A stretch of 44,281 bases of DNA. It comes from Candidatus Aenigmatarchaeota archaeon (GTDB taxonomy: Archaea; Aenigmatarchaeota; Aenigmatarchaeia; PWEA01; JAGHBM01). The translations under genes and the position numbers were made by a program. The stretch is from contig JAGGZI010000014.1 of the NCBI GenBank assembly GCA_021162085.1, positions 1-44,281 of the forward strand. The letters run 5' to 3'. Below, piece by piece: positions 1-44,281 of the stretch. A model generated the notes under the pieces. It was given only the letters and a program-made list of their open reading frames with translations, was not told where the DNA came from and did not search any database. Within the stretch, counting starts at the first letter, position 1, and the number at the start of each line of letters is the position of its first letter.

Positions 1-4
1 AGAT

Positions 5-337
5 TTGACCTCGTACGAAAGAAAATTAAACTCTCTCAGAAGAAGATTAGTATCACTGAGAAAGAAGCCATCATCTCAGATAGAGAAAATAAAGAAATTT
101 GATAAAGAAATAAAGAAAATAGAAAGGAAAATAGAAGATGTAGAGAAAAATGCAATAGAACTTGAGAAGGAAACAAAAATAATAGAAAGAAAGATGAAGA
201 AAAAATCCCCCGAAGTCAAGGAGATGAGGAGCGGATTGTCAAAATTTTTCAAAAGAATAGAATTTTTACATAAAAAGAAATCTAAAATAGAGAATAAAAC
301 TAAGAGGATAAAGAAAAAAATTAAAAAGATGAAGTGA
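5..337 (+). CDS. Lys/Glu-rich coiled-coil protein, possibly 5'-truncated by the window edge
   Basis: ORF with heptad-like K/E/I composition; starts at TTG near the window edge; directly upstream of a secretion ATPase gene. Confidence 0.5.
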   Translation: MTSYERKLNSLRRRLVSLRKKPSSQIEKIKKFDKEIKKIERKIEDVEKNAIELEKETKIIERKMKKKSPEVKEMRSGLSKFFKRIEFLHKKKSKIENKTKRIKKKIKKMK

Positions 338-341
338 TCTT

Positions 342-1925
342 ATGCCCAAGTCAAAGGAGAAAGAATATGAAATATCCGCAGATAATGTGAAGGCAATAGT
401 AAGGATATACAGTAAAAAGGAGGACTACGTCCCAACCTATGAGCTCATAAGACCTATCATAAAGGAAGCCACCTCAGCAGTGTTAAACTCCATAAGAGAA
501 AAACTAATAAGGTCCATTGGAATAAGTGGCAGGGAGATACTTGATCCAAAGGTCATAGAGGATATAAGAGAGAGATCTCTTAAGGAAGCGGACAAGCTCA
601 TTGCAGAACACATGCCACACATATCCAAGGAAAAGAGGGACATTCTCGCGGGACAACTTGTTCATGAGATGTTTGGACTTGGAGATATAGAACTCCTTTT
701 AAAGGATGATGACTTAGAAGAAATAGTTATAAACAACTCTGAAGAGCCTGTATGGGTTTATCATAAAGAGTATGGATGGCTGAAAACAAACATAAAACTA
801 AAAAGCGAGGGAGAAATTTACAACTACGCATCCATGATTGGAAGAAGGATTGGAAGGCAAATTACAAACCTAAATCCATTGATGGATGCTCATCTAACGA
901 CTGGGGACAGGGTAAATGCCACGTTGTTTCCCATATCAACACAGGGAAACACAATAACCATAAGAAAGTTTGCAAGAAATCCATGGACAATTGTACACCT
1001 CATAGACCCTGAAATAAAAACATTGTCTCCTGAGGTTGCAGCACTATTGTGGTTATCAATAGAATACGAACTAAATGTGATAATTGCAGGGGGTACCGCA
1101 TCTGGAAAAACATCTTTGCTTAACGCATTAACCCCTTTCATGCCACCAACTCAAAGAATCATATCAATAGAGGATACCAGAGAGCTTCAACTTCCTGAAT
1201 TCCTTCACTGGGTTCCCATGACCACAAGAGAGCCAAATCCTGAAGGAAAGGGAGAAGTCAGCATGCTCGAACTTATGGTGAACTCACTGAGAATGAGACC
1301 TGATAGGATAATAGTTGGTGAAATAAGAAGGCAGAGACAGGCTGAAGTTCTTTTCGAGGCAATGCACACTGGACATTCGGTTTATTCGACCCTTCATGCA
1401 AATACCGCCGATGAAGTTAGGAGAAGAATGATAAATCCACCCATATCATTGCCAGAAAGTATGCTGGAGGCACTGCACCTTACAGTTGTTCAGTTCAGGC
1501 ACAGGAGGCTTGGCATAAGAAGGACATTTGAGGTTGCTGAATTCGTTCCATCAATGAGGCCAGGAGGAAAATCAAAGGTAGATGTTAATGTTCTTTATAG
1601 CTGGGACCCAAGGAAAGACGTTATCGAGAGGGTTAGACCCAATGCTAAACTGAGAGATATAAGCATGAGACTTGTTGACGAAATAAGAATGCACACTGGT
1701 ATGTCAGACAAGGAATTTGAAGATAACATAGAAGAAAAGAAAAAAATACTTCAATGGATGCTAAAGCAAAACATAAAGACCGTTAATACTGTTGGTAAGG
1801 TCATTGCAGATTATTATAGAGATAAAGATTACGTATTGAATCTCGTCAAAAAAAATAAAACACCTAAACAGATATTTGAAAAGAAACTATTGGATGAGAT
1901 GAGAGCAAGAGGATTAATAAAATGA
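342..1925 (+). CDS. Type II/IV secretion system ATPase (archaeal pilus/TadA-FlaI-like)
   Basis: Walker A GGTASGKTSLLNAL, Walker B region RPDRIIVGEIR, His box HTGHSVYSTLHANTADEV. Confidence 0.93.
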   Translation: MPKSKEKEYEISADNVKAIVRIYSKKEDYVPTYELIRPIIKEATSAVLNSIREKLIRSIGISGREILDPKVIEDIRERSLKEADKLIAEHMPHISKEKRDILAGQLVHEMFGLGDIELLLKDDDLEEIVINNSEEPVWVYHKEYGWLKTNIKLKSEGEIYNYASMIGRRIGRQITNLNPLMDAHLTTGDRVNATLFPISTQGNTITIRKFARNPWTIVHLIDPEIKTLSPEVAALLWLSIEYELNVIIAGGTASGKTSLLNALTPFMPPTQRIISIEDTRELQLPEFLHWVPMTTREPNPEGKGEVSMLELMVNSLRMRPDRIIVGEIRRQRQAEVLFEAMHTGHSVYSTLHANTADEVRRRMINPPISLPESMLEALHLTVVQFRHRRLGIRRTFEVAEFVPSMRPGGKSKVDVNVLYSWDPRKDVIERVRPNAKLRDISMRLVDEIRMHTGMSDKEFEDNIEEKKKILQWMLKQNIKTVNTVGKVIADYYRDKDYVLNLVKKNKTPKQIFEKKLLDEMRARGLIK

Positions 1926-1935
1926 GAAGATTAAC

Positions 1936-2811
1936 ATGAAGAGAATACCACTTATCCCTGTTCCTATAGAAAAAGCAAAGAGTATATCGAGAAGACTTAG
2001 ATGGATTAGTAAATCTCTTGTTGTTCTTGTGCCAGGATTGAAGAGAGACCTATATCAAAGTGAAATCAACATCAAGCCAATAGAGTACATGGGAATAGTT
2101 CTATTCTCATCAATCTTTTATTCTGTATTATTGGGAGGACTAACATCACTACTCAGCGTAATCTTCAGGGGGGTATTAGATCCAATGGGTATTATAATTG
2201 GCTTATTCTTTTTCTTTGTCACATTTTATTTTCTGAGCTTTTATCCACACATCATTACGAAGAGAAGAGTTAAGAGCTTGGAGATGAACCTTCTTTTTGT
2301 CCTAAGGCACATCCTCATAGAAGTTAGAAGTGGTATACCCCTGTTCAATGCCATGGTTGGTGTGAGCACGGGATATGGTGAAATATCAAAGGAGTTTGAA
2401 AAAGTTGTAAAGGATGTAACCGGAGGATTGGATGAGGTGGATGCTCTGAATAAGATAGCAGAGAGAAACCCATCAATCTATTTCAGAAGGGCAATATGGC
2501 AAATAGTGAATGCCCTAAAGGCTGGGAGTGACATCGGAGATACACTCGAAGCCATAACGGACGATTTTTCTCAAAAGCAAATTACAGAAATAAAGAGTTA
2601 TGGCCAGCAACTAAACCCATGGACAATGCTGTATATGATAATAGCTGTCATAGTACCCAGCCTTGGTCTGACATTCCTCATAATCCTCTCATCATTTTCT
2701 GGAATTACGATACCAAAAGTTATCTTCTCACTTATATTTGTTGGTTTATTTCTATTTCAGATATTTTTCATGGGATTCATTAAAAGCAAAAGACCTTCAG
2801 TTGTGATTTAA
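1936..2811 (+). CDS. Type II secretion system F family membrane protein (TadB/FlaJ-like)
   Basis: Multi-TM ORF directly after the ATPase; LLFVLRHILIEVRSGIPLFNAM pattern typical of GspF/TadB. Confidence 0.85.
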   Translation: MKRIPLIPVPIEKAKSISRRLRWISKSLVVLVPGLKRDLYQSEINIKPIEYMGIVLFSSIFYSVLLGGLTSLLSVIFRGVLDPMGIIIGLFFFFVTFYFLSFYPHIITKRRVKSLEMNLLFVLRHILIEVRSGIPLFNAMVGVSTGYGEISKEFEKVVKDVTGGLDEVDALNKIAERNPSIYFRRAIWQIVNALKAGSDIGDTLEAITDDFSQKQITEIKSYGQQLNPWTMLYMIIAVIVPSLGLTFLIILSSFSGITIPKVIFSLIFVGLFLFQIFFMGFIKSKRPSVVI

Positions 2812-3801
2812 ATGAGAAGAATATATAGAGTGTTTGGACAATTCGCACCTTACAAGAGATCTTTAAAGAATATACTAAGGTATGCGGGGATAGAAGACAT
2901 TTCATCATTGGAGTTTTCAGGATTTATGATATTGTATTCCTCTATACTTGCCATGATAAGCTTTTTGTTGGGATTGTTCCTATTTGATTTTCTTACTTCT
3001 GTTATTATTGCGATAAGCGCTTTCTTCGGGTTCCAGTTGTTCCTTTACGTCATCTTAAGTCTTGTTGTGGATAGTCGGGCAAGACAAATAGAAGAGGTCT
3101 TACCGGATGCGTTGCAGCTGATGTCCGCCAACATAAGAGCTGGGATGACTCTTGACCGAGCATTGTGGCTTGCAGCAAGGCCTGAGTTTGGGCCTCTGGA
3201 AGAAGAAATAAAAAGGTTTGGAAAGAACGTATTCGGTGGGAAATCCATGATTGATTCCTTAAAGGAGATGGGAACCAGAGTCAGGTCAGATATATTGGAT
3301 AGAACCATAAAGCTCATCCAGGAAGGTATAGAATCCGGTGGAGAGATGGCACATTTGCTTGAAGAAACTGCAGCAGATATAAGAAATATAAAGGCGATGA
3401 AACAGGAGATTAAAAGTAACGTTATGATGTATTCTATGTTCATAATATTCGCATCCGTTATAGGGGCGCCTGTTCTTTTCGCGGTTTCCGTTTATTTCAT
3501 AGAAGTTATAAGTGGTTTGTGGAGTGCTCAGACATCTCAAATAGGAAAAACACCATATTATCAAACAGGTATGATAAAAATGAAAGGCCCTCAAGTATCG
3601 AGTGGTGATATGCTCTTATTTTCTGTGTCATCAATAATACTCACCACAGTATTTGGGGCACTCATAATTGGTTTGATACAAAGTGGTAAAGAAAAAAGAG
3701 GATTGAAGTACATACCATTTCTCACAGGCGGTGCCCTCCTGATTTTCTTTGGAGTTAGATTCGTCATATCGTCCATGTTTAGTAGCTTTTTAGGATTTTA
3801 G
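2812..3801 (+). CDS. Type II secretion system F family membrane protein (TadC-like)
   Basis: EEVLPDALQLMSANIRAGMTLDRALWLAA motif; adjacent to the TadB-like gene. Confidence 0.87.
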   Translation: MRRIYRVFGQFAPYKRSLKNILRYAGIEDISSLEFSGFMILYSSILAMISFLLGLFLFDFLTSVIIAISAFFGFQLFLYVILSLVVDSRARQIEEVLPDALQLMSANIRAGMTLDRALWLAARPEFGPLEEEIKRFGKNVFGGKSMIDSLKEMGTRVRSDILDRTIKLIQEGIESGGEMAHLLEETAADIRNIKAMKQEIKSNVMMYSMFIIFASVIGAPVLFAVSVYFIEVISGLWSAQTSQIGKTPYYQTGMIKMKGPQVSSGDMLLFSVSSIILTTVFGALIIGLIQSGKEKRGLKYIPFLTGGALLIFFGVRFVISSMFSSFLGF

Positions 3802-3854
3802 TTCATTGATAATCTTTATAAATGACTATTCTCTAAATATTCTTAGGTGAAAAC

Positions 3855-4319
3855 ATGTTCGGACGAAAAGGACAATCAGCACTAGAGTACTTGATGACCT
3901 ATGGATGGGCTATATTAATAATAATAGTAGTAGGAGGAGTTCTTTACTACTATGGTGTGTTTTCTCCAGGAAAGATCGTTGGAGAAAGCAAAACAGGATT
4001 CAGCAAAGTCCAGGTAGATACATGGGGAATAGATACTAGCGGCAACTTACAATTAGTACTTGAAAACAGGGTAGGTAGCGATATAAACATAACCCAAATA
4101 GAAGTAAAGTCAGGAACAAAGACAGATACTTATACACCTACAGGTGGTATACCACTAACGGCTGGACAAAGGAGTGATCTTGAAACTGTAACACTAACAA
4201 ACAACAAGCTGAATGCTGGTGACACATATAAATTCGATGTTACAATAACTTACTACTTACAGGATTATGGCCCTGGAACAACGTTCAGAAGTACTGGAAT
4301 GCTGTCAGGAACAGCTTAA
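3855..4319 (+). CDS. Class III signal peptide type IV pilin
   Basis: N-terminus GRKGQSALEYLMTYGWAILIIIVVGGVLYYYG, a typical archaeal class III signal peptide/pilin motif. Confidence 0.93.
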   Translation: MFGRKGQSALEYLMTYGWAILIIIVVGGVLYYYGVFSPGKIVGESKTGFSKVQVDTWGIDTSGNLQLVLENRVGSDINITQIEVKSGTKTDTYTPTGGIPLTAGQRSDLETVTLTNNKLNAGDTYKFDVTITYYLQDYGPGTTFRSTGMLSGTA

Positions 4320-4394
4320 GCAAACTATTTTCCTTTTTTTTATTTTAATTTTCTATTAATTTCTAGCGTTACATAACCCATTTTCGGTGAGAAG

Positions 4395-4532
4395 ATGATT
4401 GGAATATGTAAATCATGTGGGAAAGTTGCCGAGCTTCGCACATGTCCTGTGTGTGGTGCCTTGGTTTGCTCGAATTGCCTCATACCTGGTGATGGCTGCA
4501 AATTGTGTCACAGTAGAAAAACTATAAAATAG
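4395..4532 (+). CDS. Small zinc-finger (CxxC) protein, 45 aa
   Basis: Not in ORF track; ATG..TAG translates MIGICKSCGKVAELRTCPVCGALVCSNCLIPGDGCKLCHSRKTIK. Confidence 0.7.
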   Translation: MIGICKSCGKVAELRTCPVCGALVCSNCLIPGDGCKLCHSRKTIK

Positions 4533-4541
4533 AAAGAAAAA

Positions 4542-4721
4542 TCAGGCATTCTGCTTGTATATATCCATTTTTTCTTCGTCTGTCAATTCAAATGGTGTTC
4601 CATCTAATCCTTTATAAAGTTTATCTAAACCACTGCCATATGTTATTCTTTCCAATATAACCACTTTTTCATCTGGTCCTAAAGAACTACTTCCTAAAAC
4701 AGCATCAACTTCTCTACTCAT
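4542..4721 (-). CDS. Small hypothetical protein, 59 aa
   Basis: Not in ORF track; translates MSREVDAVLGSSSLGPDEKVVILERITYGSGLDKLYKGLDGTPFELTDEEKMDIYKQNA; GGAGGTG RBS-like sequence upstream. Confidence 0.6.
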   Translation of the reverse strand: MSREVDAVLGSSSLGPDEKVVILERITYGSGLDKLYKGLDGTPFELTDEEKMDIYKQNA

Positions 4722-4820
4722 CTCAACACCTCCTTAAAGTATTACTAATATGTAGTTAATACTATATAAAGTTAACTATTTAGTTTTATTGGGTTCAAGG
4801 TATATGTAAGGTGCTGTTTT

Positions 4821-5399
4821 ATGAGGTTTGGAGCGCTTGAAATTCTTACGAATGATGAAGTTTATGAGCCAAGGGGAGATAGCTTTCTTTTAGCTGAATT
4901 TCTCGAAGGGATGAAAGACCTTGGTGATGTTCTGGATATGGGAACTGGCTCTGGTATTCAGGCACTAGTGGCATCAAAAAATGCAAAAAATGTTTTAGGT
5001 GTGGATGTAAACCCTGAAGCTGTGAAACTGGCAAGAAAAAATGCAAAAATAAATGGCATAAGAAACGCCTCCTTTGTGGTAAGCGACCTATTTGAAAACG
5101 TTAAAGAAAAATTTGACCTGATAATCTTCAATCCACCATACTTGCCAGTTGATGACAAAATAAAAGGAGCAGAGCAATGGTCTTGTGGAAAGAATTTAGA
5201 GATCATAAAAAGGTTTGCAAGAGATGCAAAAAATCACCTGAAGGAGAATGGAAATATCCTAATGGTCATATCTTCCATAACTGGCTTGAAAGGGGTTAAA
5301 AAAATTTTTGAAGAATTTGAATTTAAAGTTGAGGCTGTAGGAAAGAAAAAAATTCCATGGGAAACTCTATATATCCTCGAAATAAAAATTAAAAGTTAA
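4821..5399 (+). CDS. HemK/PrmC-like class I SAM-dependent methyltransferase
   Basis: VLDMGTGSGIQAL motif I and FNPPYLPVD (NPPY) motif. Confidence 0.87.
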   Translation: MRFGALEILTNDEVYEPRGDSFLLAEFLEGMKDLGDVLDMGTGSGIQALVASKNAKNVLGVDVNPEAVKLARKNAKINGIRNASFVVSDLFENVKEKFDLIIFNPPYLPVDDKIKGAEQWSCGKNLEIIKRFARDAKNHLKENGNILMVISSITGLKGVKKIFEEFEFKVEAVGKKKIPWETLYILEIKIKS

Positions 5400-5416
5400 A
5401 AATCAATTTATTTCTT

Positions 5417-6244
5417 ATGCCAACGAATCTTCCAGCTGAATGGTACATTGTCAAAGAAGAATACGGCAGAGCCACAGGAAAAGAGAAAATTGAAAAGTTA
5501 AAAAAACTTCTTTCAGTGACACCAACACACAAAGGAGCTGAAAAACTCAGGGCACAACTGAAAAAGAAATTATCTGAGCTGAAAAAGGAGGAAATGAAGA
5601 AAAGAAAATTGAGCAGGAAATCCATGAGCATCCCAAAGGAAGGGTGTGCACGCGTATCAATAATAGGGCTACCAAATTCCGGAAAGTCAACATTTTTGAA
5701 GAAGTTCACAGGTGCAGAACCTAAGATAGCTGAGTACCCTTACACAACAACCAAACCGGAGGTTGGTATGTTCAAGCACAGGGGAATTCTAATACAGATG
5801 ATAGAGATCCCGTCAACGCTCACAAGAGAAGTTCTCTCAATAGCGCACTCATCAGAATTAGTCCTGTTCCTTGTGGGAAAAAACATCGATGAAGCTCAGC
5901 AGTTGAAGGAACTTAGAAAAATAATAGAGAAGGAAAATTTTAAGAGATACATATTCGTCAAGAGTGATATAATGGAGGAAGAGCTATTCAAAAAAATATG
6001 GAAGAAGCTTGATTTGATTAGAATTTACACAAAGGAACATGGAAAGAAAAAAATTGATAATCCTATCATAATGAAAAAAGGCTCAAAGGTGATCGACCTA
6101 TGCAAAAGATTACATAAAGATTTCCTAAGATACTTTAAGTACGCTAAGATAAAAGGACCCTCTGCAAAATTCGATTGGGAGAGAGTTGGGATAGAGCACG
6201 AGCTGGAAGATGGTGACATTGTAGAGATTCATATGAAGGAATAA
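5417..6244 (+). CDS. DRG/OBG-family GTPase with C-terminal TGS-like domain
   Basis: G1 GLPNSGKSTFLKKFTG, YPYTTTKPEVG, C-terminal GIEHELEDGDIVEIHMK. Confidence 0.87.
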   Translation: MPTNLPAEWYIVKEEYGRATGKEKIEKLKKLLSVTPTHKGAEKLRAQLKKKLSELKKEEMKKRKLSRKSMSIPKEGCARVSIIGLPNSGKSTFLKKFTGAEPKIAEYPYTTTKPEVGMFKHRGILIQMIEIPSTLTREVLSIAHSSELVLFLVGKNIDEAQQLKELRKIIEKENFKRYIFVKSDIMEEELFKKIWKKLDLIRIYTKEHGKKKIDNPIIMKKGSKVIDLCKRLHKDFLRYFKYAKIKGPSAKFDWERVGIEHELEDGDIVEIHMKE

Positions 6245-6285
6245 TAAAGTTTTTTATTTATTTGGAAATTGAACATTATTTTAAT

Positions 6286-7275
6286 ATGAAAATAGCATTC
6301 TTTGAGACAAAAAAATGGGAAAGAAACTTCTTGAAAAGAAAATTAAAGAATCATAAAATTAAATTCTTTGAGGAGCGACTGAACCCAGATAATGTGGAAG
6401 AAATAAAGAACTTCGATGTTATATCAGTTTTCATTTATTCTAAAATTAATAAAACAATTCTTCAGAGACTTCCAAAACTGAAGTTAATAACTACAAGGTC
6501 AACCGGATATGACCACATAGACTTAAAAGAATGTAAGAAAAAAGGTATAACCGTTTGCAATGTCCCATTCTACGGTGAGAATACTGTAGCAGAGCATACA
6601 TTTGGCTTGATATTATCTCTTTCAAGAAACATATGCAAGTCATATATAAGGACAATTAATGGAAACTACTCAACCGAAGGCTTAAAGGGATTTGATTTGA
6701 AGGATAAAACACTTGGTGTCATGGGGGCAGGCCATATAGGGCTACATGTCATAAGGATCGCCAAAGGATTTGGAATGAACGTATTGGCATATGATGTAAA
6801 ACAGGATATGTTGCTATCAGAAGTACTTGGCTTCAAGTACGTATCTCTTGGAGAACTTCTTAAAAAGTCAGACATAATAACACTTCATGTTCCTCACAAC
6901 AAATACACACATCATCTCATAAACAGGAAAAATATAAAATTGGTTAAAAGAGGTGCCATACTTATTAACACGTCTCGCGGTGCCGTGGTGGAAACCGAAG
7001 CACTTATAGAAGGGCTAAACAAGAAGATACTGCATGGTGTTGGATTAGATGTCATAGAAGGTGAAGAAGTGATAAAAGAAGAGAAACTTCTCGAGGAGAA
7101 GAAAAGAGAATATATGAAAGACCTTATAAAGAATCAACTCTTGAACAGAGAAAATGTTGTATTCACTCCACATATAGCATTTTACAGCCAAGAGGCTTTA
7201 GAAAGGATTTTAGAGACTACAACAAAAAACATAAATTCCTTCGTCTCAGGCAATCCAGAAAATGTTATTGAGTAG
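6286..7275 (+). CDS. D-2-hydroxyacid dehydrogenase (NAD-dependent)
   Basis: GVMGAGHIGLHVIRIAKGFGMNVLAYD NAD motif, LVKRGAILINTSRGAVVETEAL; start moved to internal ATG 6286 (MKIAFFETKKW). Confidence 0.88.
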   Translation: MKIAFFETKKWERNFLKRKLKNHKIKFFEERLNPDNVEEIKNFDVISVFIYSKINKTILQRLPKLKLITTRSTGYDHIDLKECKKKGITVCNVPFYGENTVAEHTFGLILSLSRNICKSYIRTINGNYSTEGLKGFDLKDKTLGVMGAGHIGLHVIRIAKGFGMNVLAYDVKQDMLLSEVLGFKYVSLGELLKKSDIITLHVPHNKYTHHLINRKNIKLVKRGAILINTSRGAVVETEALIEGLNKKILHGVGLDVIEGEEVIKEEKLLEEKKREYMKDLIKNQLLNRENVVFTPHIAFYSQEALERILETTTKNINSFVSGNPENVIE

Positions 7276-7276
7276 T

Positions 7277-7795
7277 TCACTGCACAGATATATTTGCTTT
7301 CTTCATTATGAATTCTGTCCATCTCTCGGGGTCGCCAACCCCTTCCAACACCATAGATTCTGGATCCCCAGGTGTCTTAAACTTCAAATCTGCAGTACCT
7401 AGGATTCTCTGAGCAAGAGTCCTTTTTGTATGAAAGTAGTCTATGTGATCGTAGGAGACATCCCTTATATCAGTTATAAATATTCCGACTTCCCTGACAA
7501 CTCTATCATCATAGAACACATATTTAATCCTAAATCTTTTAACCTCTGCAATAAAAACGAGAAACATCCCAAAAATAAAAAGTGGTAGGGAAATTGAATG
7601 TATAAACCTCATAGAAGTTAAAGATATGTTGGAGGAACTTACAAGGCCGCTTAAGTAATTGGAAACCAGTTCCCGTGTGGTTAAATTATAGTTAGCTAAT
7701 ATTTTATACAAGAAAGGCACCATTAAGATAAATCCAATGAGATAATACTTGAAAAGTTTTGGCCACAACCTTGAGGGTCTAATTGCAACTTCCAT
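7277..7795 (-). CDS. PH-domain (YdbS-like) membrane protein
   Basis: Two TM segments then YVFYDDRVVREVGIFITDIRDVSYDHIDYFHTKRTLAQRILGTADL. Confidence 0.72.
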   Translation of the reverse strand: MEVAIRPSRLWPKLFKYYLIGFILMVPFLYKILANYNLTTRELVSNYLSGLVSSSNISLTSMRFIHSISLPLFIFGMFLVFIAEVKRFRIKYVFYDDRVVREVGIFITDIRDVSYDHIDYFHTKRTLAQRILGTADLKFKTPGDPESMVLEGVGDPERWTEFIMKKANISVQ

Positions 7796-7889
7796 TCAAA
7801 CCAATAATAATTGGAGTATTTTATTTATAATAATTTTTATTTGGAGATCTCGTACCTGAGTTGTATGTATTCCATCATTTTCCATAATC

Positions 7890-8228
7890 CTAAATAATGC
7901 TAATTGAAAAAATTGTTATAAAGATTATTAAGAATATTAGTATTTCTTTTCTGAACTCCTTTTTGCCTCTGATTAAATCATATGTATAAACTATAAGACA
8001 AGATATTATCTGCCAATAAACCACAAGAACCAGGAGATAAAGTATCACACCAAAAAATGCTCCTATTTGCATATAACTCACCAAATGAATTAGAAAAAAC
8101 ACCTCCATTGTTCTACCGTAAATCATACCCGTAACAGAAAAAAGCAATATTGCTGTAAAAACAATCCCCTTTCTCCAATCAGGTCTTATAAAATCTTTAA
8201 CAAATTTCCAGTCCATATTTAATTTCAT
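7890..8228 (-). CDS. Hypothetical multi-TM membrane protein
   Basis: Hydrophobic ORF; the ORF-track start at 8291 overlaps the tRNA-Met 3' end, so the internal ATG at 8226-8228 is preferred. Confidence 0.5.
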   Translation of the reverse strand: MKLNMDWKFVKDFIRPDWRKGIVFTAILLFSVTGMIYGRTMEVFFLIHLVSYMQIGAFFGVILYLLVLVVYWQIISCLIVYTYDLIRGKKEFRKEILIFLIIFITIFSISII

Positions 8229-8284
8229 TCTTCTTCGAATTATTAAACTTAATTTCTTAAATATTCTTGGTGCCTGGGGTGGGT

Positions 8285-8362
8285 CAACCATTTCCCCAGA
8301 AAACGCTTTGCGTCTTCAAGTTTTGGGAAGTACAGAGACCTTTTTTGAAAAAGGGATCTGTT
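8285..8362 (-). other. tRNA-Met T-loop intron (59/60), 78 nt
   Basis: Splits TTCGAA^...^A; central helix 3 of 4 bp (TTCG/TGGT); hairpin ACAGATCCCTTTTTC/AAAAAAGGTCTCTGT shared with the Ala and Arg introns. Confidence 0.75.
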
Positions 8363-8384
8363 TTCGAACCCACGACCTCTAGAT

Positions 8385-8432
8385 TTCTCACCATATCATA
8401 ATCCTCTCAGACTCATCACTCATAACTTTTGT
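8385..8432 (-). other. tRNA-Met anticodon-loop intron (37/38 region), 48 nt
   Basis: Canonical BHB: central helix CTCA/TGAG, bulges TAA and AAA. Confidence 0.88.
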
Positions 8433-8552
8433 TATGAGTCTAGCGCTCTAACCAACTGAGCTACCCAGGCATCTGAGATTCTAATTAGAGTTTCTTTTCA
8501 TACAACACTTTTCTTTGTGAAAGAAAAGGTTGTTGGTGGACCCGGGGAGATA

Positions 8553-8613
8553 AGGGAAACTTGAAAAGTTTCCAAGTTCTTTCCCTTGAGGCTTTCTTTT
8601 GAAGAAAGGCTCA
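8553..8613 (-). other. tRNA-Ile T-loop intron (59/60), 61 nt
   Basis: Begins GAGCCTTTC..GAAAGCCTCAAGGGAAAGAACTTGG as in the Thr intron; splits TTCAAA^..^T; no convincing BHB central helix. Confidence 0.7.
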
Positions 8614-8635
8614 TTTGAACTCCCGACCTCTACGT

Positions 8636-8676
8636 AGCCCTTTTCCGCATACGCACAGAAGCGTTAACGGAAAATT
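8636..8676 (-). other. tRNA-Ile anticodon-loop intron, 41 nt
   Basis: Lies between CTACGCTGATA and ACGTAG; strong inner helix TTTTCCG/CGGAAAA; BHB relaxed. Confidence 0.78.
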
Positions 8677-8695
8677 TATCAGCGTAGCGCTCTAA

Positions 8696-8776
8696 TTACC
8701 CACACTTTTCTTTTTCTCACAAACTTGACTGAAGTTTCTTTTCCCACAGTCTTTTCTTTGTGAAAGAAAAGCTGTT
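8696..8776 (-). other. tRNA-Ile D-loop intron, 81 nt
   Basis: Removal restores CTCAGCTTGG^TTAGAGC; BHB-like GCTT/GGGT with bulges GGA and AAT. Confidence 0.8.
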
Positions 8777-8949
8777 CCAAGCTGAGCTACGGGTCCATTG
8801 TAAATTAATTTTTATGCAATCTATAAAAAAGTTTCCCTTCCATTCAAGGCAATGTATACTCAAGACCTGAGAAAGAAATAAGGATAAAAATCGATGCCTT
8901 ACTACACACCGACATTTAAAAACAAAAAATTTTGGTGGACTTGTCGGGA

Positions 8950-9100
8950 CTCTCTCGAACCTGCAGGGGGCAAGCCCCCTTCAGTTTTACGGTATTCCTG
9001 ATATCTTCCCTTCCTTTTAAAATTGGCAAACTTTCAGTTTGCCCAAAATTGTTTCTTTGGGAAATACAAAAACCTTTCTTTCAAAAGAAAGGGATTTGTC
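8950..9100 (-). other. tRNA-Ala T-loop intron (59/60), 151 nt
   Basis: Splits TTCAAA^G..AG^TCCCGA; near-identical 130-bp block shared with tRNA-Arg; central helix 3 of 4 bp. Confidence 0.83.
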
Positions 9101-9122
9101 TTTGAACCCGAGACCTCCGCCG

Positions 9123-9286
9123 CTCTCAGACCATTCACCAAGCCAGTTTCCGTTGACGTCTTGAGATTTTATCTCAAGTATTTGGAACATTGAGTTCCAA
9201 AACTTTACGCCGAGTAAAGGGTCATCCAAGTTTTCTGACTTCACCAAGCCAGTTTCCGTTGACGCTTTACGCCGAGTAAAGGGTCA
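9123..9286 (-). other. tRNA-Ala anticodon-loop intron, 164 nt, containing an internal duplication
   Basis: BHB TTCG/TGAG with bulges CAT and AGC; mature loop TTCGCAC. Confidence 0.85.
9134..9286 (-). repeat. Direct repeat inside the Ala intron: 9240-9286 (47 nt) repeated as 9134-9158 plus 9203-9224, split by a 44-nt insert
   Basis: Exact copies of ttcaccaagccagtttccgttgacg and ctttacgccgagtaaagggtca. Confidence 0.95.
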
Positions 9287-9410
9287 TGCGAAGGCGGCGC
9301 TCTTCCAACTGAGCTACAAGCCCATAATTAATTTTTCCTATCAATAATAGTTTTCTTTCGTACAACTCTTTCTTTTTCTAAAAGAAAGGTTGTTGGTGGG
9401 CCCGCCGAGA

Positions 9411-9449
9411 TCTCCACGATGACGTACACTTCGTGCACGTCAAGCTATC
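9411..9449 (-). other. tRNA-Pro T-loop intron (59/60), 39 nt
   Basis: BHB TTCA/TGGA with bulges AAG and GAT; hairpin GACGTGCACGAAGTGTACGTC. Confidence 0.85.
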
Positions 9450-9455
9450 TTTGAA

Positions 9456-9542
9456 TTCCCGACACCCTTTCTTTTTTTCACAGTCTTTATCAAAGTTTTC
9501 TTTGACCGTAGACGACTTTCTTTTGTGAAAAGAAAGGAGTCT
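9456..9542 (-). other. tRNA-Pro T-arm intron (53/54), 87 nt
   Basis: BHB CCCG/CGGG with bulges AGA and AAT; removal joins CCCGAG to TTCAAA. Confidence 0.83.
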
Positions 9543-9579
9543 CTCGGGTCGCCAGCACCCCAAGCTGAAATGCTAGACC

Positions 9580-9646
9580 ACTCCAGGGGACACCTACGGT
9601 TTCCCCTTAGGGTAACCTCTTCCCTTTCTAGAGCGCTAAGGGCTTA
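9580..9646 (-). other. tRNA-Pro D-loop intron, 67 nt
   Basis: Removal gives D-arm GTGTAGC^GGTCTAGCAT; 3 of 4 bp central helix TGTA/TGGA; near-direct repeat GTGGTGTAGC/GTGGTCTAGC flanks the insertion. Confidence 0.72.
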
Positions 9647-9747
9647 GCTACACCACGGGCCCATGATTAAATTTATGATATTTTTCTAAATATATTGATA
9701 TAGAAACATTTTTAAATCAATTCGCACTATTTTTATTAGGTGAAAAA

Positions 9748-10410
9748 ATGGCAATGGGAGCTTTAACAACGATAGGAGCAAACCTTTGGTATTCGTTCCT
9801 GGACTTTCTCCCGAACCTAATAGGAGCAATAATCTTACTAATAGTGGGCTACATAGTAGGAAAAATCAGTGGAATAGTGGTCAGAGAGATTCTAATAAGA
9901 GTTGGTGTAGACAAGTATCTCCAAAAGGAAGAACATATTAAATTCAAGACAAGTACAGTGTTCGATGTGATAACAAGATGGTTCTTGTATATAGTATTCA
10001 TCAATGCAGCGATAGAAGTACTTGGTATATCATCCCTAGTGGATGTAATGCATACAATAATATACTTCATACCAGGAGTAGTTGGAGCAGCAATAATAAT
10101 AATTGCAGCATACGGAGTTGGACTGTACATAAAGGAAGAAATACTATCATCAAAAACAATATACTCTGATATAGTAGGGAAGACCATATTCTTCTTAATA
10201 GTGTATCTTGGAGTTGCAGTGGCACTACCGTTGGTTGGAATTAATCCAACTATAGTAAACGACATACTCTTAGTGATAATAGGTTCGCTTGGACTAGGAC
10301 TAGCAATAGCACTTGGACTTGGATTAAAGGATGTCATAAGGGACATGGCAAAGGATTACGCAACTGAGTTCAGGGCGAAGAGAAAGAGGATGAATAGAAG
10401 AAGGAAGTGA
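9748..10410 (+). CDS. Conserved-TM-helix/mechanosensitive channel-like membrane protein
   Basis: FLPNLIGAIILLIVGYIVGKISGIVVREILIRVGVDKYL and GLGLAIALGLGLKDVIRDMAKDY. Confidence 0.75.
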   Translation: MAMGALTTIGANLWYSFLDFLPNLIGAIILLIVGYIVGKISGIVVREILIRVGVDKYLQKEEHIKFKTSTVFDVITRWFLYIVFINAAIEVLGISSLVDVMHTIIYFIPGVVGAAIIIIAAYGVGLYIKEEILSSKTIYSDIVGKTIFFLIVYLGVAVALPLVGINPTIVNDILLVIIGSLGLGLAIALGLGLKDVIRDMAKDYATEFRAKRKRMNRRRK

Positions 10411-10500
10411 GAATTCTTTTTCCCTTTTTTTAATTTTTATTTCAATTAGAATTAAATATATAAACTATTTTATTGTTTAATAAAATTAAGATGTGATTTT

Positions 10501-12894
10501 ATGTTACCTAAGAAATATGATCCAAAGTCTATTGAAGACAAATGGAAAAAAATGTGGGAAGAGATGGGAATATATAAATTTAACCCCGATTCTGATAAAC
10601 CCGTATTCAGCATAGATACACCGCCAAGATATGCTTCTGGATACCTTCATATGGGTCACGCCAAGAACTACATAGAGTTTGAAATAATTGCAAGGTTCAT
10701 GAGAATGATTGGATATAATGTGTTCCTTCCAAATGGTTATGATGATAATGGACTTCCAACAGAAAAATACGTTGAAGAAAAACTGGGAATGAACAAAAAG
10801 GATGTTGATAGGAAAACTTTCATAGACAAATGTAAATGGGCCGCAGAAAGATTGGAAGAAAGAATGACAAAGACGTTCAAAGATATAGGATTCTCATGTG
10901 ACTGGTCTACGCTGTACAGAACCATAAGTGACTATGCTGTGAAGATGGCTCAAATGTCATTCATAGAGCTTTATAAAAAAGGAGAGATATACAGAAAGGA
11001 GGAACCAACTCTATGGTGTCCACACCATCAAACGGCACTCGCCCAGGCAGAGGTTGTGGACCTACCAAGGAAAACAAAACTAAATTACATATTATTTGAA
11101 TTGGAGGATGGAAAGAAAATAGAGATAGCAACCACCAGACCCGAGCTACTACCATCCTGTGTTGGGATATTTGTTAATCCTGATGATGACAGGTATAAGG
11201 ATCTTGTCGGGAAAAAAGCTATTGTACCCATATTCGGCCAGAAGGTCCCAATAATGGCTGATAAAAAAGTTGACAAAGAATTTGGTTCTGGAATAGTCAT
11301 GATTTGTACATTCGGAGACACTACAGATATAGAGTGGTGGAGGGAGTACAACCTTCCCATGAAGATATCAATAAATAAGGACGGTACCATGAACGAACTT
11401 GCAGGAAAGTATGAGGGACTAAAAATAGAAGATGCAAAGAAAAAAATAATAGAAGACCTAAAAGAATCTGGTTTACTAATAAAACAAGAAGACTTGGAAC
11501 AAACTGTTGGATGTTGCTGGAGATGCGAAACTCCAATAGAATTCATACCAACAAAGCAGTGGTTCATAAAAACCTTGGAACATAAGGATAAAATGATTGA
11601 ACTTGGTAGAAAGATAAATTGGAGACCAGAATATTACAGAAAACGATACGAGGACTGGGTGAGAAACCTCAAGTGGGACTGGTGTATATCAAGGCAAAGA
11701 TACTTCGGTGTGCCTTTCCCATTGTGGTACCGAAAAGATACCGGTGAGGTAGTTCTTGCCAAGGAAGAGGACCTTCCAGTCGATCCAAGAATCCAGAGAT
11801 GCCCATATGACAATGGTGATTCAGAGTGCATACCGGAAATGGATGTTATGGATACGTGGATGACTTCATCACTCACCCCACAAATAGTATCCAAGTGGAA
11901 AATTGATGATAAATTCTTTAATAAAATATTTCCAATGAGCCTTAGGCCTCAAGCACATGACATAATAAGGACATGGGCATTTTATACCATCCTCAAATCT
12001 TATCTTCATAATAATTCAATACCGTGGAAAGACATAATGATATCTGGATACGTTTATGTTGATAAGGGACTTGCCATGAGTAGCAGTAAGGGAATAGGTG
12101 ATGACCCTGAAAAAATAGTTGAGAGAGACGGGGCAGATGCCCTTAGATATTGGACAACTGAGGCAAGCCTTGGAGAAGACCTCATATACAGGGAAAAGGA
12201 TATAATAAGAGGTAAAAAAATTCTCATAAAATTATGGAATGCGTCAAGATTCGTGGAAATGCATCTTAAGGACTACAAACCAAAGGAAGTGAAGCTCAGA
12301 GTAACTGATAAGTGGATACTGAATGAAATGTACAAGGCTGCTGAAGAAAGTAAGGAAGCATTTAAAAATTATAATCCTAACAAAGCCCGTAAGGTCATAG
12401 AAATTTTCTTCAAAAATATCTTCTGTGATTTCTATCTTGAGATGGTGAAGCACCGACTGTATAACGATGTTGAAAAAGAATCAGCTCAATATACGCTTTA
12501 CAACGGCCTCTTGGGAATACTCAAAATGTACGCACCTATAATTCCCTTCATAACGGAAGAGATTTATCAGAATATGTTCAAAGAAAACGAAAAAGATAAA
12601 TCCATTCACACATCAAGGTGGCCAGAGACAGGAGAGATAGACGAAGAAGTAATTGAAATAGGCAGACTTGGTGTTTCCATAATCACTTATTTAAGGCAGC
12701 ACAAAACAAAAAATAATCTTCCATTAAATCAAGAATTAAATGAGATTGTAATAGAATGTGACAAGGAAACTGAGAAGAAGATAAAGCTCATAGAAGATGA
12801 CATAAAATGGACGATGAAGATTAAAGAAATAAAATTTGAAAAAACAAAGAATGGAATAGGAATTGGTTCTCTGAAGATAGAGGTTAGAGAATGA
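10501..12894 (+). CDS. valS: Valyl-tRNA synthetase
   Basis: PPRYASGYLHMGHAKNYIEFEIIARFMRMIGYNVFLPNGYDDNGLPTEKYVEEKLG; signature loop AMSSSKG. Confidence 0.88.
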   Translation: MLPKKYDPKSIEDKWKKMWEEMGIYKFNPDSDKPVFSIDTPPRYASGYLHMGHAKNYIEFEIIARFMRMIGYNVFLPNGYDDNGLPTEKYVEEKLGMNKKDVDRKTFIDKCKWAAERLEERMTKTFKDIGFSCDWSTLYRTISDYAVKMAQMSFIELYKKGEIYRKEEPTLWCPHHQTALAQAEVVDLPRKTKLNYILFELEDGKKIEIATTRPELLPSCVGIFVNPDDDRYKDLVGKKAIVPIFGQKVPIMADKKVDKEFGSGIVMICTFGDTTDIEWWREYNLPMKISINKDGTMNELAGKYEGLKIEDAKKKIIEDLKESGLLIKQEDLEQTVGCCWRCETPIEFIPTKQWFIKTLEHKDKMIELGRKINWRPEYYRKRYEDWVRNLKWDWCISRQRYFGVPFPLWYRKDTGEVVLAKEEDLPVDPRIQRCPYDNGDSECIPEMDVMDTWMTSSLTPQIVSKWKIDDKFFNKIFPMSLRPQAHDIIRTWAFYTILKSYLHNNSIPWKDIMISGYVYVDKGLAMSSSKGIGDDPEKIVERDGADALRYWTTEASLGEDLIYREKDIIRGKKILIKLWNASRFVEMHLKDYKPKEVKLRVTDKWILNEMYKAAEESKEAFKNYNPNKARKVIEIFFKNIFCDFYLEMVKHRLYNDVEKESAQYTLYNGLLGILKMYAPIIPFITEEIYQNMFKENEKDKSIHTSRWPETGEIDEEVIEIGRLGVSIITYLRQHKTKNNLPLNQELNEIVIECDKETEKKIKLIEDDIKWTMKIKEIKFEKTKNGIGIGSLKIEVRE

Positions 12895-13439
12895 TAATTG
12901 AAAAGGTTAGAGAGTTCGTCACCAAGTCCTGTGAGGATGATGAAGTAAAGCATCTCGAACGAACATTATACTGGATTAAAGAGTTAAAAAGTTGTGCCAA
13001 TGAAGCACTAAAAATAGCCGCCTTAACTCATGACATTGACAGATGTTTAAAGAATGAAGGATGTGCGGATGACTTTAAAAAAGTAAGACACTCTCCAAAC
13101 TCAAAATACTACATGGAACATCAGAAAAAATCCGCAAGAATAGTCTCAAATTTTTTAGAAAACATTAATGCCGATGAAAACTTAATTAAAGAAGTGACAT
13201 TCCTAATAGAACATCATGAATCTGGTGGAACTCCTGAAGCTGATGTACTAAAAGATGCAGATAGCTTGAGCTTCTTCGAGAACAATGCATATTCGATCCT
13301 TGAAAAGTTTGCTAAATTAGATAAAGAAACTGTGAAAGAGAAGTTTGACTTCATGTTCAATAGAATATCGTCTGAGAAAGCCAAGAATATAGCAAAGCCC
13401 ATGTATGAAAAATTAATTAAGAAGTTGGAAGAAATTTAG
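12891..13439 (+). CDS. HD-domain-like protein
   Basis: ALKIAALTHDIDR and FLIEHHESGG metal-binding motifs. Confidence 0.65.
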   Translation: MIIEKVREFVTKSCEDDEVKHLERTLYWIKELKSCANEALKIAALTHDIDRCLKNEGCADDFKKVRHSPNSKYYMEHQKKSARIVSNFLENINADENLIKEVTFLIEHHESGGTPEADVLKDADSLSFFENNAYSILEKFAKLDKETVKEKFDFMFNRISSEKAKNIAKPMYEKLIKKLEEI

Positions 13440-13476
13440 TAATCTTTTTTAATTTAATTATTACTTTTCTATTAAG

Positions 13477-14691
13477 GTGTTAACTATGGAAGAAAAGAAA
13501 TACAAACTTAAAAAAATCGTGGACGAGCTTAGAGAGAAGAGCGGAAGACATACAGAATTAATTAGTCTTTACATTCCTCAGGGATTTAATCTTAACGAGA
13601 TAAGCAACCTTATATCGCAGGAAATATCACTCACACAGAACGTGAAGAGCAAGACTGTGAGAAAAAACGTTATCTCCGCCTTAACGAAAATACAACAATA
13701 TTTAAAACATTACAGACAAACACCACCAAACGGTCTTGTGATTTTTTGTGGAAATGTCTCAGAGAAGGAAGGTGAGACTGACATAAAGATATGGGCTCTT
13801 GAGCCACCGGAGCCGATAAAGATGAAACTATACTGGTGCGATCAAAAATTTGAATTGGGCCCATTGGAAGAAATGATGAAGGAGAAAGATGTTTATGGAC
13901 TCATAACCCTTGATAAAAGTGATGCGACTCTTGGGATACTAAGAGGGAAAAAAATAAACATAATCAAGAGGCTTCATTCAATAGTTCCTGGTAAAACGAG
14001 AGCAGGTGGCCAGAGTTCTGCAAGGTTTCAAAGAGTTAGAGCAGGACTTCTTAATGACTTCTTAAAAGAGATTGGAGAGAACTTCAAAAAAGTTTTTTCT
14101 GAAGAAGATATAAAAGGGATAATCGTAGGTGGCCCCGGACCAATAAAAGAAAAATTTGTTAATGAGAACTACATACCAGAAAATTTAAAGAAAAAAATAA
14201 TTGGAATAAAAGATATTGGATACAGTGACGAATATGGACTTGAGGAATTATTAAACAGGTCACAAGACCTTTTAAAAGAGGCTGAAGTGGCAAAAGAGAA
14301 AGAATTGTGTGAAAAATTCTTTGACGAGCTGAAGAGAGATACGGGCAAAGCAACATATGGATTAGAAGATGTAAAGAAAGCAATAGAAATGGGGGCTGTC
14401 GAAACTGTCCTTATCTCAGAAGGACTTGAAATTGAAGAAGTTGAATACGAATGCTCATGTGGTTATAGAGAAAAGAAGTTCGTGAAAACTAATGAGAAGG
14501 AAAATCAAAAATGTCCTAAATGTGGTGATACCATGAAAATAATTGGAGAGGCCGATATAGTTGATGTACTCGAGGATATGGCAAAGGAAACAGGTGCTAA
14601 AATTGAAATAATATCAAGAGATACATCAGAAGGAGAAAGACTGTACCTGATGGGAGGAATTGGAGCAATACTGAGATTTCCTATAGAGTAG
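13477..14691 (+). CDS. prf1: Peptide chain release factor aRF1
   Basis: GGQ motif (RAGGQSSARFQRVRAG), C-terminal domain with CSCGY..CPKCG; stop-recognition region has NVKS instead of NIKS. Confidence 0.95.
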   Translation: MLTMEEKKYKLKKIVDELREKSGRHTELISLYIPQGFNLNEISNLISQEISLTQNVKSKTVRKNVISALTKIQQYLKHYRQTPPNGLVIFCGNVSEKEGETDIKIWALEPPEPIKMKLYWCDQKFELGPLEEMMKEKDVYGLITLDKSDATLGILRGKKINIIKRLHSIVPGKTRAGGQSSARFQRVRAGLLNDFLKEIGENFKKVFSEEDIKGIIVGGPGPIKEKFVNENYIPENLKKKIIGIKDIGYSDEYGLEELLNRSQDLLKEAEVAKEKELCEKFFDELKRDTGKATYGLEDVKKAIEMGAVETVLISEGLEIEEVEYECSCGYREKKFVKTNEKENQKCPKCGDTMKIIGEADIVDVLEDMAKETGAKIEIISRDTSEGERLYLMGGIGAILRFPIE

Positions 14692-14709
14692 TATGATTAC
14701 TACCTTTCT

Positions 14710-15183
14710 CTACTTCTTTAAGTTCTCCACATAGTCTGCTGCATTTCTCAAGGCAGTTGAAAATCCTGGATTAACTCCTATAACTACAACCTTCTTTCCA
14801 TACTCCTTCGCCTTAAGCACAACAGGCATGAAATCCGCATCTCTTGTTGCAATTGCAATTATATCAACGTTTGGATTGAAGACACCTTCCATAACAGATG
14901 CCCCCATCGATGCATCTACATCACTCTTTTGCTCGTTCTTTTCTCCACCCATCTCTATTATTGGTTCAAATCCCTGACTTGCAACAGCCTCTATGAGCTT
15001 TTCAGAGGCAAATTGATTAAGGAAAACCTTTGCTATTATTATTCTCCCGTATTTTTCAAGCTTTTTTCTAAGGTTCTCAAGATCCAAATTAAACTCCTTT
15101 CTAAGCAGATTTGGTCCATCAACATAGAGAGCTATATTCCTTTCTGACCTCTTATGAACTTTTTCCTTAACAATACCCAACAT
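14710..15183 (-). CDS. NYN/PIN-like domain protein (LabA/DUF88)
   Basis: NIALYVDGPNLL, KSDVDASM, VDIIAIATRDADFMPVVLKAKEYGKKVVVIG. Confidence 0.85.
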   Translation of the reverse strand: MLGIVKEKVHKRSERNIALYVDGPNLLRKEFNLDLENLRKKLEKYGRIIIAKVFLNQFASEKLIEAVASQGFEPIIEMGGEKNEQKSDVDASMGASVMEGVFNPNVDIIAIATRDADFMPVVLKAKEYGKKVVVIGVNPGFSTALRNAADYVENLKK

Positions 15184-15218
15184 TATAACACCTCTTCAAA
15201 TTATTATGTATTTCTTCC

Positions 15219-15980
15219 TTATAACTCTATTGGAAGATTGAAGAATTTAACTGCATTTCTTCCACATGTTCTCCATACCTCTTCAAAATCCAACTTCTTT
15301 ATATCCGCAATTTTTTCTGCAACCTTCTTTATGGTCAGTGGCGTGTTCCTTCCTCCATCTGGAGCAAGCCATGGTGAATCAGTCTCAAGCATTATTCTAT
15401 CTAATGGCATATCTCTTATTATCTTCTTATGATTTTTGCTTCTAAGAATGATCGCATTCATTGATATGAACCATTGATTCTCAATAACCCTGCTCAGGAG
15501 CTTTCTACCACCAAACATATGAAGGTCAACTCTCCTTGCTCCCTCGTTCTCTAGTATTTCTATACAATCCTCATAAGAGTCACGAGCATGAATAACCAAT
15601 GGTTTTTTGAGCTCTTTTGCCAATCTTATCATTTCTCTGAAGAGTTCTCTTTGCTTCTCTCTCCATTCTTCCTCTTTAACCCAGTAGTAATCTAATCCCG
15701 TTTCCCCTATCGCAACTACATGGTCCTTGTTATCCCTTATTAGATTGAAATATTCCTCTTTCTCTTCCTTGGTCATATCTTTTATGTAAATGGGATGAAT
15801 CGAAAATGCACCAAAGACAAAATTTCTATACTTCCTTATCAAATCCATTGTTAAATTGTAATTCTTTGGGTTTGCACATGACGTTATGACTGCCTTGAGT
15901 TCTTTTTTACACTCTTTTATCACATCATCTCGGTCCTTGTTGTAATCTTCATTCTCAAGATGGCAATGAACATCTATCAT
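15219..15980 (-). CDS. TatD-family metal-dependent hydrolase
   Basis: MIDVHCHLE, AIGETGLDYYW, PLVIHARDSYEDCIEIL, LETDSPWLAP. Confidence 0.93.
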   Translation of the reverse strand: MIDVHCHLENEDYNKDRDDVIKECKKELKAVITSCANPKNYNLTMDLIRKYRNFVFGAFSIHPIYIKDMTKEEKEEYFNLIRDNKDHVVAIGETGLDYYWVKEEEWREKQRELFREMIRLAKELKKPLVIHARDSYEDCIEILENEGARRVDLHMFGGRKLLSRVIENQWFISMNAIILRSKNHKKIIRDMPLDRIMLETDSPWLAPDGGRNTPLTIKKVAEKIADIKKLDFEEVWRTCGRNAVKFFNLPIEL

Positions 15981-16417
15981 TTTTTCACCTTTACCTCAGC
16001 TATATCGCCTATCGTGAGAGTATCCCCCTCCTGACGACCTGAAAATGATTCTTCCGTGTACTCCATGATTAGTTTTACCCCAAAGAATCTTTCGAGTTTT
16101 TTTGCTAAATCCATTGTTGGGGTGAGTTCACCTCTTTCTATTCTTGCTATGACACTTTCCCTTTCCTTTAATTTCTCTGCAAGCTCTTTTCTTGTCAGCC
16201 CAAGTTTTTCTCGCTCCCTCTTTACTATCTGTGGGCAACGCGGATCGATGTACTTCGAATTGTCCGATATCTCAACCTTTCTTTTCTTTGGTTTTATTTG
16301 AACCGTTTCATTGACCACTTCACCCAGTTTTGCGCACTCGTCACATACATCCAATAGAACTCCATCTATTATGGCTTTCTTTGTAGCTTTTCTACCACAA
16401 ATTTCGCAATCAGTCAT
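15977..16417 (-). CDS. MBF1-like transcription factor (zinc ribbon + XRE HTH)
   Basis: CEICGRKATKKAIIDGVLLDVCDECAKLG, then REKLGLTRKELAEKLKERESVIARIERGELTPTMDLAKKLE. Confidence 0.9.
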   Translation of the reverse strand: MTDCEICGRKATKKAIIDGVLLDVCDECAKLGEVVNETVQIKPKKRKVEISDNSKYIDPRCPQIVKREREKLGLTRKELAEKLKERESVIARIERGELTPTMDLAKKLERFFGVKLIMEYTEESFSGRQEGDTLTIGDIAEVKVKK

Positions 16418-16535
16418 AAGGACACTCTTTGCAGAAGGATATAAAATCTATGGTGACTTAAATTTAAATGTTTATCATACGCGTCTTTTAAAGATTTAAA
16501 TAAAATTCTATTAATAAGAGTTATAAGGTGAATTT

Positions 16536-19500
16536 ATGTACGATCCCCGGAAAGTAGAAAAGGAAATGTTGGAATTTTGGGAGAAAAACAAGATATTTGA
16601 AAAGCTTGCTAAGAAAAATAAGGGCAAGAAGAAGTTCAGATTCATAGACGGACCCATTACTGCCAACAATCCAATGGGAGTTCATCATGGCTACGCTAGA
16701 ACTTTAAAAGACCTTTATCAGAGGTACAAAGCAATGCAGGGGTTTGATGAAAGGTTTCAAAATGGATTTGACTGCCATGGACTCCCAATAGAGGTTGAAG
16801 TCGAAAAAGAGTTAGGACTGAAGAGCAAAAGGGATATAGAAAAATATGGAATAAATAATTTTATAGAAAAATGCAAAGAAAGGATAAACAAGATAACGAA
16901 AATCCAGACAAAACAGTCAATAAGACTTGGTCAATGGATGGATTGGAAAAATTCATATTACACGATGAGCGATGAAAATATACTCCACATATGGTATTTC
17001 TTGAAAAAATGTTATGAAAAGGGTTGGATTTATAAGGGTCATAAAGTTCTGCCATGGTGCCCAAGATGTGGCACGTCACTCTCTCAACATGAGGTATCAG
17101 AAGGTTATAAGACCCTGACACACAAAACGGTTTTCGTGAAATTTCCTCTTATTGGAAAGAAAAATGAGTATCTTTTGGTGTGGACAACAACTCCATGGAC
17201 ATTATCATCAAATGTAGCAGCCGCGGTCAACCCAGACATCATGTACATAAAGGCAGAAAAAGATGGAGAGATATATTACCTTTCTAAAAAAACATCGAAG
17301 GTGCTTGGAGAACACAAAGTGCTTGAAGAATTAAAGGGAAGTGAAATGGTTGGATGGAAATATAATGGGCCTTACGATGAATTGGAAGCTCAAAGAGGTA
17401 TAGAGCATGTTGTTGTTCCATGGGGAGATGTTGGCGAAGAGGATGGAACCGGTATAGTTCATATAGCACCTGGATGTGGTGAAGAAGATTTTGAACTTGG
17501 AAAAAAACTTGGATTGAAAGCAATATCACCTCTTGATGAATATGGTAATTTCATAAAGGGATTTGGATGGTTGACCGGGATGTACGTTAAAGATGTTAGA
17601 GACAAAATATTCGAAGACCTCAAGAAGAAGAAAATGCTCTTCAAGATTGGTGAAATCACCCATAGGTATCCAACATGCTGGAGATGCAAAGAGGAACTTG
17701 TCTTCAGGATGACTGATTCCTGGTTCATAAAAGTTGATGAAATACGAGACAAATTAATTGAGGAAGCAAACAACGTATTCTGGTCACCAGGTCATGGAAA
17801 AAAATTGATGAACGACTGGTTAAAGAACATGGGAGATTGGAATATATCGAGAAGAAGATACTGGGGACTTCCAATTCCGATATGGATTTGCGAAGACTGC
17901 GGAGAGATGACGGTTATTGGAAGTCTCGAAGAATTGAAAGAGAAGGCGATCTCTGGAATGGATAATCTCAAAGACCTACACAAGCCACAAATAGATAACG
18001 TAATACTGAAGTGTCCAAAATGCGGAGGTAAAATGAAAAGAATTCCAGAAGTTGGTGACTGTTGGCTTGATGCAGGCATAGTTCCATTCTCTACCCTAAA
18101 ATATCTTGAAGATAGAAACTACTGGAAGGAATGGTTCCCCGCAGAGTTTGTTTCTGAGATGAGAGAGCAGGTAAGGTTGTGGTTTTACTCTATGCTCTTT
18201 ATGAGTGTTGTACTGGAAAACAGAGCTCCATATGAAAAAGTACTTATGTTTGAAAAAGTTTATGATGAGAAAGGACAGGAGATGCATAAGAGTGGCAAGA
18301 ATGTTATATGGTTTGATGATGCGATTGAAAAAATTGGGGCAGACGTTATGAGATGGATGTACGCCAAGACGAACTTAACACAAAACGTTCTATTTGGATA
18401 CAATATTGGAAAAGAGATTAGAAAAAATCTTGACTACCTAATGAACATATCAAAATACATAAAAACATTCATGAATGGTCCACCAGAAAAAATTGGAGAA
18501 GACTTAGAGAAGGAAGACCGATGGATATTATCAAGATTGGAGAGCACTAAAAAGGTTGTATACGAATCGTTAGAAAACCTGATACCTTACGCTGCTGCAA
18601 GGAACCTAGAAAAATTCTTCATCAACGATATATCGAGAAACTACATAAAACTCGTAAGGGATAGAATTAAAGAAGATAAAAGAGTTCCAAACATTCTTTA
18701 TCTTATATTCTTGGATACTCTGAAGCTTATGGCTCCCTTCACACCATTCATAACAGAATACATATATCAGGACTTGTTCAGAAAGTTTGAAGGGAAGGAA
18801 AGTATTCACCTATTTGATTGGCCAGCCCACGATGACGAAAAAATAGACACTAAGATTGAAGATATGTTTGAAGTTATGATGAAAATAATAGAGACTTCAA
18901 ATGCCATAAGGCAGGAAGAGGGTATAAGACTCAGGCACCCTGTTAAGGAGATGATTATATCAGGACCAGAAAAATTGGAAGAGTACGTGAAATATTTAGA
19001 GCCGCTGCTTAAGAGGGTAGGAAATGTAAAAAATGTGAAATTTGAAAAAGCAAAAATGAATTACGAAGTTAAACTGAACTATCCAGTTGTCGGACCTAAA
19101 TACGGAAAGCAAGTTAAAGATATGGAGAAAGCGCTTAAGAACATGAATGGCGAAGAAATAGTTAATGAAATAGAGAATAACAACTTTGTAAAGATTCTTG
19201 ATAAAAAACTTAAAAGGGAAGACCTTGTTATAAGGGTATCCTCACCAGAAGAAGGTAAGGGATTCATAGTGAATGAAGTGAGTGGTGTGGTGTTCTTAGA
19301 CCTTGAGGAAACCCCGGAAATTTTTGAAGAAAGGCTGATAAAGGAATTGATAAGAAATGTTCAACAGGCAAGAAAAGACAATAAGCTAACAATTGAACAA
19401 AAGATAAAACTAATATTATCCTCGGACGAGAGTACGGAAGATGTAATAAAGGGATGGTTAGAAAAAATCAAGAAGTCTACTGGAGCCATTGAAATATTAT

Positions 19501-19577
19501 TTGAAGAACCTTTCAATGGTAAACTTTTAAGATATAAAGACAGGAAAATAAAATTTGAAATAGAAGTGATCAAATGA
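16536..19577 (+). CDS. ileS: Isoleucyl-tRNA synthetase
   Basis: DGPITANNPMGVHHGYARTLKDLYQRYKAMQGF, EMHKSGKN, class I Ile/Val editing-domain features. Confidence 0.88.
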   Translation: MYDPRKVEKEMLEFWEKNKIFEKLAKKNKGKKKFRFIDGPITANNPMGVHHGYARTLKDLYQRYKAMQGFDERFQNGFDCHGLPIEVEVEKELGLKSKRDIEKYGINNFIEKCKERINKITKIQTKQSIRLGQWMDWKNSYYTMSDENILHIWYFLKKCYEKGWIYKGHKVLPWCPRCGTSLSQHEVSEGYKTLTHKTVFVKFPLIGKKNEYLLVWTTTPWTLSSNVAAAVNPDIMYIKAEKDGEIYYLSKKTSKVLGEHKVLEELKGSEMVGWKYNGPYDELEAQRGIEHVVVPWGDVGEEDGTGIVHIAPGCGEEDFELGKKLGLKAISPLDEYGNFIKGFGWLTGMYVKDVRDKIFEDLKKKKMLFKIGEITHRYPTCWRCKEELVFRMTDSWFIKVDEIRDKLIEEANNVFWSPGHGKKLMNDWLKNMGDWNISRRRYWGLPIPIWICEDCGEMTVIGSLEELKEKAISGMDNLKDLHKPQIDNVILKCPKCGGKMKRIPEVGDCWLDAGIVPFSTLKYLEDRNYWKEWFPAEFVSEMREQVRLWFYSMLFMSVVLENRAPYEKVLMFEKVYDEKGQEMHKSGKNVIWFDDAIEKIGADVMRWMYAKTNLTQNVLFGYNIGKEIRKNLDYLMNISKYIKTFMNGPPEKIGEDLEKEDRWILSRLESTKKVVYESLENLIPYAAARNLEKFFINDISRNYIKLVRDRIKEDKRVPNILYLIFLDTLKLMAPFTPFITEYIYQDLFRKFEGKESIHLFDWPAHDDEKIDTKIEDMFEVMMKIIETSNAIRQEEGIRLRHPVKEMIISGPEKLEEYVKYLEPLLKRVGNVKNVKFEKAKMNYEVKLNYPVVGPKYGKQVKDMEKALKNMNGEEIVNEIENNNFVKILDKKLKREDLVIRVSSPEEGKGFIVNEVSGVVFLDLEETPEIFEERLIKELIRNVQQARKDNKLTIEQKIKLILSSDESTEDVIKGWLEKIKKSTGAIEILFEEPFNGKLLRYKDRKIKFEIEVIK

Positions 19578-20155
19578 AGGATAAACCAAAATTAAAAGAT
19601 CTCATAGAATTAGCAGAAAAAATAAAAGACAAAGACCTGAGAGAAAAAACCATAGAACTTCTAAAGGACCCAAAATTATCAAACAATTGGGAATACAAAG
19701 CTACGAACATTGAAAGGGTGCCAGCATGGATCGGCGCGCATCATGACTATGCTGGAGGTTTGATAGAACACACCCTCTCAGTCACAGAGTTGTCCATAAT
19801 GGCAGCAAATTATCTAAAAGAAAGGTATGACAAAAAAATAAATATGGACTTTGTGATAGCAGGAGCGCTCCTCCACGACATTGGAAAATTATTTGAGATG
19901 AGAGAAGAGAACAATGAATTCAAATTCAACGAATTCTTAATCGACCACATAAGACTTGGGGGCTCCGAGTTATATGCCCGCGGATTTCCAGAGGAAGTTG
20001 TACACATAGTTTTTGCCCATGCTGGAGGAGATGTACCGAGAACGATTGAGGCAAAGATAGTTGACATCATGGATAACCTGGACTCGACTGTTGAGAGTTT
20101 CGGTAAAGAAACACATTCACTCATTTACTTGTTGGGAGATAGTCTGAATGTTTAG
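19574..20155 (+). CDS. HD-domain phosphohydrolase
   Basis: HHDYAGGLIEHTLSVTELS and GALLHDIGKLFEM. Confidence 0.85.
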   Translation: MKDKPKLKDLIELAEKIKDKDLREKTIELLKDPKLSNNWEYKATNIERVPAWIGAHHDYAGGLIEHTLSVTELSIMAANYLKERYDKKINMDFVIAGALLHDIGKLFEMREENNEFKFNEFLIDHIRLGGSELYARGFPEEVVHIVFAHAGGDVPRTIEAKIVDIMDNLDSTVESFGKETHSLIYLLGDSLNV

Positions 20156-21212
20156 ACAAGGACTCCTTGAGAAAGCGCTAAAGTTCATATCTTTGCTGGA
20201 AAATTACTCTCTAGTATATCACAAGGATGCTGATGGCGTTTGTTCCGCGGTACTACTGTCTAAGGTAAAAAATCCAACCCTGTCGTCTCCAAACGACTCA
20301 AATGGAATTAAAATATCTGATTCGTTGATGGAGAGACTAAATGAATTACCAAAAGCAGTTTTTACAGATCTACCCGTGGACCAGATGCCATACGAAAGAA
20401 TAAAGGTAAAAACTCTTGTTATAGACCATCATATTCCCACAAGAGATCTGAACAATTATGATAACTTCATTCATTTGAACCCTAGATTTAAGATGCCAAA
20501 TGCGTATCTTCCAGCATCATACCTTGTGTACAGAATACTGGAAAAAAAATACAAGAACATCAAAAAGTATTCCTGGATAGCCGGTGTTGGTGTGGTGGGA
20601 GATAGGGGAACGAATAGTTGCAGAGATTTGATTGATGTAATAGAAAGGGACTATCCAGAGCTTCTCATAAAAGACAAATATAATCCTAAAAAAATGTGGA
20701 GCAGCGAGCTTGGATTTTTTTCTAAACTAATTGACTCAAGCAAAGGAGTAAAAGGGATAAGGGGAATAATGAAGTCATATGAAATTTTCTTAAATGCTGA
20801 AAAACCAGAGGACATTAAAAATACAGAGTTAATGAATTATTATCGCAGGTTTCAGAGAGAGTTAGAGAATCTCATAATGGACTTCAGATATCACTCAGAG
20901 TTCTTCCCTGAAACAAATGCCTACATGTACAGAATTGAGAGTAAGTACAATATAGAGTCCACCCTATCCACAGTGCTTTCAGAAAAAAATCCTGATGCTG
21001 CCATATTTGTCTACAGAATTAAAAATGGATTACATATCAGTGCGAGATGTCAGACAGGAAGAATAAATGTCGCAGATGTCCTTAGAAATTTGTCAGAGGG
21101 GATTGGCTCTGGTGGCGGACATCCACAGGCAGCAGCAGCAAGCATCAGGAAGGAACATGCAAATAGATTTCTTGAGAGACTAAGAAACTATCTGGAGGGA
21201 ATGAAAGGTTAA
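20148..21212 (+). CDS. RecJ-like DHH/DHHA1 phosphoesterase
   Basis: HKDADGVCSAVLL, LVIDHHIPT, GIGSGGGHPQAAAASI. Confidence 0.92.
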   Translation: MFRQGLLEKALKFISLLENYSLVYHKDADGVCSAVLLSKVKNPTLSSPNDSNGIKISDSLMERLNELPKAVFTDLPVDQMPYERIKVKTLVIDHHIPTRDLNNYDNFIHLNPRFKMPNAYLPASYLVYRILEKKYKNIKKYSWIAGVGVVGDRGTNSCRDLIDVIERDYPELLIKDKYNPKKMWSSELGFFSKLIDSSKGVKGIRGIMKSYEIFLNAEKPEDIKNTELMNYYRRFQRELENLIMDFRYHSEFFPETNAYMYRIESKYNIESTLSTVLSEKNPDAAIFVYRIKNGLHISARCQTGRINVADVLRNLSEGIGSGGGHPQAAAASIRKEHANRFLERLRNYLEGMKG

Positions 21213-21871
21213 AATCTTCCTAGAATAAATGCGTGGTCCTTTTCATACGGGTCCAGTTTCTTCCAGTCCATTACTTTAACTCCATGGGACTTGAGTTTTT
21301 CGATCTCGCTTTTATAAACTTCATCAGGAGATTTTGTAACATCTATACTTCTTGACTTGACTGCAAGCATGATATACTCACCATGATCAAGAAACATATT
21401 ACAATTCCTTATAGCTATTTCTGTTTCATCTGGTTGCGCTATATCACAATAAACGACGTCAACTTTCTCAATCAAATCCTCATAACTGCTTGGTTTTCTT
21501 GCATCCGCTAGAATTGGAATTAAATTTTTTCTTTGCTTACACAACTTTAAAAATTCTCTCATCATTCTTTCTGAAAACTCAACAGAGTAAATAATCCCTG
21601 TTTCACCAACTATATCGCTTATGTGGGACGGAGTTGTCCCGGTTGCAGAACCAAGGTAAAGAACTTTCATTCCCTTGCTAAGTGGTACTTGCTTTAGTCC
21701 CTTCTTTATTGCCGCAGCTAATTTTGACCTGATTGGCACCCATTCCCTGTATTCATCCTTCCCTATCTTTATCAAACTCTCGCCATACACTCTTTGTCCA
21801 GGAACGAGGTTCTTCGTAAATATTTTTCCTGAAGACTTGTCAAGAAAGATTCCATAAGAAATTTCCTTCAT
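21209..21871 (-). CDS. flpA: Fibrillarin-like rRNA/tRNA 2'-O-methyltransferase
   Basis: VLYLGSATGTTPSHISDIVGETGIIYSVEFS and VDVVYCDIAQPDETEIAIRN. Confidence 0.95.
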   Translation of the reverse strand: MKEISYGIFLDKSSGKIFTKNLVPGQRVYGESLIKIGKDEYREWVPIRSKLAAAIKKGLKQVPLSKGMKVLYLGSATGTTPSHISDIVGETGIIYSVEFSERMMREFLKLCKQRKNLIPILADARKPSSYEDLIEKVDVVYCDIAQPDETEIAIRNCNMFLDHGEYIMLAVKSRSIDVTKSPDEVYKSEIEKLKSHGVKVMDWKKLDPYEKDHAFILGRF

Positions 21872-21879
21872 AGAGACAC

Positions 21880-22062
21880 CTATTTGGCATGCCTCTTCAG
21901 GTTAACTATGTATCCAGCTATCTTATTTCTCAATTTCTTTGATTCTATAAGATCTTTAAGAAATTCCTTGTTGCTTATGAAATCTGAGCCAAGATCATCT
22001 GGATACATATTTAGGAGTTCCCTACTTATGTTCTTTATCGAAGTTGTTCTTATCCTACCCAT
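21880..22062 (-). CDS. rps17e: 30S ribosomal protein S17e
   Basis: MGRIRTTSIKNISRELLNMYPDDLGSDFISNKEFLKDLIESKKLRNKIAGYIVNLKRHAK. Confidence 0.92.
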   Translation of the reverse strand: MGRIRTTSIKNISRELLNMYPDDLGSDFISNKEFLKDLIESKKLRNKIAGYIVNLKRHAK

Positions 22063-22173
22063 AGAGTCACCTTCCTGAGTATCTTAGATTAATTTTAAAA
22101 ATCATCTATATATAGATTACATTTAAATTTATTTTCTAAACTTTTTATACGTTTGACTGCATTATTGATTAAT

Positions 22174-23214
22174 ATGCTGTACATAACTTATTCATTGTTG
22201 GGTATCTTCGCACTTGATCAGAGAAAGAATATTGTAGAGTACAGTCCTTTCCCGAAGAAACCAGAAAAAATAATACAGAGACTCGAAGAAGTTAAAAGAG
22301 GTGAAATAGTTCCAGAACTTGAGAAAATTCTTGGAAGGATAAAAGACAAAAACATAGTCACAAATATTCCATTTAAGCATAATAACTTTCATATTGAGTA
22401 TAAAGAAAAAATCTCCTCGATAGAATTCTTAAAATCAAGAGATACCGCCCTGAAACTTGGCTTCGTGAACAGTATTGAGGAATTCAACAAACTTCTTTCT
22501 GATATACAAATCACAAGAACAAAGAATGAAATAAAACTAATGGAAAGAAGGGATAGGATAGCCATGCAGGTGGTTTCTGCTATAGATGACTTAACAGACA
22601 TAACAAACAGACTATCTGAAAGACTTCATGAATGGTATGGTCTTTATTATCCAGAACTTGAAAGAAAGATAAAGGACAACAAAAAATATTCAGAAAGAAT
22701 ATCAGAGAATCCAATAAGAGACTATGAAAAAACCATTGGTATGGAATTTGAGAAGGGAGATATTGATGCCATTGAAAAATTTGCTAAAGAAACAAAGAAC
22801 ATATTTGGGCTAAAAACAGTCCTGGAAAAATATATAGATGAACTGATGTTAAGTATAGCGCCAAATGTCACATCAATAACAGGATCCATACTTGGGGCAA
22901 AGCTAATATTGCTTGCAGGTGGACTTGAAAAATTAGCAAGGTTACCCTCTTCAACTATACAGCTTCTGGGAGCAGAAAAAGCTCTGTTCAGATTTATGAA
23001 ATCCAAGAAAAAAAGTAGGCCACCCAAGTATGGTGTTTTATTCCTTCACCCCGAAGTAACCAATGCTCCACCGGAGCTCAAAGGAAAAGTAGCAAGAATA
23101 ATAGCAAGTCTTATTTCAAAGGCAGCAAAGACGGACTTTTATGCAAAGGAAGATAGGTCAGAAATTTATAAAAGAGAATTTGAGAGAAAAATGAGAGAAA
23201 TTAAAGAGAATTAA
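22174..23214 (+). CDS. Nop5/Nop56-like C/D box sRNP core protein
   Basis: LMLSIAPNVTSITGSILGAKLILLAGGLEKLARLPSSTIQLLGAEKALFRFMKSKKKSRPPKYGVLFLHPEV (Nop domain); start at ATG 22174. Confidence 0.95.
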   Translation: MLYITYSLLGIFALDQRKNIVEYSPFPKKPEKIIQRLEEVKRGEIVPELEKILGRIKDKNIVTNIPFKHNNFHIEYKEKISSIEFLKSRDTALKLGFVNSIEEFNKLLSDIQITRTKNEIKLMERRDRIAMQVVSAIDDLTDITNRLSERLHEWYGLYYPELERKIKDNKKYSERISENPIRDYEKTIGMEFEKGDIDAIEKFAKETKNIFGLKTVLEKYIDELMLSIAPNVTSITGSILGAKLILLAGGLEKLARLPSSTIQLLGAEKALFRFMKSKKKSRPPKYGVLFLHPEVTNAPPELKGKVARIIASLISKAAKTDFYAKEDRSEIYKREFERKMREIKEN

Positions 23215-23223
23215 CATTTATGC

Positions 23224-24015
23224 TCATTTTATTCTTATCAATGTACCCACATTCTCTCCTAACAATGCTTTCTCTGTCGTACCTTTCTTGCTTGCATTAT
23301 ATACTACACTTTCTATGCCCTTCACATCTTTTATCAACTTATTTAATTTCTCCTTCATACCACCCGTCACATCAACAGAAGTAGAACCAGAGACCATGCC
23401 AGGAATGGTTTTGTAATTTCTGTTGTTTATTTCCTTTATCAAACTGGCGCCTTTAAACAACTTTGGGTCCTTGTCAAAAATTCCATCCGTGTCTGTTCCC
23501 ATTAATATTCTCCCTGCACCTAACTTTCTAGCAAGATGGGGAACTATATCATCTCCCGATATAATCGAGGTACCTCTACTCAAATCAACAACCATATCAC
23601 CATACAAAAGAGGTATTACATCCATTTTGAGCAAATTTTTTATATGTTCCGTTTCGAAGGAGATTATGTTTCCATTGTTTTGAACTACGCAACTCATTGG
23701 ATGTATTGGAACAGAACTCACATTACTCTTTAAAAACTCCTCCCATATGATCCTGTTCAAATCTTCAACAAGTTTGTGAACCATCGCCATTCCGAACTTC
23801 GTCTTTTCGTCCTTTATTCCGTATTCAAGTCCGTATCTTCTTACAGGCATGTGACCAAAGCTTCCAGCGCCATTGACAAGAATTAGCTTAAATTTTCCAT
23901 TTTCCTTGGCGTTGATTATCTCCTTAACGAGTCTCTTTATGACCTTTCTCCTTGGAGTTGCGTATCTATCTTTATCCGTTATTACACTTCCTCCTAACTT
24001 TAAGATCTGTAACAT
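23224..24015 (-). CDS. Isopentenyl phosphate kinase
   Basis: Amino-acid kinase fold; ILKLGGSVITDKD, LVNGAGSFGHMPVRRYGL, GTDTDGIFDKDP. Confidence 0.92.
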   Translation of the reverse strand: MLQILKLGGSVITDKDRYATPRRKVIKRLVKEIINAKENGKFKLILVNGAGSFGHMPVRRYGLEYGIKDEKTKFGMAMVHKLVEDLNRIIWEEFLKSNVSSVPIHPMSCVVQNNGNIISFETEHIKNLLKMDVIPLLYGDMVVDLSRGTSIISGDDIVPHLARKLGAGRILMGTDTDGIFDKDPKLFKGASLIKEINNRNYKTIPGMVSGSTSVDVTGGMKEKLNKLIKDVKGIESVVYNASKKGTTEKALLGENVGTLIRIK

Positions 24016-24020
24016 AATAA

Positions 24021-25016
24021 TCAGAATAGGTGTTTTTTGCTTAAATAAGCTCCTCTTCCAGGTCTTGCCTCAACCAATTCTTTAATTGACTTTAGTTCCT
24101 TCAATCTTTTCTTTATCTTCTTGACATCTTCCTTCAAGCAAAGAACCTTAACATTTGGTCCAGCATCTATGGTGAAGTAGCACTCCAATCCATCCCTTCT
24201 TAACTCCATCACTTTATGCATCACCTCCAGCGTGCTTGGCATCCAGTATATCAGAGAAGGTACTGTAGAAATCATCAAAGCATGCATCTTCAAACAATTA
24301 TGTTCCGACGTTTTCCCCAAGTTTGTGAAATCTCTCTTCCGTATTGAACTCTTAACAATTCTTAAATCATTTTTTATTGTTTTCAGCCATCCTGTATAAA
24401 ACGGAGAAGTTTTCACAGTATATCTCATTCCATCGGCACTACTGATTTTTTTCTCTAAGGTCGTCAATATAGATACCAATATCCTAAAATCTTTCCAATG
24501 TGTCTCATTTGCTATCTGTTCTGCATAACTATCTGATCCATCACTTCTCTTTCCTCTATGCCACTCAACGAAACCTCCAAACAAAGACCTTGCAGCTGAG
24601 CCTGATCCAGACATACGAGCCAAAATTGATACCTCTCTATCACTAAGATTCAAGTCCAGTGCATTTGAGCATGCTAAAGCCAGAGCAGAGAACCCAGATG
24701 CACTGCTTGCAAGCCCGGCCGCTGTAGGGAAATTGTTTTCACTCACAACTCTAACAGGAGATTCTTCACCGGAGATTCTTCTTATAAAATTGATAAAATT
24801 AAGTGCTCTCTTGAGTTTCTCACCAGTCACTCTTTCTCCGTTGATTACGATTTCATCCTTTTTGTAATCCCTGGAGAACTCTACGGTAGTCTTGGTTAAA
24901 AGCTTATCCAGAGTTACGGATATACTCCCGTTGTATGGAAGAACAAGTTTGTCATCTCTTCTACCCCAGTACTTAATCAATGCTATGTTAGATGGCGCTA
25001 CTGCAGTTACTTTCAT
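24021..25016 (-). CDS. mvaD: Diphosphomevalonate decarboxylase family protein
   Basis: APSNIALIKYWGRRD, PYNGSISVTL, AGLASSASGFSALALA, TIDAGPNVKVLCL. Confidence 0.92.
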   Translation of the reverse strand: MKVTAVAPSNIALIKYWGRRDDKLVLPYNGSISVTLDKLLTKTTVEFSRDYKKDEIVINGERVTGEKLKRALNFINFIRRISGEESPVRVVSENNFPTAAGLASSASGFSALALACSNALDLNLSDREVSILARMSGSGSAARSLFGGFVEWHRGKRSDGSDSYAEQIANETHWKDFRILVSILTTLEKKISSADGMRYTVKTSPFYTGWLKTIKNDLRIVKSSIRKRDFTNLGKTSEHNCLKMHALMISTVPSLIYWMPSTLEVMHKVMELRRDGLECYFTIDAGPNVKVLCLKEDVKKIKKRLKELKSIKELVEARPGRGAYLSKKHLF

Positions 25017-25103
25017 AGTCTCTTGATTACTTGAATATTGTATTTAAAAATAACTACGACGAATGTCTTGAAAATCGACAAATTATTGGTGCGGAGGGCC
25101 GGA

Positions 25104-25286
25104 TTCTCACACGACTCACAGGAACCATAGATTCCAGTTCTCCCTCACTCTTGACCACTCCTTCAAAATTGTTAGGAAAACTCTTTTCGAGTTTTCCAAG
25201 TTCTTTCCTTTGATGCTTTCATATTTTGGTTGGGTTGCCCGGACTGGTCCAGACTATGGAACCCAACCTATATTACGAAAGGCTCA
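25104..25286 (-). other. tRNA-Leu T-loop intron (59/60), 183 nt
   Basis: BHB TTCG/TGAG with bulges AAT and AAT; GAGCCTTTC..GAAAG and AAAGGAAAGAACTTGGAAAACTC shared with the Thr intron. Confidence 0.87.
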
Positions 25287-25325
25287 TTCGAACCGACGAA
25301 CCCACTAAGGGACCAGATCTTGAGT

Positions 25326-25363
25326 ATCACCTATCATCTGAGTATCAAAACTCAAGACTGAAG
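25326..25363 (-). other. tRNA-Leu anticodon-stem intron (30/31), 38 nt
   Basis: BHB CGCC/GGTG with bulges AGC and ATA; removal yields a perfect anticodon stem and CAA anticodon. Confidence 0.78.
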
Positions 25364-25372
25364 CTGGCGCCT

Positions 25373-25386
25373 TTGGTCCACTTAGA
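25373..25386 (-). other. tRNA-Leu D-loop mini-intron, 14 nt
   Basis: BHB GGTC/GACC with bulges AAT and AAA; removal restores GCCAAGTGGTCAAAGGC. Confidence 0.72.
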
Positions 25387-25445
25387 TTGACCACTTGGCT
25401 ACCTCCGCATTAATAAAAAGAATTATAGAAATAGAAATAAATAAT

Positions 25446-25928
25446 TTATTTAATTTGGGCAAGTTCACTTCTCAAGTGTTTTAGTTCCTCTTCTAATTCG
25501 TATATTTCCTCACCAACTCTCGACTCTGGTTCTTGAGGGAATTTGACCTTTCCTGGTTCTACAAATATTTCGTCCAAAGAAATCAATGTGTTGGTAAATT
25601 CGGCAGTAGTATTCTTTATTCTTGTTATTAAGTCGGACCTTATTCCATCCAACTCATTTGAGAATGATATCAATCTTGTCAAAGTCTTCAGGTAAGTTTT
25701 CAATTCACTTAATTTTTTTATGACATCTTCATACTTGTCTATTTTAACGAATAAGGGAGCAAAAGATTTTGGAGCCTCTTGAATCTGCTTGTTTAAACGA
25801 ACTGGCTGAGAAACCTGTGGTGGAGTAACTTCTGGAGGTGGCGGAGGAGGTAAATTCTTGTTTTCAATCTTATTCTTTATATCCTCTATCTCCTTGCTTT
25901 TCTCGTTACTCTTCTTCCAGAAAGCCAT
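25446..25928 (-). CDS. Hypothetical coiled-coil protein with proline-rich segment
   Basis: ORF with NLPPPPPPEVTPPQ and C-terminal coiled coil; ATG start. Confidence 0.6.
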   Translation of the reverse strand: MAFWKKSNEKSKEIEDIKNKIENKNLPPPPPPEVTPPQVSQPVRLNKQIQEAPKSFAPLFVKIDKYEDVIKKLSELKTYLKTLTRLISFSNELDGIRSDLITRIKNTTAEFTNTLISLDEIFVEPGKVKFPQEPESRVGEEIYELEEELKHLRSELAQIK

Positions 25929-26007
25929 ACTACCACATAATAATTTAAAAAATGATTATATAAATCTTTTTCTTTTTATTTTGATAAAATTGGTGCGCCA
26001 GCCGGGA

Positions 26008-26135
26008 CTTCCACCCTACGGAGGGACACCAAGGTTTCCCTCCTTATGGGTATATTCTCCCTTCCTTTTAAAATTGGCAAAAGCGAAGCTTTTGCAAGTT
26101 CTTTCCTATTGCCCTTTCTTCTGAAGAAAGGCAAT
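26008..26135 (-). other. tRNA-Gly T-loop intron (59/60), 128 nt
   Basis: BHB TTCA/TGGA with bulges AAA and AGT; shared core AAAAGGAAGGGAGAATATACCCATAAGGAGGGAAAC. Confidence 0.88.
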
Positions 26136-26156
26136 TTTGAACCCGGGTCTCGAGCT

Positions 26157-26192
26157 GTCTCCACTCCAACTCATTTGACTGAGTAAATTGCT
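26157..26192 (-). other. tRNA-Gly anticodon-loop intron, 36 nt
   Basis: BHB TTCC/GGAG with bulges CAA and ACA. Confidence 0.88.
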
Positions 26193-26273
26193 TGGGAAGC
26201 TCGGGTCCTACCACTAGACTACTGGCGCACAACAAATATTTATAATTTTCTCTTTATTATATCTTAGGGTGTT

Positions 26274-27362
26274 TTGTTGAGAGTAAAAACAAAAGATGGT
26301 GTTAGAGATTACAGAACTGTTTGGTTTGATGAAAAAATTAATAGTTTAAAAATGATAAATCAGCCACTTCTCCCACATAGGTTTGATATAGTTTCTCTTG
26401 AAAATTATAAAGAAACTGCATCCGCAATTAAGAATATGGTGGTTAGAGGTGCCGGCGCAATAGGTGCAACGGCTGCGTATGGATTAGCTCAGGGTTGCTT
26501 GGAATACAAAGGTAATGACATCGATGAGTTATGGAAGCATATTGAAAAGGTTTATGAAACTCTTAAAAATACGAGGCCAACTGCTGTAGACCTAATAAAT
26601 GGAATGAATTATGTGAAATCCAAAATGGAAGAAGGTAACTCAGTAAGAGAATTCAAGGAACTCTCATTAGAGGCTGCACAGAAATTCGCAGATAAACAAG
26701 TTGAAGAGTGTAAAAAGATAGGAAATTACGGAGAAAAACTTATAAAAGACGGTTCAAGAATTCTCACACATTGTAATGCAGGTTGGCTTGCATTTGTGGA
26801 CTGGGGTTCTGCAACTGCACCGATGTATCATGCAAAAAGAAATGGAAAAGACATATTTGTTTTTGTTGATGAAACCAGACCAAGACTCCAAGGTGCAAGA
26901 TTGACTGCATGGGAATTATCACAGGAGAGTATAGAACATGACATAATAGCCGATAATGCAGCAGGGTATTATATGAAGAATGACGAGATAGATATGGTAA
27001 TAGTTGGTGCCGATAGAGTCATCGGAAAAACTGGTGATGTTGCGAACAAGATAGGCACATATGAAAAGGCTGTGTTGGCAAGAGAAAATGGAATTCCATT
27101 TTACGTAGCTATACCAATGAGCACGATAGATTGGAATTTAAAATCTGGTGATGAAATACCAATTGAAGAGAGAGATGAAAAGGAAGTTCTCTACGTGTGG
27201 GGCATAGACGACAATGGAAATAGAAAGAGGGTGATGATAGCAAACAAGGATAGCCATGCTCGAAATCCAGCGTTTGATGTAACTCCTGCAGAGTACATCA
27301 CTGGTATAATAACATCCAAAGGAGTGTTCAAGCCTGATGAACTAATAGAATTAAAGAAGTAA
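26274..27362 (+). CDS. mtnA: Methylthioribose-1-phosphate isomerase-like protein (eIF2B/MtnA family)
   Basis: GAGAIGATAAYGLAQ, ILTHCNAGWLA, DETRPRLQGARLTAWEL, MVIVGADRV. Confidence 0.88.
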   Translation: MLRVKTKDGVRDYRTVWFDEKINSLKMINQPLLPHRFDIVSLENYKETASAIKNMVVRGAGAIGATAAYGLAQGCLEYKGNDIDELWKHIEKVYETLKNTRPTAVDLINGMNYVKSKMEEGNSVREFKELSLEAAQKFADKQVEECKKIGNYGEKLIKDGSRILTHCNAGWLAFVDWGSATAPMYHAKRNGKDIFVFVDETRPRLQGARLTAWELSQESIEHDIIADNAAGYYMKNDEIDMVIVGADRVIGKTGDVANKIGTYEKAVLARENGIPFYVAIPMSTIDWNLKSGDEIPIEERDEKEVLYVWGIDDNGNRKRVMIANKDSHARNPAFDVTPAEYITGIITSKGVFKPDELIELKK

Positions 27363-27656
27363 TTAGCTGAAAATTCCTCCAAATCCTTCCATCGCTGATT
27401 CTTCCATTTCTTTCATTTTCTTTATGACCGTTTCCTTTTCTTCTCCATCAAGCTCTTGAGCAAGTTCCCTAAGTCTTTCTTCTGCCTCTTTGCATGCTTC
27501 TTCGGAGCCATCTATTAATAAATAGTCCCCCTCTTTTTCTAGACCCAGAGACACATTATCTCTAAATGTTATGCTTTGCCTTCCTATTGGATCTTCCTTA
27601 ACAACATCTTTTACCTTGTTTAAATTTTCCTTTTCAACGAAAAATACTACCTGCAT
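27363..27656 (-). CDS. Hypothetical protein, 97 aa
   Basis: ORF with ATG start between two annotated genes; acidic. Confidence 0.6.
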   Translation of the reverse strand: MQVVFFVEKENLNKVKDVVKEDPIGRQSITFRDNVSLGLEKEGDYLLIDGSEEACKEAEERLRELAQELDGEEKETVIKKMKEMEESAMEGFGGIFS

Positions 27657-27685
27657 GCTAACACCTCTAAAAATATAAGATTATT

Positions 27686-28846
27686 TCATTTATAAACTTT
27701 TAATGACTTCTTTATTCTTTTGATTGCTTCATCCAGTTCATCTATTGTTGCATTTCCACAGGAGAATCTCATATGTCTTTTGCCTCCTGGGCCGAAAGCG
27801 CTTCCTGGAACACCGGCAACACCATTCTTTATCAAAACATCTGAAAATTTCATATCATCAATATTGTCGGGAAGTTTTGGAAAGACATAAAAAGTTGAAT
27901 CCGGCTTTTGGACCTTAAATCCCAAGTCCTCAAGTTCATCGGATAAATGATTCACGTTCTTCTTGTAGCGCGGAAGGACATCATCTGTATATCTCTTTAT
28001 TAATCCATTTTCAAGAGATCTTGCATACGCATGCACGACCGATGATGGAGCTGAAGGATTTATTATTTGAACCTTTGGCAACAATTCTTTAATTCTTTCC
28101 CCATTTTTTGATGAGATCCATCCAAGCCTCAGGTCTGGCATGAACTTCTTTGATGCTGAATTTACCTGAATGGCGTTGTCGTCATATGATAATATTGAAT
28201 GATGCTTCCTACCATCAAAAATCAGTTCATCGTAAACTTCATCCGAAACAATTCCAAATTCATAATCATTGGATAGGTCTGATATGAGTTTCAATTCTTC
28301 TTCTCCATATCGTGTTCCAGTTGGATTGTTTGGTGTTGCGAAGACAAACATCTTTGGTTTTTCTTTCTCGACTTTTTTCTTCAAGTCTTCCTCATCAAGA
28401 GAAAAATCTGGATTTGTTTTAACATACCCTACTTTTATTCCCTCAGGCATCATATCGCTAATGGATTTTATCTGCCCTTCGTAAAGCAAGAATGTTACAT
28501 CAGGAAGAAGAACAGTGTCTCCATCCTCGAGGTAAGAAACAAAAATTGAAAAGAGCGCTCTGCTTGCACCCCCATCCATTATGCAGAAATTTTCCTTTGG
28601 AATATCGATGTCATGTCTTTCTTTGTAATGTTTAGAGAAAACTTTTCTTGAGTAATCCGAACCACATGTTGGTGCATAACCACCATTATCGACTTCATTA
28701 ATATACCCATAAAATTCCTCTATCATATCTCTCTTGGGTTTCTCCGGGTCCCCCCTCGCAAGACTTATCGTACCGGGAGGCATATCAGAAATTATCTTCC
28801 TTATTATCGTTTGGGATCTTCCCTTGTAGTCGTAGTTTGGCCTCAT
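27686..28846 (-). CDS. Class I/II pyridoxal-phosphate aminotransferase
   Basis: TPNNPTGTRYGEEEL, SDEVYDELIF, NSASKKFMPDLRLGW. Confidence 0.92.
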   Translation of the reverse strand: MRPNYDYKGRSQTIIRKIISDMPPGTISLARGDPEKPKRDMIEEFYGYINEVDNGGYAPTCGSDYSRKVFSKHYKERHDIDIPKENFCIMDGGASRALFSIFVSYLEDGDTVLLPDVTFLLYEGQIKSISDMMPEGIKVGYVKTNPDFSLDEEDLKKKVEKEKPKMFVFATPNNPTGTRYGEEELKLISDLSNDYEFGIVSDEVYDELIFDGRKHHSILSYDDNAIQVNSASKKFMPDLRLGWISSKNGERIKELLPKVQIINPSAPSSVVHAYARSLENGLIKRYTDDVLPRYKKNVNHLSDELEDLGFKVQKPDSTFYVFPKLPDNIDDMKFSDVLIKNGVAGVPGSAFGPGGKRHMRFSCGNATIDELDEAIKRIKKSLKVYK

Positions 28847-28891
28847 ATCAAAAATAATGAACGTAAAATTTTAAATAGATGGAATTAGAAT

Positions 28892-29130
28892 TGGAGCCCC
28901 GGGCCGGACTCTCACCCTACGGAGAGACAAAACGATGGACTTAGGCAGAGCCTAAGTCAGTTTGTCGTTTCCCTCCTTATGGGAATATCCTCCCTTCCTT
29001 TAAAAAATATAGGAAAACTCTTCGAGTTTTCCAAGTTCTTTCCCTTGAGGCTTTCTTCTGAAGAAAGGCTCATTTGAACCGGCGATCTTCCGCTTACGAG
29101 GCGGACGCATTACCACTATGCTACCGAGGC
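28892..29130 (-). tRNA. tRNA-Thr(CGT) with one intron; CCA encoded
   Basis: Acceptor GCCTCGG/CCGGGGC, anticodon stem TCCGC/GCGGA loop CTCGTAA, T-stem GCCGG/CCGGC; mature 75 nt. Confidence 0.92.
28909..29072 (-). other. tRNA-Thr T-loop intron (59/60), 164 nt
   Basis: BHB TTCA/TGAG with bulges AAT and AGT; shared core AAAGGAAGGGAGGATATTCCCATAAGGAGGGAAAC. Confidence 0.9.
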
Positions 29131-29171
29131 ATTGAAAATAATATATAGTAACTTCCTAAAATATTTATTAT

Positions 29172-30224
29172 ATGATTTCGATGAAGCTCAAGGAAACCAT
29201 GATATATGAGAAGCTAGGCAATGGTAGAGTTAGATGTGGTATATGCTCTCAGAGATGTGAGCTTTTACCTGGTCAGAGAGGGTTGTGTAAGGTTAGAGAG
29301 AACAGAAGAGGGAAATTATATTCTCTGGTTTATGGAAAAGCTGTTGATGTGGCGATAGATCCAATAGAGAAAAAACCTTTTTTTCACTTCGCACCAGGCA
29401 GTAGAGCATTTTCTGTGGCAACGGTTGGTTGTAATTTCAAATGTAAGTTTTGTCAGAACTGGGAGATATCTCAGGAATTTAAGGAAATACATGGAAAGAA
29501 CTATTCACCAAAAGACCTTGTGACAAAAGCAAAGAATTGGTACTCCGATGGTATAGCATACACTTACACGGAACCTGCTGTCTTTTACGAGTATGTTTAT
29601 GACACGGCAAAGGAGGCGAACCCTGAACTATACAACGTACTTGTCACGAACGGTTACTTCACTCCGGAAGCCATAAAAAAAATCTCAGGGTACATAGATG
29701 CAGCAAATGTAGACTACAAAGGAGACTATGTATTTTATAGAAAGTACTGCGGAGCAACAAGAGGCGATGACCCAGTTAAAGAGGCCTTAAAAACTTTCAA
29801 GAAGGAGAAGATTTGGGTGGAGATAACAAATCTCATAATACCTGGACTGAATGATAGCGAAGGATGGATTAGAACTATGTGCAGGTGGATAGTTGAAAAT
29901 CTTGGAGATGAAGTACCACTCCACTTCTCAAGATTTTATCCAAGCTACAAGATGTCCAACATACCACCAACTCCAGTGGAAACCCTTGAAAAGGCGTGGA
30001 AGATAGCAAGAGATGAGGGAATTAAATATGCCTACATAGGAAACGTGTTTGGCCACAAGTATGAGAGCACCTACTGTCCAAGCTGTGGGAATTTACTGAT
30101 AAAAAGGCGCGGACTTGAGATAGAAGAGTTTAATATAGATAAAAACTTAAGATGTAAGTATTGTGGTGAGAAGATACCAATAAAGGGGAAGGAATGGATC
30201 AATCAAAATTTGTTTAAAGAATGA
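29172..30224 (+). CDS. amrS: AmmeMemoRadiSam system radical SAM enzyme
   Basis: CGICSQRCELLPGQRGLCKVREN, AIDPIEKKPFFHFAPGSRAFSVATVGCNFKCKFCQNWEISQ. Confidence 0.95.
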   Translation: MISMKLKETMIYEKLGNGRVRCGICSQRCELLPGQRGLCKVRENRRGKLYSLVYGKAVDVAIDPIEKKPFFHFAPGSRAFSVATVGCNFKCKFCQNWEISQEFKEIHGKNYSPKDLVTKAKNWYSDGIAYTYTEPAVFYEYVYDTAKEANPELYNVLVTNGYFTPEAIKKISGYIDAANVDYKGDYVFYRKYCGATRGDDPVKEALKTFKKEKIWVEITNLIIPGLNDSEGWIRTMCRWIVENLGDEVPLHFSRFYPSYKMSNIPPTPVETLEKAWKIARDEGIKYAYIGNVFGHKYESTYCPSCGNLLIKRRGLEIEEFNIDKNLRCKYCGEKIPIKGKEWINQNLFKE

Positions 30225-30225
30225 G

Positions 30226-30663
30226 GTGATGTTCATGCATGAAGCTGAGATAAAGGATAAGATTAAGAAAGGTTGGATTAAATGCTGGTCTATGATTGAA
30301 GTTATGGCAACTGATAAAAAAACCACGGAACAATCACTGAAGAATCATATAGAAAAACTCAAGAAGGAAAAAGGAATAATAGTTTACAAGGAAAAATTTG
30401 ATTCCATAGAAGAGGTCAAGTCGCCATTCAAAAACATAGAAAAGGCATACTCACAGGTTGTTGAGATAGAATTCATTATTGAAAATTTTAAGAATCTAGT
30501 TGATTTCGTAATTCTCTATGGCCCCTCAACTGTAGAGATAATGGAACCAGATAAGATAGAAACTAAGATAGGAGATGCCCAGGAAATATTGAACAGGCTA
30601 TCCACGTTGCTTCATAAATTCGCAGCAGCCGGTATAGGAGGAATGCTCATATCCCCTAAATAA
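30226..30663 (+). CDS. Hypothetical protein, 145 aa
   Basis: ORF following amrS with short spacing and RBS-like gaggtga. Confidence 0.65.
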   Translation: MMFMHEAEIKDKIKKGWIKCWSMIEVMATDKKTTEQSLKNHIEKLKKEKGIIVYKEKFDSIEEVKSPFKNIEKAYSQVVEIEFIIENFKNLVDFVILYGPSTVEIMEPDKIETKIGDAQEILNRLSTLLHKFAAAGIGGMLISPK

Positions 30664-30690
30664 ATATATTTGAAAGACTAATTATTTATC

Positions 30691-31602
30691 ATGGATGGTA
30701 AGTTGCTGTTTTTTGTAGTAATACTCTCTATTATATCAGTACCACAAATGGTTAAGGCAACGAATATAGAATATTATGAATCTCTTGTGAATCTAAACTC
30801 AAGCATCGCTGACTACACACTAACCTTTGTTTTTAGCAAACCTCCAACAGGAGAATTTGAATATCCGCTACAATTTCACATAGACAACTTGAAAACCACA
30901 TCGAACTTTAAGAACTATACATGCGTTCCTGAATCTGAGTCGTGGGGAACATTGATAAAGTGTGATTTCAGTAGAGCGACTAAAGAGGGAAGGGCCATAA
31001 GTATAATGTTTGACACAAAGGACAACATAAAGAAATATGATAACGTATTCTACTTTTCAACTAGGATTAGTGTACCGGAGAATGTATCAAGAATGACAAT
31101 AAAAGCCGTTTTAGACAAGGGATTTGTACTTATAGAAAAATCAAATGAGCCAACTGCATTGATCCCGTTCCTACCCAAAGATGGACACGAAGGCTCTGAC
31201 GGAAGACACATTTACATTGTGTGGGAAAGAGATAATCTGGAAAAGGGTGACGTTGTAGATGTGAGCATATCCTATGAAAGAATAATTCCAGAAACCAATG
31301 ATAATTATCTCTTCCCATTGATAGGAATTCTCATACTTATAACCGCACTCATCACTTGGGCCAAGGTGAAAAAACAAGCACCAAGCAATTCAGAGATAAG
31401 TGTACTGATGGAAGATGAAAAAAGGGTTATAGATATTTTGAAAGAACATAATGGGATGTGTAAGCAAAGGGATCTCGTCAAGGAAACTGATTTTAGCAAA
31501 GCAAAAGTTAGCAGACTTGTAAAAGATCTGGAATTAAGAGGTGTTATAAGAAGTGAAAAAACCGGAAGAACAAAGAACATTTACTTGAATATAAAACTTT
31601 AA
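30691..31602 (+). CDS. Membrane-anchored protein with C-terminal winged-helix DNA-binding domain
   Basis: N-terminal signal, ectodomain, TM YLFPLIGILILITALITWAKV, HTH DEKRVIDILKEHNGMCKQRDLVKETDFSKAKVSRLVKDLELRGVIRSEKTGRTKNIYL. Confidence 0.8.
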   Translation: MDGKLLFFVVILSIISVPQMVKATNIEYYESLVNLNSSIADYTLTFVFSKPPTGEFEYPLQFHIDNLKTTSNFKNYTCVPESESWGTLIKCDFSRATKEGRAISIMFDTKDNIKKYDNVFYFSTRISVPENVSRMTIKAVLDKGFVLIEKSNEPTALIPFLPKDGHEGSDGRHIYIVWERDNLEKGDVVDVSISYERIIPETNDNYLFPLIGILILITALITWAKVKKQAPSNSEISVLMEDEKRVIDILKEHNGMCKQRDLVKETDFSKAKVSRLVKDLELRGVIRSEKTGRTKNIYLNIKL

Positions 31603-32252
31603 TCTGAGAATAGTACTCTTTCTATTTTTTCCTTTGGGGTTAATCCCTGAAATACGTACTTCTCATTGACTATTATTGCGGGCATCTCTGTTATATTATA
31701 TTTAGACTTTATGACATCCACACTGAGTATGCCTATATCTGAAGGAATTGGTATGAGCATCATCGAAGGACCATACTTCTCCTTTAATTCGAGCAGGGCT
31801 GCTCCTTGAATCTTTTGCGTCATCCCTAAACTATTGTTGTAATAGGAGTAAAGATAAACAACCGTGCTGTAATTGAAATGGCATATCTTCTTTAATCTTA
31901 TGGAATTAAACCAGAACTGCATCTGAAGGAGAGCATATCTTTTTTTCTGAAGAATCAGATCTGGAGAAAACCTATTAACTCTTTCATATCTATCTATTTT
32001 TTTCCCCTCCTCATATATCTCCTTGTTGAACTCGAGGTTTCCTTTTAGTGCAGAATTACAAAAATCTGTTCCATTGGAGAAAGTTTGATAATAAAGACTC
32101 TGTAGCCTGGCATCATTCCATGCTAAGTCTATTCCACTCAACTCCTTTTTAACCTCTTCCGTTCTCATGTTGTCGAACCATATCCCAGCAAAGAAACCTA
32201 TGAGTAGAAAGACTAGAGTTAAGAGTGATGTTATTGCAAGAGTTCTTTTCAT
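31599..32252 (-). CDS. Membrane-anchored thioredoxin-fold-like protein
   Basis: N-terminal TM; C-terminal VIKSKYNITEMPAIIVNEKYVFQGLTPKEKIERVL resembles thioredoxin/glutaredoxin cis-Pro region. Confidence 0.5.
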   Translation of the reverse strand: MKRTLAITSLLTLVFLLIGFFAGIWFDNMRTEEVKKELSGIDLAWNDARLQSLYYQTFSNGTDFCNSALKGNLEFNKEIYEEGKKIDRYERVNRFSPDLILQKKRYALLQMQFWFNSIRLKKICHFNYSTVVYLYSYYNNSLGMTQKIQGAALLELKEKYGPSMMLIPIPSDIGILSVDVIKSKYNITEMPAIIVNEKYVFQGLTPKEKIERVLFSD

Positions 32253-32299
32253 ATGAACACTTTTTTCATCCTGTATATATAAATATTCCTCTCTCTAAG

Positions 32300-32343
32300 A
32301 CTGCCAAAAAATAAAAGAAAAAGGTTACCGGCTTTCACCGGTA
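32300..32343 (-). terminator. Putative hairpin/U-rich terminator after the S-layer gene
   Basis: On the minus strand TACCGGTGAAAGCCGGTA followed by ACCTTTTTCTTTTATTTTTT. Confidence 0.65.
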
Positions 32344-32361
32344 TATTTAAGTTTTTATTTC

Positions 32362-34776
32362 TTATTGTGCTGGTGTTGTGGTTGTCGTTTCCAACGGTGC
32401 TGGATATATGTATTCAACACCGGTTGTACCAGCCATGTCAGCCTGTATCTTTGCACATGCTGCTGTTGTATCCTTTGCCTCTACACCGAAAACGACTAAG
32501 GCATACTTTCCTTGTGCGAAAGCGTCCTTGACCAATTTGATCATATAGCCGTTCTCAGGTATTCCTAAGCTGTTTACTGTAGCCATACCACATGCTGGAT
32601 ATGTCAATCCTAGAGCGTCTGCTGTTAGTTTGTTGACACATGGACCACCAACCAATATAAGGTTGTTGTTAGTCTTTTGTGCATCAGTTACCTGTGTATC
32701 CACAGCACCAACTGGCGTTTTTATAACACCTGTCCTTGTTACTTCGCCACTTGTTGTAGTAGCAGTTGCTGTTGCAGGTGCCATATATACGTCAGCTATT
32801 GCCTTCTTTTCTGGGTACGATATGGTCAAATCAGTTTTGTCTTTTGAATCCCAAGACATCAATGCACCCCAGTTTGCTGCATCCAGACCCCACTTTGTAT
32901 CGGAGTCTGTATTTTCTTTTAGGGTTGCATCACTTGTCTGTATCTCCATATCGTCACTTGACTCTAAGAAGTCAAAGCTGAATAATGCACCATCTGTGTC
33001 ACCTGTGTCGTCATACAATGTTACTGTTGATTTTGTTCCATCGTATGCTATGTCAACTTCCCCTGAATAAGATGTTTTGAAGTCGGATGTAGCTGCATCT
33101 CCGTTAGTTACAAAGTCATTTATCTTTGTCATCTCTATCCAATTTCCTGTCTCATTTACCTTTACTTGTATGTTCATAAATCCTCCTAAACTTATTGTAT
33201 CTGCTGTAGTACCGTCCGTGTGGGTATAGTCTTTGTTATCCCACTCTTCTCCTGTGGTATCATCTCTTATGTCTATTTGATGGTTTGCTGTATCAATGTC
33301 CTTTATTTCTAAAATTCTTGCTTCACCACCACTGTTAACTGCAAGGAATTTTACTCCTTCACAAGCAGTTATAGCTGACGTTCCTGTACATTTGTCAGTG
33401 TTTGCTATCATTAAGTTACCAGAACTTGCATGTCCGTCTGCTGTTATTGTGTAACCGCTTGCCAACTCATCACCTGGGAACCCGTGTCCATCCTGTGTCG
33501 GATCTATTATGAATGGTATTTCCAGGTTGTTTCCTGCTATGTCTGTTACTTTTAATGTTCCATCATCTCCAGACGCACTTGCCTTTATGTCTTCGGTGGT
33601 CTTTTCTATTCCCGTGAACATTAGCTTCCATGCACCGAATATTGGGTCTGTCCATGATTCACCTTCACCAATCCATATCTTGTTCTTTGGTGTTACTGTA
33701 AATGATATCTTTGATAGCTTGCTTGACGAACTTGTTATAGTTACGCTACTGTCATAGTCATCCAAAGATTTTCCATTTACCTTTATGTCCTGTCCACTTT
33801 CCAATGTTATCTTTTGTGCACCCACGTAGAATGTGACTGCACTTGTCTTTGATTCCTTTGTACTGAAGAGAATGTCTCTTACGCCAATCTCTGTTCCATC
33901 TGCCAATTCATATGTGTCACCAACGTTCATACTGTCTGTTGTTTCTGATTCCCCATTGTACGATACTGTGAATGTCACCGAAGAACTACTATATACACTT
34001 GGTGTTATTGTGTAGTCAACACCATTTACAGTTACAGTTATCGATGTTTCATCATCTACTGTCTGCTCAGATGCTCCACCGAGCAACTCTAACTTTGTTA
34101 CTGCACCACCACTGACTGTTGCCTTCGAAATGGTGTATGTTTTACCCTCTATCTCTATCTTTGTATTTTCCAAATCTGCTTCATCTGCAACATCCACATC
34201 ATTCCCGAACTCCAACGTATATGTGTACATTGTGGTGGTATCTGGGAAGTACAGATATGTGCCGACTGGCTTATTGTCCAGGTTATCATTCGTGTCAAAT
34301 ACTATCTCTCCAACTGTTGCTGAGTTGGTGAAATCTATTTCTTGTGTGTATGTGTAGTCATTCTTGTTTGTTCCTTTGTCGTCGTGATATGTGTCTTTTT
34401 TCAACATTGTTGGAAAGTCCGTGTTTGTAAATCCTGTTGGCTTTACCGTGTATATGTTATCTCCATAGTTGAAATCTTCTCCTGGAGATGCTATTTTTAC
34501 TCCTTCACTGACAGTTGTTCCTACTGTTCCTCCTGTCGTTGTTACGGTCTCACCACCAAGTCTTGCAGCTATGTTTATAGCACCAACCATATCGGATGCT
34601 ATTCCTGCTGCTGTTCCTCCACTTCCTACAACTATGAGGAAGTTTGGTGTACCGTTTTCTACGAATGGTGCTGGGAAGTCACTTAATGTGTAGTCTGCTG
34701 CTAAAGCTGCTCCTGCCATGGATACTCCAGCCATTAAGGCACCGAGTGCCATAGCTCCAATTTTTCTCAACTGCAT
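32362..34776 (-). CDS. S-layer protein
   Basis: Signal peptide MQLRKIGAMALGALMAGVSMAGAALA; Thr/Ser/Asp-rich 804 aa; C-terminal NLILVGGPCVNKLTADALGL..AFAQGKYALVVFGVEAKDT typical of methanogen-type S-layer proteins. Confidence 0.9.
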   Translation of the reverse strand: MQLRKIGAMALGALMAGVSMAGAALAADYTLSDFPAPFVENGTPNFLIVVGSGGTAAGIASDMVGAINIAARLGGETVTTTGGTVGTTVSEGVKIASPGEDFNYGDNIYTVKPTGFTNTDFPTMLKKDTYHDDKGTNKNDYTYTQEIDFTNSATVGEIVFDTNDNLDNKPVGTYLYFPDTTTMYTYTLEFGNDVDVADEADLENTKIEIEGKTYTISKATVSGGAVTKLELLGGASEQTVDDETSITVTVNGVDYTITPSVYSSSSVTFTVSYNGESETTDSMNVGDTYELADGTEIGVRDILFSTKESKTSAVTFYVGAQKITLESGQDIKVNGKSLDDYDSSVTITSSSSKLSKISFTVTPKNKIWIGEGESWTDPIFGAWKLMFTGIEKTTEDIKASASGDDGTLKVTDIAGNNLEIPFIIDPTQDGHGFPGDELASGYTITADGHASSGNLMIANTDKCTGTSAITACEGVKFLAVNSGGEARILEIKDIDTANHQIDIRDDTTGEEWDNKDYTHTDGTTADTISLGGFMNIQVKVNETGNWIEMTKINDFVTNGDAATSDFKTSYSGEVDIAYDGTKSTVTLYDDTGDTDGALFSFDFLESSDDMEIQTSDATLKENTDSDTKWGLDAANWGALMSWDSKDKTDLTISYPEKKAIADVYMAPATATATTTSGEVTRTGVIKTPVGAVDTQVTDAQKTNNNLILVGGPCVNKLTADALGLTYPACGMATVNSLGIPENGYMIKLVKDAFAQGKYALVVFGVEAKDTTAACAKIQADMAGTTGVEYIYPAPLETTTTTPAQ

Positions 34777-34783
34777 TTTTATC

Positions 34784-34835
34784 CCTCCTTTGAGTTTTTA
34801 TTGTTATAAAATAGTAAAATCTTATATATATTGTT
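34784..34835 (-). promoter_or_regulatory. S-layer promoter/RBS region
   Basis: Minus strand TATATATAAG TATA-like box and AAAGGAGG Shine-Dalgarno just before ATG. Confidence 0.6.
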
Positions 34836-35054
34836 GACCTGAAACGGTTTCACTGATGATTTTAAAGGAAGAAAATCAACTATTTTTTAGTTGTAACCAA
34901 TACTTTTTAATGTTTAATTGTTCCAAAAGCGATTTAAGGTGATTTTATAAAAAAATAAGCCATTTCCCTCCCTTTTAATTGAACGATTTAAATACCATAA
35001 AAAATGCATCGTAATTCTTAAAATATTAATACTGATGTATGACATTTATAATTC

Positions 35055-36278
35055 ATGGCGATAGTAATTGACATACTTTATCTCATATTTGTAATGGTTA
35101 CCTTATTCCTGACTCTAATGTTTTTCGTTCTTTATTGGGACAACAAAAAGAATTTATTCAAGATACCAAAGATGAAAAAATTTCCATCATTGAGTATTCT
35201 CATCCCTGCCTATAACGAAGAGAAAACAATTGCTGACACAATAAAAAAGGTTAAGGAGATGGAATATCCAAAGAAGTTTGAAATTATCGTGATAAACGAC
35301 GGGTCAACTGACAACACAAGTGAGATAGCAAAAAAATTTAAGGGGGTGAAGGTTATAGACAAAACAAACGGCGGAAAGGCAAATGCCCTCAACCTCGGAC
35401 TTAAGTATGCCAAGGGGAAAATTATCGCGGTGGTTGACGCAGATTCTTACCCCGGGAAAAAATCGCTCATAAATGCTGTTCCCTTCTTCAAAGAAAAAAA
35501 TGTTGCCGCCGTGACCACATCAATATTTGTCAAAAACCCGAAAAATATTATAGAGAGGCTGCAGAGGATAGAATACATAATGATAGTGTGGGCGCGAAAA
35601 CTTCTGGAATCTATAGACAGCGTATATGCTACACCTGGTGTCCTGAGCCTTTACAGAAAGAGCGCATTGAAAAAGGTGGGTGGTTTTGATGAGAAAAACC
35701 TGACGGAAGATATAGAGATAGCGTGGCGGCTTATTTACAACGGCTATAAGATAAAGATGTCGCTGAACTCTGAGAATGAAACAAAAGTTCCCAACAACAT
35801 GAGAGATTGGTGGAAACAAAGATTAAGATGGAATGTTGGCGGCTTACAAACATCTGTTAAGTACCTCCACACGTTCATGAAAAAAGATTTCAAGAGTTTG
35901 GGAATGTTCATACTGCCGTTCTTCTCATTCTCCTACATATTGTCATTACTTGGGTTGGGGCTCTTAATCTTCATCTTTGGAAAATGGGCAATCGACAATA
36001 TAACGTTTACCATAGGTGCTTACTCTGTGGGTGTTGCACCATCCCACCACCTCTTCTCATTGATGTACATCCCTGATATGTTCACAGTATTTGGTATCAC
36101 TATATTTTTAATTTCTCTTATATGGATAAGCATAAGCTTTAAAACTGTTAAGAAGAGAATTGGCTGGCCGAAGGGCATTTTTGACCTTCTTCTATACTTA
36201 ACAATTTATATAACAATATTCCCATTTAATTTAGTACAGTCTACAATAAGGTTATTGAGGGGTAAGTATGAGTGGTAA
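35055..36278 (+). CDS. Family 2 glycosyltransferase (membrane)
   Basis: LSILIPAYNEEKTIADTI, VINDGSTDNTSEIAKKF, VVDADSYPGKKSL, DIEIAWRL, WWKQRLRW. Confidence 0.93.
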   Translation: MAIVIDILYLIFVMVTLFLTLMFFVLYWDNKKNLFKIPKMKKFPSLSILIPAYNEEKTIADTIKKVKEMEYPKKFEIIVINDGSTDNTSEIAKKFKGVKVIDKTNGGKANALNLGLKYAKGKIIAVVDADSYPGKKSLINAVPFFKEKNVAAVTTSIFVKNPKNIIERLQRIEYIMIVWARKLLESIDSVYATPGVLSLYRKSALKKVGGFDEKNLTEDIEIAWRLIYNGYKIKMSLNSENETKVPNNMRDWWKQRLRWNVGGLQTSVKYLHTFMKKDFKSLGMFILPFFSFSYILSLLGLGLLIFIFGKWAIDNITFTIGAYSVGVAPSHHLFSLMYIPDMFTVFGITIFLISLIWISISFKTVKKRIGWPKGIFDLLLYLTIYITIFPFNLVQSTIRLLRGKYEW

Positions 36279-36528
36279 AAATTACAAGGCCTTTGTAATT
36301 TTATTTCTTCTCATAAGCATTGTCATATTCTCCTCCGGTTGTTTGAACAATGAGTGTAAGGATTTAGAAAAGGAACTGAGCGAAAAGAATCTAACATGTC
36401 ATTGTATGAAAGGACATATAGTACCTGATATAATGAAGAACAGAACCGATATAAAACCAAAGTGTTTTTGCGTTTGTAACATAAATGGAAAGTGGGAAAA
36501 CATAAGCATAGTTCAGGCTACACCGTAA
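36268..36528 (+). CDS. Small Cys-rich putative lipoprotein
   Basis: LFLLISIVIFSSGCLN lipobox-like; overlaps the end of the GT2 gene. Confidence 0.6.
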   Translation: MSGKNYKAFVILFLLISIVIFSSGCLNNECKDLEKELSEKNLTCHCMKGHIVPDIMKNRTDIKPKCFCVCNINGKWENISIVQATP

Positions 36529-36543
36529 GTGACTAGCAAGAAA

Positions 36544-37302
36544 TCACCATAAATACCTGCTCACCAAATCATACACGTTCTCCTTGTCTACCAATCCAAG
36601 TAATGTTATATCATAAGCGTCCTTTGTTATCCTTAGTTCCCTAAGTAGTTTCTGTACCTCATCACTCCAGAATCCATCATCCTCTATGTGAGATACAACC
36701 TTTGCCCTTATATCATCAACTACCTTTCTTCCTTTGGCTGGTTCCTGATATATTTTTTTCTTCATGGTCGATAATCTGTTCCTGAGATACTCTTTATCGT
36801 TTTTACAGTTATCTAAAGACCTTTCTAGTTTTCCAATCACTATATCACTTATTGACTCTACGTTTATATCATATTTTTCGACTGAATTGTCCAGAATATC
36901 ATTTATCCTGTTTCTCTGAGATTCGTACTTTTTTTCAGTGAAGTGAGGTATGTGTATAGAAAATCCTCCTCTATCATCCTCAAGCTTTATTTCAAAGCAG
37001 GTTCTCTTTGAATTGAAGGCAATCGTGTAATCATCTGGAATCTCTGATGTAATTTTTTTAGATATGTAATCCTCGATGACACGAAAATCCGATTTTCTTA
37101 CCCTGTTCTTAGTTATCACATCTAAGTCTGTTGTACCCCTTAAATATCTTGGTCCAAGCTTTTCGTTTGCCCATATCTGAGAAGGTATCCCTCCAACACT
37201 TGAATAATCCCCCACCAACTTCTCCATTCTTGACTCATTAAATCCCTTCAATATCTCTACAGATTCCTTAACAATTCTATCATTTACTGTGTACCCGAAC
37301 AT
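36544..37302 (-). CDS. Nucleotidyltransferase-like protein (AbiEii/MNT-like)
   Basis: YSSVGGIPSQIW... YLRGTTDLDVITKNRVRKSDF resembles the NTase GG/G-S..DxD signature. Confidence 0.55.
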   Translation of the reverse strand: MFGYTVNDRIVKESVEILKGFNESRMEKLVGDYSSVGGIPSQIWANEKLGPRYLRGTTDLDVITKNRVRKSDFRVIEDYISKKITSEIPDDYTIAFNSKRTCFEIKLEDDRGGFSIHIPHFTEKKYESQRNRINDILDNSVEKYDINVESISDIVIGKLERSLDNCKNDKEYLRNRLSTMKKKIYQEPAKGRKVVDDIRAKVVSHIEDDGFWSDEVQKLLRELRITKDAYDITLLGLVDKENVYDLVSRYLW

Positions 37303-37355
37303 ATAACCATGTAATATATGGGAATTATAGTATTTAAATTTTCACTTATAAGTAG

Positions 37356-37700
37356 TTACTTCCAAAGAGGCAAGGAACCCGTGATTTTATCTATGTCTTT
37401 TTCCTTTGCTGGCCCAATCCCAAGGCACGTTATCGTCCCACTTGGAAGTTCGGTTCTTCCCGCATCACTTATGAGCACATGTGGAAGTTTCATCTTCTCT
37501 GCCTTCTTTTTCAAATCCAACAACCCTTTCTTACCATTAACACTTAGAACAACTTTTTTCTCTCCCTCAAGCCTCCATATGCCTCTCACCAGCTTATTAG
37601 ACTTTCTCCATGAGCCAAGCGATGCATGTGCAACCTGGGCAGCAAGTTTTCCTGGACTCAAATTCAAATCTTTTCTCACAACTATGACCTGTTTGTACAA
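37356..37700 (-). CDS. pth2: Peptidyl-tRNA hydrolase Pth2
   Basis: QVIVVRKDLNLSPGKLAAQVAHASLGSW, ISDAGRTELPSGTITCLGIGPAKEKDIDKITG. Confidence 0.95.
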   Translation of the reverse strand: MYKQVIVVRKDLNLSPGKLAAQVAHASLGSWRKSNKLVRGIWRLEGEKKVVLSVNGKKGLLDLKKKAEKMKLPHVLISDAGRTELPSGTITCLGIGPAKEKDIDKITGSLPLWK

Positions 37701-37734
37701 TTTACTCCACCTACTTAATTAAAGTTTTCTTTTC

Positions 37735-37802
37735 TAAAGTCTTTTCTTTTGATTTGCGACTAAAGTCGCAAATTTTGGGATGCAATCCCAAAATGAAAAG
37801 AA
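37735..37802 (-). repeat. Structured three-way-junction element related to the tRNA-Ile/Pro intron element
   Basis: Minus strand AAAGCTTTTCTTTTCA-[TTTTGGGATTGCATCCCAAAA][TTTGCGACTTTAGTCGCAAA]-AAAAGAAAAGACTTT, then AGAAAAGAAAAC; lies directly after the DUF63 stop codon. Confidence 0.7.
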
Positions 37803-37807
37803 AAGCT

Positions 37808-38599
37808 TTACGGAACCATCATTCCAACCTTCAGCATATCCCTCGTGCCGAGGGCAAGACCCAAAATTAATATTGCTATCTTTAGCCAATTTCTGAATCC
37901 CTCATCCTCCACGTACTTATCTATCAAGTAAAGCACTGGCCAAACTATGAAAATTTTTAATGGAAACATTATCCATGGTCCAGTGAATCCAATTAGGAAC
38001 GTTGGAAGAACGTGCTGTTCTGCATAACCAAAGAATGTTAGCGCAACAAACGTGGAGCTCCCATCAAATAAATGTGAAACCAGTATTGAATAGTTCATCC
38101 TTGAAAGGTATTTTGGAAATTTAAGATGAATTGGAGCAAAAACTGCTGCCCACATACCCACAAGACCTAATATCATCAAAACACCTCTCCAATTTCTCAA
38201 TCCAAATAAAAAAACCTCGTAAAGGTTGAAAGCGCACAGGATGGTTCCAGTTATCAACATAGTCTTCCAATAATCGAACTTGAATTTCTTTTGAATGAGC
38301 GCTGAAATAATCAAAATAGCAAGTGTCACAAAAAACAGAGTTACGTATATACCAGGAGAGACAAAGAAATACCCGTGATAAAATCCTGCATCTTCCAGAG
38401 CCCTCATTATGCCTCCAAGAAATATGAATGGAACCAATGAAAGGATAAAATTCTTATCAACCTTCATTTTCATTTTTTTAAGTATGTACTTGTAAACAAG
38501 AAATACTGCTACAACAAAAATCAGTGCATAAACTATGGTGGCCGGGAGAGTGTAGTAATGCCCCATTGGCTGCAAAAAATATTTCTCTATGAAACCCAT
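37808..38599 (-). CDS. DUF63-like multi-TM membrane protein
   Basis: GGIMRALEDAGFY, SHLFDGSSTFVALTFFGYAEQHVLP pattern; polytopic. Confidence 0.75.
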   Translation of the reverse strand: MGFIEKYFLQPMGHYYTLPATIVYALIFVVAVFLVYKYILKKMKMKVDKNFILSLVPFIFLGGIMRALEDAGFYHGYFFVSPGIYVTLFFVTLAILIISALIQKKFKFDYWKTMLITGTILCAFNLYEVFLFGLRNWRGVLMILGLVGMWAAVFAPIHLKFPKYLSRMNYSILVSHLFDGSSTFVALTFFGYAEQHVLPTFLIGFTGPWIMFPLKIFIVWPVLYLIDKYVEDEGFRNWLKIAILILGLALGTRDMLKVGMMVP

Positions 38600-39183
38600 C
38601 AGTCACCACCAAAGAAGGGAAGTGGAACCAGATTGTTTTCTTTTGTTTTTTCTTTTTCCTCTTCGTCCTTTATTTCTATTTCCTTCGGTTCTTTCTTTTT
38701 TTTGCGCGGCTTCCTAACCCTAAAACTACTCATCATCAGTACAGATGAAACTATGAGCCAGCCAGAAACTATGTACACATCAAAGAAGTTGAAGATGTAT
38801 ATAAATGGTATTATGAATCCGTTTACAAGAGTTGGCATCCCACCAATCTTTGAAATCCTGACGGCACTAATCAACATGAATATCAAACCAAGTGTTAAAA
38901 CTACAAGTTGCATCAGAACGTTCAGATTGGAGAAATAAATTACAATGAATAGTGCCGATGCAATTCCAAAGGGTGTCATTCTCCCCAATGAAATTACAAC
39001 CTTGAATATATCCGTATCTATCGTGAGCAATCTCACCAACACGTGATTTACGATATCAATCGATGCTGCCAGTATTAAAATGTAAGCCCCATAATCAAAC
39101 AACCCCCTTATGAAAAAAAACATGGAAAGAAATCCAAGCGATATGTTTAAAAGTGACAATACCTCTACAACCCTTCCTTTCAT
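38599..39183 (-). CDS. CDP-alcohol phosphatidyltransferase-like protein (archaetidylserine synthase-like) with degenerate active-site motif
   Basis: Start EVLSLLNISLGFLSMFF resembles PssA; the catalytic D-x2-DG-x2-AR-x8-G-x3-D-x3-D position reads DIVNHVLVR-x8-FKVVISLGR. Confidence 0.6.
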   Translation of the reverse strand: MKGRVVEVLSLLNISLGFLSMFFFIRGLFDYGAYILILAASIDIVNHVLVRLLTIDTDIFKVVISLGRMTPFGIASALFIVIYFSNLNVLMQLVVLTLGLIFMLISAVRISKIGGMPTLVNGFIIPFIYIFNFFDVYIVSGWLIVSSVLMMSSFRVRKPRKKKKEPKEIEIKDEEEKEKTKENNLVPLPFFGGD

Positions 39184-40026
39184 CTAATCACCAAATATCC
39201 TCTTGAATGCTTCTATTGTATCTTCCGGTTTATATTTAAGATATTCTTCGGAATCCTTTATATTAAATTCTCTATCTTTAAATGTTGTTCTTATGAATCC
39301 AGATAACTGCGGTATAAACTTTCCAATGCCTATGAGTATTTTGGGAATGTAAATCTGATTTATTCCAAGGTCATTCTTCAGGACATTGGATATGTCATTT
39401 ATCTTAACAGGCTTCCTGTCTGCAATATTGTAAAACCCATTTCTTTTACACTTAATTGAATTTAAAAAAGCCCTTATGAGAGGCTCCTTGAAAGTTGGGT
39501 GGAATTTGAAATCTATTCCAAGTTTGGGAAATATCCTGTATTTCTTCAGTGACCTGAATCTCTCTTCATCGTACACAAAAGACGGCCTTATGGTTATAAC
39601 ATTAATTTTGTTGGAGTATCTTTTAACAACTTCCTCTGCCATCCTTTTTGACAACCCGTATATCGTCATATCTTCGTATATAGCACCAACCGAACTCACA
39701 AAAATTATCTTCTTCACGGAATTCTCTATACCGGCCCTCAGTACGTTCTCAGTCCCATCAACATTAACCTCAAAGAATTTTTCCTTGCTAACTCCAAATC
39801 CCTTTCTCTCCGTTATTCCAGCAAGATGATATATGTAGTCAACATCCTTTGTGGCGTTCAACATGCTCTTGTAATCTGTGATGTTTCCCTTAACAAACTC
39901 AAAGTCTTTTGATTTCTTACTCTTCCTTGTGAGAACCTTGACGTTGTATTTATCTCTAAGTCTATCAACCAAATCAGATCCTATGTACCCTGTTCCACCT
40001 GTAACAAGAATCATAGATATCTCCAC
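39184..40026 (-). CDS. NAD-dependent epimerase/dehydratase (extended SDR)
   Basis: ILVTGGTGYIGSDLVDRL, YHLAGITERKG, YGLSKRMAEEVVKRY. Confidence 0.92.
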   Translation of the reverse strand: MEISMILVTGGTGYIGSDLVDRLRDKYNVKVLTRKSKKSKDFEFVKGNITDYKSMLNATKDVDYIYHLAGITERKGFGVSKEKFFEVNVDGTENVLRAGIENSVKKIIFVSSVGAIYEDMTIYGLSKRMAEEVVKRYSNKINVITIRPSFVYDEERFRSLKKYRIFPKLGIDFKFHPTFKEPLIRAFLNSIKCKRNGFYNIADRKPVKINDISNVLKNDLGINQIYIPKILIGIGKFIPQLSGFIRTTFKDREFNIKDSEEYLKYKPEDTIEAFKRIFGD

Positions 40027-40559
40027 GCATGATAAAATCTTTCAAAAAATGAATATATACCTATTAAAAGTACTATAAGTACTGCGTAATAAACTTGGGA
40101 AAATAAAAGCCCAAAAAACATGACTGACAATCGGACCGCCCTCATACTGAGTTTTTCACCAACCTTGCTCTTTGTCCCAGACTCGATAACCGAACTCTCA
40201 TAACTTGCCATGTACACAAAGAAAATTGTCGTGAAGGCAATCACGGCACTCACATATCCACCAAGAAATGTTGAGAATATTAGTACAAAATCTGAAATCC
40301 TGTCACCAACCCTATCGAAGAACATCCCAAACTTGCTCGTTGTCTTATGAAACTTTGCAACTGTTCCGTCCAGCAGGTCAAGGAAACCTGAAATGAAAAG
40401 GAACAAGGCACCAAGGACTATATTTGATAAAAAAATTTCATAGCCACATAAAAACATAAAAATTATTGCAAGAAGTGTTATTATGTTCGGATTTACATTC
40501 AATCTCTTTGCAACGGGAACCAGAAACGATTCCACGTAGTCCTTTGAATCAGCAATCAT
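40011..40559 (-). CDS. CDP-alcohol phosphatidyltransferase
   Basis: Motif DLLDGTVAKFHKTTSKFGMFFDRVGD. Confidence 0.93.
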   Translation of the reverse strand: MIADSKDYVESFLVPVAKRLNVNPNIITLLAIIFMFLCGYEIFLSNIVLGALFLFISGFLDLLDGTVAKFHKTTSKFGMFFDRVGDRISDFVLIFSTFLGGYVSAVIAFTTIFFVYMASYESSVIESGTKSKVGEKLSMRAVRLSVMFFGLLFSQVYYAVLIVLLIGIYSFFERFYHAWRYL

Positions 40560-40660
40560 AATATAAGTATAAATTATTTATTTAAAATATTTTCAACCAA
40601 AGTGTGTACTTCTTCCACAGAGCCTGCGCCTTTTTTGAATCAAGTATTATGTTGTGGCCA

Positions 40661-41344
40661 TCACAACCTTCTTGTTATTGACCTCAAAACCTTTTTAGTT
40701 GCCAACCTCATCTTACTATAAAATCCAAATGGTTTTCCCTTTATGATAACCTTCCCTTTCTTTATTGCCTTTAAAACTTCATCTACGTCCGAGCCACAGT
40801 TAATTATGTTGTATATGGTGCCTACGTCCTTCCAGTAGTGTGCATCAGAACCTCCCGTCATAGGATAATTCAACTCCCTGGCAACGTCGTACGCCTTCTT
40901 GTTTTCCTTCCATCTAATTCCACCATTCAATACTTCAATTGCATCAAACCTGTATTTTCTTATGGCATCCCCAACTCCAGATGTTCTGGGAAATCCAACA
41001 TATGGGTGTACTGCTATTGCTATTCCACCAAGCTCATGAATTTTATCTATGGTCTCCTGAACAGATAATCCTTTCCTGACATTCTCCTTTATTCCAAGTG
41101 CGAGTATGTGCCCGTCTGCAGAGCTGACCTCAGAACCAGGAATTAAAACGAAGTTCTTTATTTTCTTTGAGTACTTTAGTCCCTCAATGGAACCTTTCAC
41201 TGAATCGTGATCGGTTATTGCAAGTCCATTCAAGCCCTTTGACATTACCATCTTTATCATTTCTTTGGGGGTTCCGAATGCCTCATCACCCCATATCCTG
41301 TGTCTTGAATAAACAGAATGCGTATGTATATCTGCGTATATCAT
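40661..41344 (-). CDS. PHP-domain phosphoesterase-like protein
   Basis: MIYADIHTHSVYSRH, GLAITDHDSVKG, AVHPYVGFPR, GGSDAHYWKD; start at internal ATG 41344. Confidence 0.92.
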   Translation of the reverse strand: MIYADIHTHSVYSRHRIWGDEAFGTPKEMIKMVMSKGLNGLAITDHDSVKGSIEGLKYSKKIKNFVLIPGSEVSSADGHILALGIKENVRKGLSVQETIDKIHELGGIAIAVHPYVGFPRTSGVGDAIRKYRFDAIEVLNGGIRWKENKKAYDVARELNYPMTGGSDAHYWKDVGTIYNIINCGSDVDEVLKAIKKGKVIIKGKPFGFYSKMRLATKKVLRSITRRL

Positions 41345-41348
41345 TGTA

Positions 41349-41912
41349 TCACCATGGAACTTTCTTTGCACCGATCTTATGACCTATTATGGAAGCTATC
41401 ACATGAATTATTGGAGTTATTATAGTTATCAAAACGAAGGACAGAGCCGTTAATTTCATTACAAGAGAAGCAAAGAAGAACGCACCGAACACGAAGTCCA
41501 ATTGATCAAGAAGCGGTGCTGGCTCACCGCTCTCTATATCTACCCTCCTCTTTATGAATGAACCTACAAGGTCCCCAACCATTGCCCCAAATGAAATTAA
41601 AAATACTGAGAGTAAAGACAGTCGAGGCACCGTGAGACCTTCCTTCAGCAAAGCTACACTCACGTAAGGATAAAGAGCCATCTCAATCAAGCCGACAACT
41701 ACCCCAACGAATATTGCAAATACGAAGCCTTCCCAAGTCTTTCCTTTCCCAAATATGTCTCTGCCATCTGAGAATTTTTTTCCAAAGTCCATTCTTCTCT
41801 TCCCATGTGCCAACGGTGCAAAACCATTTGCTGCATAGGCAGGAATAATTATCCATAATCCTATTATTAACTCCGGTAAAAAGCTCATGAACTTTTTTAA
41901 ATAAAACAACAA
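41349..41912 (-). CDS. carS: CDP-archaeol synthase
   Basis: DGRDIFGKGKTWEGF, GAMVGDLVGSFIKRRVDIESGEPAPLLDQLDFVFGA. Confidence 0.93.
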   Translation of the reverse strand: MLFYLKKFMSFLPELIIGLWIIIPAYAANGFAPLAHGKRRMDFGKKFSDGRDIFGKGKTWEGFVFAIFVGVVVGLIEMALYPYVSVALLKEGLTVPRLSLLSVFLISFGAMVGDLVGSFIKRRVDIESGEPAPLLDQLDFVFGAFFFASLVMKLTALSFVLITIITPIIHVIASIIGHKIGAKKVPW

Positions 41913-41921
41913 TATATAACT

Positions 41922-42221
41922 ATGTTTTCAGGAACTCCCGGAGAAATTCTTGTGGCCATTGGACTGATTGTAGGTATGCCAGGAGTTCCTGACTTCGGAA
42001 TCCAGCTGACACTAGCCATAATCATCGGTATGCTTCTTCCGGAAAGCGTCATAAAACCAATTAATGTATTTCTGATAGAAATTCTCCCTCCAATGAACTC
42101 ATTTGAATACAAGTTGAGGAAAATCCCAAGAATTAAGACGATAATACCAAGAATAATAGCAGGTTATTTATTCACATTTGTAATAGGACTCGTGCTGATA
42201 GCAATTGGATTGTTGATTTAA
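41922..42221 (+). CDS. Small hydrophobic membrane protein
   Basis: 99 aa ORF with TM segments between carS and tRNA-Arg. Confidence 0.65.
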   Translation: MFSGTPGEILVAIGLIVGMPGVPDFGIQLTLAIIIGMLLPESVIKPINVFLIEILPPMNSFEYKLRKIPRIKTIIPRIIAGYLFTFVIGLVLIAIGLLI

Positions 42222-42243
42222 TAATATGGTGCCCCTGCCGGGA

Positions 42244-42397
42244 CTTTCACGAACCCGCAAGGAACCTACGGTTCCTTTCAGTTTTACGGTATTCCTGATA
42301 TCTTCCCTTCCTTTTAAAATTGGCAAACTTTCAGTTTGCCCAAAATTGTTTCTTTGGGAAATACAAAAACCTTTCTTTTGAAAGAAAGGGATTTGTC
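42244..42397 (-). other. tRNA-Arg T-loop intron (59/60), 154 nt
   Basis: BHB TTCA/TGAA with bulges AAG and AGT; 130-bp block nearly identical to the tRNA-Ala intron. Confidence 0.9.
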
Positions 42398-42418
42398 TTT
42401 GAACCCGGGTCCCAGCCT

Positions 42419-42491
42419 TTCTACTTTGCGCTGAGTAAAGGGCCACTTCTACAAGCCAGTTTGATGAATCTTTATGCCGAGTAAAGATTCT
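42419..42491 (-). other. tRNA-Arg anticodon-loop intron, 73 nt
   Basis: BHB CTGC/GTAG with bulges GGA and AAA; hairpin CTTTACTCGGCATAAAG and AAACTGGCTTG shared with the tRNA-Ala intron. Confidence 0.88.
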
Positions 42492-42582
42492 CCGCAGGGC
42501 TGTATCCTATCCAGCTAGACTACAGGGGCACTAAACTATAAATATATATAGTATAGAATTTAATAAAGTTCAAGGTGTAATA

Positions 42583-42744
42583 ATGTTAAAATGCACATCA
42601 TGTGGAAAAATATTGACAAGTGAAGACAACTTCACGAAGTTTAAGTGTCCATCCTGTGGGAAGACTGAAATAGTCAGATGTAAGAGTTGCAGGGTGAGAA
42701 AAGTTCCATACAAATGTGAAAAATGTGGATTTATTGGCCCATGA
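42583..42744 (+). CDS. Zinc-ribbon RNA-binding protein, 53 aa
   Basis: Not in ORF track; [53 protein letters not shown]. Confidence 0.85.
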
Positions 42745-42753
42745 GGTTTTAAC

Positions 42754-43179
42754 ATGCCTGGAATGTTTTCAGCCAGAAGATTAAAAGACGTAAGAAGGAA
42801 GATGAGATGGAAGAAGGTTAGCTACAGGAATAGAATTTTAAAGCTTAAGAAGAAAAAAGATCCTCTTGAAGGAGCGCCCCAAGCAAGGGGAATAGTTCTT
42901 GAAAAAAGATTCATAGAGCAAAAACAGCCTCACTCTGGTTTGATAAAATGTGTTAGGGTTCAATTGATTAAAAATGGCAAACAGATAACCGTCTTTTGCC
43001 CGAGGGATGGCGCCATAAAACATATAGACGAGCACGACGAGGTGTTAATAGAAGGAATTGGTGCTTCACAGGGCGGAGCAAAGGGAAGTATGTGGGGAGT
43101 TAAGTGGAAGGTTGTTAAAGTTAATGGAGTCTCCCTGGAAGAATTAAGAACTGGAAGAAAGCAAAAACCAACAAGGTGA
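42754..43179 (+). CDS. rps12: 30S ribosomal protein S12
   Basis: [64 protein letters not shown]. Confidence 0.96.
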
Positions 43180-43183
43180 TCTC

Positions 43184-43783
43184 TTGAATGAAATAAAGCT
43201 TTACAATAGGTGGTCTACGAACGTTGAAGTGAATGATCCAGGACTAAAAAATTACATAAATCTTAAACCTGTTATAGTACCAAGGAATTCACATGGAAGA
43301 CACGCCAAGAAGAAATTCTACAAGAGTAACATGAACATAGTTGAGAGACTCATGAACCATTTATTTGTTCCAGGACATAAGGGCAAGAGGCATAAACTAA
43401 CGTCCGGAAAATGTGTGGGAAAGAGTTTCAATGCTTACGACACCGTAAAGGAATGCTTTGAAATAATTGAAAAGAAAACTAAAAAGAATCCAGTTGAGGT
43501 TTTTGTGAGGGCTTTGGAAAATGCCGCCCTTAGAGAAGAAGTCTCGTCTTATCAAATGGGATCGATCATAGCAAGGAAGGCTGTTGTAACATCACCGCAA
43601 AGAAGAGTTGACCTGGCCCTAAGGTACTTCGTCCAGGGAACATACAAAAGGTCATTTAAAAGCAAAAGATCCTTGGCGCAGTGTCTTGCAGAGGAAATCC
43701 TTGCAGCATACAACAACTCAAAGGATTCAAATGCAATTCAGGAAAAGGAAAGATTGGAGAGAGAGGCTGAAGGAGCAAGGTAA
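43184..43783 (+). CDS. rps7: 30S ribosomal protein S7
   Basis: NIVERLMNHLF, FVRALENAALREEVSSYQMGSIIARKAVVTSPQRRVDLALRY. Confidence 0.96.
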   Translation: MNEIKLYNRWSTNVEVNDPGLKNYINLKPVIVPRNSHGRHAKKKFYKSNMNIVERLMNHLFVPGHKGKRHKLTSGKCVGKSFNAYDTVKECFEIIEKKTKKNPVEVFVRALENAALREEVSSYQMGSIIARKAVVTSPQRRVDLALRYFVQGTYKRSFKSKRSLAQCLAEEILAAYNNSKDSNAIQEKERLEREAEGAR

Positions 43784-43784
43784 A

Positions 43785-44252
43785 TTATTTTTTCTTTTTT
43801 ATTATCCTTCTTAAATTGTCTTTATAGCTCACTTCTTTGGGGAACATTCCTTTTGTCACATATTTTATTTCCTCGACGGAATAGAAGGCCCTTGGATTGA
43901 ATCTCTTTATGGAAGAAACAATTTTATCCATGTCCCTTCTCTTGACAACTGTCAGAATTATGTTATTGGACTTTCCGCTGTATCCAGTTGCACCAACTAT
44001 AGTAGCACCATAACCATGCTCCCTTAGATATTTCACAAGCTCGTCTAGCTTCTTTTTTGTTATTATCCTGACTATGTAATTTCCAACTGCAAGTTTCTCC
44101 TCCAAATACAATCCCACATATGTTCCAGCAGCAAATCCCCCCGCATAAGCTATGTAGTTCACGAAATTGGTTAAATTCTGCATTATCTGGCTTATTGCCA
44201 ACAGCCATATTAAAACCTCAAAGAATCCCAGCACCGGTGCAATGTTTTTCAT
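43785..44252 (-). CDS. DUF5698/DUF2179-like membrane protein
   Basis: TM segments with FVNYIAYAGGFAAGTYVGLYLEEKLAVG and a C-terminal domain IVRIITKKKLDELVKYLREHGYGATIVGATGYSGKSNNIILTVVKRRDMDKIVSSIKRFNPRAFYSVEEIKYV. Confidence 0.8.
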   Translation of the reverse strand: MKNIAPVLGFFEVLIWLLAISQIMQNLTNFVNYIAYAGGFAAGTYVGLYLEEKLAVGNYIVRIITKKKLDELVKYLREHGYGATIVGATGYSGKSNNIILTVVKRRDMDKIVSSIKRFNPRAFYSVEEIKYVTKGMFPKEVSYKDNLRRIIKKKK

Positions 44253-44281
44253 TCCCTTCGTTATGAAAACCAGTTTTATGG

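Follow-up and report, generated by a model that had tools for sequence, protein, structure and literature searches.

T-loop introns in the tRNA genes of an Aenigmatarchaeota archaeon and a short, probably mobile structured element of DPANN archaea

How do similar inserts come to interrupt different tRNA genes at the same place? The question is raised by a tRNA-Thr gene in the window (the whole stretch of 44,281 nt that was analysed), for which the initial annotation had described a T-loop intron with a conserved RNA core common to several tRNAs and had suggested, as its source, either a common mobile ancestor or a functional RNA, protein-binding or catalytic. Our analysis reproduced the coordinates of the Thr insert exactly and identified T-loop inserts in seven tRNA genes of the window (Arg, Thr, Gly, Leu, Ala, Ile and Met), all on the minus strand and with sizes of 63 to 183 nt when the exons are read as TTCRAA / T (A in Met) (Table 1). 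These split genes were recognised with a script, as loci in which the T-stem and the acceptor stem pair only after a long T-loop insert is skipped. Within the window ARAGORN called 0 tRNAs; across the 790-kb genome just two tRNAs passed the cut-off of the Rfam tRNA model, compared to up to 40 in members of the class with a comparable genome size. Because tRNA finders fail on split genes, tRNA counts for such lineages may be wrong.

Table 1. Split tRNA genes of the window, their T-loop introns and the 3′ domains of these introns.
Feature	Position	Strand	Evidence
tRNA-Thr(CGU) gene with T-loop intron	28892-29130	minus	RF00005 match to 5′ part; T-stem and acceptor pairing by script
Thr T-loop intron, 164 nt, position 59/60	28909-29072	minus	junction helix TTCA/TGAG
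Thr intron, type A 3′ domain: GGAAGGGAGG third-strand candidate, CCC/GGG pair, hairpin	28915-28998	minus	mirror match 8/10
T-loop intron of tRNA-Gly(CCC), 128 nt (gene 25991-26228)	26008-26135	minus	junction helix TTCA/TGGA
Gly intron, type A 3′ domain	26014-26065	minus	
T-loop intron of tRNA-Leu(CAG), 183 nt (gene 25087-25408)	25104-25286	minus	junction helix TTCG/TGAG
T-loop intron of tRNA-Ala(CGC), 151 nt (gene 8933-9323)	8950-9100	minus	3/4 junction pairs
Type B core in Ala intron	8956-9010	minus	R2 47.3 bits, E 2e-10
T-loop intron of tRNA-Arg(GCG), 154 nt (gene 42227-42529)	42244-42397	minus	junction helix TTCA/TGAA
Type B core in Arg intron	42250-42307	minus	R2 48.9 bits, E 9e-11
Short T-loop intron of tRNA-Ile(GAU), 5′ module, no core (gene 8534-8796)	8551-8613	minus	junction pairs 0/4
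Short T-loop intron of tRNA-Met(CAU), 5′ module and small hairpin, no core (gene 8268-8470)	8285-8362	minus	

Alignment bore out the 5′ modules that had been quoted as shared among the T-loop inserts of the window. Further modules were observed elsewhere. A tRNA-Pro(GGG)-like gene (9393-9661, minus strand) has apparent inserts within both the T-stem and the T-loop, with CCTTTC..GAAAG modules. D-loop introns of ~60-110 nt (in 8534-8796, minus strand, and at loci L005, L006 and L012) contain CTTTTCTTTCACAAAGAAAAG..GGAAAAGAAA, which is common to the T-loop 5′ module, and the occurrence of this sequence in both kinds of intron points to a second repeated module that moves between D- and T-loops. 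Anticodon-loop introns (in 8933-9323 and 42227-42529, minus strand, and at L029, L046 and L059) share CCCTTTACTCGGCGTAAAGCGTCAACGGAAAC, and relatives from other families contain CCCTTTTC..AAAAGCGTTARCGGAAAA, a third recurring intron module; the tRNA-Ala gene holds two copies within one tRNA.

The 3′ domains of the inserts are of two kinds, type A and type B. Type A domains are carried by the Thr and Gly introns, by one further tRNA (contig C51) and by one inverted copy (contig C26), and in a limited search of the collected loci they were seen in the window's genome alone. Type B domains are present in the Ala and Arg introns and in four tRNAs of the same genome outside the window, while the 3′ domain of the Leu intron is degenerate (6.7 bits with covariance model R2). 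When the type B covariance model was applied to type A, Gly scored 5.5 bits (E ~5) and Thr was absent from the matches. The two types have in common the sequence GGAAGGGA..ATAT and a similar plan, consisting of a purine run, a short outer pair and a purine-pyrimidine hairpin; as the type B model fails to bridge to type A, it is on these features that their kinship rests, and they suggest that the two types are related. Thus, the sharing of a core between tRNAs stood, but the single core of the initial annotation became two, with the type B model blind to type A. The compensatory changes it had reported between Gly and Thr did not hold up, since the CCC/GGG pair is invariant and the extra difference in Thr is a one-sided change from G-C to G.U; true covariation emerged only after homologues from other genomes were added. 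At another locus of this genome (L034, G000:C26:24768-27785), one T-loop intron has a type B core as its 3′ half and, in its 5′ half, an inverted type A domain, an arrangement that is a nested insertion at the DNA level.

That homologues should exist in related genomes proved correct for type B. This element of 58 nt (about 60 bases) matches covariance model R1 in 13 of the 160 genomes of its class, with a best E-value of 1e-17, and also occurs in other phyla. An exact IUPAC pattern run over GTDB genomes retrieved at least 120 stretches, at least ~119 of them archaeal, and the matches listed include Micrarchaeota, Aenigmatarchaeota, Diapherotrites/Iainarchaeum, Altiarchaeales and Woesearchaeota. 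The host genomes are almost all metagenome assemblies, and whole-genome counts in 19 carriers gave 1 to 29 copies per genome. A match in Verrucomicrobia (L112), which has neither purine run nor perfect stem, is likely due to chance, and a viral origin was discarded because 2.9 million viral contigs yielded one match, again without purine run or perfect stem. In 78 kb around 20 carrier loci, Rfam 15 at the gathering cut-off gave tRNA matches alone, and we found no description of the element in the literature searched, which scarcely covered subscription journals. Type B is, in sum, widespread in ultra-small archaea and missing from Rfam.

The consensus of the type B core comprises a purine run, UCAGGAnnnn and the hairpin CY(Uz)RAACUGn[stem]GCGGUUYRG, in which C20-G76, Y21-R75, [U z], R24.Y74, AAC/GUU, U.G and G-C are followed by a variable stem. 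The last G of the core is invariant. In 65 dereplicated cores, paired cells accounted for 94.9% compared to 85.2% after shuffling, two-sided changes numbered 116 compared to 41, and a slide of the hairpin alignment by a single column made the pairing collapse. Pair 21-75 is C-G, U-A or G-C in 120/124, and since its C-G and U-A states co-occur inside single genomes (for example L085/L142, L146/L150 and L081/L147), covariation at this pair exceeds what shared descent alone would produce. We regard the fold and the distribution of type B as nearly certain. Some cores have an extra hairpin upstream (a stem of at least 6 in 16.5% vs 2.6% of shuffled sequences). Single-sequence folding energy failed to discriminate the cores (z between -1.3 and -2.1), and a CAG/CTG pseudoknot, considered as an alternative fold, was abandoned since changes of the A are not matched by its partner.

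Further regularities concern the purine run. Column n2 follows column z (0.97 bits: T-A, G-C, G-G, C-A) and column n1 follows Y3, couplings that look like base triples. When reversed, the purine run located 5′ of TCAGG equals the purine strand of the stem at 93-95% over 3-7 positions, compared to 58-63% (sd ~0.02) in shuffled controls and 37-65% in non-mirrored ones, and the type A domains satisfy the same mirror rule at 7-8 of 10 positions. The candidate third strand places G opposite G-C and A or T opposite A-U. Together, the mirror match and this letter rule follow the pairing code of antiparallel purine triple helices, and judging from these sequence patterns it is somewhat probable that the purine run forms a third strand along the hairpin's purine strand. 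Triple helices of this kind are more familiar from DNA than from RNA, for which reason the molecule that folds may be single-stranded DNA, and it is equally possible that the conserved fold is one of DNA or of RNA. Of the functional RNA that had been suggested, the conserved and covarying fold found support, but the fold need not be that of an RNA.

Several lines of evidence indicate that type B moves. Identical 53-nt cores are located at five unrelated places in one Micrarchaeota genome. Many of the standalone cores lie between direct repeats (~15-80 bp), with a spacer of 0-50 nt before the purine run, and in 19 sites the right repeat copy begins directly after the last G of the core. Flanking repeats reached a Smith-Waterman score of at least 11 at 22% of the sites vs 0.35% of the cross-site controls, and a 15/18 copy was present upstream in 40 of 138 cores (32 of these within 150 nt) and downstream in four. 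The duplicated stretches correspond to gene starts (L025, L078, L138 and L183), a gene end (L179) and tRNA 3′ halves; at L029, L052, L160 and L174 the duplicated tRNA 3′ end lies beside an intact tRNA, and in the duplication cases that were read one gene copy stays intact. A tRNA lay no more than 150 nt away from 24% of the cores, vs 4.6% of random positions. Since target duplications flank the cores, including those next to intact tRNAs with a duplicated 3′ end, we are confident that the type B element is mobile. The idea of a common mobile ancestor gained strong support for type B, from the identical cores at five sites, from the target duplications and from the presence or absence of introns within a genus described below; around the window's own introns no target duplication is visible. 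An exact 3′ end together with a duplication of variable length is what marks target-primed insertion. Autonomous copies of larger size, carrying genes of their own between core and upstream repeat, were also considered and set aside as improbable given the proximity of most upstream repeats, and several of the eight repeats beyond 150 nt are tRNA-like or repeated matches.

How the T-loop introns might be removed was approached through their junctions. With the exons taken as TTCRAA / T, TTCR was compared with the four bases of the intron that precede its final 3-nt bulge. The full four-pair junction helix (TTCR/YGRR) was present in 12 of 22 split tRNAs vs 2.6% at other offsets of these introns, a count inflated by the non-independence of the tRNAs from the window's genome (G000), and the variants on the intron side were TGAA, TGAG, TGGA and TGGG. 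Weak junctions among the 22 were those of Ile and of L058 (G067), with 0/4 pairs, and that of one tRNA in L005, with 1/4. In genome G028, the tRNA-Gly intron also pairs GCTC/GAGC and so forms a full bulge-helix-bulge. The T-loop intron of G028 carries the core; G015 and G125 have introns at the same site without a core, with the junction TTCA/TGAA, and in G040, of the same genus, the tRNA is uninterrupted (97% identity over 74 nt). Intron presence thus varies within one genus, and the core-less introns indicate that the splice sites share the junction rather than the core.

A splicing endonuclease is available in the window's genome, which contains one PF01974 gene (EndA, E 2.8e-28) whose nearest solved relatives are 5x89 and 1a79, the closest single-unit one being the M. 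jannaschii enzyme. The relaxed bulge-helix-bulge junction and the presence of this gene suggest that the endonuclease probably removes the T-loop introns, and we consider it likely that those of the window are spliced in this way. There is nevertheless a tension between the single-subunit type of EndA and the relaxed sites, as homotetrameric (M. jannaschii-like) endonucleases are not among the broad-specificity enzymes. Copies in the anticodon loop of tRNA-Ala in three carriers (L047, L054 and L067) do not fit the T-loop account, and no clear junction was found for their cores. Regarding gene order, two split tRNA genes precede the EndA gene by ~550 nt (L021/L022, G000:C51:17341-19150), with a gene for a predicted archaemetzincin-like protease in between.

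The explanation that we favour, with some reserve, is that the inserts are endonuclease-spliced T-loop introns and that the Ala and Arg introns consist, in their 3′ third, of a copy of a mobile element present in several DPANN phyla. In these introns, located at 59/60, the exon TTCR would pair with the intron YGRR after the T-stem, leaving 3-nt bulges on both sides, and excision by EndA would restore a mature loop UUCRAAU. As to their origin, the element would insert by its exact 3′ end and duplicate 15-80 bp of its target. With tRNA 3′ halves as a favoured target, an exon1-exon2-core-exon2 arrangement would result, in which the tRNA would initially still be intact. With a junction helix in place, the endonuclease could connect exon1 with the second copy of exon2, and the first copy could decay, giving rise to a T-loop intron with the core at its end. 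This route from duplication to intron is put forward tentatively, as somewhat more doubtful than probable. In a broader reading, the ~60-nt element would represent a novel class of minimal mobile elements, one found in DPANN archaea, with a single strand folding as a purine-motif triple helix, driven by an enzyme, producing long target duplications of variable size and generating tRNA introns through duplication of the 3′ half and the splicing endonuclease; taken jointly, these propositions stand at about even chances.

If so, the element may reveal how new tRNA introns arise. The origin of archaeal tRNA introns has been stated to be unknown (PMC4090602), and 'snapshots' of intron insertion have been called for (PMC4033280). 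Three states are candidates for such snapshots: the uninterrupted tRNA, the tRNA joined to a core and to a second copy of its 3′ half, and the tRNA with a spliceable T-loop intron at whose end the core lies.

Other explanations have to be weighed against this one. Noncanonical introns and their transposition are known from Thermoproteales (Fujishima 2010, as reported in PMC4090602 and PMC4033280), and the T-loop introns described here are themselves a form of noncanonical archaeal tRNA intron. According to these secondary accounts, the two groups are alike in lying outside the anticodon loop, in occurring several per tRNA, in being similar across tRNAs and in having bulge-helix-bulge-like junctions. 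The inserts could hence be ordinary archaeal tRNA introns spread by the same kind of transposition, with the core as an immobile passenger, which would also agree with the core-less introns in G015 and G125. A passenger, however, would not be expected to reside outside tRNA genes between target duplications or to keep a covarying fold across phyla, and it is in these features, as well as in the Aenigmatarchaeia host, that our introns depart from the Thermoproteales ones as portrayed in those reports; we consider this explanation unlikely. SINE-like retroposition would be a possible mechanism within our favoured explanation; here, reverse transcription of an RNA that has a fixed 3′ end would take place at a nick in the target and would yield an exact 3′ junction, a ragged 5′ end and target duplications of variable length. 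Like SINEs and other target-primed retroelements, type B is short and non-coding, with an exact 3′ end, a variable left spacer and target duplications of variable length, and L071/L111 contains an exact tandem array. Unlike SINEs, it is archaeal and very short, and most carriers lack a detected reverse transcriptase: among these incomplete genomes, RVT_1 was identified in 4/13 carriers and 2/15 non-carriers, and it was not found in G000, G002, G005 or G028, each with 6-9 copies. Retroposition of this kind is therefore doubtful, although it deserves consideration. Type B could also be a MITE- or REP-like derivative of IS200/IS605, that is, a strand recognised by the Y1 transposase or the remnant of a TnpB guide RNA. 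It shares with IS200/IS605 MITEs, REP elements and omega RNAs a short fold, a guide-like pair at the foot of the hairpin, just 5′ of it, and a fixed end just 3′; moreover, the third-strand letters match the DNA purine-triplex code and cores occur in both orientations relative to genes. Against this, Y1_Tnp was detected in 1/13 carriers and none of 14 genomes from the order had a TnpB zinc-ribbon scoring above cut-off, all of these genomes being incomplete, and the element is outside Rfam and flanked by direct repeats of 15-80 bp, while Y1 transposition is not known to make target duplications. Such a derivation appears very unlikely. As candidate mobilisers, TnpB, Y1 transposase and reverse transcriptase are disfavoured, none being associated with the element in the incomplete genomes surveyed.

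Two explanations remain. If the inserts were catalytic introns, whether of group I, of group II or of a new self-splicing kind, this would account for a covarying core close to the intron 3′ end and for the invariant last G. Rfam, however, recognised only tRNA in the window and in the 20 carrier loci, and around the Thr gene even a search at E up to 10 returned tRNA and chance-level matches only, with no match to group I. In addition, a group I core is far larger than 58 nt, the core lies at a variable distance (0 to ~10 nt) from the 3′ splice site, and the junctions look like a relaxed bulge-helix-bulge. Archaeal group I introns (PMC6125680) resemble our inserts as structured insertions in non-coding RNA genes of DPANN archaea, but all those listed there reside in rRNA genes and were found by group I models, which ours do not match. 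The catalytic role considered in the initial annotation is thus highly improbable. The same low probability applies to a cis-acting regulatory or processing RNA ahead of genes and tRNAs: several cores do stop close to a start codon (0-6 nt ahead of it) or to a tRNA end (2-4 nt away), yet the downstream genes are unrelated, both orientations occur, duplications flank the cores and the distribution is patchy.

Finally, some regularities were noted in the placement of the cores (L093, L106, L107, L177; L125, L133, L161, L186). Their 3′ end was 2-4 nt from tRNA gene ends and often 0-6 nt ahead of start codons, a placement for which insertion aimed at gene boundaries, or selection, may be responsible. 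Cores near tRNAs had the same orientation as the tRNA when located at its 5′ end and the opposite orientation when located at its 3′ end.
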